Positions 1-64,000 are shown, numbered from the stretch's first letter. The stretch: 64,000 nucleotides of DNA from Rhodothermus profundi (GCF_900142415.1 NZ_FRAU01000002.1:62001-126000), one strand, 5' to 3'. A program made the numbers and translations. Notes: generated by a model not told the origin, from the letters alone.

Positions 1-856
1 CTTCGATCCACTTGACCGGCTTACCCAGCAGCACGGAAGCCGCGATCGCGATGACATAGCCGGGATAGATGGGCACCTTGCCGCCGAAGCCTCCTCCGAT
101 GTCGGGGGCAATAACCCGAATTTTTTCTTCCGACAGACCTACGTGGCCAGCAACCAGAGCAAGGGCCGTGCGCACCACATGCGGCGCCTGGGTGGTCATG
201 TAAACGGTGAGCTTGCCCTCGACGGGGTCATAGTCGGCCACGCAGCCGCACGTTTCGATGGAGGCTACATGAATGCGTGGGATGTAAAGCTGTTGTTTGA
301 CTACAACATCCGCTTCCTGAAATGCGCGTTCGGTAGCCTCCCGGTCCCCGATTTCCCAGTGCCAGATGTGATTGTCCGTTTTTCCCTTGTCGGTGCGGAG
401 CACAGGCGCATCGGGCTCTAGTGCCCGGAACGGATCAATAACCGGCTCCAGGGGCTCATATTCAACTTCGATAGCTTCGACAGCGTCGGCGGCTATGTAA
501 CGGTCTGTAGCGATGACGGCGGCCACTTCTTGCGCCTGGTACATGACGCGGTCGGTGGGCAGGACCATCTGCGTGTCGCCCATCAGGGTGGGCATCCAGT
601 GCAGGTTGTATTTTTCCAAGTCTTTGCCCGTAATGACCGCCACAACGCCCTCCATGGCCAGCGCCCGCTCTGCATTGATGTTTTTGATGCGGGCATGGGC
701 AAAGGGGCTACGGACAATGTCCATGTAGAGCATGCCAGGCAGCTTGATGTCGTCCACGTAGCGCCCTTTACCGAACAGAAAGCGGGCATCTTCCTTACGC
801 TTCATGCGATGCCCCATGCCGCAGATTGTAGGGGGCGTCCGGACTTCGGTTTCCAT
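1..856 (-). CDS. coxL: Aerobic CO dehydrogenase large subunit CoxL (3' end outside window)
   Basis: Molybdopterin-binding catalytic subunit of aerobic carbon monoxide dehydrogenase, which oxidises CO to CO2 on the cytoplasmic side. About 285 N-terminal residues are visible, starting at the ATG at 856 (METEVRTPP), 34 nt after coxS. The visible part contains RKEDARFLFGKGRYVDD, RSPFAHARI, YEPLEPVIDPF, APDIGGGFGGK and the final PVKWIE. These resemble the N-terminal half of known CoxL proteins more than generic xanthine dehydrogenases. The active-site loop that separates form I (AYRCSFR) from form II lies beyond the window edge, but the M-S-L gene order is the form I order. The gene is open at the left edge and so is partial only because of the window. 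Confidence 0.88.
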   Translation of the reverse strand, partial: METEVRTPPTICGMGHRMKRKEDARFLFGKGRYVDDIKLPGMLYMDIVRSPFAHARIKNINAERALAMEGVVAVITGKDLEKYNLHWMPTLMGDTQMVLPTDRVMYQAQEVAAVIATDRYIAADAVEAIEVEYEPLEPVIDPFRALEPDAPVLRTDKGKTDNHIWHWEIGDREATERAFQEADVVVKQQLYIPRIHVASIETCGCVADYDPVEGKLTVYMTTQAPHVVRTALALVAGHVGLSEEKIRVIAPDIGGGFGGKVPIYPGYVIAIAASVLLGKPVKWIE

Positions 857-890
857 GGTTGTTCAGCGGTTGGGTGGTTGGCAGGAGGGT

Positions 891-1394
891 TCAGGAGCTG
901 GCCGTGGTCTGCTCGCGCTCGCGCAGTTTGCGCGCCGCATACTGGATGGCCTTTACGATGTTGACGTAGCCGGTGCAGCGGCACAGGTTGCCCGAAATAC
1001 CCCAGCGGATTTCATCTTCGGTGGGGTCGGGGTTTTTAGCCAGCAACTCGGCGGCACGCATGATCATACCCGGGGTGCAATAGCCGCACTGCAGTCCATG
1101 CTCCACATGAAACCCTTCTTGGAGAGGATGCATCTGGCCGTTTTCGGCCATGCCTTCGATGGTCTTGATGGTAGCGCCGTCGGCCTGCACGGTCAGCACC
1201 GTGCAGGATTTGACAGCCCGGCCGTTCATCAGCACGGTGCAGGCGCCGCAGTGCGTCGTGTCGCAGCCAATATGCGTGCCGGTCAGGTTCAGATGCTCTC
1301 GTAGAAAGTGCACCAGCAACAGCCGGGGCTCTACTTCGGCCGTATGCGTTGTGCCGTTGACCGTGAGGGTTACTGTTACGGTTTGCTTTGCCAT
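891..1394 (-). CDS. coxS: Aerobic CO dehydrogenase small subunit, [2Fe-2S] protein
   Basis: Iron-sulfur subunit of 167 aa that passes electrons from the molybdenum site of CoxL to the FAD of CoxM. An N-terminal plant-ferredoxin-type cluster is ligated by Cys44, Cys49, Cys52 and Cys64 (CDTTHCGAC and a later SC). A C-terminal helical domain carries the second cluster, with Cys103 and Cys106 (QCGYCTPG) and Cys138 and Cys140 (LCRCTGY). All eight ligands are present and the length is normal. The start at 1394 lies 3 nt after the coxM stop, so the genes are probably co-transcribed and translationally coupled. A xanthine dehydrogenase family small subunit is the only real alternative; the adjacent CoxL makes CoxS more likely. 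Confidence 0.92.
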
Positions 1395-1397
1395 GGC

Positions 1398-2272
1398 TTA
1401 TTGACCTCCCTGGGCTCGCTCAAGGGCTCGACGAAAAGCGCGGCGGGTAAGCTCCCGCACCATTGCGCGTTTATATTCGGCCGAACCGCGCAGGTCCGAC
1501 CGGGGGTTGCAATCTTCTGCGGCCATTTGTGCCGCTTCGTCGATGCGCTCTGGCGTAGGATGCTGACCCTTCAGGTGGGCGCAGGAGCGGGCGGCAAAAA
1601 GGGGCACGTGGGCGACGTTTGTCAGGCCGATTCCTACGTAGCTCAGCGTGCCGTCTTCGGCCAGCGAAAGCTGCACGGCCACGGCCGCTGTGGCATAGTC
1701 GCCCACTTTTCGTTCCAGCTTCTCATAGGCGCCCCCGCTTCGTGGCGGGGCGTCGGGATACGGATGGCCGTGAGGATTTCGTCCGGTTCCAGCGCCGTGG
1801 TGTAGAAGTCCAGGAAGAACTCCCGGGCCGGGATGGTGCGCTCGCCACGTGGCCCGACCACGACAAGCTGTGCGTCATAGGCCATCATGGTGGCGGGGTG
1901 GTCGTTGCCGGGGTCGCCATGGGCCAGGTTGCCACCGACTGTGCCCATGTTGCGCACCTGCGGATCAGCAATCCAGCGCGTCGTCTCGTAGAGGAGCGGG
2001 TACTTTTCGCGGATCAGCGGATGCTCTTCGAGCACGACTTCCCGGACCATGGCCCCGATATGCAGATATCCGTCTTCTTCCCGAATATCGTCCAGGCCGG
2101 GTATGCGCCGCAGGTCGATGAGCACTTCAGGCTCCAGGAGACGAAGCTTCATCATGGGCAGCAGGCTGTGGCCTCCGGCCAGTATCTTGGCAGTCGGGCC
2201 ATGTTGCTGCAGGAGTGCAAGCGCTTCCTCCAGGCTGGTGGGAGCTGCATACGTGAATGGTGGCGGAATCAT
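1398..2272 (-). pseudogene. coxM: CO dehydrogenase FAD-binding medium subunit CoxM, with a frameshift
   Basis: FAD-binding subunit that hands electrons from CoxS to the quinone pool. The N-terminal part (2272 down to about 1735) reads MIPPPFTYAAPTSLEEALAL, with the FAD signatures AGGHSLLPMMKLR and TVGGNLAHGDPGND. The C-terminal part continues in another frame from about 1735 to 1398, with GAYEKLERKVGDYATAAVAV. The switch lies at a run of four G at 1747-1750 on the plus strand. One extra base there would give an uninterrupted protein reading IPTPPPRSGGAYEKLERKVG. Without it, the first frame ends at 1643 with 209 aa and loses the C-terminal CODH domain. Either the allele is broken or the sequence has a homopolymer error. 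The 150 nt upstream hold a TATAAT-like box (plus-strand 2320-2325) but no convincing -35. Confidence 0.82.
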
Positions 2273-2425
2273 TGCTTCCCGGGGCTGGTGAGCACAAACG
2301 TTGAAGCCTTATTCAAGAAATTATAAATAATCGATTGGCTATGCTTGTTGCAACAGAAGAGAAAAGGGTGGGCTGGACGGAATTGTAACGATCTCGTAAC
2401 GTGATCAGGGGATCTGACGGGCCAC

Positions 2426-2450
2426 AAAAAAACCCGTGCCGAGGCACGGG
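2426..2450 (-). terminator. Rho-independent terminator after tRNA-Val
   Basis: On the minus strand, a GC-rich hairpin (CCCGTGC paired with GCACGGG, 4-nt loop) is followed by seven T. It lies 27 nt downstream of the tRNA-Val 3' end and faces the right way to end that transcript. Confidence 0.8.
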
Positions 2451-2477
2451 GCAGCAAGGAGGGCACCATGAAACGGG

Positions 2478-2552
2478 TGGGCGGTACTGGACTCGAACCA
2501 GTGACCTCCTGCTTGTAAGGCAGGCGCTCTAAACCTGCTGAGCTAACCGCCC
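2478..2552 (-). tRNA. tRNA-Val (anticodon UAC)
   Basis: A full cloverleaf is visible on the minus strand: acceptor GGGCGGT/ACCGCCC, D arm GCTC/GAGC, anticodon stem CCTGC/GCAGG with loop CTTACAA giving UAC, and T arm ACTGG/CCAGT with loop TTCGAGT. Length is 75 nt including discriminator A. The 3' CCA is not encoded. Confidence 0.93.
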
Positions 2553-2558
2553 GGCATG

Positions 2559-2608
2559 AAAAAAGCGATTGCCGCGCCCGGCGTTCGGGTGGCAATCGCC
2601 GCTTTTTT
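2559..2608 (-). terminator. Terminator between the two tRNA genes
   Basis: A 9-bp perfect stem (GCGATTGCC and GGCAATCGC) is flanked by A6 on one side and T6 on the other. On the minus strand it ends in six T just after tRNA-Gly. It appears to separate the two tRNAs into individual transcripts, although read-through to tRNA-Val is possible. The symmetric A and T tracts could make it bidirectional. Confidence 0.7.
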
Positions 2609-2612
2609 GCAG

Positions 2613-2685
2613 AGCGGAAGACGGGACTCGAACCCGCGACCCTCAGCTTGGGAAGCTGATGCTCTACCAACTGAGCTACTTCCGC
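2613..2685 (-). tRNA. tRNA-Gly (anticodon CCC)
   Basis: Cloverleaf on the minus strand: acceptor GCGGAAG/CTTCCGC, D arm GCTC/GAGC, anticodon stem TCAGC/GCTGA with loop TTCCCAA giving CCC, and T arm GCGGG/CCCGT with loop TTCGAGT. Length is 73 nt with discriminator U, as is usual for tRNA-Gly. The CCA end is not encoded. Confidence 0.93.
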
Positions 2686-2722
2686 TCATTCATTGCCGGC
2701 TCTTCGGGCACAGGCAATTTTT

Positions 2723-2751
2723 ATTTTAACATCGACCATCGGCGCTGTCAA
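2723..2751 (-). promoter_or_regulatory. Sigma70-like promoter of the tRNA genes
   Basis: On the minus strand, TTGACA (2751-2746) is followed after exactly 17 nt by TAAAAT (2728-2723). This is a near-consensus housekeeping promoter about 38 nt upstream of the tRNA-Gly 5' end. Confidence 0.75.
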
Positions 2752-2909
2752 GAGCTCCTGTACCCTGAGTTGCCGGCGCCGCAACACATCCAGCCTCTTC
2801 TATCGCTCAATCCCTTGTCTAGGTTCCACGCAACCTGACTGGCGGGTGGGCGTTTCAGCAGCCGTTTTTGAGGGAAAAGAGCTTTTGCAGCAATAGACTC
2901 GAACGAGCT

Positions 2910-3068
2910 ATGCCCAAGCGTACGTATCAGCCAAGCCGCCGCAAACGCCTGAACACGCACGGATTCCGGGCTCGGATGAAAACCAAAGATGGGCGCAAAA
3001 TCCTGGCGCGCCGTCGCAAGAAAGGTCGCAAGAGCTTAACGGTCAGCGACCGGATGTCGGGCAAGTGA
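2910..3068 (+). CDS. rpmH: Ribosomal protein bL34
   Basis: Small basic protein of the large ribosomal subunit, 52 aa. It begins [13 protein letters not shown], the invariant L34 N-terminus, and contains HGFRARM and GRKILARRR. The ATG at 2910 is chosen because it gives the family N-terminus; an in-frame upstream extension to 2868 is not conserved. It lies 13 nt before rnpA. The rpmH-rnpA-yidC-mnmE order is the classical origin-proximal arrangement, here without dnaA alongside. Confidence 0.97.
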
Positions 3069-3081
3069 GCCAGTTATCAGG

Positions 3082-3543
3082 GTGGCGGCACTGCAGGAGC
3101 AGGCACTTTCCGGAGGCGGACCGCGAGGCACGAACCGATTGCCGCGGGCTTTCCGATTGCGGCGTCAGCGGCTCATTCGGCCGTTGTTCGACCGCTCGCG
3201 GACTGATGTCGGAACGATAGCTAAAGGATGCGTGCGGTTGCTCTACCGCATTGTGCCGCGATGCGAGGTGGGGGTTAACGTGCCCGTGCAGGTGGGCTTT
3301 TCGGCTGGCCGACAGGCCCGGCGCGCGGTCGTGCGCAATCGTATCCGTCGTCTGCTCCGGGAAACCTATCGCCTGCACCAACATCCCCTGGTGGCCTTGT
3401 TTCGCAATCGGTCCGACACGCTTACGCTGATGATTCTTTACCGAGCCGATCCGGCCGCTGCACGCGAGTGCATTCGACGCGACCTCCCCAGAGCGCTGCA
3501 ACGCCTTACGGAACAGCTCAAAAACACGTTACTTGAAGGCTGA
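3082..3543 (+). CDS. rnpA: Ribonuclease P protein component
   Basis: Protein cofactor of RNase P, which binds the catalytic RNA and helps cut the 5' leader from pre-tRNA. 153 aa. The RnpA signature is clear in RRAVVRNRIRRLLRETYR (about residues 80-97), preceded by a variable N-terminal region. The start is GTG at 3082, closely following rpmH. No yidD-like reading frame lies between rnpA and yidC, where many bacteria have one. The RNase P RNA gene was not found in the window. Confidence 0.92.
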   Translation: MAALQEQALSGGGPRGTNRLPRAFRLRRQRLIRPLFDRSRTDVGTIAKGCVRLLYRIVPRCEVGVNVPVQVGFSAGRQARRAVVRNRIRRLLRETYRLHQHPLVALFRNRSDTLTLMILYRADPAAARECIRRDLPRALQRLTEQLKNTLLEG

Positions 3544-3618
3544 ACGGAGGCGGAACAGCACTCCGTCCGGTCCGTATCCTGCTCCGTTTTGACCAGGAGG
3601 ATTAGCTGGAGCCCTACC

Positions 3619-5442
3619 GTGGATCGCAACGTTGTCATTGCTACGATTCTGACGGCGCTGATCATGTTCGTCTGGCTGTGGTGGCTGGCGCCGCCGCCTC
3701 CACCGCCGACAACCGCAGCGCTTGACACCTTGCAGGAGGAAGCAGGACCGCAGGAAGTGCTGGCAGGAGAGGACGCTTCACCTGCTACGCAGGAGCCGCT
3801 GCTGGCTGGACCGTTGCATGACACGTTGTTCGCTGCTGCCCAGAACGGACAGGCGCGCATTATTACCATAGAGACCAATCTCTACGAGGCGCAGCTTTCC
3901 ACGAAGGGCGCTACGCTCACCTCTCTGCGGCTCAAAAAGTATCGGCAGTATGACTTTGAGACGCCCGTTCAGCTTATTGATACTACCAAGCCAGGTGCGC
4001 TAAGCCTCGTCTTTACAACACCTGCCAACCATCTGGTCGATACGCGGGCGTTGTATTTCCAGACCAATGTCGCGGCAGATACGCTTCGCGTAACGGAGAG
4101 CCCGGTTGAGGTGGCCTTCGAAGTACCTGTAGGGGCTGGTCGCATTCGTCAGGTTTACACCTTTGCGCCGGATGATTATGAGGTGAAACTCCGCGTCGAG
4201 CAGGTCGGGGCCGCTACGTTTAGCACCATTGAAGGGTACGAGCTGGTCTGGAACGGAGGGGTACCGTTTGCTGAGCGCGATCGCGACGATGAGGCGCGGC
4301 ACAGTGGGGCTTTTGCGCGTAGCGGAGGCGAACTGGAAAAGATCACCCTGGATCGGCATCGCACAGAGGAAAAACGTCTGGCCGGGCAGGTCGACTGGGT
4401 AGCCGTCAAAAACAAGTTCTTTACGGCTGTAATAATTCCCTCCGGAGAAACACGGGGAGCAGAGCTGGTCGGCGAGCGGCTGGGCGATCCGGAAGAACCT
4501 TTCTACTGGGAGGATTATGCAGCCCGGCTCCTGATGCCCCGGCCCGAGGACGGGCAGGTGGATGAATTCCGGCTCTACTTGGGGCCCATGGAATACTTCC
4601 GGCTGGCTCGCTATGATCTGGGCCTGTACGACATGGTCGATTACGGTTGGGATGCCTTTGAGTGGATGACCCGGCCGCTGGCCAAGTTTGTTTTTATTCC
4701 GCTTTTTACCCTGCTGGGTCGCCTGCTGGGCAACTATGGGCTGGCCATCATTCTCTTTGCCCTGCTTGTCAAGATTGCGCTCTATCCGCTTACGCGCGCA
4801 TCCTTCCGCAACATGGCACGGATGCGGGAGCTGCAGCCTGAGCTGGAAGCGATCCGCGAAAAGTACGCGGACAATCCGCAAAAGCAGCAGGAAGCCATGA
4901 TGAAGCTCTATCGGGAGAAAAAGATCAATCCGCTGGGCGGATGTCTCCCGATGCTGCTGCAGTGGCCCGTGCTGATTGCGCTCTGGCAGTACTTTCAGCA
5001 GTCCCTTATCGTGCGCCAGCAGGCGTTCCTCTGGGCTCAGGACCTCTCGGCTCCTGACCCCATTTTGCACCTTCCCTTCAAGATTCCGCTGTATGGGGAT
5101 TTTGTGGCCGGATTCACGTTGCTGATGGGCCTTTCCATGATTATTCAGATGCGGATTCAATCGGCCTCAGCACCGTCGAATCCACAAACGAAGATCCTGA
5201 CCTATATCTTTCCCATTTTCATCTTTGCGATTTTCAATCGGCTTTCCTCGGCCCTGAACCTTTACTATCTCTGCTACAACATCTTTTCGGCTATTCAGCA
5301 GTTCTTTATCAATCGCGCCTTAGAGAAAGAAAAGGCCCGGGCTGCAGTCGATGGCCAGGGAGACCGCCGGGCTGCCCAGAAAGTAACGCGTAAGGCAACC
5401 AAAAAGCAGGGCCACAAGAAAAAAGTGCGTAGCCGTCGGTAG
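3619..5442 (+). CDS. yidC: Membrane protein insertase YidC
   Basis: Inserts and folds inner-membrane proteins, alone or with Sec. About 607 aa from the GTG at 3619 (VDRNVVIATILTALIMFVW). This start matches the MDRN-type N-terminus of the family; the frame also opens at a TTG at 3589, but an AGGAGG at 3595-3600 sits inside that extension. The protein has an N-terminal anchor, a proline-rich linker, a large periplasmic beta domain, and a conserved C-terminal core (NYGLAIILFALLVKIALYPL, then MLLQWPVLIALWQYF). It ends in a strongly basic Lys/Arg tail, which in related proteins binds the ribosome. It follows rnpA and precedes mnmE by about 20 nt. Confidence 0.95.
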   Translation: MDRNVVIATILTALIMFVWLWWLAPPPPPPTTAALDTLQEEAGPQEVLAGEDASPATQEPLLAGPLHDTLFAAAQNGQARIITIETNLYEAQLSTKGATLTSLRLKKYRQYDFETPVQLIDTTKPGALSLVFTTPANHLVDTRALYFQTNVAADTLRVTESPVEVAFEVPVGAGRIRQVYTFAPDDYEVKLRVEQVGAATFSTIEGYELVWNGGVPFAERDRDDEARHSGAFARSGGELEKITLDRHRTEEKRLAGQVDWVAVKNKFFTAVIIPSGETRGAELVGERLGDPEEPFYWEDYAARLLMPRPEDGQVDEFRLYLGPMEYFRLARYDLGLYDMVDYGWDAFEWMTRPLAKFVFIPLFTLLGRLLGNYGLAIILFALLVKIALYPLTRASFRNMARMRELQPELEAIREKYADNPQKQQEAMMKLYREKKINPLGGCLPMLLQWPVLIALWQYFQQSLIVRQQAFLWAQDLSAPDPILHLPFKIPLYGDFVAGFTLLMGLSMIIQMRIQSASAPSNPQTKILTYIFPIFIFAIFNRLSSALNLYYLCYNIFSAIQQFFINRALEKEKARAAVDGQGDRRAAQKVTRKATKKQGHKKKVRSRR

Positions 5443-5463
5443 CCTGCGGTAGGTGGGGTGATG

Positions 5464-6849
5464 ATGCGGCGAGGCGACACGATTGCAGCTATTGCTACCG
5501 CCCGCGGACGGGCTGCTCTGGCGATCGTGCGCCTGTCCGGTCCGGATGCCTGCCGGATTGCGGCTGCCTGCTTTCAGGGAGCTGATCTCCAGACCGTGCC
5601 TTCGCATACGGCGCACTTCGGGTATGTGGTAGGTCCGGAGGGCACACCTATCGATCAAGTGGTAGCTACCGTCTTTCGGGCACCGCGCTCCTACACGGGC
5701 GAAGACATCGTAGAACTGACCTGTCATGGAGGAGACCTGGCGCCTCAGCTCATTTTAGAAACGCTCCTGCATCACGGCGCGCGGCTGGCCGAACCCGGTG
5801 AGTTTACGCTCCGGGCCTTTCTGAATGGCAAGCTTGACCTGGCGCAGGCTGAGGCGGTAGCCGACTTGATTCACGCCGGTTCAACGCGAGCGCATCGCGT
5901 ATCGCTGGCCCATCTTCAGGGACGGTATTCAGAGCAGTTGCAGCGCCTGCGTAGCGACCTGCTGGAACTGTGCGCCTATGTGGAGCTGGAGCTGGATTTC
6001 TCCGAGGAAGATGTGGAGTTTGCCGACCGTGCCCAGCTTGAAGCCTTGCTGGATCGCACGGAGCGCCTGCTTGATGAGCTGTTGCGTTCCTACCGGTTGG
6101 GCGAGCTCCTCCGTGATGGCGTGCGCGTGGTGATTGGCGGACGACCGAACGCGGGCAAATCGACGCTGCTCAACGCACTACTGGGACAAGACCGCGCCAT
6201 CGTTAGTCCCCTGCCCGGTACCACGCGCGACCAGATCGAAGCCGAAGCGGAAATCGAAGGGCTGCGCTTTCGGTTTGTCGACACCGCCGGACTCCGCACC
6301 ACGGCCGATCAAATCGAAGCAGAAGGCGTGCGCCGGGCCCAGCAGGCTATTTCAAACGCCGATGTCCTTGTGTATGTGTTTGATCTGACAGTGGGGTTGG
6401 ATCCTGAAGAAACAGCTTACCTGAAGCAGTTGCAGGCGGAGCAGCCAACCCTTCCGGTTATCGTGGTGGGCAACAAGCGGGATCTCTTGGAAGAGGAGCC
6501 GGCGCTACCGGCGCTGGACGGACCGGCACTGACGCTTTCGGCCCGGCAGGCACGCGCAGACGCTACCCAACTGCAACCGCTTATTCAGGCGTTGGTGACG
6601 GCTGTAACGGCTGACCTGGCCAGCATGGAAGACTCAGCCGTTGTAATGAACCAGCGACACCGCCAGCATCTGGCCCGTGCGCGCGAGGCGGTGCAGGCGG
6701 CTCGTGCTGCGCTGAATCAGGGCGTCGGGGGGGATTTGCTGGCACTGGAGCTCCGCCGGGCGCTCCACGAACTGGGAGCCATCACCGGCGAGATCACCAC
6801 GGAGGATGTGCTTGATCAGATCTTCTCCCGTTTCTGCATCGGCAAATAG
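5464..6849 (+). CDS. mnmE: tRNA modification GTPase MnmE
   Basis: K+-stimulated GTPase that, with MnmG, installs the carboxymethylaminomethyl group on wobble U34 of certain tRNAs. 461 aa from the ATG at 5464; two further in-frame starts lie just upstream (ATG 5461, GTG 5458). It has an N-terminal formyl-THF-binding domain (DTIAAIATA, SYTGEDIVE, GEFTLRAFLNGKLDL), an inserted G domain with P-loop GRPNAGKST near 226-234, DTAGLR and NKRD, and the conserved C-terminal Cys-Ile-Gly-Lys that completes the active site. Its partner mnmG is at 11923. Confidence 0.97.
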   Translation: MRRGDTIAAIATARGRAALAIVRLSGPDACRIAAACFQGADLQTVPSHTAHFGYVVGPEGTPIDQVVATVFRAPRSYTGEDIVELTCHGGDLAPQLILETLLHHGARLAEPGEFTLRAFLNGKLDLAQAEAVADLIHAGSTRAHRVSLAHLQGRYSEQLQRLRSDLLELCAYVELELDFSEEDVEFADRAQLEALLDRTERLLDELLRSYRLGELLRDGVRVVIGGRPNAGKSTLLNALLGQDRAIVSPLPGTTRDQIEAEAEIEGLRFRFVDTAGLRTTADQIEAEGVRRAQQAISNADVLVYVFDLTVGLDPEETAYLKQLQAEQPTLPVIVVGNKRDLLEEEPALPALDGPALTLSARQARADATQLQPLIQALVTAVTADLASMEDSAVVMNQRHRQHLARAREAVQAARAALNQGVGGDLLALELRRALHELGAITGEITTEDVLDQIFSRFCIGK

Positions 6850-6853
6850 GAGG

Positions 6854-9193
6854 CTACAGCGCAGGAAACGTGACCGTGAACGTAGTGCCTCGACCGGGGG
6901 CTGAGTCTACTGTGATGTGGCCATGCATCTGCTCAACAAGCCGTTTGGTAATGGCAAGACCTAGGCCACTGCCTTCGCTACGGTCCTGTTCGGAAGGGGC
7001 GCGCTGGAACGGTTCAAACAGGTGCGGCAGAAAGGCGGGGTCAATCCCCGGCCCCGTGTCTGTCACACGCAGCACCACGCGGCGGCTCTGGTCGGTCGTC
7101 TCAACCTGCAGGTCAACGCGCACTTCTCCCTGGGTGGTATACTTGAGGGCGTTGGCTACCAGATTGGTTACAATCTGATGCAGCCGCCGCGGATCGCCCA
7201 GCACCGGGGGGACCTGCCGAGTGTGGACAATAAGCGCCAGGTTTTTCTGTTCAGCCAGCGGTTGTAGTTCTGCGACAGCTTCTTCAACGATCGTATGCAG
7301 CGCGCAGGGTTCGGTCTGGAGCACGAGCCGCTCCGCTTCCAGGCGGCTCAGTTCCAGGATGTCGTTTATCAAGCGGAGCAGCCGGCGGCCTGAGCGTTGA
7401 ATAATTCCTGTAAATTCCCGTAGCGGTTCTAAGGCGTGCACCGCGAGCTGTTCGTCGAGCAGTTCTGCAAAACCCAGGATGCTGTTAAGGGGGGTGCGAA
7501 TTTCGTGACTCATGTTGGCCAGGAAGGCTGCCTTCAAGCGAGCGGCTGCTTCGGCTTCGGCGCGGGCACGTTTCAGTTCCTGTTCGTATTTGACCAGCTC
7601 CGTAATGTCATGGTTGAGACCCATGAGGCCGATCAGGCGGCCTTCCGCATCGCGGAGCGGTTCAATGCGCAGCTCGTCCCAGAATCCCGTTCCGTCTTTC
7701 CGGTAGAAGTAGATGCGGGTGTGGACCGGAAGGCCTTCGCGCAGGCATTGCTCGATCGTTTCCAGCGTTTTCTGATCGGTCTGGGGGCCTGCCAGGAATT
7801 CCATTGGGCGACGGCCGTAGACATCTTTCAGCGTGTAACCGGTCAGACGCGTAAAGCCTTCGTTGAGCCACTGCACGCGGCGTTCGGGGTCCGTGATGAC
7901 CACGCCGGAGGAAGTCTGACGGGCTACTTCGGCTAGACGGGCGTTTTCAGCCTGCAGGCGCTGGGTTTCCAGAATGAGGGTGGCCAGCGCAGCGCCTCGG
8001 GCCAGCACATCCTTTTCGGCGACTTCGGGTGCCCGGACTGTAGGAAAGTACACGGCGATCGTCCCGAGCACTTCACCACGAGCATTCTGAATAGGGTAGG
8101 ACCAGCAGGCGCGGAAATTAAAACGTTCGGCCAGCTCCCGATAGGGCGTCCAGCGCGGATCTGCATGAACGTCGGCTACCCAGACAGGAGCACGGGTAAA
8201 AGCTGCTGTCCCACAGGAACCGACTTCGGGGCCGATGGCCAGTCCTTCAATGGCTGCATCGTATTCGGGGGGCATGTGCGAAGCGCCGCGGTAGAGACGA
8301 CCTTCGCAGAGCAGTTGGATGGTACAGGTGCTGTCGGAAAGGCGCTGTTCAAGAGCCGTGCACAGGGCGTCGAGCAGAGCTTCCTGAGGGGTGCCTCGAA
8401 GAAGATGCTGCAGGATGCGGCTTTCGGCTTCGTAGAAGCGTGCCTGCCGTCGCACCTCGCTCGTGTGTAGCATGACGCCCAGAATGGCCGGGCGCCCTCG
8501 ATAGGTAGTAGCTGAGCCAATTACCTCAATGTCTACGACATGTCCTTGGCGATGATAAGCCCGCAGGGCATAATGGACGGTTTTGACTTCTCCCGAAAGC
8601 CGACGGCGGATTTGCTCTTCAATGAGCGGCAGATCTTCGGGATAAGCCAGTTCAGCAATGGTGCGACCGATCAGCTCTTCAGGATGCTCATAGCCCAGGA
8701 AGTTGGCAATGTACCGATTTACGTAGACAAAACGGTTGTCTTGAATCAGATAGACACCGATCAGATCCTGCTCGGCCAGAATGCGGTAGTGACTTTCTCT
8801 TTCCTGGAGGACTTGCTCCAGTTCATAGCGGGGACGGAGGTCACGGAAGATGCCAATCAGGGTCGGGCGGCCGTCAAGCGTGATGCGGGAAGCGCTGATT
8901 TCGACAGGGATGCGGGTGCCATTGCGATGTAAAACTTCAACTTCTTCGATAGCCTGGCCTGTTTCAGCATGGCGTTGAAAGATAGTCTGATAGCGTTCCC
9001 GTTTTTCCGGGGGGTGTAGTTCGAGATGGTGCATGCCTCGAATCTCATCGCGCGTGTAGCCGATGAGTTCGCAGGCCCGTGGATTAGCATCCAGCAGGCG
9101 GCCTGTTTCAACATCGGCCAGAAAGATGGCGTCGTTGGCCGCCTCAAAAAGAACGCGGTAGAAGTCTGGCTGCTTTTCTAAAGGAGAACTCAT
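6854..9193 (-). CDS. Multi-PAS/GAF sensor histidine kinase
   Basis: Cytoplasmic sensor kinase, 779 aa, with no membrane segment. Predicted order: PAS (about 10-125), PAS (135-250), GAF (265-410), PAS (420-540), HisKA with the phospho-acceptor His563 in SHEIRTPLNSILGFAELL, then HATPase with N box NLVANALKYT, G1 DTGPGID and G2 GSGLGLAI. It has no receiver domain. Its ATG overlaps the stop of the upstream kinase gene (9190-11802) by 4 nt, so the two are one operon and probably translationally coupled. No response regulator with a DNA-binding domain is adjacent, so the signal and output are unknown. Confidence 0.93.
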   Translation of the reverse strand: MSSPLEKQPDFYRVLFEAANDAIFLADVETGRLLDANPRACELIGYTRDEIRGMHHLELHPPEKRERYQTIFQRHAETGQAIEEVEVLHRNGTRIPVEISASRITLDGRPTLIGIFRDLRPRYELEQVLQERESHYRILAEQDLIGVYLIQDNRFVYVNRYIANFLGYEHPEELIGRTIAELAYPEDLPLIEEQIRRRLSGEVKTVHYALRAYHRQGHVVDIEVIGSATTYRGRPAILGVMLHTSEVRRQARFYEAESRILQHLLRGTPQEALLDALCTALEQRLSDSTCTIQLLCEGRLYRGASHMPPEYDAAIEGLAIGPEVGSCGTAAFTRAPVWVADVHADPRWTPYRELAERFNFRACWSYPIQNARGEVLGTIAVYFPTVRAPEVAEKDVLARGAALATLILETQRLQAENARLAEVARQTSSGVVITDPERRVQWLNEGFTRLTGYTLKDVYGRRPMEFLAGPQTDQKTLETIEQCLREGLPVHTRIYFYRKDGTGFWDELRIEPLRDAEGRLIGLMGLNHDITELVKYEQELKRARAEAEAAARLKAAFLANMSHEIRTPLNSILGFAELLDEQLAVHALEPLREFTGIIQRSGRRLLRLINDILELSRLEAERLVLQTEPCALHTIVEEAVAELQPLAEQKNLALIVHTRQVPPVLGDPRRLHQIVTNLVANALKYTTQGEVRVDLQVETTDQSRRVVLRVTDTGPGIDPAFLPHLFEPFQRAPSEQDRSEGSGLGLAITKRLVEQMHGHITVDSAPGRGTTFTVTFPAL

Positions 9194-11802
9194 GAGGGAG
9201 TGGGCTGCGTCAGCAGACGGTCCAGTTCGCGATAGAGCGTCAGGCGGTCAATGGGTTTGATGAGAAAGCCGTCAAACCCTTCGGCCAGAAAGTCTTCTGG
9301 GCGAAAGGGTTCGGCATAGGCGGTTTGGGCCACAATGGGTACGTGATGGTAGGCAGACCGTCGCCGTATTTCGTGAAGAAGCGCCTGCCCGCTGAATCCG
9401 CCGGGCAGGTTCAGGTCCAGCAGAATCAGATCAAAAATTTGATTGCGCACCAGGTTTGCTTCAATCAACTGGAGCGCTTCGCGTGCATCGGAAGCCCGGG
9501 TAACCTGGGCCACTTCCTGGAGGGCCAGTTCTAGAAACCGAGCGTTTTCGGGGTTGTCTTCGACGATCAGGATATGGGGGTTGCGTTCTCGAAGGCGTTG
9601 CTGGAGCCGGTGCAGGTCGCGGGCTTCTGGATGCAATGCCGAAGGTGTAGAAGACGGTTGCATGGTAAGCAGCGGCAGGTACACTGTAACGGTGGTGCCG
9701 CGGCCGGGCGCGGTGTCCACGTTGATGCGACCTTGCATCGCTTTAATAAAGCGATAGGCTACAGCCATACCCAGCCCGGCGCCTTCGTGGCGTCGGTTTA
9801 AGCCCTCGGATTCCTGGCGAAAGGGTTCAAACAGGCCCGTGCGGGCAAACTCGGGATTCATGCCGGGGCCGGTGTCGATGACCTGCACCCACCCTTCGTG
9901 GCTGTTTCGACCAATTCGCACCCGAACCTCGCCCGTTTCGGTAAACTTGACGGCGTTGTGCACAATGTTGGCGAGCGTTCGGTAAAGCGCCTCTTCGTCG
10001 GCGACGACCCGTATGGGGCGTTCCGGGATTTCTGTTTTCAGGGCGAGCCCCTTCTCGCGGGCCATGGGAGCGAAGTCGGTTTGCAGGCGATGAACCAGTT
10101 CGTTCAGGCTGACGGCTTCTGTTTCCAGCCGGCGTCGCTGCGTTTCGAGCAGGCTCAGGTCCAGCACATCGGAGAGCAATCCTAGCAGGCGGCGACCGCT
10201 GTCGCGAATGACTTCGAGAAACTGCAGGAGTTCTGGAGGGATTCGGTCAGCAAGCTCATCGCGAAGCAGTTCGGCGTAGCCCAGAATAGTGCTGAGAGGG
10301 GTGCGGACCTCATGGGTCATCAGTTCCAGGAATTTGTGTTTGAGCTGGCTGGCTTCTTCGGCTTTCTGACGGGCCTGTTTAAGATACGTCTCCGCTTCGC
10401 GCTGGGCGCTGATGTCTCGAAAGAAACCCAGCACGGCAGGCTGCCCTTCCCAGAGGATGTTGATGGAAGTGGCTTCAACAAGAATTTCTTTGCCATCTTT
10501 GCGTTGAAGCCAGAGCTCGTAGCAGGGGGGAACGGGGAGTCCCTGAGCTCGGCGGGCCAGACGTTCCTGAACGACCGGGATACTCTGGGGAGCTACGAGC
10601 CGCAGGGCATCGAAGCCTGGTGCGGTTAATTCTTCGGCGGTGTAGCCGGTCAGGCGGGCAAAGGCCGGGTTAACCAGCAGGAATTGTCGGTTGCGGCGGA
10701 CGTACATAGGGGCGGGTGCGTTTTCAAAGAGGGCCTGGTACTGGGCTTCGCGTTCGGCTAGACGGCGGGCGGTACGTAGCTGCTCACTTACATCCCACAT
10801 AAAAAACAGCACGGCCGGTTCGCCCTCCCAGGTGATGGGGACGCCCCGGAAGTCTACAATGGCAGGCTGACCGTCTAGGCGCTGAACGCGGCCTCGGCCG
10901 TGGACGGGCTCGCGCTGCTTGATGACGCGCCGGAGGTATTCCAGCGCAGCTTCCAGGTTGTCCGGATAGATCAGATCGGCAGCCGTTTTGCCCAGCAAGT
11001 CTCCCGGTTTTCTGGCGCCGAAGAGCCGGGCCATGGCAGGGTTCGCATAGACGACCTGGTTGCGGCCGTAGACCCCTGTCGCGATGGGGTTGTTTGTGAC
11101 AAGGTCTTCGTAGCGTTGCCGGGCTAATTCCAGTTCCTGGCGCGTCTCCTGCTCTTCGGTTACGTCGAGTAGAAGGCCACGCAGGCGATAGGGGCGTCCC
11201 TGGGCATCGGGCACGACCGTGATGATATCCCGGATCCAGACCACGCGGCCGTTGGCGTGGATCATGCGGTACGTGATGTCATGATCTTCGCCGCGGTCGG
11301 TTGTTTCGCGGCAGTAGGCAACCGTTTGCGCGCGGTCTTCCGGGTGGATATGAGCGATCCAGAAATCCGGCTCTTTCAGCCAGCGGGTGGTGGGATAGCC
11401 CAACAGCTCTTCGGCCTGGGGGCTGACATAGGTAAAGCGGAAGGTCTGGGCATCGGCTTCCCAGAACACCGCCCGGAGGCTTTGCACCAGCGTGCGGAAA
11501 AAGGTATCGGATACAGGGAAAACTGTACCCACGTCCAGCGCAGCCAGTAGCAGCGGAGGATCCGACGGGTAGGGAAGCGCCAGCAGCAGAAGGGAACCGG
11601 TAGGTGGGGCTACGAGGTACGCCTGGGGCGCCGGCGGAGGGTGCTGGCGCACATCTTCGAGCCACCGTTTGGCTTCCGGTGGCAGCCGATTGGCCAGTTC
11701 CGCCGGCAACGGCGTTTCCGGCGTCGGTGTCCAGCAGATAACCGATACTGTCTCCATGACCGGGGAGGTCCTGAGCACACCGGCTGGCTGAACAAAAAGC
11801 AT
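9190..11802 (-). CDS. Multi-PAS hybrid histidine kinase with C-terminal receiver
   Basis: Cytoplasmic hybrid kinase, 870 aa. A poorly characterised N-terminal segment of about 120 residues is followed by three PAS/PAC repeats (about 130-245, 250-365 and 370-480), a HisKA domain with His497 in [18 protein letters not shown], an HATPase domain ([26 protein letters not shown]) and a receiver domain near 745-866 with phospho-acceptor Asp796 in [11 protein letters not shown]. The receiver could serve this kinase or the downstream kinase that overlaps it by 4 nt. The start is uncertain: ATG 11802 gives the full length and ATG 11757 (METVSVICW) is a good alternative. The gene is divergent from mnmG. 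Confidence 0.92.
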
Positions 11803-11922
11803 ACCTGGGGCATCTGTGAATCTTTACATTCAAGAAACGATGAGGACGCCCCGCGGATCAAGAGAAACTGTCGTCCCCTTAGACGTTTAAACTTTTTGTG
11901 CGGCAACAAACAGGAAGATGGG

Positions 11923-13824
11923 ATGGAGATCTGGTCCGACGAACGGTATGATGTGATCGTCGTGGGAGGAGGGCATGCCGGGGCCGAGGCGGCGGCAGCA
12001 GCGGCCCGAATGGGGGCGCGCACCCTGCTGATCACCATGAGCCTGGAGGCGATTGGTCGCATGTCTTGCAATCCGGCTATTGGAGGGATTGGCAAAGGAC
12101 ATCTGGTGCGTGAGATTGATGCGCTGGGGGGGATCATGGGGCGCATGGCCGATCTGACCGGCATTCAGTTCCGGATGCTGAATCGCAGTAAGGGGCCGGC
12201 CGTCTGGGGGCCTCGGGCGCAGTGCGACCGCAAGCGCTATGCGGAGGCGGTGCGTCGTGAGCTGGAGTCGATCCCGAACCTGTGGATGCGGGCCGATACG
12301 GTCACGGAAGTGCTGGTGGAGGATCGGCGGGTAAGAGGGGTGCGCACCCAGCTCGGTAAGGTGTTCTATGCGCCGTGCGTTATCCTGACGAACGGTACCT
12401 TTCTGAACGGAGTCATTCATGTGGGAGAGCGTCAGCTTGGGGGCGGCCGCATGGGCGAGCGGGCAGCCACAGGCCTGACGGCCTGCCTGGAACGCCTGGG
12501 ATTTGAGAGCGGTCGGTTGAAGACGGGGACGCCGCCGCGCATTGATGGTCGTACCATTGACTACCGGCAGCTTCAAGAGCAGCCAGGGGATTCAGAGCCC
12601 CTGCCGTTTTCCTACATGACTGACAGGCTGCCAGACCAGCAGCTCAGTTGCTGGCTTACCTATACGACGCCGGAGGTGCACGCCATTCTGCGGACGGGTT
12701 TTGACCGCAGTCCAATGTTTAGCGGGCGCATCAAGGGGCGGGGACCCCGTTACTGCCCATCCATTGAGGACAAAATTGAACGCTTTGCAGAACGCGACCG
12801 CCATCCCATTTTTCTGGAGCCAGAGGGCTGGGATACCTATGAGGTGTACGTGAACGGTTTTTCGACCAGTTTGCCAGAAGAGGTGCAGGTTGCCGCGCTT
12901 CGAAAGATTCCGGGACTGGAGCGCGTGCATGTATTGCGGCCGGGGTACGCCATTGAGTACGACTACTTTCCGCCCTATCAGATTCGATACAGTCTGGAGA
13001 CAAAGTACATTGAAGGGCTCTTTTTTGCGGGGCAGATCAACGGTACGACTGGTTATGAGGAGGCGGCGGCGCAGGGACTCATGGCCGGGATTAATGCGGT
13101 GCAGAAGCTTCGAGGCAAGGAGCCGGTGGTGTTGCGGCGCAGTGAGGCGTACATTGGCGTGCTGATTGATGATCTGGTGGCAAAGGGGACGGACGAGCCG
13201 TATCGGATGTTCACTTCGCGGGCAGAGCACCGAATTCTACTGCGACAGGACAATGCGGATTTGCGGCTGACGGAACTGGGGTACCGGTTGGGCCTGGCCA
13301 CGCGCGAACGTTATGAGCGGATGCGACAAAAAAAGGAGGCCATTGCGCGGACGCGCCGGGCGCTGGAGGAGACTACGGTGCGTCCGGAGCAGGTGAATGG
13401 TTATCTGGAGCGGGTAGGTACCTCGCCTATTGAGCGACCGGAGCGATTGGTGCGGTTGGCCCTTCGGCCGCAGGTCAATTTACGCGAGCTGCTGGAGGCT
13501 ACCGGATTGCGTGCGCAGGTCGTGGTGCCGGCGCCGGGTATGGAGCCTGTTGAGCTGCTTGTCGAGATTGAGTTAAAGTATGAGGGCTACATGGACCGGG
13601 AGCGAGAGCTGGTCGAGAAGATGCGGGAGCTGGAAGACTGGCGCATTCCGCCAGATTTTGACTACGAGGCGGTCGCGACGATTTCCAAGGAAGCCCGTGA
13701 GAAGCTCAGCAAGATTCGCCCGGAAAATCTGGGACAGGCCTCCCGCATCAGCGGGGTGCGGCCGGCCGACATTTCTGTGCTGATGGTGCTGCTGCGTCGC
13801 TATCGCCGCCCACAGGCAGCCTGA
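11923..13824 (+). CDS. mnmG: tRNA uridine-5-carboxymethylaminomethyl(34) synthesis enzyme MnmG
   Basis: FAD enzyme that acts with MnmE on wobble U34 of tRNA. 633 aa. The ATG at 11923 follows an AGGA at 11912-11915 and gives the family N-terminus [20 protein letters not shown], with the dinucleotide-binding GGGHAG at 15-20. Further signatures are [48 protein letters not shown] and [20 protein letters not shown]. Length is typical for the family. It is followed by parS sites and rsmG, the common mnmG-rsmG pair. Confidence 0.97.
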
Positions 13825-13825
13825 A

Positions 13826-13841
13826 CGTTTCACGTGAAACA
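13826..13841. promoter_or_regulatory. parS site 1
   Basis: Contains the perfect 14-bp palindrome GTTTCACGTGAAAC, the core of the near-universal ParB binding site parS. It lies directly after the mnmG stop codon. Confidence 0.93.
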
Positions 13842-13842
13842 G

Positions 13843-13851
13843 TTTTCCACA
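13843..13851 (+). other. DnaA-box-like sequence
   Basis: TTTTCCACA differs by one base from the canonical TTATCCACA. It sits between parS sites 1 and 2 in the mnmG-rsmG gap. A single box does not define an origin, and I found no cluster of boxes near it. Confidence 0.25.
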
Positions 13852-13855
13852 TCCC

Positions 13856-14542
13856 ATGCGCGTTTCACGTGAAACACCGCCAGCGGGATGGAGCCCCTGG
13901 GCGCAGCTCACTCCGGCGCAGCAAAAGCAGCTTGAACGCTACGCGCAACTCCTCCAACAACTGGGACGCCGGCACAATCTGGTTTCACGTGAAACACTTT
14001 CGGACGTGCACCGCCGCCATCTGTTGCACTGTCTCGCGCTGATGTGGCGGCCGCTACCACCTGGAAGTGTGGTTGTCGATTGGGGAACGGGGGGCGGATT
14101 GCCGGCAATACCACTGGCTATCGCCTTTCCTGAAATTGTCGTGCACGCTGTGGATGCAGTGCAAAAGAAAGTGCTCGCCGTTCGTACCATGGCCCGACGC
14201 CTGGGGCTGACGCATCTACAGGTCCATCACACCCGAGCCGAATGCTGGAAAGGCGCGGCGCACTACAGCGTCTCGCGCGCCACCGCATCCCTGGCCACGC
14301 TCTGGGCATGGCATCGGCGGGTCGCCCGCCCCCTTATAACACCGTCCGACGCCTGGAAACCAGGCCTGCTGGTCCTTAAAGGCGGTGATCTGTCGGAAGA
14401 GCTGGCAGCCCTCGAACAACTGGATCCGACCGTGCACGTAACGCTCCTGCCACTGGACCGACTGCTGGACGATCCATTCTTTACCGCAAAGTATCTGGTG
14501 CACATTGCGACGGAACCGGAACCCGACGGCCCGGTTCGGTAA
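13856..14542 (+). CDS. rsmG: 16S rRNA (guanine-527-N7)-methyltransferase RsmG
   Basis: SAM-dependent methyltransferase modifying G527 of 16S rRNA. 228 aa. Signatures are NLVSRETLSDVHRRHLLHCL, the SAM-binding loop VVDWGTGGGLPAIPLAIAFP, and YSVSRATASLATLW, where the family usually has a similar RA-containing segment. The ATG at 13856 is six bases before a parS core, so the N-terminus (MRVSRETPP) is itself encoded by a parS site. A second parS inside the gene encodes the conserved VSRET at about residues 43-47. parA and parB, which often follow this gene, are absent here. Confidence 0.93.
   Translation: MRVSRETPPAGWSPWAQLTPAQQKQLERYAQLLQQLGRRHNLVSRETLSDVHRRHLLHCLALMWRPLPPGSVVVDWGTGGGLPAIPLAIAFPEIVVHAVDAVQKKVLAVRTMARRLGLTHLQVHHTRAECWKGAAHYSVSRATASLATLWAWHRRVARPLITPSDAWKPGLLVLKGGDLSEELAALEQLDPTVHVTLLPLDRLLDDPFFTAKYLVHIATEPEPDGPVR
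13861..13876. promoter_or_regulatory. parS site 2 (inside the rsmG start)
   Basis: Perfect core GTTTCACGTGAAAC at 13862-13875, encoding residues 3-7 (VSRET) of RsmG. Confidence 0.93.
13981..13996. promoter_or_regulatory. parS site 3 (inside rsmG)
   Basis: Perfect core GTTTCACGTGAAAC at 13982-13995, within the rsmG reading frame, where it again encodes VSRET. Confidence 0.93.
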
Positions 14543-14576
14543 CACCAGACCCCCAGGAACTACAGATGGCCGTTCC

Positions 14577-15590
14577 ATGAAGCTGGCCGAACGCAGCCGC
14601 AATCGCACCGAACGCCTCTTCGCCCTGATTCTGCTGCTGCAAACGCGGCCTGGCCTGACAGCCCAACAACTGGCCGAGCACTTTGGCGTAAGCCGCCGCA
14701 CCATCTTCCGAGACCTGCGAGCCCTCAGCGAAGCCAACGTGCCGCTGACCTATGCGGAAGGCGGGGGCTACGAAATCCTCGAAGGCTACCAGCTTCCACC
14801 GCTCATGTTCACAGCCCGTGAGGCGGCTACGCTCCTCATCGGAACCGCCTTCATCAAACGCCAGCCCGACGCGTCACTCCGCGCAGATGCCGACGCCGTC
14901 GCCCTCAAGATTCGCTCTGTACTCCCGCAGCCTATCCGTGAATATATCGACCGGCTTCAGGAACGCATTGTCATTGATCCCTACTGGCTGCAAACGATGC
15001 AAGGCTCCGGCGAAGAGACAGGCTACTGGTACGAACTGAGCGAAGCGATTGCCCGCCAGCAGTCCGTCCATCTGGCATATTACGTGCCCAGCCGAGATGA
15101 GCTAACGCAGCGCAAGGTGGATCCGCTCGGACTGGTCTACTACACCGACCACTGGAACCTGATCGCTTACGATCATCTCCGAAAAGACATCCGAAACTTC
15201 CGGCTCGATCGCATCCAGCGCCTGGCCGTACTTTCTGAACGGTTTACACCACCACGCGATTTCGACCTGAACGCCTACCTGGAGGCGCAGGGCGCCCCGA
15301 GCGAAGCGTATCGCATTCGCCTGCGCTTTGCGCCAGCCACCTATCGCTGGGCCCGACGCAGCATTCCTGCCCGCATTGAGTCGGAGCAGGAGACGCCGGA
15401 AGGCATTGAGGTAACCTTTGCCTTTGAGAACCTGGAGTACCTGGCGCGCTGGCTGTTGCGCTACGGCACAGAGGTCGAAGTGCTGGCGCCCGAGGCGCTT
15501 CGAGCGCAGCTCCGAGCCCAGGCGCGGGCAGTGCTGGCCCGCTACGAGCCCGCGCCTCCTCACGAAGAGACCGGCACCTCTGTAGGTTGA
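14577..15590 (+). CDS. WYL-domain transcriptional regulator (YafY type)
   Basis: Predicted DNA-binding regulator, 337 aa from the ATG at 14577 (MKLAERSRNRTERLFALILL). An N-terminal winged helix-turn-helix of the DeoR/HTH_11 kind (TAQQLAEHFGVSRRTIFRDL, about 29-48) is followed by a WYL ligand-sensing domain (about 140-225, with VDPLGLVYYTDHWNLIAYDH) and a WCX-like C-terminal segment. WYL proteins often sense nucleic acid or nucleotide ligands and regulate DNA-damage or defence genes; the target here is unknown. The 3' end overlaps the convergent mfd by 31 bp, and its immediate neighbours are mfd and rsmG. Confidence 0.9.
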   Translation: MKLAERSRNRTERLFALILLLQTRPGLTAQQLAEHFGVSRRTIFRDLRALSEANVPLTYAEGGGYEILEGYQLPPLMFTAREAATLLIGTAFIKRQPDASLRADADAVALKIRSVLPQPIREYIDRLQERIVIDPYWLQTMQGSGEETGYWYELSEAIARQQSVHLAYYVPSRDELTQRKVDPLGLVYYTDHWNLIAYDHLRKDIRNFRLDRIQRLAVLSERFTPPRDFDLNAYLEAQGAPSEAYRIRLRFAPATYRWARRSIPARIESEQETPEGIEVTFAFENLEYLARWLLRYGTEVEVLAPEALRAQLRAQARAVLARYEPAPPHEETGTSVG

Positions 15591-18500
15591 AGCTGCCGAA
15601 GCACCTGATAGGCGGTTTCCAGATCGGGCACGTCCTGCACGATGGCCCGCAGCTTCCGCTGCTGATCTTTCAGAACATAGCGCCGGTCAAGCTGGCTCAA
15701 ACGCTCCAGCAATGGCATAAAATGGTGCGCGTAGAAGTGCGGATCCCCGTCCTGAGAGGGAAATTCCAAAAAGAGGCGGTGGTTTTTGAAAAGCACCCGG
15801 GGCAGACGCAGCACCTGTCCCAGCAGCTTGAGCCGGGCAGCCCAGAGCAAGTTGTCTACCTCAGGAGGGACGGGACCGAATCGGTCCACCAGTTCTTCTC
15901 GAAACGCATCGATGGTCGCCTCGTCGGTTGCCTCGCTTAGCCGTCGATACAGAGTTAGCCGCTCGACATGACTCCGAACGTACGTGTCCGGGATGAATGC
16001 ATCGGCTTCGACGTCGACGCTTGTTTCAGGTGGTTTGGGAGGCGGTGCTCCCAGTACGTCGGCAAATTCTTCTTCGCGCAGCTCCCGAATTGCCTCGTCC
16101 AGGATCTGCTGGTAGGTTTCGAACCCGATCTCTTCAATGAAACCGCTCTGCTCAGCGCCCAGCAGGTTCCCTGCGCCGCGGATGTCTAGGTCGCGCATAG
16201 CAATGGAAAAGCCGCTGCCCAGCTCGCTGAACTCTTCAATTGCCTGCAGGCGCTGGCGCGCTTCCCGCGTAAGCCCGTGAATGGACGGCACCAGCAGGTA
16301 GCAGAAGGCTTTGCGGTCGGAGCGTCCAACGCGGCCGCGAAGCTGGTGCAGATCGGCCAGTCCAAACTGTTCGGCGTGGTTGATGATGATGGTGTTGGCG
16401 TTGGGGATATCCAGGCCACTTTCGATGATGTTGGTGGAGACCAGCACGTCGTATTTGCGCGCCATGAAGTCGTGCATAACGCGCTCCAGCTCCCGGGCCT
16501 TCATCTGGCCATGAGCCACGGCAATGCGCACGTCTGGTACGATCGCCTGCAGGCGGGCGGCCATTTCATAAATAGACTGCACGCGGTTGTGGATGAAAAA
16601 GACCTGTCCGCCGCGGCTGACTTCATAGCGAATGGCGTCACGAATGAGCGTTTCGTCAAATGTGTGGATCTCGGTAACGATGGGTTGACGATTAGGAGGT
16701 GGGGTGGAAATAATGGACAGGTCGCGCGCTCCCATCAGGGCAAACTGGAGCGTGCGGGGGATAGGGGTGGCGGTCAGCGTGAGCGTGTCGACTTCGACGC
16801 GGAGCTGACGCAGGCGTTCTTTTGCAGCTACGCCAAAGCGCTGCTCTTCGTCAATGATAAGCAGCCCCAGATCTTTAAACTGGACGTCTTTCGAAAGTAA
16901 CCGGTGCGTGCCGATGATAATATCTACCTTGCCTGCAGCCAGATCGCGCAGCACCGTCCGTTGCTGAGCTGGCGAGCGAAAGCGCGAGAGCACTTCAATG
17001 CGCACCGGATAGGGGGCCAGCCGGCGCGTGAACGTTTCATAGTGCTGGTCGGCCAGGATGGTGGTGGGCACCAGCACGGCTACCTGTTTGCCATCCTGCA
17101 CGGCTTTAAAGGCTGCGCGGATGGCGATTTCGGTCTTGCCAAAGCCTACGTCGCCGCATACAAGCCGGTCCATGGGGATCGGCTGTTCCATGTCGCGCTT
17201 GACAGCTTCGGCCGCAGCCGCCTGGTCCGGGGTGTCTTCATACTCAAAGGCCGCTTCCATTTCACGCTGCCAAACCGTGTCGGGTGAAAAAGCAAAGCCC
17301 CGGGAAGCTTTCCGCTTTGCATAGAGCCGGATCAGGTCGCGCGCAATATCCTTGATGCGTTTTTTGGTGCGTGCTTTGACTTTTTCCCACTGGCCCGAGC
17401 CCAACTTGGTCAGCCGTGGTTGGTGGCCTTCCCGGCCGGTGTAGCGATGCAATTTGTGGAGCGCGTTGACGCTCACGTAGAGCACGTCTCCATCGGCGTA
17501 GCGCAGCCGCACCACTTCCTGTTGTTTGCCGCGGATGGTGATGCGCTGGAGGCCGGCAAACTGACCAATGCCGAAATCGACGTGGACGACGTAGTCGCCA
17601 GGCTGCAGATTTTGCAGCGCGCGAAGGGAGAGGCCACCCAGGAGCCGGCGGCGCTTGCGGGTGGTGGGACGGTGGTAGCGGCCAAAGATCTGATGGTCGG
17701 TGTAAACAGCCAGTTGGGCGTCGGGTATTTCGAAGCCCTCGTGGAGCGATTCAACAAGCAAGCGCACGCTGCCTGCTTCAATTTCTTCCTGAAGCAGGTC
17801 GTGCAAGCGGGCTTCCTGGCTTCGGCTGTCGCAGAGAATGAAAGTGCGCCAGCCTCGTTGGGCGTTTGCCTGGAGACGCTTGCGCAGCAGGTTCAGGTTG
17901 CCGTGAAAAGCGGGTTGGGGATGGGTATCCCAGGTGAGCGTTGATTCGGCCTCGGCCAGTGCTCCGAAAAGCAGGATAGGGTAGCGGTCCAGACAGGCAG
18001 CCAGTTCGGTTGCGGGCAGGTAGCGGGCGGCAGGGGGCGGCTGATCGTTGGTCTGTTCGAGGCGGGCGTAGGCTTGTTCCGCTTCGGCGAAGCGGGTCTG
18101 CACGGCATCGAAGAGGGCGCCTTCCTCAAAGCATACGATCAGCGTTGAGGGAGGCAGATGGTCAAAAAGTGAATGGGCTGCTGCTTTTGGGGTGGTCGTC
18201 GACAGGTTCGGGACAATGTAGGCTGTAGTGAGTCGGCTGATGGAGCGTTGCGTGCGGGGGTCGAATTCGCGAATGGTATCGATTTCGTCTCCGAAGAACT
18301 CAAGGCGCAGGGGATAGGTGCCGGTGAAGGGGTACACGTCGAGGATGCCGCCTCGAAGGGCTACTTCGCCGGGGGCTTCGACGAATTCTACCCGTTCGAA
18401 TCCCTGGGCAATGAGGCGGGCCAGTAACTGGTTGGGGTCATAGACCATGCCAGGCGTAAGTACCAGCGTCTCCTGGCGCACCTCGTCGGGTGGAGGAACG

Positions 18501-18901
18501 CGTTCCGCAATGGCTTCGGCGCTGGTTACCATCAGGCCGCTAAACCCTTCGGAGAGGCGGCGCAGCACGTCTGTGCGTTCAATAAGCGGAGCCGTGTCGG
18601 GAATCTGCTCCAGGTCATAGGGTTTCTGTCCGGTAGCGGGGAAGCGCAGCAGTTGGTCGGAGACGCCCATCAGTTGCTCCAGGTCACTGAGAAGATAGGC
18701 GGCCTGGTCTTCGTCGGGTGTCAGGCACAGTATGGGGTGTGGAAAGTGTCGATGGAGTTCGTAGAGAACAAAAGCGGGCAGCGATCCGGCCAGTCCGCGC
18801 AGATGCAGGCGGATGGGTGCGCTCAGGTTTTGCAGGTGCTCGTGTAGCGGCTCGAAGAAAGCCGCTGCTTCCAGACGACGATGCAGATCGGTCAGCTTCA
18901 C
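15560..18901 (-). CDS. mfd: Transcription-repair coupling factor Mfd
   Basis: DNA translocase that removes RNA polymerase stalled at lesions and recruits UvrA. 1113 aa, normal length. It has an N-terminal degenerate UvrB-like module, a CarD-like RNA polymerase interaction domain ([17 protein letters not shown]), a RecG-like helicase core with Walker [10 protein letters not shown], the DEEQ box and [10 protein letters not shown], motif VI ([11 protein letters not shown]), and a C-terminal TRCF domain. The start at 18901 ([10 protein letters not shown]) faces the second parS cluster. uvrA, its partner, is at 40379. No operator resembling the LexA-like palindrome was seen upstream. Confidence 0.97.
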
Positions 18902-18989
18902 GGGAGGTAGGGCGTAAGGCTTGTGTGAGGTTACGTTAACGGTATTGCGCGCGGTAGAACGAGCAAGGGGGAGCTGGGTTCACGACTAC

Positions 18990-19005
18990 GGTTTCACGTG
19001 AAACA
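18990..19005. promoter_or_regulatory. parS site 4
   Basis: Perfect core GTTTCACGTGAAAC at 18991-19004, in the intergenic region between the mfd start and the murQ stop. Confidence 0.93.
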
Positions 19006-19037
19006 TAGTAGCAGACAGGCTTGGGCCGCGAGCACAA

Positions 19038-19053
19038 TGTTTCACGTGAAACA
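19038..19053. promoter_or_regulatory. parS site 5 (perfect 16-mer)
   Basis: TGTTTCACGTGAAACA, a full 16-bp palindrome identical to the classical parS consensus. Confidence 0.95.
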
Positions 19054-19075
19054 AGAGAAGGGGTGTCAGGCGCCG

Positions 19076-19091
19076 TGTTTCACGTGAAACA
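19076..19091. promoter_or_regulatory. parS site 6 (perfect 16-mer)
   Basis: TGTTTCACGTGAAACA, the full 16-bp palindrome, ending one base before the murQ stop codon. Apart from parS sites 4-6, the 190-nt gap shows no other feature. Confidence 0.95.
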
Positions 19092-20024
19092 TCAGGCCGG
19101 AGGCGGCCCTTCGTCCGCAATGGCGGCGCGCACAAACCCATCAGCCCGGGCCAACCGCTGCCGGGCTTCCTGGGCCGAAACGCCGGCCAGGGCCATTACG
19201 ATGGCCGTCTTGACGTGGCCCCCCGCTTCCTCAAGCAGACGAGAAGCGTCCTCATAGTCAAGTCCGGTTACAATCATAACGGTACGCTTGGCGCGCTCCC
19301 GCAGCTTCTGGTTGGTCATCTGGAGGTCTACCATCATGTTTTCGTAGACCTTCCCCAGACGAATCATGGCGGCCGTGGAGAGCATGTTGAGCACCAGCTT
19401 CTGAGCGGTACCACTTTTCATGCGCGTAGACCCCATGATGACCTCTGGACCAACTACCGGGCAGATGGCTACGTCCACCTCCAGCGGAAATTCCTCACGA
19501 GGAGTACAGGTAATAAAAATTGTGCGGCAGCCCAGCGCGCGCGCGTAGCGAATCGCACCGACAACATAGGGGGTGCGTCGGCTGGCAGCTAAACCGCAGA
19601 CCACGTCGCGTGGCGTAACACCAGCCCGCTGCAAGTCGCGCGCACCATCTTCTTCCCGATCTTCGGCCCCTTCCTGCGCCCGAAAGACCGCCTGCGGGCC
19701 TCCTGCAATCAGGCCTTGCACCATCTCGGGAGGCGTGCCAAACGTAGGTGGACATTCCGCCGCGTCCAGAATACCCAGCCGGCCGCTGGTACCGGCCCCT
19801 ACGTAGAAAAGGCGGCCCCCTCGCTTGAACGCCTCAACAATCAGGTGCACAGCCTGCTCGATATAAGGTATTTCACGCCGGACTGCAATGGGTACCAGGT
19901 GATCCTCGGTATTGATAATCTCCAGGATTTCGCGCACCGGAGCCGTATCGATGCGCATGGAATGGGGATTTCGCTGCTCCGTGGCCAGCGCTTTGAGCTC
20001 TTCAAACAGCGAGGGACGATCCAT
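19092..20024 (-). CDS. murQ: N-acetylmuramic acid 6-phosphate etherase
   Basis: Cleaves the D-lactyl ether of MurNAc-6-phosphate to GlcNAc-6-phosphate in cell-wall recycling. 310 aa from the ATG at 20024 (MDRPSLFEELKALATEQRNP). The SIS sugar-phosphate-binding domain shows FYVGAGTSGRLGILDAAECPPTF, where the Glu is the expected catalytic residue, and GSTRMKSGTAQKLVLNMLST, both diagnostic for MurQ. A C-terminal UBA-like helical segment (VKTAIVMALAGVSAQEAR) fits the family. This start overlaps the upstream CHAT gene by 23 nt; an in-frame ATG at 20072 is possible but less family-like. No murK or amgK was seen nearby. Confidence 0.94.
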   Translation of the reverse strand: MDRPSLFEELKALATEQRNPHSMRIDTAPVREILEIINTEDHLVPIAVRREIPYIEQAVHLIVEAFKRGGRLFYVGAGTSGRLGILDAAECPPTFGTPPEMVQGLIAGGPQAVFRAQEGAEDREEDGARDLQRAGVTPRDVVCGLAASRRTPYVVGAIRYARALGCRTIFITCTPREEFPLEVDVAICPVVGPEVIMGSTRMKSGTAQKLVLNMLSTAAMIRLGKVYENMMVDLQMTNQKLRERAKRTVMIVTGLDYEDASRLLEEAGGHVKTAIVMALAGVSAQEARQRLARADGFVRAAIADEGPPPA

Positions 20025-22692
20025 AGGTGCGACGGCGTTGCCTGTACCACCAGAATAACACGCCCATGCCAACCCCGAGGAGCAGCAACAGGATCCAGGC
20101 CCAGGGCAATGGGGGACGGGTACGTGGAGTTAGCGGCAACACGCGCGGAACGCCAAAAAAGGCCGGGGCTGCCCAGTAAAAAGGACTCCGCTGCTCGTCT
20201 GAAGCAGCCGCCAGAAAATCTAGCCGGGCCTGCTGAAGCGCTCGGTCCAACGGCAAACCCGCAGCGAGATGGGCATAGAACCGATCCATTAGAGTGGCCA
20301 TGGAACGATCTTCTACCAGCCAACGCGTGGCGACGACACCACGAGCGCCCGCCGCCAGAATTGCATATTGCAGCCCTTCCAGACCCTCCCCAGGAAGCAC
20401 CTCGCCAGCAGCCGTGTTGCAGCCGCTGAGCACAACCAGCTCAGCCGAAAGGGGGGACCACAACAGCTCGTGGAGAAAAAGGATTCCGTCATCCCCGGGA
20501 GCGGGCGACAGCACAATGGCATGGTAGGCCGAACTGGTCGGGTGCAACAAGACATGCGAGGCCAGATGCAACACGCGGCTTTGCTGAGCTGCCTGACGAA
20601 AGCGCGGCTCCGTAGCCCACTGGTTTTCCCAGCGCTGCGTGCGCGCAAAGTGTTGCGTTACCCGTTCCAACTCCTCATGCACGCCTGGCAAATCAGGCAG
20701 CGGCTGCCGGCGAAAAACAACAGGCAACGCTGCCTGCAGGCGAGGATCGTTGGAAAAACGGGAGCGCCCCAGGCTGCTAATGTCTATCTGGGCCGTAGAT
20801 GCCTTTGTGCTATCCAGCAGTAACCTGAGCGCCGGCAAAATACTGATAGGATGACGTTCCGTCAGGTAGGTGGCCTGGTCGTATTCATAGGGACCGTTTA
20901 AATCAAGCACCAGCGCAGCAAACGGCAGTTGAAAAAGGAGTCCATCGGGGATAATAAACAGGGGCGTCTCAGGTGGGATATGCGGAAGCGCCGGGGCAAC
21001 AAGCTGCTGAAAAAGCTGATGGAGGACACGCAGGTTAAAATAACGAGCCGCCCGTACGGAGCGCATGCGCTGCGGGGCAAACACCGGACTGACGCGTTGC
21101 AGCAGATGCTCCAGACTGTCTGGCGTGAGGGCTAACGGAAAGAAGCGTAACGTGTCGGGCGTCAGCAAAAAGAGTCCGCTAATGGTATCAATGAAGTAGA
21201 TCAGGGCAACCGCCTGAACCTGCGCCAGCCGTTGCTGCAGACGCGCAAGCGGGGTTTCCGGATGCAGCAGCGGCAGCGTCAGCAAATTGCGCAACCGAAG
21301 TTCAAGAGTCGCCTCGTGGCTTTTCAAAGCCAACATTTCCTGGGCCGGTAAACTGGAGTCGCTCAAACGGGCGCGGAGTTGGTTCAGGGCGTAAACAAGA
21401 CTGTCGCGCAGCCGCTGCTTTGCCAGCGGCATCTGACGGGTCCACGCATGGTACGTACGAAACGCCTGAAGATTCTGAGCCCGGCTGCGCTCCAGCCATT
21501 GCAGCGCCTCGGCATAACGCGCCTGGTGCAGCAAGACGCGGGTCAGTCCTCGATAAGGCTCATACCAGTTAGCAGTCGACAGAATCGCCCATTGCGTAGT
21601 CTGGAGACGGCTCAGGTAGGTTTCTGTGTAAGGAATCGCCGCTCGAAAGAAATGCTCAGCCTCTGACAGCCGATGTTGCTCCTCGTACAACTGAGCCAGC
21701 CGGGTCAGCGTCCGCCGGCGCGCATCATCGTGAAGCGCCTCGTCAGCATGCGACAGGGCTTCGCGAAAGGCCTGTTCAGCCTGGCGCAACCGCCTGGCAT
21801 GCCAGAGCGCCATGGCCCGGTGGTAGAGAATTTCAAAGTGCCAGTGGGGCTCGGCAAGCTGCCGGGCCAGGGACGGAAGCGTATCCAGGATTTGAAGCGC
21901 ACGCTCCGGACGCCTCAACGTATAGGCCAGGTTGGCTTCCGTAAGACCCAGTTGTAGCTGCTGGCGTAAATAAAGACGGGAAGGGAGCCCGGAGACTTGA
22001 GGCAATGCTTGCTTCGCTTCTGCAATAAGCCGGGCAGCTTCTGCAAGCCCCGCTTCGCGAGAGCGCCCGCCAATCGTTGGATAGCTTACCAGGAGACTGG
22101 CAAAGCCAAGAAACACGTCGTTAACGAGAGCCCACATGCGCAGAGAATCACTGGCAGGAATCCGATCCCATAGCTGCTGCGCCTGGTTATAATACTGGTA
22201 AGCTGTTTCGTAATCGCGCATTCGCGTATAAATGGCCCCTAAATCAGCAAGTCGGCTCACCCGTGCCCGAATTTCGTTAGATGGCAAATAGCGCAGCGCC
22301 TGACTGTAGGCAACGGCTGCAGCGGGTAGATCGCCAAGGATATAGTACTCATAACCTCGCCAGCGGTACATCTGGTAGAACATCAGCGAATCTGGCTGGC
22401 GGGCGAATCGGGTCAGGAAGGTGTCAACCAACGCCAGTACCTCGGCATAGCGATGCAGCGCATGCAGATAGCTGAGCTCCCTGCGGTAGAGATGCATGAG
22501 CTCCGAGATCGTAAGGCCCGGACATTGCCGGTACCGACGCAGCGACTGAACGGCATGGGGAAGCACTTCCTCTGGCGCCACCCGAGCATCCTGTGGAAGC
22601 TGCGCCACAAATTGGCGCAGCGAATCACACAGGTTTTCGGATGGTGATTCGACCGAAACGGGTAGCCAGAAAATTAATGCTAAAAGCCACAT
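20002..22692 (-). CDS. TPR-repeat CHAT-domain protease-like protein, exported and membrane-anchored
   Basis: 896 aa. A hydrophobic N-terminus (MWLLALIFWLPVSVES) looks like a signal peptide. About 400 residues of TPR-like helical hairpins follow (for example PERALQILDTL, LRQAEQAFREALSHADEAL). The C-terminal CHAT domain, a caspase-family fold, covers about 570-845. Its likely catalytic dyad is His713 in HLASH and Cys758 in LSGCNTAAGE, and GLQYAILAAGARGVVATRW is also typical. A single membrane segment at about 862-883 and a short basic tail end the protein, so the protease module would be outside the cytoplasm. Bacterial CHAT proteins are often cut-activated effectors; no known partner (such as a Csx or gasdermin gene) is adjacent. 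Substrate unknown. Confidence 0.9.
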   Translation of the reverse strand: MWLLALIFWLPVSVESPSENLCDSLRQFVAQLPQDARVAPEEVLPHAVQSLRRYRQCPGLTISELMHLYRRELSYLHALHRYAEVLALVDTFLTRFARQPDSLMFYQMYRWRGYEYYILGDLPAAAVAYSQALRYLPSNEIRARVSRLADLGAIYTRMRDYETAYQYYNQAQQLWDRIPASDSLRMWALVNDVFLGFASLLVSYPTIGGRSREAGLAEAARLIAEAKQALPQVSGLPSRLYLRQQLQLGLTEANLAYTLRRPERALQILDTLPSLARQLAEPHWHFEILYHRAMALWHARRLRQAEQAFREALSHADEALHDDARRRTLTRLAQLYEEQHRLSEAEHFFRAAIPYTETYLSRLQTTQWAILSTANWYEPYRGLTRVLLHQARYAEALQWLERSRAQNLQAFRTYHAWTRQMPLAKQRLRDSLVYALNQLRARLSDSSLPAQEMLALKSHEATLELRLRNLLTLPLLHPETPLARLQQRLAQVQAVALIYFIDTISGLFLLTPDTLRFFPLALTPDSLEHLLQRVSPVFAPQRMRSVRAARYFNLRVLHQLFQQLVAPALPHIPPETPLFIIPDGLLFQLPFAALVLDLNGPYEYDQATYLTERHPISILPALRLLLDSTKASTAQIDISSLGRSRFSNDPRLQAALPVVFRRQPLPDLPGVHEELERVTQHFARTQRWENQWATEPRFRQAAQQSRVLHLASHVLLHPTSSAYHAIVLSPAPGDDGILFLHELLWSPLSAELVVLSGCNTAAGEVLPGEGLEGLQYAILAAGARGVVATRWLVEDRSMATLMDRFYAHLAAGLPLDRALQQARLDFLAAASDEQRSPFYWAAPAFFGVPRVLPLTPRTRPPLPWAWILLLLLGVGMGVLFWWYRQRRRTYGSSLAV

Positions 22693-22793
22693 CGATGACG
22701 TTTTCGTGGGGCATTCTGCCTAAAAGATGTAGAATGATATTGGAAGATGCAATAAGCCTTTGTATTTTCTATAAGCAATACCTCAATCAAACC

Positions 22794-22937
22794 ATGTACG
22801 CCGCCATGATAAAAGAATGGGACATTGCGCGCCTCTGGATGCAGAGGCAGGGCGACGACCAGGATCCTCCGGGAGGAGACGGGGGCAGTGACCCAGATCA
22901 TCCGGATGATCCAAACGCAGCCGGAAACCCGCAGTAA
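22794..22937 (+). CDS. Possible small acidic Asp/Pro/Gly-rich protein
   Basis: Possible 47-aa peptide (MYAAMIKEWDIARLWMQRQG, then a Gly/Asp/Pro-rich acidic tail). A second ATG at 22806 would give 43 aa. It is not recognised and has no clear ribosome binding site, but it is divergent from the CHAT gene and lies in an otherwise empty 306-nt gap (22693-22998). The rest of the gap is AT-rich and holds the promoters of the CHAT gene and perhaps of recF; nothing else was seen. It may not be a gene. Confidence 0.35.
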   Translation: MYAAMIKEWDIARLWMQRQGDDQDPPGGDGGSDPDHPDDPNAAGNPQ

Positions 22938-22998
22938 AGAACGAATCGAACAGGCATGCGTACAGGCAGGGCGTTAAAGATGCTCTGCCTGTACGCCT

Positions 22999-24156
22999 AT
23001 GCTGTTGCAGTCACTCCGGTTACGGAATTTCCGGGCGCACGAGGAAACGCAGGTGGCCTTTGGGCCGCGCATTAACCTGATTGGCGGACCCAATGGCGCT
23101 GGTAAGACCAATCTGCTGGAAGCCATTCATTATCTCTGTCTTTCCAAAAGTTTTCTGACCTCGCAAGATGCGTACGCTCTGCGACAGGGTGCCGCTTTCT
23201 TTGAACTAGAGGGCGTTTTTTCCGGAAAGCGTCGTTCCGAGCTGGTGGTGCGGCTGGTCTATGTGCCAGGAGAGGGAAAACGAATTTTTTTCAACGGGGC
23301 GCCACTGGAGCGGCTGTCCGATCTGGTGGGTGAGTTGCCGGTTGTGGTACTTTCTCCTGCCGACCAGGCGCTGACCGGAGGACCGCCCGAAGCACGACGA
23401 CGCTTTCTTGACAACCTGCTCAGTCAGGCGTATCCAGCCTATCTCCAGGATCTGTTGCAGTATCGGCGAGCGCTCCGACAGCGTAACGAGCTCCTGGCGC
23501 ACCTGCGGCGCCATCCGGCTGCCGTGCAACCCTCTCTGCTGGAGTCCTGGCAGGAAGAACTGGTAACGCTGGGCAGCCGTCTTATCCTACGTCGGCTACG
23601 GTTCGTGCAGGAATTTGCCGCCTTTGTGGCGGAAGCGCATGCCCAGCTCGGCCTGACTGCAGAAATTCCGCGCATTGAATACATTACGGTGGCTCCGCTC
23701 CAGCCCGACGTCGATCTGGACGCAGTGGCCGAAGCCTTTCGCAACCGGCTCCATCGCCTGGCCTCTCGCGAGCGAGAACAGGGGCGTACGCTGGCCGGAC
23801 CACACCGCGATGAACTGATGCTCCGTCTGAACGGTCTGGAAGTGCGTCGCTATGCTTCCCAGGGCCAACATCGCATCATGGGACTGGCCCTTAAGCTGGC
23901 CAAATTCCTCTACTTGCGCGCACGACGAGAAGAAACGCCGCTGCTGCTGCTGGACGACGTGTTTGACGGCCTGGATCGCTTTCGTACGCAGCGCATTCTG
24001 GAGCTGCTGCAGCACGCCGACCAGATCGCGCAGAGCTTCGTAACATCGGCTCGGCTCGATTTACTCCAGGAATTGCAGGTGCTTTCAGGCTCAACGCATC
24101 GTATCTTCTGGGTAGAAGCCGGCCAGGTGCAGGCATACGCTTCCACGGAGTCCTAA
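22999..24156 (+). CDS. recF: DNA replication and repair protein RecF
   Basis: SMC-like ATPase that helps load RecA at gaps with RecO and RecR. 385 aa. It begins MLLQSLRLRNFRAHEE, the standard RecF start, with Walker A GPNGAGKTN at about 30-38, the signature region ASQGQHRIMGLALKLA, and Walker B LLLLDDVFDGLD. In many bacteria it lies in dnaA-dnaN-recF-gyrB; here dnaN is absent from the window and gyrB is 30 kb away, so the block has dispersed. Confidence 0.96.
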   Translation: MLLQSLRLRNFRAHEETQVAFGPRINLIGGPNGAGKTNLLEAIHYLCLSKSFLTSQDAYALRQGAAFFELEGVFSGKRRSELVVRLVYVPGEGKRIFFNGAPLERLSDLVGELPVVVLSPADQALTGGPPEARRRFLDNLLSQAYPAYLQDLLQYRRALRQRNELLAHLRRHPAAVQPSLLESWQEELVTLGSRLILRRLRFVQEFAAFVAEAHAQLGLTAEIPRIEYITVAPLQPDVDLDAVAEAFRNRLHRLASREREQGRTLAGPHRDELMLRLNGLEVRRYASQGQHRIMGLALKLAKFLYLRARREETPLLLLDDVFDGLDRFRTQRILELLQHADQIAQSFVTSARLDLLQELQVLSGSTHRIFWVEAGQVQAYASTES

Positions 24157-24185
24157 CACCTCGTGCCTAAAGGCGCAAAAGGGTT

Positions 24186-25667
24186 ATGATGGGCAGGTAC
24201 TATCTCGTCCTTATTGCTATTCTCGTGGTTTTTGCAGAAGGTTGTGCTGTCTCGACCAATCCGGTCAGCGGTCGACGGCGACTGTACGGGTATACCTGGG
24301 CCGAAGAGCGACGTATTGGGCGAGAGGCCGATCAGATTATTGTAGCGCAATATGGGCTTTACGAGGACTCAACGCTGACCGCTTACGTAGACAGCCTGGG
24401 ACAGGTTATTTTAGCCCATAGCCATCTCCGGCGACCGAACACGCCGAAGGCATTTCGGGAAACGCCTTTTGTCTTTCGGGTGCTCGATAGTCCGGTAGTC
24501 AACGCGTTTGCGTTGCCGGGAGGCTACATCTACGTCACGCGCGGATTGCTGGCGCATCTGAACAGTGAAGCCCAACTGGCTGTCGTGCTGGGACATGAGA
24601 TTGCGCATGTGGCAGCGCGGCATGCCTCGCAGCGTGCTTTTGAATTGCAGCTTGGACAGATTGCCCTGCTTGGCGGGGCGATGCTGGGCCAGGAAGTGCT
24701 GGGCGTGTCTGCTGAGAACGTGCTGCAACTGGGAGGAATTGTAGCCCAGCTTCTGTTTCTGAAGTACAGTCGGGACGACGAGCGGGAGTCGGATCGCCTG
24801 GGCGTTGAGTATGCCGTGCGGGCTGGCTATGATGCGGCCGAAGCGGCTGCGTTTTTCCATTCGCTGAAACGCCTTAGCGAACAACACGGCGCGCGCCTGC
24901 CTTCGTTTCTGTCAACGCATCCGGATCCCGGCGAGCGGGAACAGACTATCCGAATGCTGGCAGCGCGCTGGAAGCAACAGGTGGGTTCAGCTAATCAGGT
25001 GAACCAGGCAACTTACTACGCTCGCATTGAAGGTCTCGTGCTCGGAGACGATCCCCGACAGGGCTACGTGGCCGATGGTGCCTTCTACCATCCAACGCTG
25101 CGCTTCTGGTTTCCGGTACCTGCAGACTATCGGGTCGTCAATCAGCCGAGCCAGGTCGTGTTGGTTGACAGGGAGCAGCAGGCCATGCTTGTGCTCACGC
25201 TGGCCACGCAACCATCGGCTACGGAAGCAGCCCAGGCATGGGCTGCCCAGGAGGCATTGACCATCCTCAACCAGGGCAACGATCACGTCAACGGTCTGCC
25301 AGCAGTCTATGTACTGGCCGAGAAACAGGCCTCTGAGAACCAGACCGTGCGCGTGCTCCAGTACTTTATTGAGCACGAAGAACGCGTCTATAGTCTGGCT
25401 GGTTTTACGCAGGCGGCGCTTTACGCACGCTATGAGCCGGTGTTTTTGCAGGTTATGCGTGGTTTTGCGCCGCTTCAGGATCCTGAGCGGCTGAACGTGC
25501 AGCCTGTCCGCCTAAAAATCCAACCGGCTACGCGCACGGCACCATTGCACGCGCTTCTACCAGCACTTCCCGAGGCGTTCACGCCAGAAGCGGTTGCCAT
25601 CATGAACCAAATGGACCTGGAGGCCACGGTGCAGGTCGGTACCCTGTTGAAACTGCCGCGCCCATGA
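24186..25667 (+). CDS. M48-family zinc metalloprotease, probable lipoprotein
   Basis: 493 aa. The hydrophobic N-terminus ends at Cys20 (VFAEGC), a slightly non-canonical lipobox, so a lipid anchor is likely but not certain. The peptidase domain has zinc ligands His137 and His141 in HEIAH, and the downstream ERESDRLG carries the third ligand (about Glu201). A further roughly 250-residue C-terminal region is typical of periplasmic M48 proteins of the BepA/LoiP group and may bind substrate; it has no TPR that I can see. Likely role: quality control of outer-membrane or periplasmic proteins. It starts 30 nt after recF, same strand, but a functional link is not obvious. Confidence 0.9.
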   Translation: MMGRYYLVLIAILVVFAEGCAVSTNPVSGRRRLYGYTWAEERRIGREADQIIVAQYGLYEDSTLTAYVDSLGQVILAHSHLRRPNTPKAFRETPFVFRVLDSPVVNAFALPGGYIYVTRGLLAHLNSEAQLAVVLGHEIAHVAARHASQRAFELQLGQIALLGGAMLGQEVLGVSAENVLQLGGIVAQLLFLKYSRDDERESDRLGVEYAVRAGYDAAEAAAFFHSLKRLSEQHGARLPSFLSTHPDPGEREQTIRMLAARWKQQVGSANQVNQATYYARIEGLVLGDDPRQGYVADGAFYHPTLRFWFPVPADYRVVNQPSQVVLVDREQQAMLVLTLATQPSATEAAQAWAAQEALTILNQGNDHVNGLPAVYVLAEKQASENQTVRVLQYFIEHEERVYSLAGFTQAALYARYEPVFLQVMRGFAPLQDPERLNVQPVRLKIQPATRTAPLHALLPALPEAFTPEAVAIMNQMDLEATVQVGTLLKLPRP

Positions 25668-25678
25668 ATGCAGTTGGC

Positions 25679-26101
25679 TTACGGCGCAGTCTCTGGAGCG
25701 GGAGGAATCAGGGTGGCCTCCCCACCTACCGCCATCTTGCCGTCGAGATAGATGTATACCTTTGCACGAATATGTTTATGTTTTTCAATTTTTTCGGCAA
25801 TTTTGACTTCAACGGTGATTTCTGAGTCGACTGGCACCGGACGCAGAAAGCGGCAGGAGAGCGCTACGGCAATGCTTCCATGGCCGGGAAAATCACGCCC
25901 CAACACTTTGGAAATAATGCCCAGCAGCAGGACGCCGTGAACGATAGGCCGACCAAAGCGGGTTTTCTGGGCGTATTCGGGATCAAGATGAATCGGATTG
26001 TCGTCGCCGGTGAGTTCAGCAAACCGGCGCACGTCCTCGGCGGTAATGCGGCGCGTGGTTGTAAAATGGTCGCCTACCTGCAACGTCTCATAGGTGTACA
26101 T
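25679..26101 (-). CDS. MaoC-family (R)-specific enoyl-CoA hydratase
   Basis: 140 aa from the ATG at 26101 (MYTYETLQVGDHF). A hot-dog-fold hydratase with the motif ELTGDDNPIHLDPEYA, including the likely catalytic Asp33 and His38, and GRPIVHGVLLLGIIS. It is closest in layout to PhaJ-type (R)-enoyl-CoA hydratases and MaoC dehydratases, which hydrate short or medium acyl-CoAs. No polyhydroxyalkanoate genes are nearby. Alternative starts further upstream (to 26404) extend into unconserved sequence. The gene is convergent with the M48 gene (11 nt apart) and divergent from the glycosyltransferase at 26249. Confidence 0.9.
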   Translation of the reverse strand: MYTYETLQVGDHFTTTRRITAEDVRRFAELTGDDNPIHLDPEYAQKTRFGRPIVHGVLLLGIISKVLGRDFPGHGSIAVALSCRFLRPVPVDSEITVEVKIAEKIEKHKHIRAKVYIYLDGKMAVGGEATLIPPAPETAP

Positions 26102-26248
26102 AGGGCATTGTCGGCTGTTTTCAGGGACCGGCAGCGTAACAGAATTAACAAAGCCCTGGCGAAAAACGAAACGTTCGGCAACGGCTTCATCCTTTTCGCA
26201 AGGAACGCGTTGAAGCAGCCGGACGTGGGATAAGGAAAAGCGGGAACA

Positions 26249-27082
26249 ATGGCACAGGAATCCTGGGAGCGCCGGCACTGGCCCAAGGTTAGCTGTCTCA
26301 TGGTAACGGCCGATCGGCCCCATCTGGTGCGACGCGCCATTCGGTCCTATCTTCACCAGACCTATCCCAACCGAGAGCTTGTGGTGCTCGACAACGGGCA
26401 ACAACCGCTTGACGAAGCGCTACTGGCTGAAATCCCGTCGAATGAGCTGATCTACGCGCGCGTCAAACCGCGGCCGGGTTTAGTGATCGGTACGCTACGC
26501 AATCAGGCGCTGGAGCTGGCACGAGGGGACTACATTGCCCCGCAATGGGATGACGACGACTGGTCGCATCCTGAGCGACTCATGCGTCAGATGCACGTGC
26601 TTCTTACAGCCGATTGCGATGCCTGCACGCTGGCCGGCACGCTCATGCATGTCAATCATCCTACCTATTTTTTCCATCCGTTCATCGGGCTGCTGCGCCA
26701 TGGCGTACCGCCCACTATTGTGCATCGCCGGAGCGCAACCATCCGGTATCCTGACCTGCGACGCACCAGCGACACGCACTATGCCGAAGCATGGCGGCGT
26801 ACTGGCCGCTACGTAATATTGCCGCCTTCTGAATCCTACCTCTATCTGCGCTATTTTCATGGCAGCAATCTGTGGGAACAGGAGCACTTCCTGCGCCGCA
26901 TGCGCAACACGCCGAAGGACTTTCTCGCTTATCTCTGGTATCGGTATGTCCGTGGCAACGAATTCGCCCATCCGCGTTTTCGGCTGACGCCGGCCATGCA
27001 AGAGGCCTTCGCACGCTACCTGCGCGACTCCATTGAAACGGGCGTATTTCAACCGGAACTGCTTCAGGAATTGCACCACTGA
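26249..27082 (+). CDS. Family 2 glycosyltransferase
   Basis: Cytoplasmic GT-A glycosyltransferase, 277 aa, no membrane segments. N-terminal VSCLMVTADRPHLVRRAIRS starts the nucleotide-binding fold. The metal-binding DxD motif is an unusual run of four aspartates (101-104) in PQWDDDDWSH. LRNQALELARGDYIAP and the later WRRTGRYVILPPSESYLYLR resemble GT2 proteins that decorate envelope polysaccharides. The acceptor and sugar are unknown. Its 3' end overlaps the convergent membrane-protein gene by 19 bp. It is the first gene of a glycan-rich region (26-39 kb). Confidence 0.88.
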   Translation: MAQESWERRHWPKVSCLMVTADRPHLVRRAIRSYLHQTYPNRELVVLDNGQQPLDEALLAEIPSNELIYARVKPRPGLVIGTLRNQALELARGDYIAPQWDDDDWSHPERLMRQMHVLLTADCDACTLAGTLMHVNHPTYFFHPFIGLLRHGVPPTIVHRRSATIRYPDLRRTSDTHYAEAWRRTGRYVILPPSESYLYLRYFHGSNLWEQEHFLRRMRNTPKDFLAYLWYRYVRGNEFAHPRFRLTPAMQEAFARYLRDSIETGVFQPELLQELHH

Positions 27083-27969
27083 GTCCGACGAGCCAGCACC
27101 CAACGTATCCGGGAGGCCCAGCGCGTTTGCAGCAGCCGATCCAGCCATCGGCTCCAGGGCAGCGCGAGAAGCAGCAATTCCGCAGCCGCAAAGTGAAAAG
27201 AAATGGTCAGCGTCGCGTAGATACCCGCATGCATGCCTACCAGCGCCAGCAGCACAGGGAAGCGGAACGGACGCCACCAGACGGTAAAAGCCAGCAGCTC
27301 AAGAAGCAACGCACTGGTAAGTAGCAGGGTGCTCAGGGAAGGATGGGCCAGGAGCAGTTGCTGCAGAAAGCTCGGTTCCCAGGCTCCGGTCCGGGCTGTA
27401 AGATCAACGCCCTTTTCCAGAATCCAGAGGGTGAGATGGCTTCCGTCTACCCAGCCTGGACCGGTGGCCACAAGCTTGCTGAGTCCGGCCAGCGTATAGC
27501 TCAGGCCTACAAAGAAATAGGTGAAGCCCAGCGCAGCGCGACGGCGATAGGAGGCTGAGCGAAACAGCAGCGCGCCCAACGCCAGGCTCAGCAACGTCAG
27601 CCCAAGTAGATGAGTACCGTGCGGTGTCTTACCCAGCGAAAATCGGCTCACGTACAGCAAGTGTAGCCCTACCAGCGCCAGCAGGTACGCCAACCGCCAT
27701 CGATGCGTCAGGCCCAGCAGCAAAAGGACTGTAACCGTGGCTGCCAGACCTAACGCTACGCTGGGCTGCATGAACCAGGACACGTCCAGATAGTGCGCCA
27801 GGCCCGTCGGATACAGAGGAGTTTCCAGGCGACCCAGATAAAGCGCCCAGCTCCAGGCATGGCCGCTCAGGGTGAACACCACAAATCCTTCAAACAGGGC
27901 GAAAAACAGTCGTTCGCCCGCTGTTTCTGGACGCTCGAAGTCGAATAGATCGCGAAGGAAGAATTTCAT
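27064..27969 (-). CDS. HTTM/gamma-carboxylase-like polytopic membrane protein (short)
   Basis: About 301 aa with several hydrophobic segments. The preferred start is the ATG at 27969, giving a 4-nt ATGA overlap with the upstream gene stop; ATG 27978 is three codons earlier. It resembles the membrane core of HTTM proteins, related to vitamin K-dependent gamma-carboxylase (YFFVGLSYTLAGLSKLVATG, GPGWVDGSHLTLWILEK), but lacks a soluble C-terminal domain. It is the last gene of a four-gene operon (31113 to 27064). Substrate unknown. Confidence 0.72.
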   Translation of the reverse strand: MKFFLRDLFDFERPETAGERLFFALFEGFVVFTLSGHAWSWALYLGRLETPLYPTGLAHYLDVSWFMQPSVALGLAATVTVLLLLGLTHRWRLAYLLALVGLHLLYVSRFSLGKTPHGTHLLGLTLLSLALGALLFRSASYRRRAALGFTYFFVGLSYTLAGLSKLVATGPGWVDGSHLTLWILEKGVDLTARTGAWEPSFLQQLLLAHPSLSTLLLTSALLLELLAFTVWWRPFRFPVLLALVGMHAGIYATLTISFHFAAAELLLLALPWSRWLDRLLQTRWASRIRWVLARRTQWCNS

Positions 27970-29528
27970 GGCTGCCATCGGGGATGGATCTGGACCGTAT
28001 CAGCCGTCAACGCAATGATAGGGAGGTAATAAAGCCGCACTCCGTCTGGGGTGGGCATGCCACGTACCTGTAAGATGAGGAGCCGGCGGTCTTCTAATTC
28101 CGGGCCAAACAGCCGCAGCAGTGTCTGGCGACGCTGCGCATGCCAGCGATCCGGCTGGGTGACAAAGTTGATCAGGTCAACCGGGTCGAGCGTGGTGCTG
28201 CCTAGCGGAAATGGACGGCCAGGAAGCGACGTTGGTGCCCACAGCGTATCCCAGCGCACCGGCTCTTCAGGGCTCAGCTCGCGCACCACAGCGCGCGTCC
28301 AGGGCTGCCCGGCCTGCGAGAACATGGGAAACACGCTCATGGGCCAGAACTCACCAGCATGGGTAGCTATTAACGCTCCATACACCCCCAGCACGAGCGC
28401 CAGCGTTCGACCCACCCGCCGATAGGCACCTGCAACCGTCGGAGTAAGGGACAAGAGGTGGCCTGACTGATGTCGCAACCGAGCGATTCCATTCCCGATT
28501 ACAATCAGCGCGGCAATGACGTTAACCAGCAGCTCCGTGAGCGACAGATCGGACGAGAAATTGGCGAGAGCATCCAAACGGCGTAGTGGCGAGCCAAAAA
28601 GGTAACAGGCTATAGCCACCAGTGGAATTGCTGGCAGGATAAGACGGGGCGGCAGTCGGAACCGGGGAACGTGCGTGGCAAGTTGATTCCAGTTCAAAAA
28701 AGCTGCATAAACAATCAGATTTTGCACGAAGGTAATGTTGAACAGCAGAGCCGTGCTCAAATGAAACAGGACCATCAAGCTTAGAAATACCCGAAACAGA
28801 CGCGGTGCAAATGCAGCGGGTAGAAAGCCCATTTCCAGCACCACGGTGCCCCAGTCCATCAGCTCCCAGAGACCGGAGGGCAGCGGTGCGGTAACCAGAT
28901 CAGCCAGCAGATCCTGCCGACCAATGATAAAGTACTGTTTGAGCCAGTGGCCCCGGGCGGCATGAGTGGAGGGGTCCAGCCAGCCGCCCAGCAGCTTGGT
29001 AAAACCGGCAGTGAACAGGGCAAAGCCAATCAGTAGCGCGAGTAGAGATAGCGGCCATCCCGCGACCGTTGCGCGCGTTCGGCCCAGCCAGGCATCCAGT
29101 GACCAGGTGGCGCCCCAGTTGCTAAAGCTCATTACCCAGGGCAGCAGAACAAACAGCAGCACGTGGTTGATCTTGCCGGCTGAGAACAAAAAGCCAAAGC
29201 CGATGAGCAGGAGCAGGCCGGTCAGCCAGGAAGCCAGGCGGGTGCGATAGCCGAAAAGCAGGGCAACCAGGCTCAGGTCAAGCAGGAAGTGCAGGCCTGC
29301 AAAAAACCAGCGGGGCGGAAAGCCGCCAAAAAGCTGCATGGGGCCAGGCGGCGGCAGAAAGAAGCTGTCGGGCAGTTCGCCGATTGGGTGGAAATTGAAA
29401 TAAGGGCTGTGGCCGGGATCCAGAATGAACAAGACAAACAGCGCAAAGGCTATCCGGTAGGCAGCCAGCCCCTCGGCTGTTGGTTGGAAAGCGTTGAAGA
29501 GCCAGTGGTCGAGGCGTCTGGCGTTCAT
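27966..29528 (-). CDS. HTTM-domain membrane protein (vitamin K-dependent gamma-carboxylase-like)
   Basis: 520 aa. The N-terminal two-thirds is polytopic, with the HTTM pattern (RLDHWLFNAFQPTAEGLAAY, AGKINHVLLFVLLPWVMSFS, HWLKQYFIIGRQDLL, FHLSTALLFNITFVQNLIVY). The C-terminal part is soluble and probably extracytoplasmic (about 405-520). HTTM proteins are often found with polysaccharide or exported-protein genes; most have no known activity. It shares 4-nt overlaps with both neighbouring genes, so it sits inside a tight operon. Two HTTM-like genes side by side is notable. Confidence 0.85.
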   Translation of the reverse strand: MNARRLDHWLFNAFQPTAEGLAAYRIAFALFVLFILDPGHSPYFNFHPIGELPDSFFLPPPGPMQLFGGFPPRWFFAGLHFLLDLSLVALLFGYRTRLASWLTGLLLLIGFGFLFSAGKINHVLLFVLLPWVMSFSNWGATWSLDAWLGRTRATVAGWPLSLLALLIGFALFTAGFTKLLGGWLDPSTHAARGHWLKQYFIIGRQDLLADLVTAPLPSGLWELMDWGTVVLEMGFLPAAFAPRLFRVFLSLMVLFHLSTALLFNITFVQNLIVYAAFLNWNQLATHVPRFRLPPRLILPAIPLVAIACYLFGSPLRRLDALANFSSDLSLTELLVNVIAALIVIGNGIARLRHQSGHLLSLTPTVAGAYRRVGRTLALVLGVYGALIATHAGEFWPMSVFPMFSQAGQPWTRAVVRELSPEEPVRWDTLWAPTSLPGRPFPLGSTTLDPVDLINFVTQPDRWHAQRRQTLLRLFGPELEDRRLLILQVRGMPTPDGVRLYYLPIIALTADTVQIHPRWQP

Positions 29529-30013
29529 GGCTGGCGTATGGTCAGGGTGTCAAGTGGAAAGACCTGTAAGGTGCCGGTGTGGGGCGTGAAACGAAGCTGT
29601 TCCCAGACGATGTCCACTTGCACAGGCGTATCTCCCGTCAGGGCTTGCATTCGGTTCCACAGCCAGCGGATAGCGTCCGGCCGGCGAATGCGCTCGGTCT
29701 CAGGAGTGCCGCTCAGCGAAGCCGGTTGAAAGAAAGCCTCCAGCATGGCCCGGTGGTGAGAGTATGGCAGGGAAGCCAGCACAGCGTCGGCGGGAAGCGG
29801 CTGCATGGTTCCGTCGGCCTGATGGACGACAAACGTCACGCGTCTGGACAGCAACGGGCTGTCTGCCTGCCAGGTGGCTTTGAAACCGGGCATGACCAGG
29901 AGTGGCCAGGGCTCGTGGCCACCCTGAAGCTGCACCAGTCCTACAAGGGCATACTGAATCGGCAGCAGTATGGCCAGCCCCCAGAAAAGCCGGCGCACAT
30001 GGGTTCGCTTCAT
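29525..30013 (-). CDS. Membrane-anchored protein of unknown function, HTTM operon
   Basis: 162 aa. One N-terminal membrane segment (about 8-28: RLFWGLAILLPIQYALVGLVQ) is followed by a soluble domain of about 130 residues, probably outside the cytoplasm. I do not recognise the domain; it has no Cys pair or catalytic motif I can name. It overlaps the upstream glycosyltransferase and the downstream HTTM gene by 4 nt each, so it is likely part of the same process, perhaps a subunit or substrate-presenting partner of the HTTM protein. Confidence 0.75.
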   Translation of the reverse strand: MKRTHVRRLFWGLAILLPIQYALVGLVQLQGGHEPWPLLVMPGFKATWQADSPLLSRRVTFVVHQADGTMQPLPADAVLASLPYSHHRAMLEAFFQPASLSGTPETERIRRPDAIRWLWNRMQALTGDTPVQVDIVWEQLRFTPHTGTLQVFPLDTLTIRQP

Positions 30014-31113
30014 AGGGCGTGACGCGCTGCGTCGTAAACAGCTTCGGTGTCGCGCACCATGCGGGTCAGGCTGTGCTGCGCTTCGACAGCTGCTCGTCCG
30101 GCCCGGCTGAGATGTTCGACCAACGCAGGCGTCTCCAGCAATCGCTTTATCGCGACCGCCAGCGCCTCGGCATCTCGCTCCGCCACCAATAGCCCCGTTT
30201 TTTCCGGTACGATCAGCTCGGGAATGCCTGCATGCTGCGTGGCAACCACGGGAATCCCACTGGCCAGCCCCTCGATCAGCACATTGGGCAGGCCTTCCTG
30301 ATCTCCGTCAGTTGCCGTCTGGCTCGGGACGAGCAGTACGTCGTGGGTGTAATACGCCTGGCGGGCCACCTCGTTTGTGACAGCTCCATGAAATGAGAGG
30401 AAAGCGCTGATGCCTAGCCGATGTGCCTCAGCCTGCAGAAAAGTTCGTAGCGGCCCGTCTCCATAGCAGTGCAGTTCGACGGCGTAGCCGCTTGCCCGCA
30501 AGCGGGCAACGGCTTTGAGCGCGGTGTGGTGCCCTTTTTTTTCGACCAGCCGTCCTACCATCAGCAAGCGGAAACCGGCCCGCGTGCGCAGCCGAAAGGG
30601 AAAGGCAGACAGGTCGATGCCAAAGCGTACCACTGCGATTTTCTCTTCCGGGAAGCCCAGCGTGATCAATTGCTGTTTCATAAAGTTTGTGGCGGCAATA
30701 AAACAGGTACCCTGGCGGGCCAGTCGCTGGTAGCGGCGGCGCCAACCCGGTTCTGCCGGAAGACGGGAGACGTCGTGTCCATAGAAGCTCACCACGAGAG
30801 GAAGCCGGGTGTGTCGGCTGAGGTCCAATAGTCGATAGCCGTCCAATCCGAAATGGGCATGCAGCACCACTGGATGCACCTGGCGGCAGACCTGGTAAAG
30901 AAAGCGAGGGGAACGGTTGAGCTGTTGCAGCAAGCGATCGCGCCAGGCTTCCCAGCCGCTCGGGGTATAGACGGAAAGGCCATCCAGATAGTAGCGAGGG
31001 TGCAGGGTCCCGATTACCGGCCGGTAGCGCTCGTGATGGCGCACAAGCCGGTCGATGAAGGTTTCGGAAAGATTGAGATAGACTGATTTAAAATGCAGAG
31101 CGATAGGCCGCAT
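30010..31113 (-). CDS. Family 4 glycosyltransferase (GT-B)
   Basis: About 367 aa from the ATG at 31113 (MRPIALHFKSVYLN). GT-B fold with an N-terminal acceptor domain (VVSFYGHDVSRLP) and a C-terminal donor domain with VGRLVEKKGHHTALKAVARL, YGDGPLR and the acid motif EGLPNVLIEGLASGIPVVATQHAGIPELI. The E-x7-E pattern is clear. It starts the operon that continues with the 162-aa anchor and two HTTM genes, so it may supply the glycan on which they act. The sugar is unknown. Confidence 0.92.
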   Translation of the reverse strand: MRPIALHFKSVYLNLSETFIDRLVRHHERYRPVIGTLHPRYYLDGLSVYTPSGWEAWRDRLLQQLNRSPRFLYQVCRQVHPVVLHAHFGLDGYRLLDLSRHTRLPLVVSFYGHDVSRLPAEPGWRRRYQRLARQGTCFIAATNFMKQQLITLGFPEEKIAVVRFGIDLSAFPFRLRTRAGFRLLMVGRLVEKKGHHTALKAVARLRASGYAVELHCYGDGPLRTFLQAEAHRLGISAFLSFHGAVTNEVARQAYYTHDVLLVPSQTATDGDQEGLPNVLIEGLASGIPVVATQHAGIPELIVPEKTGLLVAERDAEALAVAIKRLLETPALVEHLSRAGRAAVEAQHSLTRMVRDTEAVYDAARHAL

Positions 31114-31157
31114 GTGTATTTTTCGATTATTGAAAGCGCTCACCGGGCATTCTGACA

Positions 31158-31730
31158 GTGATCATGCGCATCAACCGGATCTGCTGGGAGAAGGTTCTAG
31201 CAGGTCTGCTCATGGGGATAGGGCTACTGCGTGCAGCAATCGCTCAGGAGAAGGCGCTACATAATTATGGAAAGAGAGAGGAGCACGCGAGTGGCCGCAC
31301 GGTCGGTTCGCCGCTAATGTTTGCGTTTGAAGATCGGAAGCAACGGTTAATCGGAGGCGTCGAGAACAACCGCGTAGTGGCGCACCATCTGGGATTGGCC
31401 GGGCGACTGGGGCAAGCATTCCGTTATCGATTAGTAGCGACGTACTCGCGCAACTACGGCACCTACAACGGACGGGATGTGCTGCAACAGCCGGGCGCAA
31501 CGTATCGGTTTGAGCCGCCACCGGAGCAGTTGTCGTGGCTGGTTGTGCTGGACTGGGAGCCTGTAGGACAACGGCTGGCTGTGCAGGTAGCCGTAGGCGG
31601 AGACGTTGGGGAGCTGTATTCCAACAATCTGGGGATTGGACTGGGCGTGCGCTATCGTCCCTATGCGATGACGTCTTCGGCGAAAAGTTTGCACCTCAGG
31701 CGGCAACATGAAGCCGGTAGCTGCCGTTAG
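31158..31730 (+). pseudogene. Truncated Wzi-like outer-membrane barrel gene
   Basis: 190 codons. A signal peptide (about residues 3-30, ending AAIAQEKALHNYG) is joined almost directly to what looks like the C-terminal third of a capsule-assembly Wzi-family barrel: RTVGSPLMF, ENNRVVAHHLGLAGRL, RYRLVATYSRNYGTYNG and VGGDVGELYSNNLGIGLGVRYR. Family members are usually about 400-550 aa, so some 250-350 middle residues appear to be missing. The reading frame is intact, and the C-terminus after VRYR looks unlike the family. It could be a deletion derivative of a gene that once attached polysaccharide to the surface. A start at GTG 31158 or ATG 31164 is possible. Confidence 0.5.
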
Positions 31731-31763
31731 CAGGGCTGATTTACCAGACCAGCAACGCGCGGC

Positions 31764-32750
31764 ATGTCCCTTAAAGCGTGGGCACAGGCAGTACGCACGT
31801 GGCTGCAAACGCCGGTCGGGCGGCGCATGCAGCGGTATGGCCGCGCACTTTTTGTAGCCGGGGTAGTAGGATGGCTGCTCTACCGGCTGACCCAGATTGG
31901 CTGGCAGGAGGTTTATGAAGGGTTGCCGCGCACGCCCTGGTTCTATGTGCTCTGGCTCGGGCTGTATTTCCTGTTGCCAGCTACCGAAGCCGGTATCTAC
32001 CGGATGCTCTGGAAGATTCGATGGGGGCGTGTGTTTCCGGTGCTGGTGCGCAAGCGGGTGCTGAACACGGACGTATTGGGCTATTCCGGAGAATTCTACC
32101 TGTACCTGTGGGCGCGGCGCCATACCGATTGCTCGGATGGGCATTTGCTGCGCACAATCAAGGACAACACGATTCTTTCGTCGGTGGCCTCGACCGTGGC
32201 CGTGGTGGTGCTGGTGAGTGGGACGGTACTGGGCGGGCAGTTTGCGCTGGTAGATTTAATCGGACCAGCAGCCGATCCGGTGTACCTGGTGGCCGGAGCT
32301 CTCGCGTTAGGGGTGCTGGGCGCGTTGGCCGTGCGGTTTCGGCGCGCCATTTTTTACGTGCCGGGGAGGATGGCCGGGATGTTGCTGGGGGTGCACGTGC
32401 TTCGGTTTTTTGCCATGTACGCGCTGCAGGTGCTCCAGTGGTGGGTCGTGTTGCCGGAAGCGCCGTTGCGCGTCTGGGCGACCATCCTGGTGGTAGGCAC
32501 GGCTACCAACCGTATCCCGTTTCTGCCGGCTACAGATCTGTTAGCATTAGGTGCTGTGCTGGGCATGACCCATCTATTGGAAGCTTCGGCTGCGGTGCTG
32601 GCCGGCATGCTTGTTGTCCGTAGCGTAATGGATCGCACGGCCAATGCGGTCCTCTTTGTGCTTACAAGCTGGCTAGAGCGACGAAGACGGGTCCTGCCAG
32701 TATCGACGCCTGCCGAAGCCGAATGTCCTCTGAGTAGTCCGACCGAGTGA
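31764..32750 (+). CDS. Polytopic membrane protein, possible LPG-synthase-like flippase family
   Basis: 328 aa with about eight hydrophobic segments. The general layout, with ARALFVAGVVGWLLYRLTQIGW-like first segment and repeated hydrophobic helices, recalls the LPG_synthase_TM/UPF0104 family, but no diagnostic motif is decisive. It is the first gene of a tight group: 1 nt to the DUF3047 gene, then 3 nt to the MMPL gene. A role in lipid or isoprenoid handling is an inference only. The C-terminal tail (about 300-328) is hydrophilic. Confidence 0.6.
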   Translation: MSLKAWAQAVRTWLQTPVGRRMQRYGRALFVAGVVGWLLYRLTQIGWQEVYEGLPRTPWFYVLWLGLYFLLPATEAGIYRMLWKIRWGRVFPVLVRKRVLNTDVLGYSGEFYLYLWARRHTDCSDGHLLRTIKDNTILSSVASTVAVVVLVSGTVLGGQFALVDLIGPAADPVYLVAGALALGVLGALAVRFRRAIFYVPGRMAGMLLGVHVLRFFAMYALQVLQWWVVLPEAPLRVWATILVVGTATNRIPFLPATDLLALGAVLGMTHLLEASAAVLAGMLVVRSVMDRTANAVLFVLTSWLERRRRVLPVSTPAEAECPLSSPTE

Positions 32751-32751
32751 G

Positions 32752-33474
32752 ATGCTGCGCCGTTTGATGCTGCTATGGATTGGCCTGCTGTTGCAGGGCG
32801 TGGTGCTCGGACCTGCATCCGACTCGCAACGCATACGCGTAGAAGATTTTGAAACCTATCCGGTGGGGTCCTACCCGTCCCGCTGGAAGTTCCTGACCAG
32901 CAAACGGGAGTTCCGCCCGCTCGAAGCGGTCATGAATGAGCGGGAAGAGTGCCGCGTGCAGGCTGAGGCAAACAATCAGTTTCTGCGCTGCACCACGCAG
33001 GGCGAGGCCCAGCGCATCACGCTGGCAAACCGTGACGATTTTGGACTGAACTGGGACTTGCGCACGCATCCCACGTTGCGATGGCGCTGGCGAGCCGTTC
33101 ATTTGCCGGCCAATGCTCGGGAGGATCGTCGGCGGTGGAACGACAGTGGCGGAGCGGTCTATGTAACCTTTGGCTTCGACTGGCTGGGCCGTCCGATCAG
33201 CATCAAATATACCTACAGTTCGCTGCTTCCCCGGGAGACCGTCGTTGACTTCGGCCCCTTGAAGGTCATTGTAGCCTCGTCTGGGCGAGAGGGGTTTGGA
33301 CGCTGGATTACGGTCGAGCGCGACGTCGCAGCCGACTATCGGCGCGTCTTCGGCAAAGAGCCGCCCGCCCGTCCGCTTTCCATCACGATCTGGAGTGATT
33401 CGGACAATACCCGAGACTACGCCATTGTTGATTTTGATGATTTTGAACTCCTGCCTGCTGCTACAGTCCGATAG
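32752..33474 (+). CDS. DUF3047-family secreted protein
   Basis: 240 aa. A signal peptide (MLRRLMLLWIGLLLQGVVLG) is followed by a soluble beta-rich domain. The family signatures are LRWRWRAVHLPANAREDRR, the region RWITVERDVAADYRRVFG and the acidic SDNTRDYAIVDFDDFEL. The function of DUF3047 is not known; it is usually exported. It lies between the polytopic gene upstream and the MMPL transporter downstream (3-nt gap), suggesting that the three form one envelope module. Confidence 0.85.
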   Translation: MLRRLMLLWIGLLLQGVVLGPASDSQRIRVEDFETYPVGSYPSRWKFLTSKREFRPLEAVMNEREECRVQAEANNQFLRCTTQGEAQRITLANRDDFGLNWDLRTHPTLRWRWRAVHLPANAREDRRRWNDSGGAVYVTFGFDWLGRPISIKYTYSSLLPRETVVDFGPLKVIVASSGREGFGRWITVERDVAADYRRVFGKEPPARPLSITIWSDSDNTRDYAIVDFDDFELLPAATVR

Positions 33475-33477
33475 CCT

Positions 33478-36009
33478 ATGATGGAACGAGTGTTTCAGCG
33501 GTTGCGCCCGGTTATTCGCTGGGCAGTTCGTCGTCCCGGTCTGGTGCTGGCGCTGGCCCTGGCACTTTCGGTAGTCGGGGTATTCCTCGCGATGCAACTG
33601 CGCATTGACACGGACTTTTCCAAACTCATTCCTAAATCCTATCCCAGCGTCCAGGCGCTTGAGCGGCTGCGCGAGATGGTAGGGGGCGAAAGTACCGTCG
33701 ATGTTGCAATTGTCAGTCCGTCGTTTGAGGCCAATCGACGTTTTGCCGAAGATCTGATCCCGAAGGCACTGGCGCTTACGGGAGAAGGCTATACCGAACC
33801 CTATCTGAGGCGCGTTGAGTACCGGCGAGAGACTGCCTTTCTGCGCCGCAACGCGCTTTATTTTGCCACCGACGAGGAACTGGATGAGCTGGAGCAGTTC
33901 CTGCAGGACAAGATTGAAGAAGCCCGGCTGAAAGCAAACCCTTTCTTTTTCGAGCTGGAGGAAGAAGAGGCGGAAGAAGACACGACCGTTGAAGCGCTGC
34001 AGATCGTCTATGAAGAGCTGATCGGGAAGGAATATCCGATTTCAGAGGATAGCACGACGCTGGTGCTGCGCTTCTATCCGACCAACTCGCAGACGAACAT
34101 TGGCTATATCGAAGATCTGTACCGCGATCTGCAGCAACTGGTCGATCAAATGCAGCCGGTCCGTTATCATCCGGAAATGCAGGTCGTACTGGCAGGTCGG
34201 CTGCTGCGCCAGCTCGTTGAGGTGCGGGCTATCACCGACGATGTGTTCAGTTCGTTTGGAGCAGGGGTAACAGCCGTGCTGCTGCTGGTGGTGGGCTATT
34301 TCACCTACAAGTCCTATCGGGCTCGAGTGGGACGCCGCCTGGACCGCCGCGTGCTACTGGCCGAACTGGGACGCATGCCGGTAATGGCGGTGTTGATTGG
34401 TCTGCCCCTGCTCATGAGCCTGTCCTGGTCGTTTGGACTTGCTTACGTGGCGTTTGAGACGCTGAATCTGATGACATCAACGCTGGGATTGGTGCTCTTT
34501 GGATTGGGCATTGACTATGGCATTCACTTTTACGCACGGTATGCCGAGGAGCGTGCCGAAGGACACGGGGTAGCCGAAGCCGCTGAGATCACCTTTTTGA
34601 GCACGGGGCAGGCGATTACAATTGGCGCGCTGACGACGGCGGTTTCGCTCTATATGCTTATGATCGCAGATTTTAAAGGGTTTAGTGAATTTGGGTTCAT
34701 TGCAGGAAGTGGGATTCTGTTCGCGCTGGTGGCCATGCTTGTCATAATGCCTGCCCTGCTTTCGCTGGCCGAGCGCTTTCGTCTGTTGAATCTGGAGGCT
34801 GGCCATACCGCACCGGTACATCGGGTGGGGCGGGGACGCTTCCCGGCCGCCCGGGGCGTGGTGCTAGCCAGCGGCGCTGCGGTCGCATTGGCGCTTCTGT
34901 GGCTACCACGCGTGTCATTTGAATGGGACTTCGGCAAGCTGGAGCCGCGTTACGAAGACTATGAGGCGCGGCAGGACTATGTGGAGCGGGTATATCAGAC
35001 CCGTGGGCGGCGTAACCCGGCCTATATCGTGGTAGACGATCCTGCTGAGGTGCCGGCGGTTGTGGCGGCGCTGAGAGCACGCGCTGCTGCCGACACGCTT
35101 TCGCCCACCATTCTGGATGTAGAAAGCTTGCAGGAGCGTTTTCCAATGACACCTGAGGCGCAGCAAGCCCGGTTGGAACGAATTGCCCGCATTCGCGCCC
35201 TGCTTGATGATCCATTTCTGCGGTCCGACACGTCGGTCTGGATGCAGCGCCTGCGTGAGGCAGCGCAAACGCAACGGCCCATCTCGCTGGAGGAGGTCCC
35301 TGCATTTCTGAAGGCCCGCTTTACCTCAAAAACTGGTGAGATCGGCAACTTTGTGTTGATCTATCCCTCCGTGCGACTGGCGGATGGGCGCAATTCGATG
35401 GCTTTTGCCGAAGACGTGGGGCGGGTAGAGGTAAACGGCAAGGTGTACTATGCAGGCTCCACGTCCCTGGTGGCCGCCGACATGCTGCGGCTCATGCTTA
35501 AGGAAGCTCCCTGGATGGTGCTCCTCACGTTCATAGCAGTCACGCTGCTCATGTGGCTCAACTTCCGCACGCTACGCTGGACGTTGCTGGCGCTCCTTCC
35601 GTTGGTGGTGGGCGTGCTCTGGATGCTGCTGGTGATGGAGCTGCTTGGCATGAAGCTCAACTTTTATAACATGGTAGTCCTGCCGGCTGTGCTGGGAATT
35701 GGCAACGATGCCGGTGCGCATCTGGTGCACCGCTATCGGGAGCAGGGCGTGGGTAGCATCCTGCAAGTGCTACGTTCGACCGGTGAGCACGTGACGATGG
35801 CATCGCTGACCACCATGATGGGGTTTGCCGGACTGCTGCTCAGCTTTCATCCCGGATTGCGTTCTATTGGTGAACTGGCTGTGGTGGGGATTGGCACCAC
35901 CTTGCTAGCGGCCCTGGTTTTCCTGCCTGCGCTCATTCAGTGGCTGGAAGACCGGAAGCAGCGTCCAGAGCCTGCAGCGCCGGTTCCGGCTGCTTCGCCA
36001 AGCAGATAG
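33478..36009 (+). CDS. MMPL/RND-family transporter
   Basis: 843 aa. The RND/MMPL pattern is clear: an N-terminal membrane helix (about 18-40), a large extracytoplasmic loop (about 45-260), a block of membrane segments (TSTLGLVLFGLGIDYGIHFY, with the typical GIDYG motif), a second large loop, and a second membrane block (LPAVLGIGNDAGAHLVHRYR). Related proteins move lipids, hopanoids or other hydrophobic molecules. The neighbours suggest a lipid substrate, but this is inference. Its 3' end overlaps the convergent glycosyltransferase by 77 bp, the longest overlap in the window. Confidence 0.92.
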   Translation: MMERVFQRLRPVIRWAVRRPGLVLALALALSVVGVFLAMQLRIDTDFSKLIPKSYPSVQALERLREMVGGESTVDVAIVSPSFEANRRFAEDLIPKALALTGEGYTEPYLRRVEYRRETAFLRRNALYFATDEELDELEQFLQDKIEEARLKANPFFFELEEEEAEEDTTVEALQIVYEELIGKEYPISEDSTTLVLRFYPTNSQTNIGYIEDLYRDLQQLVDQMQPVRYHPEMQVVLAGRLLRQLVEVRAITDDVFSSFGAGVTAVLLLVVGYFTYKSYRARVGRRLDRRVLLAELGRMPVMAVLIGLPLLMSLSWSFGLAYVAFETLNLMTSTLGLVLFGLGIDYGIHFYARYAEERAEGHGVAEAAEITFLSTGQAITIGALTTAVSLYMLMIADFKGFSEFGFIAGSGILFALVAMLVIMPALLSLAERFRLLNLEAGHTAPVHRVGRGRFPAARGVVLASGAAVALALLWLPRVSFEWDFGKLEPRYEDYEARQDYVERVYQTRGRRNPAYIVVDDPAEVPAVVAALRARAAADTLSPTILDVESLQERFPMTPEAQQARLERIARIRALLDDPFLRSDTSVWMQRLREAAQTQRPISLEEVPAFLKARFTSKTGEIGNFVLIYPSVRLADGRNSMAFAEDVGRVEVNGKVYYAGSTSLVAADMLRLMLKEAPWMVLLTFIAVTLLMWLNFRTLRWTLLALLPLVVGVLWMLLVMELLGMKLNFYNMVVLPAVLGIGNDAGAHLVHRYREQGVGSILQVLRSTGEHVTMASLTTMMGFAGLLLSFHPGLRSIGELAVVGIGTTLLAALVFLPALIQWLEDRKQRPEPAAPVPAASPSR

Positions 36010-37138
36010 TTCGCAGGGTCTGCACGTACCGATTGGCTACAACGTCCCAGCTAAAGTACGTGCGCACGTAAGTAGCGGCCCGTTTTGAAAGTGCCTGCAG
36101 GGCGGTCCGGTCTCGGTCGTAGCGCAGAATCCAGTGCACGAATCCGTCTGCATCACCGCTTTCGATGAGGTGTCCGTTTTCGCCTTCGGCCACCACATCC
36201 TGAATGCCTTCGAGGCGGGCAGCCAGTACGGGGGCACCACACAGGGCCGCTTCGAGCATGACGACGCCAAAGCCTTCCATGTCGCCCGGTACCGGTCGAT
36301 TGGGCATGATAAACAGATCAGCGGCCCGGTAGAGCTGGTGCAATACGTTGTCCGGCACGCGGCCCAGTCGGCGCACGCGCTTCTCCAGACGATGGCGTGC
36401 GATAGCCCTCTCAATGGCTGCGGCTTCAGGGCCGTCGCCTGCCAGCCAGTAGTGCACGTGGGCCGGTAGCCGGGGCATCACCGTATCCACAAACCAGGCG
36501 AAGCCTTTGCGGGGCACCTGACGGCCAACGCTGCAGAGTAACAGGCCCTGTTCGGGGAAAGGCAACTGGAACCGCTGGCGCAGCGCGTGGCGGGCTGCCT
36601 GGCGATCAAGCAAGGGGGTAAAACGAGCAGGATTGATGCCGTTGGGGATAACGTGCACCCGTTCGGGGGGCAATCCCCGAGCCTGACACGCATCGGCCGT
36701 AGCGCGGCTGACAGCCAGCACACCGTCGAGGTGGGCGAACACGTAAGGGAGCAGGCGCTGGTAGGGAGCTACAGGCAGCGTTACGTCGCGTCCATGGGCG
36801 ATAGCGACCAGCCGTGTGTTCCGGGCAGCCAGCTTGCGGTAAAGTAGCGGCGCCAGCGAAGCGGTTACCATAGATGAAAACAACACCACGTCGATTTCGT
36901 GGCGCGTGACCCATTGCGGGATTTGAGACAGCAGGCGAAAGAGAAAAGGCACCACGCGCACGTGGGTCCAGCGCCAGGACGTGCGCAGTACAAGATGGTG
37001 ATAGGCTACCTCTGGATGGCGGGCCAGCGCCGCGTCGAGCTCGGTTGCCACGCGCTGCATGCCTCCTATGTTGGCCAGGGGACGGCCAGAAGGTGGAAAC
37101 GAATGCGAGACAAACAGCAACCGGAGCGGCGAGGCCAT
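35933..37138 (-). CDS. Family 4 glycosyltransferase (GT-B)
   Basis: 401 aa, no membrane segments. N-terminal LRLLFVSHSFPPSGRPLANI and the glycine-rich GGMQRVATEL match GT4 acceptor domains. The donor domain has SVGRQVPRKGFAWFVDTVMP, AGDGPEAAAIERAI and EGFGVVMLEAALCGAPVLAA, with a clear E-x7-E. It starts 11 nt downstream of the glycosyltransferase at 37149-38399, so the two form an operon. The last 77 bp overlap the MMPL gene on the other strand. The acceptor glycan is unknown. Confidence 0.92.
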   Translation of the reverse strand: MASPLRLLFVSHSFPPSGRPLANIGGMQRVATELDAALARHPEVAYHHLVLRTSWRWTHVRVVPFLFRLLSQIPQWVTRHEIDVVLFSSMVTASLAPLLYRKLAARNTRLVAIAHGRDVTLPVAPYQRLLPYVFAHLDGVLAVSRATADACQARGLPPERVHVIPNGINPARFTPLLDRQAARHALRQRFQLPFPEQGLLLCSVGRQVPRKGFAWFVDTVMPRLPAHVHYWLAGDGPEAAAIERAIARHRLEKRVRRLGRVPDNVLHQLYRAADLFIMPNRPVPGDMEGFGVVMLEAALCGAPVLAARLEGIQDVVAEGENGHLIESGDADGFVHWILRYDRDRTALQALSKRAATYVRTYFSWDVVANRYVQTLRTICLAKQPEPALQALDAASGLPATE

Positions 37139-37148
37139 GCTGCTGAGG

Positions 37149-38399
37149 TTAAGCTGCCGTGGCTGTTAGCTCGGGCAGTTCGGTAGCGGCTCCGTCGCCT
37201 GCCGGTTGCAGTGCCGGAGCGAGCACATCCAGATAGTAGCCGTAGAGACGGTTTAAAACAGCCTCCCAGTCAAAATGCCGGGCTCGCTGCAGGGCGTAGC
37301 GACCCATAGTGCGACGCAGGTCCACGCTAAGGATCAAGCGGCGGAGGTACCCTGCAAATTCCTCGACGTGGCCCGGCGTGGCCAGAAAGCCTGTGCGTCC
37401 ATGCTCGATTAACATATTGCTACCCGGCGCGTCGGCACAAACGGCCGGCAGACCCGAGGCCATGGCTTCGAGCGTAACGTTGCCAAACGTCTCCGTTTCA
37501 CTGGGAAAGAAAAACACGTCTGCCGAGGCATACGCCCGCGCTAGCTCCCGACCTTCCAGATAGCCCGTAAAAATGGCTGTAGGCAGGCGTGCTTCCAACT
37601 CACGCCGGGCAGGTCCCTCGCCTACGATCAGACACCGAAAAGGCACGTGGGCCTGCCGTAGCCGGTCGATGGTGGCTGCCAGTACATTCAGCCCTTTTTC
37701 CCAGACCAGACGCCCCACATAGGCTACGATGACTTCGTGGTCGGCAACGCCCAGTACGTTGCGACGCCAGGCATAGGAGCGTTGCGCCGGATTAAACAGG
37801 TTGGTGTCGACGCCACGCTCCCAGAGATAGAGGTTATGGCGGATGCCGTGCGCTCGCAAAATGTCAATCATGGAAGTAGAGGGAACGTAGATCTGCTGAC
37901 ACTGGCCATAGAACCAGCGCAGGTAGCTCCAGAGAAGACGCTCTGACCATTGCAGGTGATAGTACTTCAGATACGCGCTAAAATGGGTGTGATACGAAGC
38001 CACCACCGGAATTCCTTGCCGTCGCGCCAGGCGCAGCGCCTGAAAGCCCAGTAAATCTGGGGTGGCAATGTGAATTAAATCCGGCTCAAAGGTGGCCAGC
38101 AATCGACGATGGCGGCGCGTGAGTCCCAGACTGATGCGGTACTCAGGACGACCTGGCACCGGAATAGAAGGGACCGGAACCAGCGTGCCCTCGTGTCGGA
38201 CCGGTGGATTGGGGACGGTGGGCGCAAACACAAGGACGGAGGCGCCCCGCTGCTCCAGATAGCCCACCAGCCGATTCAGGGTACGCGAGACGCCGTCTGC
38301 AATGTGGTTGTAGGCGCCCGTGAAAAGCGCAATGCGAGGCGCTACCAGCCGAGGGCCTGCGGGAGCCTTGCTGCAGTCAATAATGGCGGGTGTTTGCAT
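37149..38399 (-). CDS. Family 4 glycosyltransferase (MgtA/SqdX-like)
   Basis: About 416 aa from the ATG at 38399 (MQTPAIIDCSKAPAG). It has RIALFTGAYNHIADGVSRTL (residues about 22-41), SYHTHFSAYLKYYHL, VGRLVWEKGLNVLAATIDRL, VGEGPARRELEARL and ETFGNVTLEAMASGLPAVCA. This motif set resembles glycolipid glycosyltransferases such as SqdX or MgtA, but the substrate is not certain. An in-frame ATG at 38525 lies outside the conserved region. It heads a two-gene unit with the next glycosyltransferase. The 207-nt gap to msrA holds no other gene that I see. Confidence 0.9.
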   Translation of the reverse strand: MQTPAIIDCSKAPAGPRLVAPRIALFTGAYNHIADGVSRTLNRLVGYLEQRGASVLVFAPTVPNPPVRHEGTLVPVPSIPVPGRPEYRISLGLTRRHRRLLATFEPDLIHIATPDLLGFQALRLARRQGIPVVASYHTHFSAYLKYYHLQWSERLLWSYLRWFYGQCQQIYVPSTSMIDILRAHGIRHNLYLWERGVDTNLFNPAQRSYAWRRNVLGVADHEVIVAYVGRLVWEKGLNVLAATIDRLRQAHVPFRCLIVGEGPARRELEARLPTAIFTGYLEGRELARAYASADVFFFPSETETFGNVTLEAMASGLPAVCADAPGSNMLIEHGRTGFLATPGHVEEFAGYLRRLILSVDLRRTMGRYALQRARHFDWEAVLNRLYGYYLDVLAPALQPAGDGAATELPELTATAA

Positions 38400-38606
38400 G
38401 CCGGCCGTCCGGCTTGGTTTTTTTGGATGCGTCAGGGGCAGGACGGATTGCACAACATCGGCACAAACGGATCCGCCCTCTGCTTGGATTCGCCGGTAGG
38501 GGGCTTCTTTATAGCCGCACTCCACGAATTCACCGGAACATCATGGGAGCTTGCGCCCTCCGGCCTGTAAAAAAGCCGCCGTTGAGAAGGGGAAAGTAAC
38601 AGAGGC

Positions 38607-39158
38607 CTAGGAATTCGGAGCTACCAGCCGATCGGCAAACTGCTGGCGGAGTTTGCTGAGTTTGGGAGCAATGACGAACCGACAGTAAGGTTGCCAGGGA
38701 TGGCGTTGATAATAGCGGTGATGGTAAGGTTCAGCCGGATAGAAGGCCTTAAGAGGAACCACTTCCGTGACAATAGGCGCCTCGTAACGGCCGGATGCCT
38801 CCAGCTCGCGAATGACGGCTTCGGCCGCCTGGCGCTGCGCTTCGTCATGATAGAGAATAATGGAGCGGTACTGAGGACCTACGTCGTTGCCCTGCCGATC
38901 GGGCGTGGTGGGATCATGAATCGTAAAAAAGACCTGGAGCAAGTCCCGATAAGAAAGCACGGTGGGATCAAAGGTCACCTGAACGACTTCAGCATGACCG
39001 GTCGTGCCCGTGCAGACCTGCTCATAAGTAGGATGAGGCACGTGGCCACCGGCGTACCCCGGAACCACATCGGTTACGCCTCGCAACTCCAGGAAGGCAG
39101 CTTCCAGGCACCAGAAGCATCCGCCGCCCAGCGTCGCTTTTTCTCGCCTGCGCGTCAT
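38607..39158 (-). CDS. msrA: Peptide-methionine (S)-S-oxide reductase MsrA
   Basis: Repairs oxidised methionine in proteins. 183 aa. The catalytic Cys14 is in GCFWC, and HAEVVQVTFDP, FFTIHDPTTPDRQGNDVG and AEPYHHRYYQ match the family. No N-terminal signal is seen, so it is likely cytoplasmic. No msrB fusion or neighbour is present. The gene is divergent from the thioredoxin-like gene at 39214, which could serve as its reductant, although that is a guess. Confidence 0.96.
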   Translation of the reverse strand: MTRRREKATLGGGCFWCLEAAFLELRGVTDVVPGYAGGHVPHPTYEQVCTGTTGHAEVVQVTFDPTVLSYRDLLQVFFTIHDPTTPDRQGNDVGPQYRSIILYHDEAQRQAAEAVIRELEASGRYEAPIVTEVVPLKAFYPAEPYHHRYYQRHPWQPYCRFVIAPKLSKLRQQFADRLVAPNS

Positions 39159-39213
39159 ATTTTTGGGGACAACAGTAAGACCTCTATCTTCGGACTGTCC
39201 AGCCTAAACTCTT

Positions 39214-39795
39214 ATGAATGCATCCCTGCTCTGGTTGCATGATCTGGATGCAGCGCTGGCCGAGGCGCGTCGAACACGCCGGCCGGTGTGGTTGATGTTT
39301 GAACGGGAGGGATGTGCCGGGTGTGCTAAGATGGAGGCAAATACCTATCGCGATCCACAGGTGCGGGCTGAGTTGACCGAAGCGTTTGTGCTACTGCGCC
39401 AGAACATTCGGCGCGACCGGCTGGTCCGGTCGCGCTATGCAGCGGTCTGGACGCCTTCCTTTTATGTGCTGGACGCGCGTGGCACTGCCCATCACGTCGA
39501 GCTGGGCTATCTTCCGCCTGAGGATCTACGGTTGGTGTTGCGGCTAGGGCGTGCCAAAGAGCTGGTGCCGCGCGGTCGGTACACGGAGGCGATTGCGCTG
39601 CTGGAGGACGCGCTGACGCGCTTCCCAACGCATCCCATGGCGGCGCAGGTCATGCTCTGGTGGGCTATGGCCCGCTACTTGACGTCCGGAGACGGTCGGC
39701 AGCTCCGGGAAGATCTGGCAGCACTGCGCCGGCGCTATCCAGACAGCGCCGAAGCGCGCCGCTGGCCCTGGAACGACCTGCCAACCACGGCATAG
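39214..39795 (+). CDS. Thioredoxin-like protein with a CAGC motif
   Basis: 193 aa. A thioredoxin fold of the thioredoxin_7 type: PVWLMFEREGCAGCAKMEAN with Cys34 and Cys37, then a cis-Pro region WTPSFYVLD. The C-terminal part (about 115-185) is helical and resembles a tetratricopeptide-type tail (RYTEAIALLEDALTRFPTHP). There is no signal peptide or membrane anchor, so a cytoplasmic role is likely. It lies next to msrA. Confidence 0.85.
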   Translation: MNASLLWLHDLDAALAEARRTRRPVWLMFEREGCAGCAKMEANTYRDPQVRAELTEAFVLLRQNIRRDRLVRSRYAAVWTPSFYVLDARGTAHHVELGYLPPEDLRLVLRLGRAKELVPRGRYTEAIALLEDALTRFPTHPMAAQVMLWWAMARYLTSGDGRQLREDLAALRRRYPDSAEARRWPWNDLPTTA

Positions 39796-39833
39796 TTTCT
39801 GAACAGCTTATTCTCATCAGAATCAGAGAGAGT

Positions 39834-40352
39834 ATGGCTATTCTTACCATTCCTCGCATACTTCGGGAAAGACTGGGAGAAGAAGGAGCTGAGGCCCTTG
39901 TTGAACTGCTCAACATACTGGGGCGTCAGGAACGAGAGCATTTAATAGAGCTTGTCGAAGAGCGATTTGTCCGTCGGGTACGTGAGGAATCGGTCTCCCT
40001 GAAAGGTCACATTTCAGAAGTAAAGTCCATGTTGGAAGAACAAACTCGGGAGGTGGAGTCGAAACTGGGGCAGCAAATTGCGGAAGTGGAATCGAAGTTG
40101 GAGAAGCGGATTGTGGAGGTGGAGTCGAAGCTGGAGAAGCAAATTGCGGAAGTGGAATCGAAGTTGGAAAAGCAAATTGCGGAGGTGGAGTCGAAACTGG
40201 GGCAGCGAATTGCAGAAGTAGAATCCAAATTCGAGGTGCGGTTGGCTCAGCTCAGGGCCGATCTGATTCGGTGGATGTTTATTTTCTGGGCAGGACAAAT
40301 CGGTGTGCTGGTGGCCTTGTTTGCCCTGTTTTTCCGGATGTTCCAGGGATAA
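39834..40352 (+). CDS. Coiled-coil protein with 11-residue repeats and a C-terminal membrane anchor
   Basis: 172 aa from the ATG at 39834. The N-terminal domain (1-60, RERLGEEGAEALVELLNILG) is helical. Residues 63-139 hold seven 11-residue units, the last six near-perfect (VESKLEKQIAE type). An 11-residue period usually gives a right-handed rod. A membrane segment (about 143-169) follows, so the rod may hang from the membrane. The DNA repeats are 33 bp. It resembles short coiled-coil proteins annotated as DUF1640/LA_3696-like in other thermophiles, but I cannot assign a function. A short hairpin (CCAGGG/CCCTGG) overlaps the stop codon. Confidence 0.78.
   Translation: MAILTIPRILRERLGEEGAEALVELLNILGRQEREHLIELVEERFVRRVREESVSLKGHISEVKSMLEEQTREVESKLGQQIAEVESKLEKRIVEVESKLEKQIAEVESKLEKQIAEVESKLGQRIAEVESKFEVRLAQLRADLIRWMFIFWAGQIGVLVALFALFFRMFQG
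40053..40250 (+). repeat. Six tandem 33-bp repeats coding for 11-residue units
   Basis: Six direct repeats of 33 bp encode variations of VESKLEKQIAE, differing mainly at Gly/Glu, Gln/Arg and Lys/Gln positions. They lie inside the gene at 39834 and can expand or contract without changing the reading frame. Confidence 0.88.
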
Positions 40353-40378
40353 ACCCTGGTCTTAGACGCAGGGGCACG

Positions 40379-43264
40379 TTACAGCACCTGGCGCAGAAAA
40401 CGACCTGTGTGGCTTTCTGGATGCGCCGCGATTTGCTCCGGCGTGCCTTCCGCTACAATAAAGCCTCCTCGATGCCCTCCTTCAGGGCCCAGGTCGATGA
40501 TCCAGTCGGCGCACTTGATCACGTCCAGGTTGTGTTCGACGACGATCACCGAGTGGCCGGCGTCAACCAGCCGGTTCAGCGCATCGATCAGCTTGCGCAC
40601 GTCGTCGAAATGCAGGCCGGTGGTTGGCTCATCCAGGATGTAGAGTACCCGTTCGTGGTTGCTGCGGCCCAGATGAGCGGCCAGTTTGAGGCGCTGGGCT
40701 TCGCCTCCTGACAGCGTCGTAGAAGGCTGGCCCAGTTTCAGATAACCGAGCCCGATCTCCTGCAGCACGCGCAGCCGGTCAACGATGGCGGGCACGTCCG
40801 CAAAGAATTCCAGCGCTTCGTCTACGGTCATATTCAGAATTTCATGTACGTTTTTGCCGCGGTAGCGGATTTCCAGCACGTCCTGTTTATAGCGCGTGCC
40901 GCGACAGGCTTCACATTCCAGATACAGGTCGGCCAGAAACTGCATCTCTACGCGCACGAATCCTTCCCCCTGGCAGACCTCGCACCGGCCACCGGGCACA
41001 TTGAAGGAAAAGTATCCCGGCTTCAACCCGCGCACGCGGGCCTGGGGAGTGCTGGCCAGCAGTTCCCGAATCGGATCAAACACCTTGGTGTAGGTGGCCG
41101 GATTAGAGCGTGGCGTGCGGCCAATCGGGCTCTGATCAACCATTTCCACGCGGTCAATCAGGTGATGACCACGGATGGCATCGTGCGCGCCCACTTTTGC
41201 TTCGCCGTCGTAGGTGCCTTTCAGACGGGCCAGCCCCAGGTACAGCGTATCATGAACAAGCGTTGACTTACCCGAGCCAGAGACGCCTGTGACGCATACG
41301 AGCACGCCTAGTGGAAAACGCACGGTCAGCCATTTCAGGTTGTGCTGCCGGGCATTCTCTACCACGATCATGTCTTCTTCTCGCACCGGACGACGCCGGC
41401 GAGGCACGTCAATGCGTCGGCGTCCGCTCAGATAGGCGCCGGTAAGGGAACGCTCGCATTGAAGCAAATCCGGGAAGGTTCCCTGAAACACGACTTCTCC
41501 ACCGCGCCAGCCGCTGCCCGGACCAAGGTCCACGATATGGTCCGCGCGGCGGATCGTCTCGGCGTCGTGCTCAACGACGATTACCGTATTGCCCAGGTCG
41601 CGCAGCCGCTCCAGAATGCGCAGCAAGCGGTCCGTATCGCGAGGATGCAGGCCGATAGAGGGTTCGTCGAGTACGTACAGGGCGCCTACCAGCGCCGACC
41701 CCAGTGAAGTAGCCAGATGGATGCGCTGCGCTTCTCCACCGGACAGCGTGTGGCTGAGCCGGTCCAGCGTCAGGTAATCGAGTCCGACTTCATCCAGATA
41801 GCGCAGCCGGCGACGGATTTCTTCCAGCAGCTCGCCAGCTACCTGCTGCTCGAAGGGGGTTAGCTCCAGCGCGTCAAAGAACTCCCGAGCAGCTCGGATT
41901 GTCATTTCGCACACCTCGCCGATGTGGAGTCCCCCTACTTTCACGTAAAGCGCTTCTTTGCGGAGCCGATAGCCGTCGCAGTCCGGGCAGCGGGTGTAGC
42001 CTCGAAAGCGGGCATGAAAGATACGGTAGTGCGGCTTGTAGCTGTGCTTTTCCAGAAAGCGGAAAAATCCGTAAATGCCAATGTAGTCGCCTTTGCCTTC
42101 CCAGATCAGGCGTTTTTCGCGTTCGGAAAGTAGTCGGTACGGTTTGTCAATGTCGATGCGTTCTTCCAGTGCCAGGCGCAGGAGCTGGCGATAGTGCTGG
42201 CTCCACTTTTCGGTGCGGAACGGGGCAATGGCGCCCTGCCGGATCGACAGGTCCGGGTTGGGAATGATCAGGTCGGGATCCAGCCCGGGCACTCGTCCGA
42301 AGCCCTGGCAGGTAGGGCAGGCGCCCACCGGACTATTGAATGAGAACAGCAGCGGGGTCGGCTCCTCGAACACGATGCCGTCGCGTTCGAAGTGCTCGCT
42401 GAAATGCAGCAGGTCGTCTTGGGGGTTGAAGCATTGGCCGCGAGGGACGCGCACGACCACGCAACGGCCACCCCCTTCCCGAAACGCCTGCTCTACGGAG
42501 TCGGCAATGCGCGAGCGATTGGCTTCATCGCCTGGCCGGATCACCAGGCGATCCACCAGTACCAGCAGGCGGTCGCGCGCCACCCGCACTGTGGCTGGAT
42601 CGCGTTCGCTCAGGTCTAATACGTCAGGGCTGGCGCCGCCTGCTGCCTGCTTTTCGGTAGGCAGTACGATCAGGCGGGAAAAGCCGCGCTGGCGCAGCGC
42701 AACTAGTTCGTCGCGCAGGGTGCGTTTCTTATGGGAAGGGCAGGGAAATCCCAGATAGCAGCGGGTGCCCTCTGGAAAGCGCTCGTGCAGCGCCTGGGCG
42801 ACCGTGGTGGGCGTGTCGCGCCGCACTTCCTCGCCACTGATCGGTGAGTAGGTGCGCCCAATGCGCGCGTAAAGCAGACGCAGGTAGTCGTACAGCTCCG
42901 TCTGGGTGGCGACGGTCGAGCGGGGATTGCGCGCGCCGGCCTTCTGTTCGATGGCAATAGCAGGAGCTAGACCCAGAATCAGGTCTGCATCGGGCCGGCT
43001 CATTCGTTCCAGAAACTGCCGCGCGTACGCCGAGAGGCTCTCTACGTAGCGCCGTTGACCTTCGGCATAGATGGTGTCGAAGGCCAGGCTCGATTTTCCT
43101 GAGCCGCTCGGTCCAGTGAAAACAATAAATTTCCGTTTCGGCAGATCGAGGTCAATGTTCTTCAGGTTGTGCTGGCGCACGCCACGCAGGACGATGTGCG
43201 TGCGCGCTTTCTGGCGCAGCGCATCAGAAGCGGCCAGCGAAGCGATCGGAGGGGTAAGTTCCAT
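40379..43264 (-). CDS. uvrA: Excinuclease ABC subunit A
   Basis: Damage-sensing ATPase of nucleotide excision repair, partner of UvrB and Mfd. 961 aa. Two ABC modules are clear: Walker A GPSGSGKSSLAFDTIY near 50-65 and GVSGSGKSTLVHDTLY near 670, with matching LSGGEAQR signatures. The second zinc finger (CEVCQGEGF, then CEACRG) is intact. In the first, the GACPTC pair is present but the usual upstream CxxC is replaced by HFERDGIVFEEP. I noticed no LexA-like palindrome upstream. The gene is convergent with the coiled-coil gene, 26 nt apart. Confidence 0.98.
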   Translation of the reverse strand: MELTPPIASLAASDALRQKARTHIVLRGVRQHNLKNIDLDLPKRKFIVFTGPSGSGKSSLAFDTIYAEGQRRYVESLSAYARQFLERMSRPDADLILGLAPAIAIEQKAGARNPRSTVATQTELYDYLRLLYARIGRTYSPISGEEVRRDTPTTVAQALHERFPEGTRCYLGFPCPSHKKRTLRDELVALRQRGFSRLIVLPTEKQAAGGASPDVLDLSERDPATVRVARDRLLVLVDRLVIRPGDEANRSRIADSVEQAFREGGGRCVVVRVPRGQCFNPQDDLLHFSEHFERDGIVFEEPTPLLFSFNSPVGACPTCQGFGRVPGLDPDLIIPNPDLSIRQGAIAPFRTEKWSQHYRQLLRLALEERIDIDKPYRLLSEREKRLIWEGKGDYIGIYGFFRFLEKHSYKPHYRIFHARFRGYTRCPDCDGYRLRKEALYVKVGGLHIGEVCEMTIRAAREFFDALELTPFEQQVAGELLEEIRRRLRYLDEVGLDYLTLDRLSHTLSGGEAQRIHLATSLGSALVGALYVLDEPSIGLHPRDTDRLLRILERLRDLGNTVIVVEHDAETIRRADHIVDLGPGSGWRGGEVVFQGTFPDLLQCERSLTGAYLSGRRRIDVPRRRRPVREEDMIVVENARQHNLKWLTVRFPLGVLVCVTGVSGSGKSTLVHDTLYLGLARLKGTYDGEAKVGAHDAIRGHHLIDRVEMVDQSPIGRTPRSNPATYTKVFDPIRELLASTPQARVRGLKPGYFSFNVPGGRCEVCQGEGFVRVEMQFLADLYLECEACRGTRYKQDVLEIRYRGKNVHEILNMTVDEALEFFADVPAIVDRLRVLQEIGLGYLKLGQPSTTLSGGEAQRLKLAAHLGRSNHERVLYILDEPTTGLHFDDVRKLIDALNRLVDAGHSVIVVEHNLDVIKCADWIIDLGPEGGHRGGFIVAEGTPEQIAAHPESHTGRFLRQVL

Positions 43265-43394
43265 AGACTTCCAACCCAGTTACTCGGCGCGTTCCGTTAA
43301 CGCGCAGCTCGTTTGATAGATGCGTTGCCGTACGATACGGCTGAAACGCGAGGCGTCTGTGACTGGTGCTCCTGTCCGGAGAAACGGACGGCAT

Positions 43395-43428
43395 AAAAAA
43401 AAGGCCGGTCTGGAAGGCCGGCCTTTTT
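43395..43428 (-). terminator. Terminator after the DoxX gene
   Basis: A GC-rich stem (AAGGCCGG/CCGGCCTT with short loop) between A- and T-rich flanks. On the minus strand it ends in a long T run, about 20 nt after the DoxX stop codon; it may work in both directions. Confidence 0.82.
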
Positions 43429-43447
43429 GAAAAGAAACGCTTTCGCG

Positions 43448-43831
43448 TTAGCTGGCCGCTTCTGTCTGCTGGGGCTGCTCGGCATAGGTTTCCGCGATGA
43501 CCCAGGCCGCGCCACCAAGTGCGAGGTCCTTCAAGAAGTTGGTCAGGCCGGCCATGATGCCCTGGTTAATCATGGTGGGCAGGTGAATCGTCAGCACAAA
43601 GATAAACAGCAGAATCCCCAGAAGCTGGCAGGCCAGCCGGGCCTGTTTACCCGTCAGGATCGCGATGGCCGCGGCCAGCATCGCCAGGCCCGTTACATAC
43701 ACCCAGAAAACACCACCTGGAATGGGCACAATATTGCTTAACGTGGAGGCATTAATAAAATGGTTCACTCCAAAGATGACAAAAGTGATCCCGTAAAGTA
43801 TGCGGCCGATTTTAAGCGTCGAGAATTTCAT
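43448..43831 (-). CDS. DoxX-family membrane protein
   Basis: 127 aa from the ATG at 43831 (MKFSTLKIGRILYG). Four hydrophobic segments in the DoxX pattern (ITFVIFGVNHFI, VFWVYVTGLAMLAAAIAIL, LLGILLFIFVLTIHLP, LKDLALGGAAWVIA). DoxX proteins are small membrane proteins linked in some bacteria to thiosulfate or quinone oxidation and to DoxX/MPO stress responses; no such partner is adjacent here. An in-frame ATG at 43876 is also possible. Terminator at 43395-43428. Confidence 0.85.
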   Translation of the reverse strand: MKFSTLKIGRILYGITFVIFGVNHFINASTLSNIVPIPGGVFWVYVTGLAMLAAAIAILTGKQARLACQLLGILLFIFVLTIHLPTMINQGIMAGLTNFLKDLALGGAAWVIAETYAEQPQQTEAAS

Positions 43832-43945
43832 GGCGCACAAGGGTTTGGTGGGGGAGGTTACGAACGGTTTAAACATAAATTCGTTGAATCTTTAAATCAA
43901 GAGTTGATGAAGTTGAAAGGAGAACCAGCTTTTTCTGACCTGCCA

Positions 43946-44323
43946 ATGAAGACCTTAATAGGCTGGGGCTTGCTCTTGCTGGGAGTAGGTGGATGCAAGC
44001 TTATCGGAGTGGCGGAAGAAAGAGCGGTAATTTTGACCGCCGGACCGGCTCAGATTCTTGTCGAAAATCGGACAGGTTGGCCGCTCTGCGTGTGGATGCT
44101 GGACGAGCAGACGGCTAGTGTCATAGATATTGGGTTTGAGCCATGTACAGCGCCAAACGTAGCCACTGGTGAGACGAAAATTTTTCCGGTTTATATACCG
44201 GAAGGCGAGCCGGGCATTCGTATGATCGTTTTCTGGGCGCCGTTTCAGCAAAATACCTGGCGGTGGCAGCGTATCTGGGTGCCGGCCAGCAAATTAGGGC
44301 TGCAGGCTATTTTCGGGCAATAA
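43946..44323 (+). CDS. Small predicted lipoprotein
   Basis: 125 aa from the ATG at 43946. A lipoprotein signal is seen at LLLLGVGGC (Cys at about 17). The mature part is a single small domain with two Cys (WPLCVWML and FEPCTAPN), which could form a disulfide. I do not recognise the family. It overlaps the convergent endonuclease-like gene by 30 bp. An upstream extension (to 43760) is out of register with the DoxX gene on the other strand and is not supported. Confidence 0.6.
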   Translation: MKTLIGWGLLLLGVGGCKLIGVAEERAVILTAGPAQILVENRTGWPLCVWMLDEQTASVIDIGFEPCTAPNVATGETKIFPVYIPEGEPGIRMIVFWAPFQQNTWRWQRIWVPASKLGLQAIFGQ

Positions 44324-45232
44324 TACGTCGGCTAGCACCGGCAGGTGGTCGGAAGCGAAGCGGCCCTGTTCGTCCAGATCGACCAGAATAGCATGGCGCA
44401 GCACGCGCACGTTGGCGCTGACAAAGATAAAATCGATGCGTTGGTCGGGAATCAGCGTTTCGAAGCCATTCCAGGTAGTGTGGGGGCCGTAGTGGCCATT
44501 TTCGGTGCGATGCAGGGCGTCGTGCAGCAGCCCATCGGCCGTCAGTGCTGCATAAGGAGGAGTATTTTCGGTAGTATTAAAGTCGCCGGTGAGGAGGACA
44601 GGCGCCTGCTGGGCCTTCTGGGCGATGACGCGATGGAGGAGGCGAGCGCTTTCCAGGCGAGCACGCGTCCCTTCGTGGTCAAGGTGCGTGTTGAAAACAA
44701 AAAACGTCTGGCCGGTTCGGCGGTCTCGGAAATGAGCCCAGGTGCAGATGCGTTCAAGTGCGGCATCCCAGCCTTTGCTGCCGGGCACTTCTGGAGTAGG
44801 GGAAAGCCAGAACGTCTGGCTTTCGAGCAGTTCGAGCCGATCGGTGCGGTAAAAAATCGCGCTAAACTCCCCGCCGTCGCGGCCGTCGGCGCGCCCTACG
44901 CCTACCCAGCGATAAGCGGGAAGCCGGGTCTGGAGACTGTCAAGCATGGCGCGGAGGGCTTCCTGGACGCCCAGCACGTCTGGCTCGTAGAAGCGCACAA
45001 AGGCTACAATGCGGTCCATGCGATGCGGCCAGGCATTGGGGCCGTCGGCGGGGTTGTCGTACCGCAGGTTATAGCTGACCACGCGCAGCGAAAGGGTGTC
45101 GGGCATGGAGGACAGATTGATCAACATTGTGAGGCTGAGTAGCAAGATTAGCATTAGCATAGGTCGTAGCGGAAAAATGCTCATAAGGGAAGCAAAACGC
45201 AGGCGCCGGAAAAAAGGGAGCCGGCGGGCCAT
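44294..45232 (-). CDS. Endonuclease/exonuclease/phosphatase family protein
   Basis: 312 aa. A hydrophobic N-terminus (MLILLLSLTMLINLSSM, about 25-43) is likely a signal or anchor, after a basic leader. The EEP fold has all its metal-site motifs: SYNLRYDNP, VQEAL, FNTHLDH, LTGDFN and SDHLPV. Exported EEP proteins act on phosphodiesters such as sphingomyelin, inositol phosphates or nucleic acid; the substrate here is not known. The start is uncertain, with several ATGs. The 3' end overlaps the lipoprotein gene. Confidence 0.9.
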   Translation of the reverse strand: MARRLPFFRRLRFASLMSIFPLRPMLMLILLLSLTMLINLSSMPDTLSLRVVSYNLRYDNPADGPNAWPHRMDRIVAFVRFYEPDVLGVQEALRAMLDSLQTRLPAYRWVGVGRADGRDGGEFSAIFYRTDRLELLESQTFWLSPTPEVPGSKGWDAALERICTWAHFRDRRTGQTFFVFNTHLDHEGTRARLESARLLHRVIAQKAQQAPVLLTGDFNTTENTPPYAALTADGLLHDALHRTENGHYGPHTTWNGFETLIPDQRIDFIFVSANVRVLRHAILVDLDEQGRFASDHLPVLADVLLPENSLQP

Positions 45233-45587
45233 TTTGCCTGCGGTTGTTAAAGATCGAAATTTTGGGAGAAATTATAACGCATGGTAGGGCACCGTCGCCT
45301 GGTCTGCAGGAGGGCAGAGGGCGTTTGCTTGCGGGCTCGGGGAAAAAGGTTCCGTTTCTCTATGCAAAGCGTGCAGGGAGAGTGGGGGGATGGGGGAGGA
45401 ATTTGAACCTTTAGTAAAAGAAAAAGGCTTTTGATTATTTCTTGGCACAAAATTAGAAAGTGGAAGGGCTTGCGTCTGGTATCGCTTCTTGATTAAGCGG
45501 TCCACGTGGATTTGGAGAGGTTCTGGTTACGTAAACGCGAAGTTAAGAAGTGATCTTGGAGCATTATTGTTACGGTCTATTCCACTG
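45233..45587. other. 355-nt intergenic region without a recognised gene
   Basis: Between the EEP gene (minus) and the HDOD gene (plus), so it must hold two divergent promoters. It has a long purine-rich stretch (about 45360-45425) and an AT-rich part (about 45410-45445). I found no tRNA, no clear hairpin with a T run, no repeat and no convincing reading frame. A small RNA is possible but unsupported. Confidence 0.5.
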
Positions 45588-46481
45588 ATGACGTTGACTT
45601 CGCTGACGCCTTCGGAACATATCCCTACCCTGACAGATCTGGAGCTGGAATGCCCGCCGCTTCCACAGACACTGCTGGAAGCCATACAGCTCATGGAGCG
45701 GCCGGAGCCTCCTGAGCCGGACGAAGTGGAGGCTATGCTGCGGCATGACCCGGCCGCCGTGGTGCGTCTGCTGCGGGTGGCCAATTCGGCTTACTATGGG
45801 CTTCGAGGCCGTATTGGTGATGTGCGGCATGCAATTGTGGTGTTGGGGCCGCCGGCTGTGGTCGGGATGATCATGAGTATGGGAATGCTCTCCATGAAAA
45901 GCGCTTTTGATGCCCGGACGGCCGCGCCTTTTCTCAACCTGGTGCGTCACTGCGCCGCTACCGCGTATCTGGCTCGGCTGCTCATTCAGCAGGCACCCCG
46001 GCGTGGCGACTGGCGGCCGGAATCGGCCTACACGGTAGGGCTGCTTCACGACTTTGGTAAGATTCTGCTGCTCTACAACAAACCGGATCAAGCGCTTGCT
46101 GCTTTTCAGCCAGGAAGGGGACCTCGCACCCCGGAAGAAGAAGAGGCCGTTTTTGGATACAGTTTACAGACCATTACGCAAGCGCTCGCGCTGCACATGA
46201 AGCTCCCGGAGCCTCTGTTTCGGGCGTTGATGGATCTGTACGGTGAGGGGCGGGGAGATGGCGTGGCCGCTACCCCGGGCGCGCTGCTGCGTGTGGCCAG
46301 CCTGGGGGCCACCTGGCTGGACTACAGCTTTGATGAGGCGATTCGCCGGGAAGACGAGCCCCTGGATGCAGACTGGGAATTAACGGCACAGCTCTTCAAC
46401 TATTCGAATGCCGAGGCTGTCTGGCAGACTATCGCGCAGGCCCGCGAAATCCTGAAGAACTATGTCGATGCCTACTTCTGA
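45588..46481 (+). CDS. HDOD-domain protein
   Basis: 297 aa from the ATG at 45588 (MTLTSLTPSEHIPTLTDLEL). The HDOD domain spans about 20-220: LPQTLLEAIQLMERPEPPEP, DPAAVVRLLRVANSAYYGLR, VRHAIVVLGPPAVVGMIMSM and TVGLLHDFGKILLL. The last part keeps an HD pair although most HDOD proteins are not enzymes. Such proteins take part in two-component or c-di-GMP signalling. The receiver usually found in similar proteins is absent. It is 51 nt upstream of the methyltransferase gene. Confidence 0.88.
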   Translation: MTLTSLTPSEHIPTLTDLELECPPLPQTLLEAIQLMERPEPPEPDEVEAMLRHDPAAVVRLLRVANSAYYGLRGRIGDVRHAIVVLGPPAVVGMIMSMGMLSMKSAFDARTAAPFLNLVRHCAATAYLARLLIQQAPRRGDWRPESAYTVGLLHDFGKILLLYNKPDQALAAFQPGRGPRTPEEEEAVFGYSLQTITQALALHMKLPEPLFRALMDLYGEGRGDGVAATPGALLRVASLGATWLDYSFDEAIRREDEPLDADWELTAQLFNYSNAEAVWQTIAQAREILKNYVDAYF

Positions 46482-46532
46482 TCGGCCTACAGATTGTCTA
46501 TTTTGACTGAGGCGGATCCAGAGGCAAGGGCG

Positions 46533-47336
46533 ATGGACATCCTCAACGTTCTGCCCGAGGCGACGTTTGCGGCGCTGGATGATCTGCTGGCCTTTATCAG
46601 CATCTACGACGATCAGGTTCGCACGCGGGCCTATTTGCGATTGCTGCGGGCGCACCGCCATGCCATTGCAGGGGCCGTGTGTGTGGATGCAGGCTGTGGG
46701 ATGGGCTACTTTGCCGAGGCGATGGTTCGGCTGGGAGCGCGGCGTGTCTATGCGGTCGAGGCCAACCCCCATCTGTATGCGCTGGCTGCAGAACGACTGG
46801 CCGCTTATCCGCAAGTAATTTGCGTGCACCAGCCCGTTCAGCACTTCGAACCCGAAGAGTCGGTGGACGTGCTGGTACATGAGTTTTTTGGACCGTTGCT
46901 GTATGACGAAGATGTGCACGTGCTGGAGCAACTACGCTTCCAACCGCGGCTGGTGTTGCCTGATCGGGCGGTGCTCATGGGAGGACTGACCTGGATGGAG
47001 CAGGTGGCGGATGAGACGGTCACGCCGGCCGTTGTGCAGCGGCTTGAAGGGGCGCTGGTATCGGGGCTCTTTGATGAAGGGCGCCTGCCCTTGCAGTTTC
47101 CGGTTATTCAATGGGCCTGGGGGCAGGCTGAGCGTGAAGCTGTGTGTGACCTGAGCGGACGCGAGGGGGATCTCCTGTACTTAGGGCTGCAGATCTACCA
47201 TGGCGACCGGCTGATCTGTCAGGCCGGACGTTGCGAGAACTGGCCGTATGTGTGGACGCCGCGCGCAGGGGATCGCTTTCGATTGTGTTTTGTGCCTGCT
47301 GAACGAGGGGCGGAGGTGCATTTTACCTGGGAGTAG
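46533..47336 (+). CDS. PRMT-like class I SAM methyltransferase
   Basis: 267 aa from the ATG at 46533 (MDILNVLPEATF); a TTG start at 46494 would add 13 residues. The Rossmann domain has VDAGCGMGYF (motif I) and VYAVEAN (post I). VHEFFGPLLYDED matches the double-E loop of protein arginine methyltransferases, with Glu117 and Glu126 nine apart, as in SEWMGYFLLYE. LVLPDRAVL resembles the sequence after that loop. The C-terminal beta part has ENWPYVW where PRMTs have the THW loop. An arginine or related methyltransferase is a good guess; the target is unknown. Same strand as the HDOD gene. Confidence 0.8.
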   Translation: MDILNVLPEATFAALDDLLAFISIYDDQVRTRAYLRLLRAHRHAIAGAVCVDAGCGMGYFAEAMVRLGARRVYAVEANPHLYALAAERLAAYPQVICVHQPVQHFEPEESVDVLVHEFFGPLLYDEDVHVLEQLRFQPRLVLPDRAVLMGGLTWMEQVADETVTPAVVQRLEGALVSGLFDEGRLPLQFPVIQWAWGQAEREAVCDLSGREGDLLYLGLQIYHGDRLICQAGRCENWPYVWTPRAGDRFRLCFVPAERGAEVHFTWE

Positions 47337-47399
47337 GCGGAACGTAACAGGGAAGTTGCGGTTCGCTGCCTCAAGGTGCGACAGCGGCAGGCTAACCTT

Positions 47400-49532
47400 A
47401 TGACGTTTTTGAATCCGCTGGCGTTGCTAGCCCTGGTGGCAGCGGCCATTCCTATTCTGGTGCATCTGTTTCACTTTCGGCGGCCCCAGCGGGTGGCTTT
47501 CAGCTCTCTGGTTTTCCTGAAGGAATTGCAGCAAACGGCGCTGCAGCGGCTTCGCATTCGCCAGTGGCTATTGCTACTGCTGCGTACGTTAGCGCTGGTG
47601 TGTCTGGTACTGGCCTTTGCCCGGCCGGTGCTGCGGGGACCGTTGGCTTCCTGGGTAGGAGGAGGAAAGGCTTCCGTAGTTGGGCTGGTGCTTGATAATT
47701 CGCCTTCAATGGCCGTGCGGGATGCCGGGGGGGCTTATTTTACGCAGGCGCGGGTTATTGCGGCAGGTATCCTGGCCCAGCTTGATCCCGACACGCGCGT
47801 TTGTCTGGTACCGGTTGCCGGGAACGCGATAGCGCCAGAGCCAGTGCCGCGTAGCGTTGCTGAAGAACAACTGCGCCTGCTTGCGATTCAGCACGGGGCG
47901 CGGACGCTTTCGGCTGCCCTGCGTAGCGCCAGCGCTTGCGTGCAACAGGTGCAGGCGCCGGCTGTGCTCTACGTCATCAGCGACTTGCAGGCGTCGATGT
48001 TGGTTGATTCTCTGGAGCAGTTCGTTCCAGAGCCGCTGCCGACCCTGCTGATTCCTGTTGGCGGTCAGACCCCTGCCAATCTCGCCATTACAGCGGTTCG
48101 GATTGCTAACCGCATCATCGAACAGGGACAGCCGGTACAGATTGAGGCGACGCTGGCCAACTTTGGCACGGCGGCCGCCAACGGAGTCGTCGCAACGCTT
48201 GCGCTCGACGAGCAGCGGGTGGCGCAGGCGTCGGTCGATTTGCCACCGGGTGGGAGCGCTCGCGTTACCTTTTCCACCACGCCGATGCGACGGGGGTGGC
48301 TGCCAGGCATTGTAGAGTTGCTGCAACCCGACGCGTTGCTTGAAGACAACACGCACTATCTGGTGCTGCACGTGCCTGAAGTGCGGCGGTTGTTGGTGGT
48401 GGCGGGAGCGCAGGCCCGTACGGACTACCTGGAGTTAGCCTTTGCACCGGAGATCCGACAGGATCGCGTGCGCTTTGAGATAACGCGAATTGACGAAACG
48501 GCGCTGCCGGCGACAGATCTGGAAGAATACGACGTAGTTGTGCTGGTGGGCGTGCACGATCTGTCGAGTGGGGAAGTGGCAGTCCTGATGCGCTATGTCG
48601 CCGAAGGAGGGGGCGTGCTGTTTTTTCCGGGGGCTGATGGTCGGCTGGCAGACTACCAGCAACTGCTAACAGCACTGGGAGCTGGTCAGATTCGAGGCTT
48701 TGTGGGAAACTGGAGGGGAGCGACGCCAATCGCGACGTTTGGACGGATGGACTTAGCGCATCCCCTCTTTGAGGGACTGTTTGTGCGATTGCCCGGTCAA
48801 CGAGAGGTGCAGGCAGAGCGACCGGCCGTTTATTTTGCGCTGAACTACGCGCCCGGTCAGGGTGTGGAGCAGACGTTGATCCATATGAGTAATGGGTTGC
48901 CGCTTCTGCAGGAGGTGCGGCATGGCCAGGGACGGGCTCTGCTGTGGACGGTCGCTCCTGATCCGGCCTGGACCGAGTGGCCTCTGCGAGGCCTCTTTGT
49001 GCCTCTGTTATATCGGGCCGTGTTTTACCTGGCAGGTGGGGAAGAGGCGCTGCAGCGCACGCTGGAAGCGGGCAAGCCCGCACGCGTGCGTCTTCAGTCG
49101 TTTCCAGCCGCAGCCATTCCGGAACTGGTCGGACCGGACGGACAGGTTTACCGGGCCGACCCGGAGCGTCGAGGAAGTGTGCGGTGGGCTCGCTTTGAGC
49201 CGGGCCCAGCACGGCCGGGCATTTACGAGCTGCGGGCTGGCGATCAGGTAGTGCAGCGGGTGGCTGTCAACTTCGACGTGGCTGAGTCAGACCTGCGGCC
49301 GGAATCTCCCGAAGTAGCAGTGCGTCAGCTACAAGCTCAGACGGGCCTGTCGGTTACGTTGTTGGAGATCCCCGAGGCGTCCCCTCCCGTTGTTGCGGAG
49401 GCGCTCCGTAAGGCGCAGGTAGGCGTCGCACTCTGGAACGTCTTTTTAGGGCTGGCGTTGGGCTTTCTGGTACTGGAAATGCTGGTAGGCCTTCGGGCTC
49501 GCGTCGAAACCGTGACGACCGGCAACGCGTAG
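47400..49532 (+). CDS. BatA-like membrane protein with a von Willebrand A-type domain
   Basis: About 710 aa. The N-terminus MTFLNPLALLALVAAAIPIL is the BatA membrane domain (first two helices, about 1-25 and 55-75). It is followed by a vWA-type domain with the MIDAS-like DNSPS at 99-103, then a large extracytoplasmic region (CARDB-like repeats at about 225-310 and a glutamine amidotransferase-like part) and a C-terminal membrane segment (LFLGLALGFLVLEMLVGL). Bacteroidetes have similar proteins near MoxR/Bat clusters, but no MoxR or BatD is adjacent here. The start at 47400 gives the conserved N-terminus. Confidence 0.85.
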   Translation: MTFLNPLALLALVAAAIPILVHLFHFRRPQRVAFSSLVFLKELQQTALQRLRIRQWLLLLLRTLALVCLVLAFARPVLRGPLASWVGGGKASVVGLVLDNSPSMAVRDAGGAYFTQARVIAAGILAQLDPDTRVCLVPVAGNAIAPEPVPRSVAEEQLRLLAIQHGARTLSAALRSASACVQQVQAPAVLYVISDLQASMLVDSLEQFVPEPLPTLLIPVGGQTPANLAITAVRIANRIIEQGQPVQIEATLANFGTAAANGVVATLALDEQRVAQASVDLPPGGSARVTFSTTPMRRGWLPGIVELLQPDALLEDNTHYLVLHVPEVRRLLVVAGAQARTDYLELAFAPEIRQDRVRFEITRIDETALPATDLEEYDVVVLVGVHDLSSGEVAVLMRYVAEGGGVLFFPGADGRLADYQQLLTALGAGQIRGFVGNWRGATPIATFGRMDLAHPLFEGLFVRLPGQREVQAERPAVYFALNYAPGQGVEQTLIHMSNGLPLLQEVRHGQGRALLWTVAPDPAWTEWPLRGLFVPLLYRAVFYLAGGEEALQRTLEAGKPARVRLQSFPAAAIPELVGPDGQVYRADPERRGSVRWARFEPGPARPGIYELRAGDQVVQRVAVNFDVAESDLRPESPEVAVRQLQAQTGLSVTLLEIPEASPPVVAEALRKAQVGVALWNVFLGLALGFLVLEMLVGLRARVETVTTGNA

Positions 49533-49571
49533 CCTTCCTCCACTTGCGCGTTTCTCTGGCGGAGCAGCACC

Positions 49572-50141
49572 ATGAATGCGATGGCCGAACTTTTGCGCAC
49601 GCTGCACGGCGTTTTGCCGGTCTGCTTTTTCGGAGTAACGCTGCTTTTTCTCGTTGTTACACTCTTCCATTTCCAGCAAATCAAACAGGTGCATCTACGC
49701 TGGCTTCGGCGGTGGCCATTGCTGCCCACAGGCTTTCTACTGCTGGTTATCGCCCTGGGCCTGTACGCTATGCTCCACGAGCAACCTGTACCGATCTCGC
49801 GGTTGAGTTTATACTTTGCCGGAGGACTTTGCTGGCTGGGGGCTGCTCTTGTGTCGGAGCAAGTGCTGGTTACGGATTGTGGCATAATTGATGGGCTGAA
49901 TCGAGCGGATCGTTACGTCGGCTGGGGACAGATTCTGGATTATTTTCCCTGGCAGGACCTGAACGGCCGGACACGTGGCTTTGCCTTTCTGTTTGTTGAT
50001 GCGCGGGGGCGCCGGCGCCGTCTCAATCTGGCGGTTCCACCTTCCCGACAGCCGGCTTTCCGACAGCTACTGACCCACTACCTGGACGCTCGTTTTGAAC
50101 TGACCGTGCAGCAATGTTACGGGAAGACGCTGGAAGGATAG
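49572..50141 (+). CDS. Membrane protein of unknown function
   Basis: 189 aa with three hydrophobic segments (about 14-36, 49-68 and 77-94) and a C-terminal cytoplasmic domain of about 90 residues rich in Trp, Phe and Arg (VGWGQILDYFPWQDLNGRTR). The region resembles PH-like domains in small bacterial membrane proteins, but I cannot assign a family with certainty. It lies 39 nt after the BatA-like gene and may belong to the same transcript. Confidence 0.62.
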   Translation: MNAMAELLRTLHGVLPVCFFGVTLLFLVVTLFHFQQIKQVHLRWLRRWPLLPTGFLLLVIALGLYAMLHEQPVPISRLSLYFAGGLCWLGAALVSEQVLVTDCGIIDGLNRADRYVGWGQILDYFPWQDLNGRTRGFAFLFVDARGRRRRLNLAVPPSRQPAFRQLLTHYLDARFELTVQQCYGKTLEG

Positions 50142-50222
50142 CCTGGCACTTTGTCTACCAGATGGCGTTGAACTGCTTGGAAATAAAAGGAAAACGGTAA
50201 AAAACCAATCCTGCAAACGGCG

Positions 50223-51551
50223 TTGTACACGGCCACAGCTCCTCGTCCGGAGACGGCGATTCTGGTAGGCGTTGTAACGCCTGACACGACGCGCTGGGAC
50301 GTCGAAGATTCGCTGGAAGAGTTGGCCCAGCTTGCACGTACAGCCGGAGCGGAGGTAACAGATCGCGTGCTTCAGGTGCTTCGGCGTATCCATGCGGCCA
50401 CGTATATTGGTCGGGGAAAAGTTGAGGAGCTTCGACGTCTGGTAGCCGCCCGTCGCAGCGACCTGGTTATCTTTGATGATGACCTGTCCCCAGCCCAGAT
50501 GCGCAACCTGGAGCGAGCACTGGGCTGCAAACTGCTGGATCGCACAGGCTTGATCCTGGACATTTTTGCGCGGAGGGCTCGCACGGCTGTGGCTAAAGCG
50601 CAGGTCGAGTTGGCCCAACTGGAGTACATGCGCACCCGCCTGACGCGCCAGTGGACGCACCTGTCCCGCCAGAAAGGGGGAATTGGAACCAAGGGACCGG
50701 GCGAAACCCAGCTTGAGACCGACCGCCGACTGATCGCACGGCGCATAGCCGTGCTCCGTAAACGCCTGGAGCGGATTGATCGGCAACGGACCACCCAGCG
50801 TAAGCAGCGGCAACGCTATACCCGCGTCTCGCTGGTGGGCTACACAAATGCAGGCAAATCAACGCTCATGAATGTACTGGCCGGCACCAACGTGCTGGCT
50901 GAAGATCGCCTCTTTGCCACGTTGGATGCTACGACGCGATTGATCTATCTGCAACCGGGCAAGCCTGTACTGCTCTCCGACACCGTGGGATTTATTCGTA
51001 AGCTACCGCACCGCCTCATCGAAAGCTTCAAGAGTACGCTTGACGAGGTGCGCGAAAGTGATGTGCTGTTGCACCTGGTGGACGCCACGCATCCTCGCTT
51101 TGAGGATCATATCCAGGTGGTTCACGAGACGCTGGCCGAGCTGGGAGCGGCCGACAAGCCCATGCTGCTTGTGTTCAATAAAATAGACAGACTGGCCGAT
51201 CTGGGACTGCTACAAGCCTTGCGGGCAACGTATCCGGAGGCTGTTTTCATCTCAGCGCTGCGCGGAATTGGGCTGGAAGAACTCAAACGGCGGCTGCAGG
51301 AACGCATTGAAGCCGAAGCGCTGGAGCTGGACATCTGCGTACCCCTGACGGAAGGACGTACGCTGGCTTATCTCTATCAGGTAGCCGACGTGCTGGAAGA
51401 AACCTATCTGTATGCCCGCAATGGCCACGATGCAACGCCCCTGCCGGCGGCGAAACTGCGCATTCGGGTGCCCATGCACCGGCAGGCGAGCGTTGAGCGC
51501 CTTCTTGTACGCTTTCGTGCCTGGCAGCCCCTGTCGGATGAGGCGTCGTAG
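50223..51551 (+). CDS. hflX: Ribosome-associated GTPase HflX
   Basis: Splits and rescues stalled 70S ribosomes under heat or antibiotic stress. 442 aa. An N-terminal HflX domain (IHAATYIGRGKVEELRRL) and the coiled-coil LSRQKGGIGTKGPGETQLE precede a G domain with P-loop GYTNAGKST at 206-214, DTVGFIRKLPH and NKID. The start is uncertain: TTG 50223 is the first usable codon after an in-frame stop, and CTG 50211 is a possible alternative; no ATG is available. No hfq is adjacent. Confidence 0.93.
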   Translation: MYTATAPRPETAILVGVVTPDTTRWDVEDSLEELAQLARTAGAEVTDRVLQVLRRIHAATYIGRGKVEELRRLVAARRSDLVIFDDDLSPAQMRNLERALGCKLLDRTGLILDIFARRARTAVAKAQVELAQLEYMRTRLTRQWTHLSRQKGGIGTKGPGETQLETDRRLIARRIAVLRKRLERIDRQRTTQRKQRQRYTRVSLVGYTNAGKSTLMNVLAGTNVLAEDRLFATLDATTRLIYLQPGKPVLLSDTVGFIRKLPHRLIESFKSTLDEVRESDVLLHLVDATHPRFEDHIQVVHETLAELGAADKPMLLVFNKIDRLADLGLLQALRATYPEAVFISALRGIGLEELKRRLQERIEAEALELDICVPLTEGRTLAYLYQVADVLEETYLYARNGHDATPLPAAKLRIRVPMHRQASVERLLVRFRAWQPLSDEAS

Positions 51552-51601
51552 GCGTCAGCAGGATGCGCCAGAAGCGTGGGGGTAGGGTACTAAAAAATCC
51601 C

Positions 51602-51630
51602 TTGCATCCAGACGATGCTTACTGTAAATC
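51602..51630 (+). promoter_or_regulatory. Candidate promoter of the CBS gene
   Basis: TTGCAT, then a 17-nt spacer, then TAAATC: a plausible sigma70-like promoter about 128 nt upstream of the CBS start. The spacing supports it, but the -10 box is weak. Confidence 0.4.
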
Positions 51631-51757
51631 TTAAGTGAAGCGCCTGCTCGCAACGATACGGTAAGTTTTGCAGGGAGCGGCCGAGCAGTCGAAACGGTAC
51701 AGGGGTTGCCCGGTATTGTCTGTAGGAAGCCGGGGCTCGGGAGTGTGAGGTACTGCT

Positions 51758-52420
51758 ATGCGGATTGTACAACTGATTCAGGAAGAGCTGCAGCCCCTCA
51801 GACCCGACGACACTGTGCGTCGGGCTCGGGAGCAAATGGGGCAGCAGCGAGTGCGCCATCTTCCGATTGTTGACAGAGGAGGGACGTTACGGGGGGTGGT
51901 GTCTGATGAGCAGCTTCGGCTGGTAGATGATCTGGAGCAGCCGGTTGCGGCGCTGGTGCGCGGCGCGCCCATCAGTGTAACGCCCGATCTGCATGTGTTT
52001 GATGCGGCCCGTGTCGTGTTGCAGCATGGCTTGACCGTGCTACCCGTCGCCGAATCGAACCAGCATTATCAGGGGGCTGTGCTGAGCCAGCAATTGCTGG
52101 AGCAGCTCATTCGCATGCTTTCGCTGCATGAGTCCGGCGCTATTCTGGAGCTGGAGATTGAAGCGCGTGACTACGCGCTGTCCAACTTACTCTACTGCAT
52201 AGAACAATGCGACGCGCGCGTGCGAACGCTGCTGGTGCAGCCGGTTGATGCTGCGGAGCATCGCTTTCGCGTGACGCTGAAGCTGAACGTGCAGGATACC
52301 GCTCGCATCCGTCATGTGCTGGAGCATCGCGGATTCCATGTGACCGCTGCGTACAACGAAGAGGACGACGAAGAACTTCGCCAGCGCATCGAGGCCTTTA
52401 TGCGCTACCTGGAAGTTTAA
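51758..52420 (+). CDS. CBS-domain protein with a C-terminal ACT-like region
   Basis: 220 aa. Two CBS repeats (about 1-55 and 65-122; RVRHLPIVDRGGTLRGVVS and GLTVLPVAES) form a likely adenosyl-ligand pocket. The C-terminal part (about 130-215) has ELEIEARDYALSNLLYCIEQ and EHRFRVTLKLNVQDTARI, consistent with an ACT-like fold. Probably a ligand-responsive regulator; no enzyme is fused. Terminator at 52448-52473. Confidence 0.85.
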   Translation: MRIVQLIQEELQPLRPDDTVRRAREQMGQQRVRHLPIVDRGGTLRGVVSDEQLRLVDDLEQPVAALVRGAPISVTPDLHVFDAARVVLQHGLTVLPVAESNQHYQGAVLSQQLLEQLIRMLSLHESGAILELEIEARDYALSNLLYCIEQCDARVRTLLVQPVDAAEHRFRVTLKLNVQDTARIRHVLEHRGFHVTAAYNEEDDEELRQRIEAFMRYLEV

Positions 52421-52447
52421 GCAGTCAGGTGAAGCTGCTTAATAAAG

Positions 52448-52473
52448 AAAAAGGGGCAGCCAGGCCCCTTTTT
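52448..52473. terminator. Bidirectional rho-independent terminator
   Basis: Perfect stem AAAAAGGGGC/GCCCCTTTTT with a 6-nt loop, between the convergent CBS gene and amidohydrolase gene. Symmetric, so it can end both transcripts. Confidence 0.88.
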
Positions 52474-52497
52474 CCAATGCGAGATGGATGTTTCGTG

Positions 52498-53820
52498 CTA
52501 CTGCACAGGCTGAGGGACGGGCTGTCCGTTCTGCTTATAGATGACGCCCGCTTTCATGACGAAGCTCACTTCTTGCAGCGCTGAAATGTCTTCCAGGGGA
52601 TTGCGTTCGACGGCGATCAGGTCGGCCCACTTGCCTGGTTCGAGCGTTCCCAGGTTGTCAAGCTGGCCTAGCAGGTCTGCTGCATTGTAGGTAGCCGCCT
52701 TGATAGCCTCTATAGGCGGCATCCCGGCCTCTACCATGTAGACAAACTCCAGCGCATTGCGGCCGTGGCGAAAGACACCCGCATCGGTACCAAAGGCAAT
52801 GGGAACGCCGGCCCGATAGGCGCGGGCAAACGTTTCCTGAATAACCGGGCCAATCCGTTTGGCTTTTTCGGCTACCACCGGCACATAATAGCCCGGGATT
52901 TTAGCCGAGTCTGCCACGCTTCGGCCGGCTGTGATGGTGGGGACCATGTAGACGCCATACTTTTTCATCATCTCCATGGTCTGATCGCTCATAAATGTGC
53001 CGTGCTCAATAGAGGCCACGCCTGCTCGAATGGCTCGCTGCATGCCTTCGTCGCCGTGCGCGTGCGCGGCCACCTTCAGCCCAAAATCACGCGCTACTTC
53101 AACAATGGCGCGGATCTCATCTTCAAAAAATTGCGGCGAAGAACCGTCGCGCGCGATAGAAAGCACGCCGCCCGTAGCCGTGATTTTGATGACGTCGGCC
53201 CCACGTTTGATGGCTAACCGGACGCCTCGGCGCGCGCTGGCCACGCCGTTGACGACCCCTTCGGCTTCGGTGGGAATGCCGAGAATGTCTTCGCGGAAGC
53301 CGTTGGTGGGATCGGCATGTCCGCCCATGATGGCCAGGCTCTTGCCCGCCACAAACATGCGTGGCCCAACGATCCAGCCCTGGTTGATCGCATCCCGAAG
53401 GGCCAGGTCGATTCCCTCATTGCCCCCTACGTCTCGGACCGTCGTAAAGCCCGCCATGAGTGTGCGTCGGGCATAGATGGTGGCCCGAAGGGCCTGTAAG
53501 GCGGGGGACATCCGAAACCGGTCTAAATAGCCGCCTTTTCGACTTTCCATCGACAGGTGCGTGTGCATGTCGATGAGGCCAGGCAGGCAGTACGCTTCGC
53601 GAAGATCAACCACCTGATCACCTGCCTGAGGGGACGCGAAGCCAGCCTGTACTGCTTCGATGCGATCGCCCCGCACAATAATGGTGCGCGTGCGCATTGG
53701 CTCCATAGAGACACCCGGGTCGATAACCGTACCACAGTGAATGAGCAAACGGCCGGTCGGACGCTGCGCCTGCGTGCTAACGGCCATTCCAAATACCAGC
53801 AGAAAGATGCTCCACCGCAT
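52498..53820 (-). CDS. Secreted metal-dependent amidohydrolase
   Basis: 440 aa from the ATG at 53820 (MRWSIFLLVFGMAVSTQAQ, a signal peptide ending AQAQ-like). The amidohydrolase TIM barrel has the first metal motif HTH at 86-88, a likely carbamylated Lys in DVIKITATGG, AAHAHGDEG, SIEHGTFM and the final Asp in IAFGTDAGVF. A C-terminal beta part (LEPGKWADLIAVERNPL) completes the imidazolonepropionase/Xaa-Pro-like form. Many secreted members are dipeptidases or deaminases; the substrate cannot be fixed from sequence. Upstream extension to 53919 is not conserved. Confidence 0.9.
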   Translation of the reverse strand: MRWSIFLLVFGMAVSTQAQRPTGRLLIHCGTVIDPGVSMEPMRTRTIIVRGDRIEAVQAGFASPQAGDQVVDLREAYCLPGLIDMHTHLSMESRKGGYLDRFRMSPALQALRATIYARRTLMAGFTTVRDVGGNEGIDLALRDAINQGWIVGPRMFVAGKSLAIMGGHADPTNGFREDILGIPTEAEGVVNGVASARRGVRLAIKRGADVIKITATGGVLSIARDGSSPQFFEDEIRAIVEVARDFGLKVAAHAHGDEGMQRAIRAGVASIEHGTFMSDQTMEMMKKYGVYMVPTITAGRSVADSAKIPGYYVPVVAEKAKRIGPVIQETFARAYRAGVPIAFGTDAGVFRHGRNALEFVYMVEAGMPPIEAIKAATYNAADLLGQLDNLGTLEPGKWADLIAVERNPLEDISALQEVSFVMKAGVIYKQNGQPVPQPVQ

Positions 53821-53939
53821 GGCTGCATGCAGGTTGGTTAGGTAATGATTCCTCTCAGCATACAACATTTCAGTCATAGAAGGAACCCCTGGCCGCACTG
53901 CGCATTGGCTGCGCTGCATCCAGAGACGCGAGAGAAAGC

Positions 53940-54413
53940 ATGGAGCAGGCGTCGGCAGGACGTCCAGGCCTGTTGGAGACGTTCTGGTTACTCACTGCGT
54001 TGCGTGCGGCTGTCAGAACGGCCGAATCCGTACGAGCCCGGCGGCAGGTGCTACCGCTTCGACAGCGCCTGAAGCGGGAGGTAGATCGGCTGCGGCAGTT
54101 GCTGGACCGCCTGCACCTGGCATTGCTCTATACCGACGTGGTGGGTGACCAGACGTTTGATGCCGCGTTGCTGCGCCGCCTTGACCTGCTGCTCACCGCC
54201 CGAGAAGTAGCAGAGGGGTGGCGCACCCTGCATCAGGAGTTGCTCAGTTGGTATCCTAACGTGTCTCCTGCGCTGGTAGAAGCTGTTCGGCGCGCCTGTC
54301 GGCGGTTTGATCGGCTGGATGCTGAGACGCCCGTGGTTCGCTGGCAGGCTACGCTGCAATTCGGAAATCGCGTGCTTCGGGCTGTTCGGCGCGCCCTGCG
54401 CCAGGCTTCTTGA
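53940..54413 (+). CDS. Helical protein of unknown function
   Basis: 157 aa, mostly alpha-helical and rich in Arg and Leu (LRAAVRTAESVRARRQVLPL). I do not recognise the family. It lies between the divergent amidohydrolase and gyrB, 88 nt upstream of gyrB, so co-transcription is possible. The reading frame has the codon use of its neighbours. A short A/T palindrome (AAAAACCGGTTTTT) sits in the gyrB leader. Confidence 0.6.
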   Translation: MEQASAGRPGLLETFWLLTALRAAVRTAESVRARRQVLPLRQRLKREVDRLRQLLDRLHLALLYTDVVGDQTFDAALLRRLDLLLTAREVAEGWRTLHQELLSWYPNVSPALVEAVRRACRRFDRLDAETPVVRWQATLQFGNRVLRAVRRALRQAS

Positions 54414-54486
54414 GAACTTCGACAGGGACCGGGCGTACCACATCTGCTTGGTATTTGTCGAAAAAAACCGGTTTTTGCCGTTGTAA

Positions 54487-56451
<1,965 letters not shown>

Positions 56452-56468
56452 AGCGCCGGGCTGCTTCC

Positions 56469-57428
56469 ATGAGGCCCGATCTCAGCATTGTGGTGCCGGT
56501 CTATGACGAGGCGGCTTCTCTTCCGGAGCTGGCCGAGGAAATTCGTGCGGTCTGCGAAGCGCACGGTTACCGTTTTGAGGTATGGTTCGTGGACGACGGT
56601 TCTCGAGACAATTCCTGGGAGGTGATCGAACGGATTCATGCCGAAGATCCGCGATTTGCAGGGGTGCGCCTGCGCCGCAACTATGGTAAAAGCGCAGCCC
56701 TGGCTGTAGGATTTGAGCGGGCGCAAGGGCGCTATGTGGTTACGCTTGACGCGGATCTGCAGGACGACCCTGCTGAGATTCCCGGGCTAATCGACTTGCT
56801 GGAATCGGGCTACGATCTGGTCAGCGGTTGGAAAAAAAAGCGGCAGGATCCTCCCGGTAAAACGATTCCAAGCCGCTTCTTTAATTTTGTCACGCGCAAA
56901 CTTTCAGGCATCCCGCTCCACGACTTCAACTGTGGCTTGAAGGCTTATCGGCAGGAGGTGGTGAAAGCAGTGCGGCTCTATGGCGAACTCCATCGGTATA
57001 TTCCGCTGCTGGCCTACTGGGAAGGATTCACGCGCATCACTGAAAAGCCCGTACGTCATCGGCCGCGCAAGTATGGACGCACAAAATTTGGACTGGAGCG
57101 CTTTATTCGAGGCTTCCTGGATCTGATTACGGTTCTGTTTCTGACGCGCTTCATGTCGCGTCCCATGCACTTTTTTGGCACGTTCGGCGTGCTGGCTTTT
57201 CTGGCCGGTTTTGTGATCAGTCTATGGCTTTCGCTGGAGAAACTTGTCTGGAACCAGCCGCTTACCAACCGGCCACTGCTGCTCCTGGGAGTGCTGATGA
57301 TTCTGGTCGGCGTGCAGATGTTTACCACAGGATTGCTCGGCGAGCTGATCATCCGCGAGCGTATGGAGCGCCTGCCTGCCTACCAGGTGGTTGCGGAGTA
57401 TCCGCCGGAAAGCGTGCGAACCGTCTGA
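56469..57428 (+). CDS. Polyprenyl-phosphate glycosyltransferase (GT2, GtrB/DPM1-like)
   Basis: 319 aa from the ATG at 56469, which overlaps nothing; TTG 56448 would overlap gyrB. GT-A fold with LSIVVPVYDEAASLPEL, FVDDGSRDNSW, and TLDADLQDDPAEIPGLI with the DxD. SFNFNCGLKAYR-like text appears as LHDFNCGLKAYRQEV. Two C-terminal membrane helices (about 235-262 and 272-300) are typical of GtrB/ArnC enzymes that charge a lipid phosphate. It is 17 nt from gyrB and 5 nt from the next glycosyltransferase. Confidence 0.93.
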   Translation: MRPDLSIVVPVYDEAASLPELAEEIRAVCEAHGYRFEVWFVDDGSRDNSWEVIERIHAEDPRFAGVRLRRNYGKSAALAVGFERAQGRYVVTLDADLQDDPAEIPGLIDLLESGYDLVSGWKKKRQDPPGKTIPSRFFNFVTRKLSGIPLHDFNCGLKAYRQEVVKAVRLYGELHRYIPLLAYWEGFTRITEKPVRHRPRKYGRTKFGLERFIRGFLDLITVLFLTRFMSRPMHFFGTFGVLAFLAGFVISLWLSLEKLVWNQPLTNRPLLLLGVLMILVGVQMFTTGLLGELIIRERMERLPAYQVVAEYPPESVRTV

Positions 57429-57433
57429 GGATT

Positions 57434-58591
57434 ATGGCCCGTCTGACGCTGGTTGGTCCGGTGGCTCCTTATCGAGGAGGGATCGCTCACTTTACGGAAG
57501 CGCTGGCGCAGGCGCTGCAGGCGCGGGGACATCAGGTCAGGGCGTTGAGCTTTCGTCGCCAGTATCCCCGGTGGCTTTTTCCGGGGCGCCAACAGACCGA
57601 GCCAGAACCCACCACCGCTTCCATGCCAGCCGCTTATGTGCTGGATCCGCTGCACCCATGGACCTGGCGGCAGGCTGTCCGTACGCTCCAGCAGCAGCAA
57701 CCGGACCTGGTGGTGTTCCAGTACTGGCTGCCGTTTTTTGCGCCGGCCTATGGGGTGATAGCCAGATGGCTGCGCCGCAAAGGCATTCGCGCAGTCGCCC
57801 TGGTGCACAATGCGCTGCCCCATGAGCGGCACGTGCTGGATGCTGCGCTTAGCCGCTGGTTTCTGCGTCAATGCCGCGCGCGCATTGTGCTGTCGACAGC
57901 CGTCGCCCAACAACTGGCCGCCTTAGGCGTGCCGGCCGAGGTGCGGCTTGTGCATCCGATTGATCCCCGCTACGGTCCGGGGCGTCCCCGCAAGGAGGCG
58001 CGGCAACGACTCGGCTTGCCCGTTGAGGCTCCTGTGCTTCTGTTTTTTGGGTTTGTGCGTCGCTATAAAGGGCTGGACGTGCTCCTGGAGGCGATGCCGA
58101 GCATTCGGGCAGCGTTGCCCGATGTACAACTGATAGTAGCGGGTGAGTTTTATGAGCGTCCTGAGTACTACCAGGAGCGCATCCGCGCGCTGGGACTCAC
58201 CTCGTGCGTGCACGTGCACGATCACTACATTCCGGAGTCATCCGTGGTCTGGTACTTTTCAGCAGCGGATCTGGTGGTGCAGCCCTATCTTGCCGCTACC
58301 CAGAGCGGCGTCGTACCCCTGGCGTTTCACTTTGAGCGACCGGTGGTGGTGACAGCAGTAGGAGGACTGCCCGAAGTAGTTCCCCATGAGATAGCCGGCT
58401 TTGTGGTGCCCCCGGACGACGTCAACGCCCTGGCCGAGGCAGTTGTGCGCTTTTTCCAGGAGGGATGGGCGGAACGATTGACGCAGGGCGTTCGACGCCT
58501 GCGGACGCGTTTTGGCTGGGATCCGCTGTGTGAGACGCTAGAACAGATGCTACCTGAAGGATGCGCTACGATCCGGTCAAAGATCGACTAG
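57434..58591 (+). CDS. Family 4 glycosyltransferase (GT-B)
   Basis: 385 aa from the ATG at 57434 (MARLTLVGPVAPYRGGIAHF). Donor-domain motifs are FFGFVRRYKGLDVLLEAMPS, VAGEFYERPEYYQERI, PYLAATQSGVVPLAFHFERP and VVVTAVGGLPEVVPHEIAGF. It resembles enzymes of lipid-linked or surface glycans. The stop codon of the upstream GT2 gene is 5 nt before its start, and its own 3' end overlaps the methyltransferase gene by 31 nt, so the three are one operon. Confidence 0.92.
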   Translation: MARLTLVGPVAPYRGGIAHFTEALAQALQARGHQVRALSFRRQYPRWLFPGRQQTEPEPTTASMPAAYVLDPLHPWTWRQAVRTLQQQQPDLVVFQYWLPFFAPAYGVIARWLRRKGIRAVALVHNALPHERHVLDAALSRWFLRQCRARIVLSTAVAQQLAALGVPAEVRLVHPIDPRYGPGRPRKEARQRLGLPVEAPVLLFFGFVRRYKGLDVLLEAMPSIRAALPDVQLIVAGEFYERPEYYQERIRALGLTSCVHVHDHYIPESSVVWYFSAADLVVQPYLAATQSGVVPLAFHFERPVVVTAVGGLPEVVPHEIAGFVVPPDDVNALAEAVVRFFQEGWAERLTQGVRRLRTRFGWDPLCETLEQMLPEGCATIRSKID

Positions 58592-59385
58592 GACGATTCT
58601 TTGGGCGCCATCCGCTACTGCAGCGGCTGTTTTTCGCCCTGTTGCACCTGATTTTCCTGCGCAGTTGGTATGTGCGGCGGGCGCTGCGTCGAATTTTTGC
58701 GCGCTGGCCTACCGACCGACGCGTGCGGGTGCTCGATGCTGGGACTGGCTTTGGGCAGTACGCGTATTACGTGGCTCGTCGGTATCCGCAAGCCGAGGTG
58801 GTGGGGGTCGATCTTAAAACCGATTATCTGGAGCAGGCTCGGCGTTTTGTGGCCCGGACGCCTGTGGCTGACCGCGTGCGCTTCCTGCAAGACGACTTGA
58901 CCCGGCTGCAGACCGAAGGCCCCTTTGACTTGATTCTGGCTGTAGATGTCTTGGAGCATATCGAAGATGATCTGGCTGTGCTGCGCAACTTTGCGCGCGT
59001 GCTACGACCCGGTGGTTACGTGATCATCAATACGCCTTCTGATCAGGGAGGCTCCGACGTGCACGCCCCTGGCCAGCAGAGCTTCATCGATGAGCATGTG
59101 CGTGAAGGATACAGCCGAGAACTGCTGGAAGCTCGGCTTGGTGAGGCAGGATTGGAGCCTGTCGAAAGTCACTACAGCTACGGTGCTGCAGGAGCACTGG
59201 CCTGGCGTCTGCTTATCAAATACCCGATGCTGGGGCTGCAACGAAGTACGCTGGTTTACCTGGTTCTCCCGGTATACTACCTGGTCGTGTTGCCTGTAGG
59301 ACTGATGCTGAATGCACTGGACGTGGTAAAGCAGAATCGATCGGGCACCGGGCTGCTCGTGGTGGCCCGCAAGCCAGGCAGCTAA
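58561..59385 (+). CDS. Class I SAM methyltransferase, probable membrane-associated
   Basis: 274 aa. SAM-binding motif VLDAGTGFGQYAYYVARRYP and VDLKTDYLEQARRF, then DVLEHIEDDLAVLRNFARVL. A hydrophobic segment at the C-terminus (about 236-260: LVYLVLPVYYLVVLPVGL) suggests membrane association. Together with the two upstream glycosyltransferase genes it may modify a lipid-linked glycan; the target is not known. It overlaps the GT4 gene by 31 nt. Confidence 0.88.
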   Translation: MRYDPVKDRLGRFFGRHPLLQRLFFALLHLIFLRSWYVRRALRRIFARWPTDRRVRVLDAGTGFGQYAYYVARRYPQAEVVGVDLKTDYLEQARRFVARTPVADRVRFLQDDLTRLQTEGPFDLILAVDVLEHIEDDLAVLRNFARVLRPGGYVIINTPSDQGGSDVHAPGQQSFIDEHVREGYSRELLEARLGEAGLEPVESHYSYGAAGALAWRLLIKYPMLGLQRSTLVYLVLPVYYLVVLPVGLMLNALDVVKQNRSGTGLLVVARKPGS

Positions 59386-61320
<1,935 letters not shown>

Positions 61321-62622
61321 TCAGGCGCCCAGCTCCAGGGCGTAGTAAAGACTCAACAAAATCGTCAGTACGTACAGAATCGGGTGCACGGCGCGCGGGC
61401 GACCGCGCAGCACTTGCAGCAGGACATACGCGATCAGGCCGAAGGCAATTCCGTTGGCAATAGAGTAGGTAAAGGGCATAAGGGTAATGGTTAGAAAGGC
61501 GGGAATTGCCTCCTCGTATTTGCGCCAGTTTAACGTGGTTAGCCCCTGCATCATCAGCACACCCACCAGAATCAGGGCCGGTGCAGTAGCCGCTGCCGGT
61601 ATGGCGGTAAAGAGGGGCGCCAGGAAAAGCGAGAGCAGGAAAAGCACGGCGACCACCACGGCAGTCAGGCCGGTGCGGCCTCCTTCTTCAATGCCAGTGG
61701 CCGATTCGATGTAGGTGGTAACGGTGCTGGTGCCCAGCAGGGCGCCCAGCGTAGTGCCGACAGCGTCAGCCGTAAAGGCTTCGCGGGCCCGTGCCAGTTC
61801 ACCGCGAGCATTGAGAAAGCCGCCCAGTCGCCCGATGCCCATCAGCGTGCCGGCCGTATCGAAGAAATCCACAAACAGAAAGGCCAGCACGACGCTCAGC
61901 AGTTTGGCATGGAGCAGCGTGCGGAAGTCAAACGCGGCGAGCGTTTCCCGGGGCAGAGCTGGAAACTGCACCCAGCGTTCTGGTAGCGGAGCCAGTCCTG
62001 TCAGCCAGGCCCCCAGCGTACCTGCCAGAATGCCCAGCAGCAGGGCCCCGGGGATACGGCGTACCAGCAGGAGGCTCATAAGAACCAGTGTGCCCAGCGC
62101 CAGCAGCGTAGCAGGGCGCGTCAGGGGGCCCAGCGTAACGAGCGTGGCAGGGCTATCGACAACCAGACCGGCGTTTTGAAAGCCAATAATGGCCAGAAAT
62201 AAGCCAATTCCTCCGGAGGTGGCCACCTTCAGGGGATCCGGGATGGCCCGGAGAACGGCGCTGCGCACTCCGCTGATCGCCAGGACGAGGAACAGCACAC
62301 CTTCGACGAAGACCGCCGCCAGGGCTACCGGATAGCTCACGCCCATTCCCTGCACGACACCGTAGGTGAAGTAGGCGTTTAGCCCCATGCCGGGTGCCAG
62401 GGCAAACGGATAGTTGGCCCAGAGTCCCATGACCAGCGTAGCGATTGCCGAGGCCAGCGCAGTCGCGCGCGCGACGTCGTCGGGAGGCATGCCGGCATCT
62501 GCCAGGATCTTGGGGTTGACCAGCAGGATGTAGGCCATGGTCAGAAAGGTGACGACGCCTGCGCGCACCTCGGTCAGCACCGAAGTGCCTCGTTCTGACA
62601 GGCGGAAGTACCGGTTCAGCAC
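61321..62622 (-). CDS. NCS2-family purine permease (AzgA type)
   Basis: Proton-driven transporter, probably for hypoxanthine, adenine or guanine, in the inner membrane. 433 aa from the GTG at 62622 (MLNRYFRLSERGTS, matching the family start); upstream extension to 62745 is not conserved. It has about 12 membrane segments with GVVTFLTMAYILLVNP (about 20-35), ALAPGMGLNAYFTYGVV, SGGIGLFLAIIGFQNAGLV, DFFDTAGTLMGI and GTSTVTTYIESATGIEEGGRTG. Typical length. It starts 75 nt after the LexA-like stop, same strand. Confidence 0.9.
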   Translation of the reverse strand: MLNRYFRLSERGTSVLTEVRAGVVTFLTMAYILLVNPKILADAGMPPDDVARATALASAIATLVMGLWANYPFALAPGMGLNAYFTYGVVQGMGVSYPVALAAVFVEGVLFLVLAISGVRSAVLRAIPDPLKVATSGGIGLFLAIIGFQNAGLVVDSPATLVTLGPLTRPATLLALGTLVLMSLLLVRRIPGALLLGILAGTLGAWLTGLAPLPERWVQFPALPRETLAAFDFRTLLHAKLLSVVLAFLFVDFFDTAGTLMGIGRLGGFLNARGELARAREAFTADAVGTTLGALLGTSTVTTYIESATGIEEGGRTGLTAVVVAVLFLLSLFLAPLFTAIPAAATAPALILVGVLMMQGLTTLNWRKYEEAIPAFLTITLMPFTYSIANGIAFGLIAYVLLQVLRGRPRAVHPILYVLTILLSLYYALELGA

Positions 62623-62696
62623 GGCAAAGCAAGCGCAGCGCGTCAGCGGCTGCTGGAATATGCGAACGGTTGTGGGGGACGGGCAAGTTGATGTGT

Positions 62697-63344
62697 TTAG
62701 AAAAGCCGTCGAAAAACGGCCCGAATGCGGCCGATGATGTAGCATCCTGGATCGTCAGGAGGAAAGACGGCTTCCAGGTATGTACGGTTGGCGGGTAGCA
62801 GGTGAATCCGGTTGTTGGCGAAGACGAAGCGACGCGCCAGCAGGAGTTCGCCCACGAGGCAGGCCACCAGCTCTCGATTGGACAGGGCGTCCCGGGGGAC
62901 TTCTTCGATCAGGAGCAGGTCGCCTTTGAAGATGCCGTCGCCGCTCATGCCATCATCACCTGCTCGGCCGATCAAGCAGGCGTCGGGATCAAGGCCGCGG
63001 GGGAGGAAAAAGGGATCGACAGAAAGAAAGCCGGCCGGTCGGGCTCGGAGTCGTTCCGGTTCATGGCTGGCGGTGCGACTGATAACCGGGAGGGTTGGGG
63101 CTTCGTCGGTGAGGGCAAAGGGATCTTCGGTATCGAGCAGGTGGAGGCCGCGGGCGGCGCCTGGGTCGCGGCGCAGGTAACCTTTCTTCTCCAGCGCCTG
63201 GAGTAGCTTGAAGACGCCGTTTGTAGAGCGGATGCCCAGAGCTTCGCCGATCTCCTGAAGCGTTGGGGGTTTATGATGGCGGCGCTGGTAGGCGCGGATA
63301 AATTCGTACGCTTCGTTTTGTCGAGCGGTCAGCCGTCCTTTCAT
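62697..63344 (-). CDS. LexA-like repressor with a catalytically dead protease domain
   Basis: 215 aa. The N-terminal LexA winged helix is intact (ARQNEAYEFIRAYQRRHHKP, LQEIGEALGIRSTNGVFKLL). The C-terminal LexA/S24 fold keeps its frame (FKGDLLLIEE, GCYIIGRIRAV), but all three self-cleavage features are gone when aligned to E. coli LexA: catalytic Ser is Gly132 (in DDGMSGDGI), catalytic Lys is Ala170 (in ELLLARRF), and the Ala-Gly cleavage site is Ser93-His94 (SRTASHEP). It should therefore not self-cleave as classical LexA does. Two palindromes lie in its promoter. It reads divergently from mraZ. Confidence 0.9.
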   Translation of the reverse strand: MKGRLTARQNEAYEFIRAYQRRHHKPPTLQEIGEALGIRSTNGVFKLLQALEKKGYLRRDPGAARGLHLLDTEDPFALTDEAPTLPVISRTASHEPERLRARPAGFLSVDPFFLPRGLDPDACLIGRAGDDGMSGDGIFKGDLLLIEEVPRDALSNRELVACLVGELLLARRFVFANNRIHLLPANRTYLEAVFPPDDPGCYIIGRIRAVFRRLF

Positions 63345-63371
63345 GGGAGCGTGCAGGGTAAACAGGCTCCT

Positions 63372-63379
63372 CTAAGATA
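63372..63379 (-). promoter_or_regulatory. Candidate promoter box of the LexA-like gene
   Basis: On the minus strand this reads TATCTTAG, matching the TAnnTTnG box of Bacteroidetes-type promoters, about 30 nt upstream of the ATG. Operator 1 begins four bases beyond it, so repressor binding would block polymerase. Confidence 0.4.
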
Positions 63380-63383
63380 ATAA

Positions 63384-63401
63384 GGTGAAAATATTTTTAC
63401 C
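63384..63401. promoter_or_regulatory. LexA-like operator 1
   Basis: GGTGAAAATATTTTTACC, one mismatch from a perfect palindrome. It lies 40-57 nt upstream of the LexA-like start. Its centre is 32 bp (about three helical turns) from operator 2. Confidence 0.7.
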
Positions 63402-63415
63402 ATATTGTTATCATG

Positions 63416-63433
63416 GGTGAAAATATTTTCACC
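63416..63433. promoter_or_regulatory. LexA-like operator 2 (perfect palindrome)
   Basis: GGTGAAAATATTTTCACC is an exact 18-bp inverted repeat. Binding of a dimeric winged-helix repressor here and at operator 1, on the same face of the DNA, would explain autoregulation. Confidence 0.75.
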
Positions 63434-63523
63434 TCCATGGCTAAAACCGGCTTTTTGGGCTCCTGGACAGAGGTAAACAGGCTATCTCGTCCAGAAAAAA
63501 TGCTTTTCTTTTGGCCGAATCTC

Positions 63524-63551
63524 TTGACTTTTTGAAAAAATACTGTACCTT
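63524..63551 (+). promoter_or_regulatory. Candidate mraZ promoter
   Basis: TTGACT at 63524-63529 and TACCTT at 63546-63551, with a 16-nt spacer. The second box continues as TACCTTGTG, close to the Bacteroidetes TAnnTTTG box. Confidence 0.55.
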
Positions 63552-63560
63552 GTGAAGGCG

Positions 63561-63576
63561 GTGGGGAAAAGTGGGG
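63561..63576 (+). promoter_or_regulatory. Probable MraZ operator
   Basis: Two direct GTGGGG repeats with a 10-bp period (63561-63566 and 63571-63576), as in the repeated TGGG boxes bound by MraZ upstream of its own gene. They lie just after the candidate promoter and about 50 nt before the mraZ ATG. Confidence 0.65.
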
Positions 63577-63625
63577 AATTTTCCCATGCCCCGTAGTAAT
63601 TTGGGGAGCGCTCCGCACGAACTAT

Positions 63626-64000
63626 ATGGCGAGCTTCAAGGGACAGGCCGCATACTCCGTAGACGAGAAGGGGCGGGTAGCCATCCCGGCCAAAATGCGG
63701 GCTGTCCTGAAGCCAGAGGCGAAGGGGACCTTCACGGCCACGCGCGGCTTCGAGCGTTGCATTTTTCTCTACCCGCTTGACCGCTGGGAGGAGATCGAAA
63801 TGCAGATGATGAAGCTCAATCTGTACCAGCGGGAAGCGCGCAACTTCGTGCGGCAGATTCTGCGCTGGGCCGAGGAGGTTACGTTAGACAAGCAAGGGCG
63901 TGTGGTGCTGCCCAAAGTTCTGATGGAGTTTGCAGGCATTACGGATCGGGCGCTCATCATCGGTGCGCTCGATCACATAGAGATCTGGAATCCGGCTACG
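63626..64000 (+). CDS. mraZ: Transcriptional regulator MraZ (3' end outside window)
   Basis: First gene of the dcw division and cell-wall cluster in many bacteria. 125 residues are visible from the ATG at 63626 (MASFKGQAAYSVDEKGRVAI). The first SpoVT/AbrB-like repeat has DEKGRVAIPAKMR, and the second begins TLDKQGRVVLPKVLMEF. The gene is open at the right edge. MraZ usually represses its own operon by binding the repeated TGGG boxes, which are present upstream. It is divergent from the LexA-like gene. Confidence 0.95.
   Translation, partial: MASFKGQAAYSVDEKGRVAIPAKMRAVLKPEAKGTFTATRGFERCIFLYPLDRWEEIEMQMMKLNLYQREARNFVRQILRWAEEVTLDKQGRVVLPKVLMEFAGITDRALIIGALDHIEIWNPAT

Follow-up and report, generated by a model that had tools for sequence, protein, structure and literature searches.

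An operon of Rhodothermus profundi contains two tandem pairs of genes, each coupling a small anchored protein (A) to an HTTM-type membrane protein (B). The locus lies in the window, the 64,000-nucleotide stretch of DNA that was analyzed, and joins a 162-aa protein to an HTTM domain (pair 1, A1 and B1) and a C-domain to a 301-aa protein (pair 2, A2 and B2). The pairs are independent units, each of which can occur alone, and the anchor of the second is hidden in the C terminus of a 520-aa fusion. The reading that we favor, although we regard it as evenly poised, is that a glycosyltransferase is encoded together with two enzymes in tandem, each made of two subunits and built on the fold of vitamin K-dependent gamma-glutamyl carboxylase (VKGC/HTTM; GGCX in humans), which would use menaquinol to modify an exported envelope product.

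Results

Organization of the operon

A first-pass annotation of this DNA had described four genes that overlap by 4 nt, two of them coding for HTTM-type proteins. All four ORFs are found on the minus strand, at 30010-31113, 29525-30013, 27966-29528 (the 520-aa gene) and 27064-27969, and every junction is an ATGA overlap. These ORFs contain five units.

30010-31113, minus strand: GT4-family glycosyltransferase, first gene of the operon (Pfam PF00534, PF13692 and PF13439; homologue in genomes G209 and G220, 43% identical over the full length)
29525-30013, minus strand: A1, 162-aa anchored partner of pair 1 (alignments, model; HTTM gene downstream in 13/13 intact cases)
28455-29528, minus strand: B1, HTTM/VKGC-like membrane domain, residues 1-358 of the 520-aa protein (PF05090; predicted GGCX fold)
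27966-28454, minus strand: A2, anchored partner of pair 2, residues 359-520 of the 520-aa fusion (alignment, model)
27064-27969, minus strand: B2, 301-aa HTTM-type membrane subunit of pair 2 (hhalign; downstream of A2 in 47/47 cases)

Pfam recognizes GT4-type glycosyltransferase domains in the first gene and an HTTM domain in the 520-aa gene (PF05090, E 5e-11, 43.1 bits against a cut-off of 27.7), which a genome-wide search identifies as the sole HTTM match in the 3.14-Mb host genome. The 162-aa protein has no Pfam match, the 301-aa protein matches neither PF05090 nor any other family at E 1, and NCBIfam gives no match for the 162-, 520- and 301-aa proteins. The 301-aa protein is nevertheless HTTM-type, as first described, since it aligns with B1 over 260 columns in hhalign (E 9.5e-8). 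The VKGC lumenal domain (PF22777) is absent from the 520-aa protein, the 301-aa protein and the whole genome. The order of the four genes is kept in six of seven genomes of the genus, the intact locus being present in five others besides the host, and is therefore not due to chance.

When the 520-aa ORF was searched against relatives, residues 1-355 and 365-517 matched different ORFs outside the genus. ORF maps show that Roseithermus, Longimonas and others encode the HTTM domain and the C-domain in two genes, and 38 genomes of the order, all outside the genus, have A2 as a gene of its own. The 520-aa protein is thus an in-frame fusion, common to all six intact Rhodothermus genomes, of an HTTM domain (residues 1-358) and an anchored domain of ~160 aa. 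Its A2 moiety is C-terminal to the HTTM moiety, which is the domain order of single-chain VKGC.

Each A gene is linked to its own B gene

Among 114 genomes of the order Rhodothermales, an HTTM gene immediately follows every one of the 13 intact 162-aa genes, with gaps of 2-72 nt between profile matches, and all 47 intact A2 genes are directly followed by a 301-aa gene. Both pairs are present in ten genomes, pair 2 alone in 34 and pair 1 alone in three, and one more genome has a remnant; in G060, the order of the pairs is reversed. The single anchor that had been proposed to serve both HTTM proteins is ruled out, since the pairs are separate in relatives, and is replaced by two separable units of anchor and HTTM protein. 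The rest of the first description, two HTTM-type proteins with a dedicated anchored partner in a probable envelope setting, stands. No 162-aa homologue that we examined in intact form lacks an HTTM gene directly downstream, whether in Rhodothermales (13), in two further genomes of the class (3) or in Rhodococcus (1).

One congener, G001, has suffered an internal deletion. Its scar (about 5310-5725 of L057, G001:C1:441000-453000) consists of an 82-aa ORF, which is the start of the 162-aa gene, and after it a piece of the 301-aa gene; the glycosyltransferase and the downstream GT2 genes are retained. The module is hence dispensable in G001, and separable from the glycosyltransferase.

The linkage extends beyond the order. 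In G209 and G220, which belong to the same class but not to the order, all five units are present in another layout: the C-domain/301-aa pair faces the HTTM/162-aa pair and the glycosyltransferase is divergent. G209 has an additional lone pair 1. Pair 1 is also found on the Rhodococcus plasmid pDK1, as a 168-aa hypothetical protein and an HTTM protein whose genes overlap by 4 nt and are flanked on either side by genes for a DUF393 protein and an O-antigen ligase. Its subunits match the respective profiles with E 1.4e-11 (A, using a 162-aa family profile built without the Rhodococcus member) and E 1e-60 (B). The DUF393 gene, which codes for a DCC1-like thiol-disulfide oxidoreductase, overlaps the pair (L109, 3103-4933), and Virgibacillus has an HTTM protein with a fused DCC1-like domain; both cases hint that redox chemistry accompanies HTTM proteins.

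Small genes also lie directly upstream of HTTM genes devoid of the lumenal domain elsewhere. They encode DUF5819 proteins in Virgibacillus and Curtobacterium, and proteins of 183-222 aa in G139, G008, G138, G190, G194 and G197. These examples, which are cases looked at and not a random sample, suggest that HTTM proteins lacking the VKGC lumenal domain come, in most of these cases, with a dedicated anchored partner encoded directly upstream. In some proteins the partner is possibly a C-terminal extension rather than an upstream gene: two HTTM proteins of 502 and 493 aa (L114, 1389-2897; L122, 1276-2757) have a long C-terminal extension with a similar motif, and are possibly independent HTTM-partner fusions. 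Three further HTTM matches (L115, L123 and L124) are weak.

B subunits retain the active-site positions of GGCX

Of the B subunits, B1 matches bacterial VKGC proteins in profile comparison, over their membrane part (E 3.9e-11). The model of the 520-aa protein has a mean pLDDT of 80, and human GGCX accounts for all 16 of the best PDB matches to its B1 part (Z 11.4-15.2, over 198-277 aligned residues); the next has a Z of 5.8, nothing else exceeding 8. As modeled, B1 has the membrane-domain fold of human GGCX. B2 matches VKGC directly only with E 0.008-0.02, but is connected to it through B1 and through a set of SdpB/DUF5819-type HTTM proteins, which matches B2 with E 6e-10, B1 with E 9e-13 and VKGC with E 5e-20. 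A search of solved-structure sequences with the A and B profiles gave no useful match.

In a cryo-EM study of GGCX, K218 is the active base, H160 is part of the Glu pocket and W223 is part of the quinone pocket (PMC12589487). The first two positions, with the His aligned through the NH motif of bacterial VKGC, correspond to the following residues.

29163-29165, minus strand: B1 His122, aligned with GGCX His160, invariant in 16/16
28995-28997, minus strand: B1 Lys178, aligned with GGCX Lys218, invariant in 16/16
27619-27621, minus strand: B2 His117, counterpart of B1 His122, invariant in 14/14
27475-27477, minus strand: B2 Lys165, counterpart of B1 Lys178, invariant in 14/14

The Trp at the W223 position is equally invariant, as W183 in B1 (16/16) and W173 in B2 (14/14). 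Where B1 and B2 keep the VKGC His, in contrast, the SdpB-like HTTM set has Asp or Asn, mostly Asp.

A subunits share a layout

A1 and A2 each have one N-terminal transmembrane (TM) helix, an aromatic/proline motif just after it and an external α/β domain. In A1, the TM helix spans residues 3-28 and is followed by EPWPxxVxPGF (alignments, model). In A2, it spans residues ~363-389 of the 520-aa protein and precedes a conserved motif (GEFWPMSVFPMFS; GEFWPxSxxPMFS) and a mixed α/β domain. The A1 model, in which the 10-residue blocks from residue 51 on have pLDDT values of 83-97, has the order strand-strand-helix-helix-strand-strand, with which the predicted order in A2 is compatible.

Their sequence profiles match with E 0.011-0.04 over 23-37 columns only, which does not support provable paralogy; A1 and A2 agree in TM helix, W/P motif and predicted topology. 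The A profiles reach E 0.08-0.2 against the VKGC lumenal domain in hhalign, and the PDB matches to the A1 model include no clear match and no GGCX. More generally, sequence profiles fall short of proving any kinship among A1, A2, the DUF5819-like set and the VKGC lumenal domain. The A subunits may still be homologous to the propeptide-binding domain of GGCX, with which their predicted strand/helix order looks compatible. In GGCX, the linker between membrane and lumenal domains is at the active site (M401, M402; PMC12589487); by analogy, the linker motif of A could sit at the active site of B.

Gene neighbors point to the cell envelope

The glycosyltransferase occurs with both pairs in two lineages that differ in gene order, its homologue in G209 and G220 being conserved over the full length; its link to the pairs is real, and looser than the links within them. 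Genes near the pairs across loci include GT4 and GT2 glycosyltransferases, Wzi-type capsule proteins and an MMPL/HpnN-like transporter, together with a flippase (MatE in Longimonas, Polysacc_synt in G209) and a sulfotransferase (G018). These surroundings support a role of the operon in the envelope and make the envelope setting proposed at first pass probable. The flanking recF, M48, MaoC, MMPL and DUF3047 genes are syntenic across the order too.

Next to the operon, the plus strand of the window bears at 31158-31730 the remnant of a Wzi-type capsule assembly gene, the remainder of which is missing. Over 123 residues, it shares 83% identity with positions 354-476, the C-terminal quarter, of a 478-aa homologue that is intact in a congener (L061). 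It is followed at 31764-36009 (plus strand) by a row of genes for a predicted 328-aa protein that Pfam does not match, a DUF3047 protein and an MMPL/HpnN-like transporter; many genomes of the order repeat this row close to the pairs. Away from the operon, the host genome has a VKOR-family domain (G000:C8:111654-112055) in a 442-aa open frame. Co-occurrence with VKOR is uninformative as a sign of quinone epoxide recycling, since 99 of 114 genomes have VKOR regardless of the pairs. The titles and abstracts that we searched on Rhodothermus exopolysaccharide clusters mention none of the operon genes.

Discussion

How might two such pairs work? In the split-enzyme reading, the B subunit of each pair would hold a quinol pocket with the conserved His and Lys, and the A subunit would sit beside it, with its TM helix, conserved linker motif and external α/β domain, and present the substrate, a task that single-chain VKGC leaves to its lumenal domain. 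Oxidation of menaquinol in B would generate a strong base at the periplasmic face, which would drive modification of whatever exported substrate A holds. Probable substrates are a surface glycan or a peptide that leaves the cell with it. The B1-A2 fusion of Rhodothermus would couple both pairs 1:1. The use of quinol, the reaction, the substrate, the role of A as substrate holder and its position relative to B are all points that we infer.

We favor the split enzyme because each A is linked to its B without exception (13/13 and 47/47) while either pair is able to occur alone, and because the pairs stay intact when swapped (G060) and when rearranged along with the glycosyltransferase (G209 and G220), as pair 1 also does in Rhodococcus. 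We also favor it because of the match of B1 to VKGC, the predicted GGCX fold and the invariant His, Lys and Trp of both B families, because A2 is fused C-terminally to HTTM as in single-chain VKGC, and because of the flippase, Wzi-type and glycosyltransferase neighbors. Against it stand the lack of a significant match, in sequence or fold, between A and the VKGC lumenal domain, two A families that are not provably related, the weak match of B2 to VKGC, and the one Rhodothermus genome that lost most of the module and kept the glycosyltransferase. A more specific version, in which split VKGC-like enzymes modify surface polysaccharide via menaquinol, for example by carboxylating it, and Rhodothermus couples two of them by the B1-A2 fusion, strikes us as a long shot.

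The main rival, which we consider rather unlikely but still the best of the alternatives, is SdpAB-like maturation, with the pairs processing or exporting a secreted bacteriocin-like peptide and the glycosyltransferase a mere neighbor. Processing of SdpC in Bacillus subtilis requires SdpA and SdpB, and the layout is alike, with a small anchored A gene followed by an HTTM-type, polytopic B gene (gene order, predicted topology); SdpB-type HTTM proteins moreover belong to the same superfamily as B1 and B2, as the profile matches given above indicate. The corresponding models nonetheless fail here. The SdpA model TIGR04034 finds nothing in the A1 set at E 10, nor in 61 genomes of the phylum, host included. 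The SdpB model TIGR04033 matches neither B2 members nor the host genome, and of 12 B1 members only one touches it, at E 0.2, short of the cut-off. By these models, the locus is not a member of SdpA/SdpB. The His position, which is D/N in the SdpB-like set, also speaks against this rival. No SdpC-like precursor was noticed among the neighboring ORFs of the window region, in an inspection that may have missed short peptide genes.

In a reading that we think improbable, carboxylase-type chemistry is lost from the B subunits, which instead serve polymer export as transporters or scaffolds while A works as their external adaptor. Flippase, Wzi and glycosyltransferase neighbors would suit such a role and, to our knowledge, most HTTM proteins have no known activity, but a pure scaffold would need none of the active-site His, Lys and Trp that are invariant in both B families. 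That the association is inherited gene order only, and the four proteins do not work together, is very improbable: the flanks are also syntenic across the order and G001 retained the glycosyltransferase after losing most of the block, but the A and B families are adjacent when swapped, convergent, isolated and in another phylum.

Little is known of the targets of bacterial HTTM proteins, and our searches of the literature on HTTM or DUF5819 function found nothing relevant and no functional study. What the locus in Rhodothermales contributes is a double arrangement, with the first putative enzyme carrying the second one's partner as a fused domain; the His and Lys that are catalytic in the clotting-factor carboxylase are preserved in it, among envelope-polysaccharide neighbors. 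The split-enzyme reading, if confirmed, would clarify the relation between the single-chain carboxylase and bacterial forms with two subunits, and would indicate quinol-driven reactions on bacterial surface products.

Comparison with known systems

The locus resembles GGCX/VKGC in that modeled B1 shares the membrane fold (Z 11-15) and the H160, K218 and W223 positions, and is accompanied by an anchored external domain, which in the 520-aa fusion follows HTTM in the same chain. It differs by its lack of the PF22777 lumenal domain, the partner being a separate small gene or another domain, and by its two B subunits and polysaccharide-type neighbors. With SdpA/SdpB of the B. subtilis SDP system, and with YitP/YitO, it shares a small anchored gene directly before an HTTM-type gene, but its pairs keep the active-site His, are two in number, come with a glycosyltransferase and have no SdpC-like gene that we noticed. 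DUF5819 and HTTM pairs likewise have an anchored protein of ~220-260 aa immediately upstream of HTTM (Virgibacillus, Curtobacterium plasmids), but no A1 or A2 member matches the DUF5819 model (PF19136), whereas the partners in Virgibacillus and G138 do. On pDK1, both subunits are homologous to pair 1 and the 4-nt overlap is shared, although the annotated stretch has no pair 2 and DUF393 and O-antigen ligase genes adjoin. The locus is a member neither of VKGC, since it has no lumenal domain, nor of SdpAB, the models of which are unmatched; we place it within the HTTM superfamily as a variant form.
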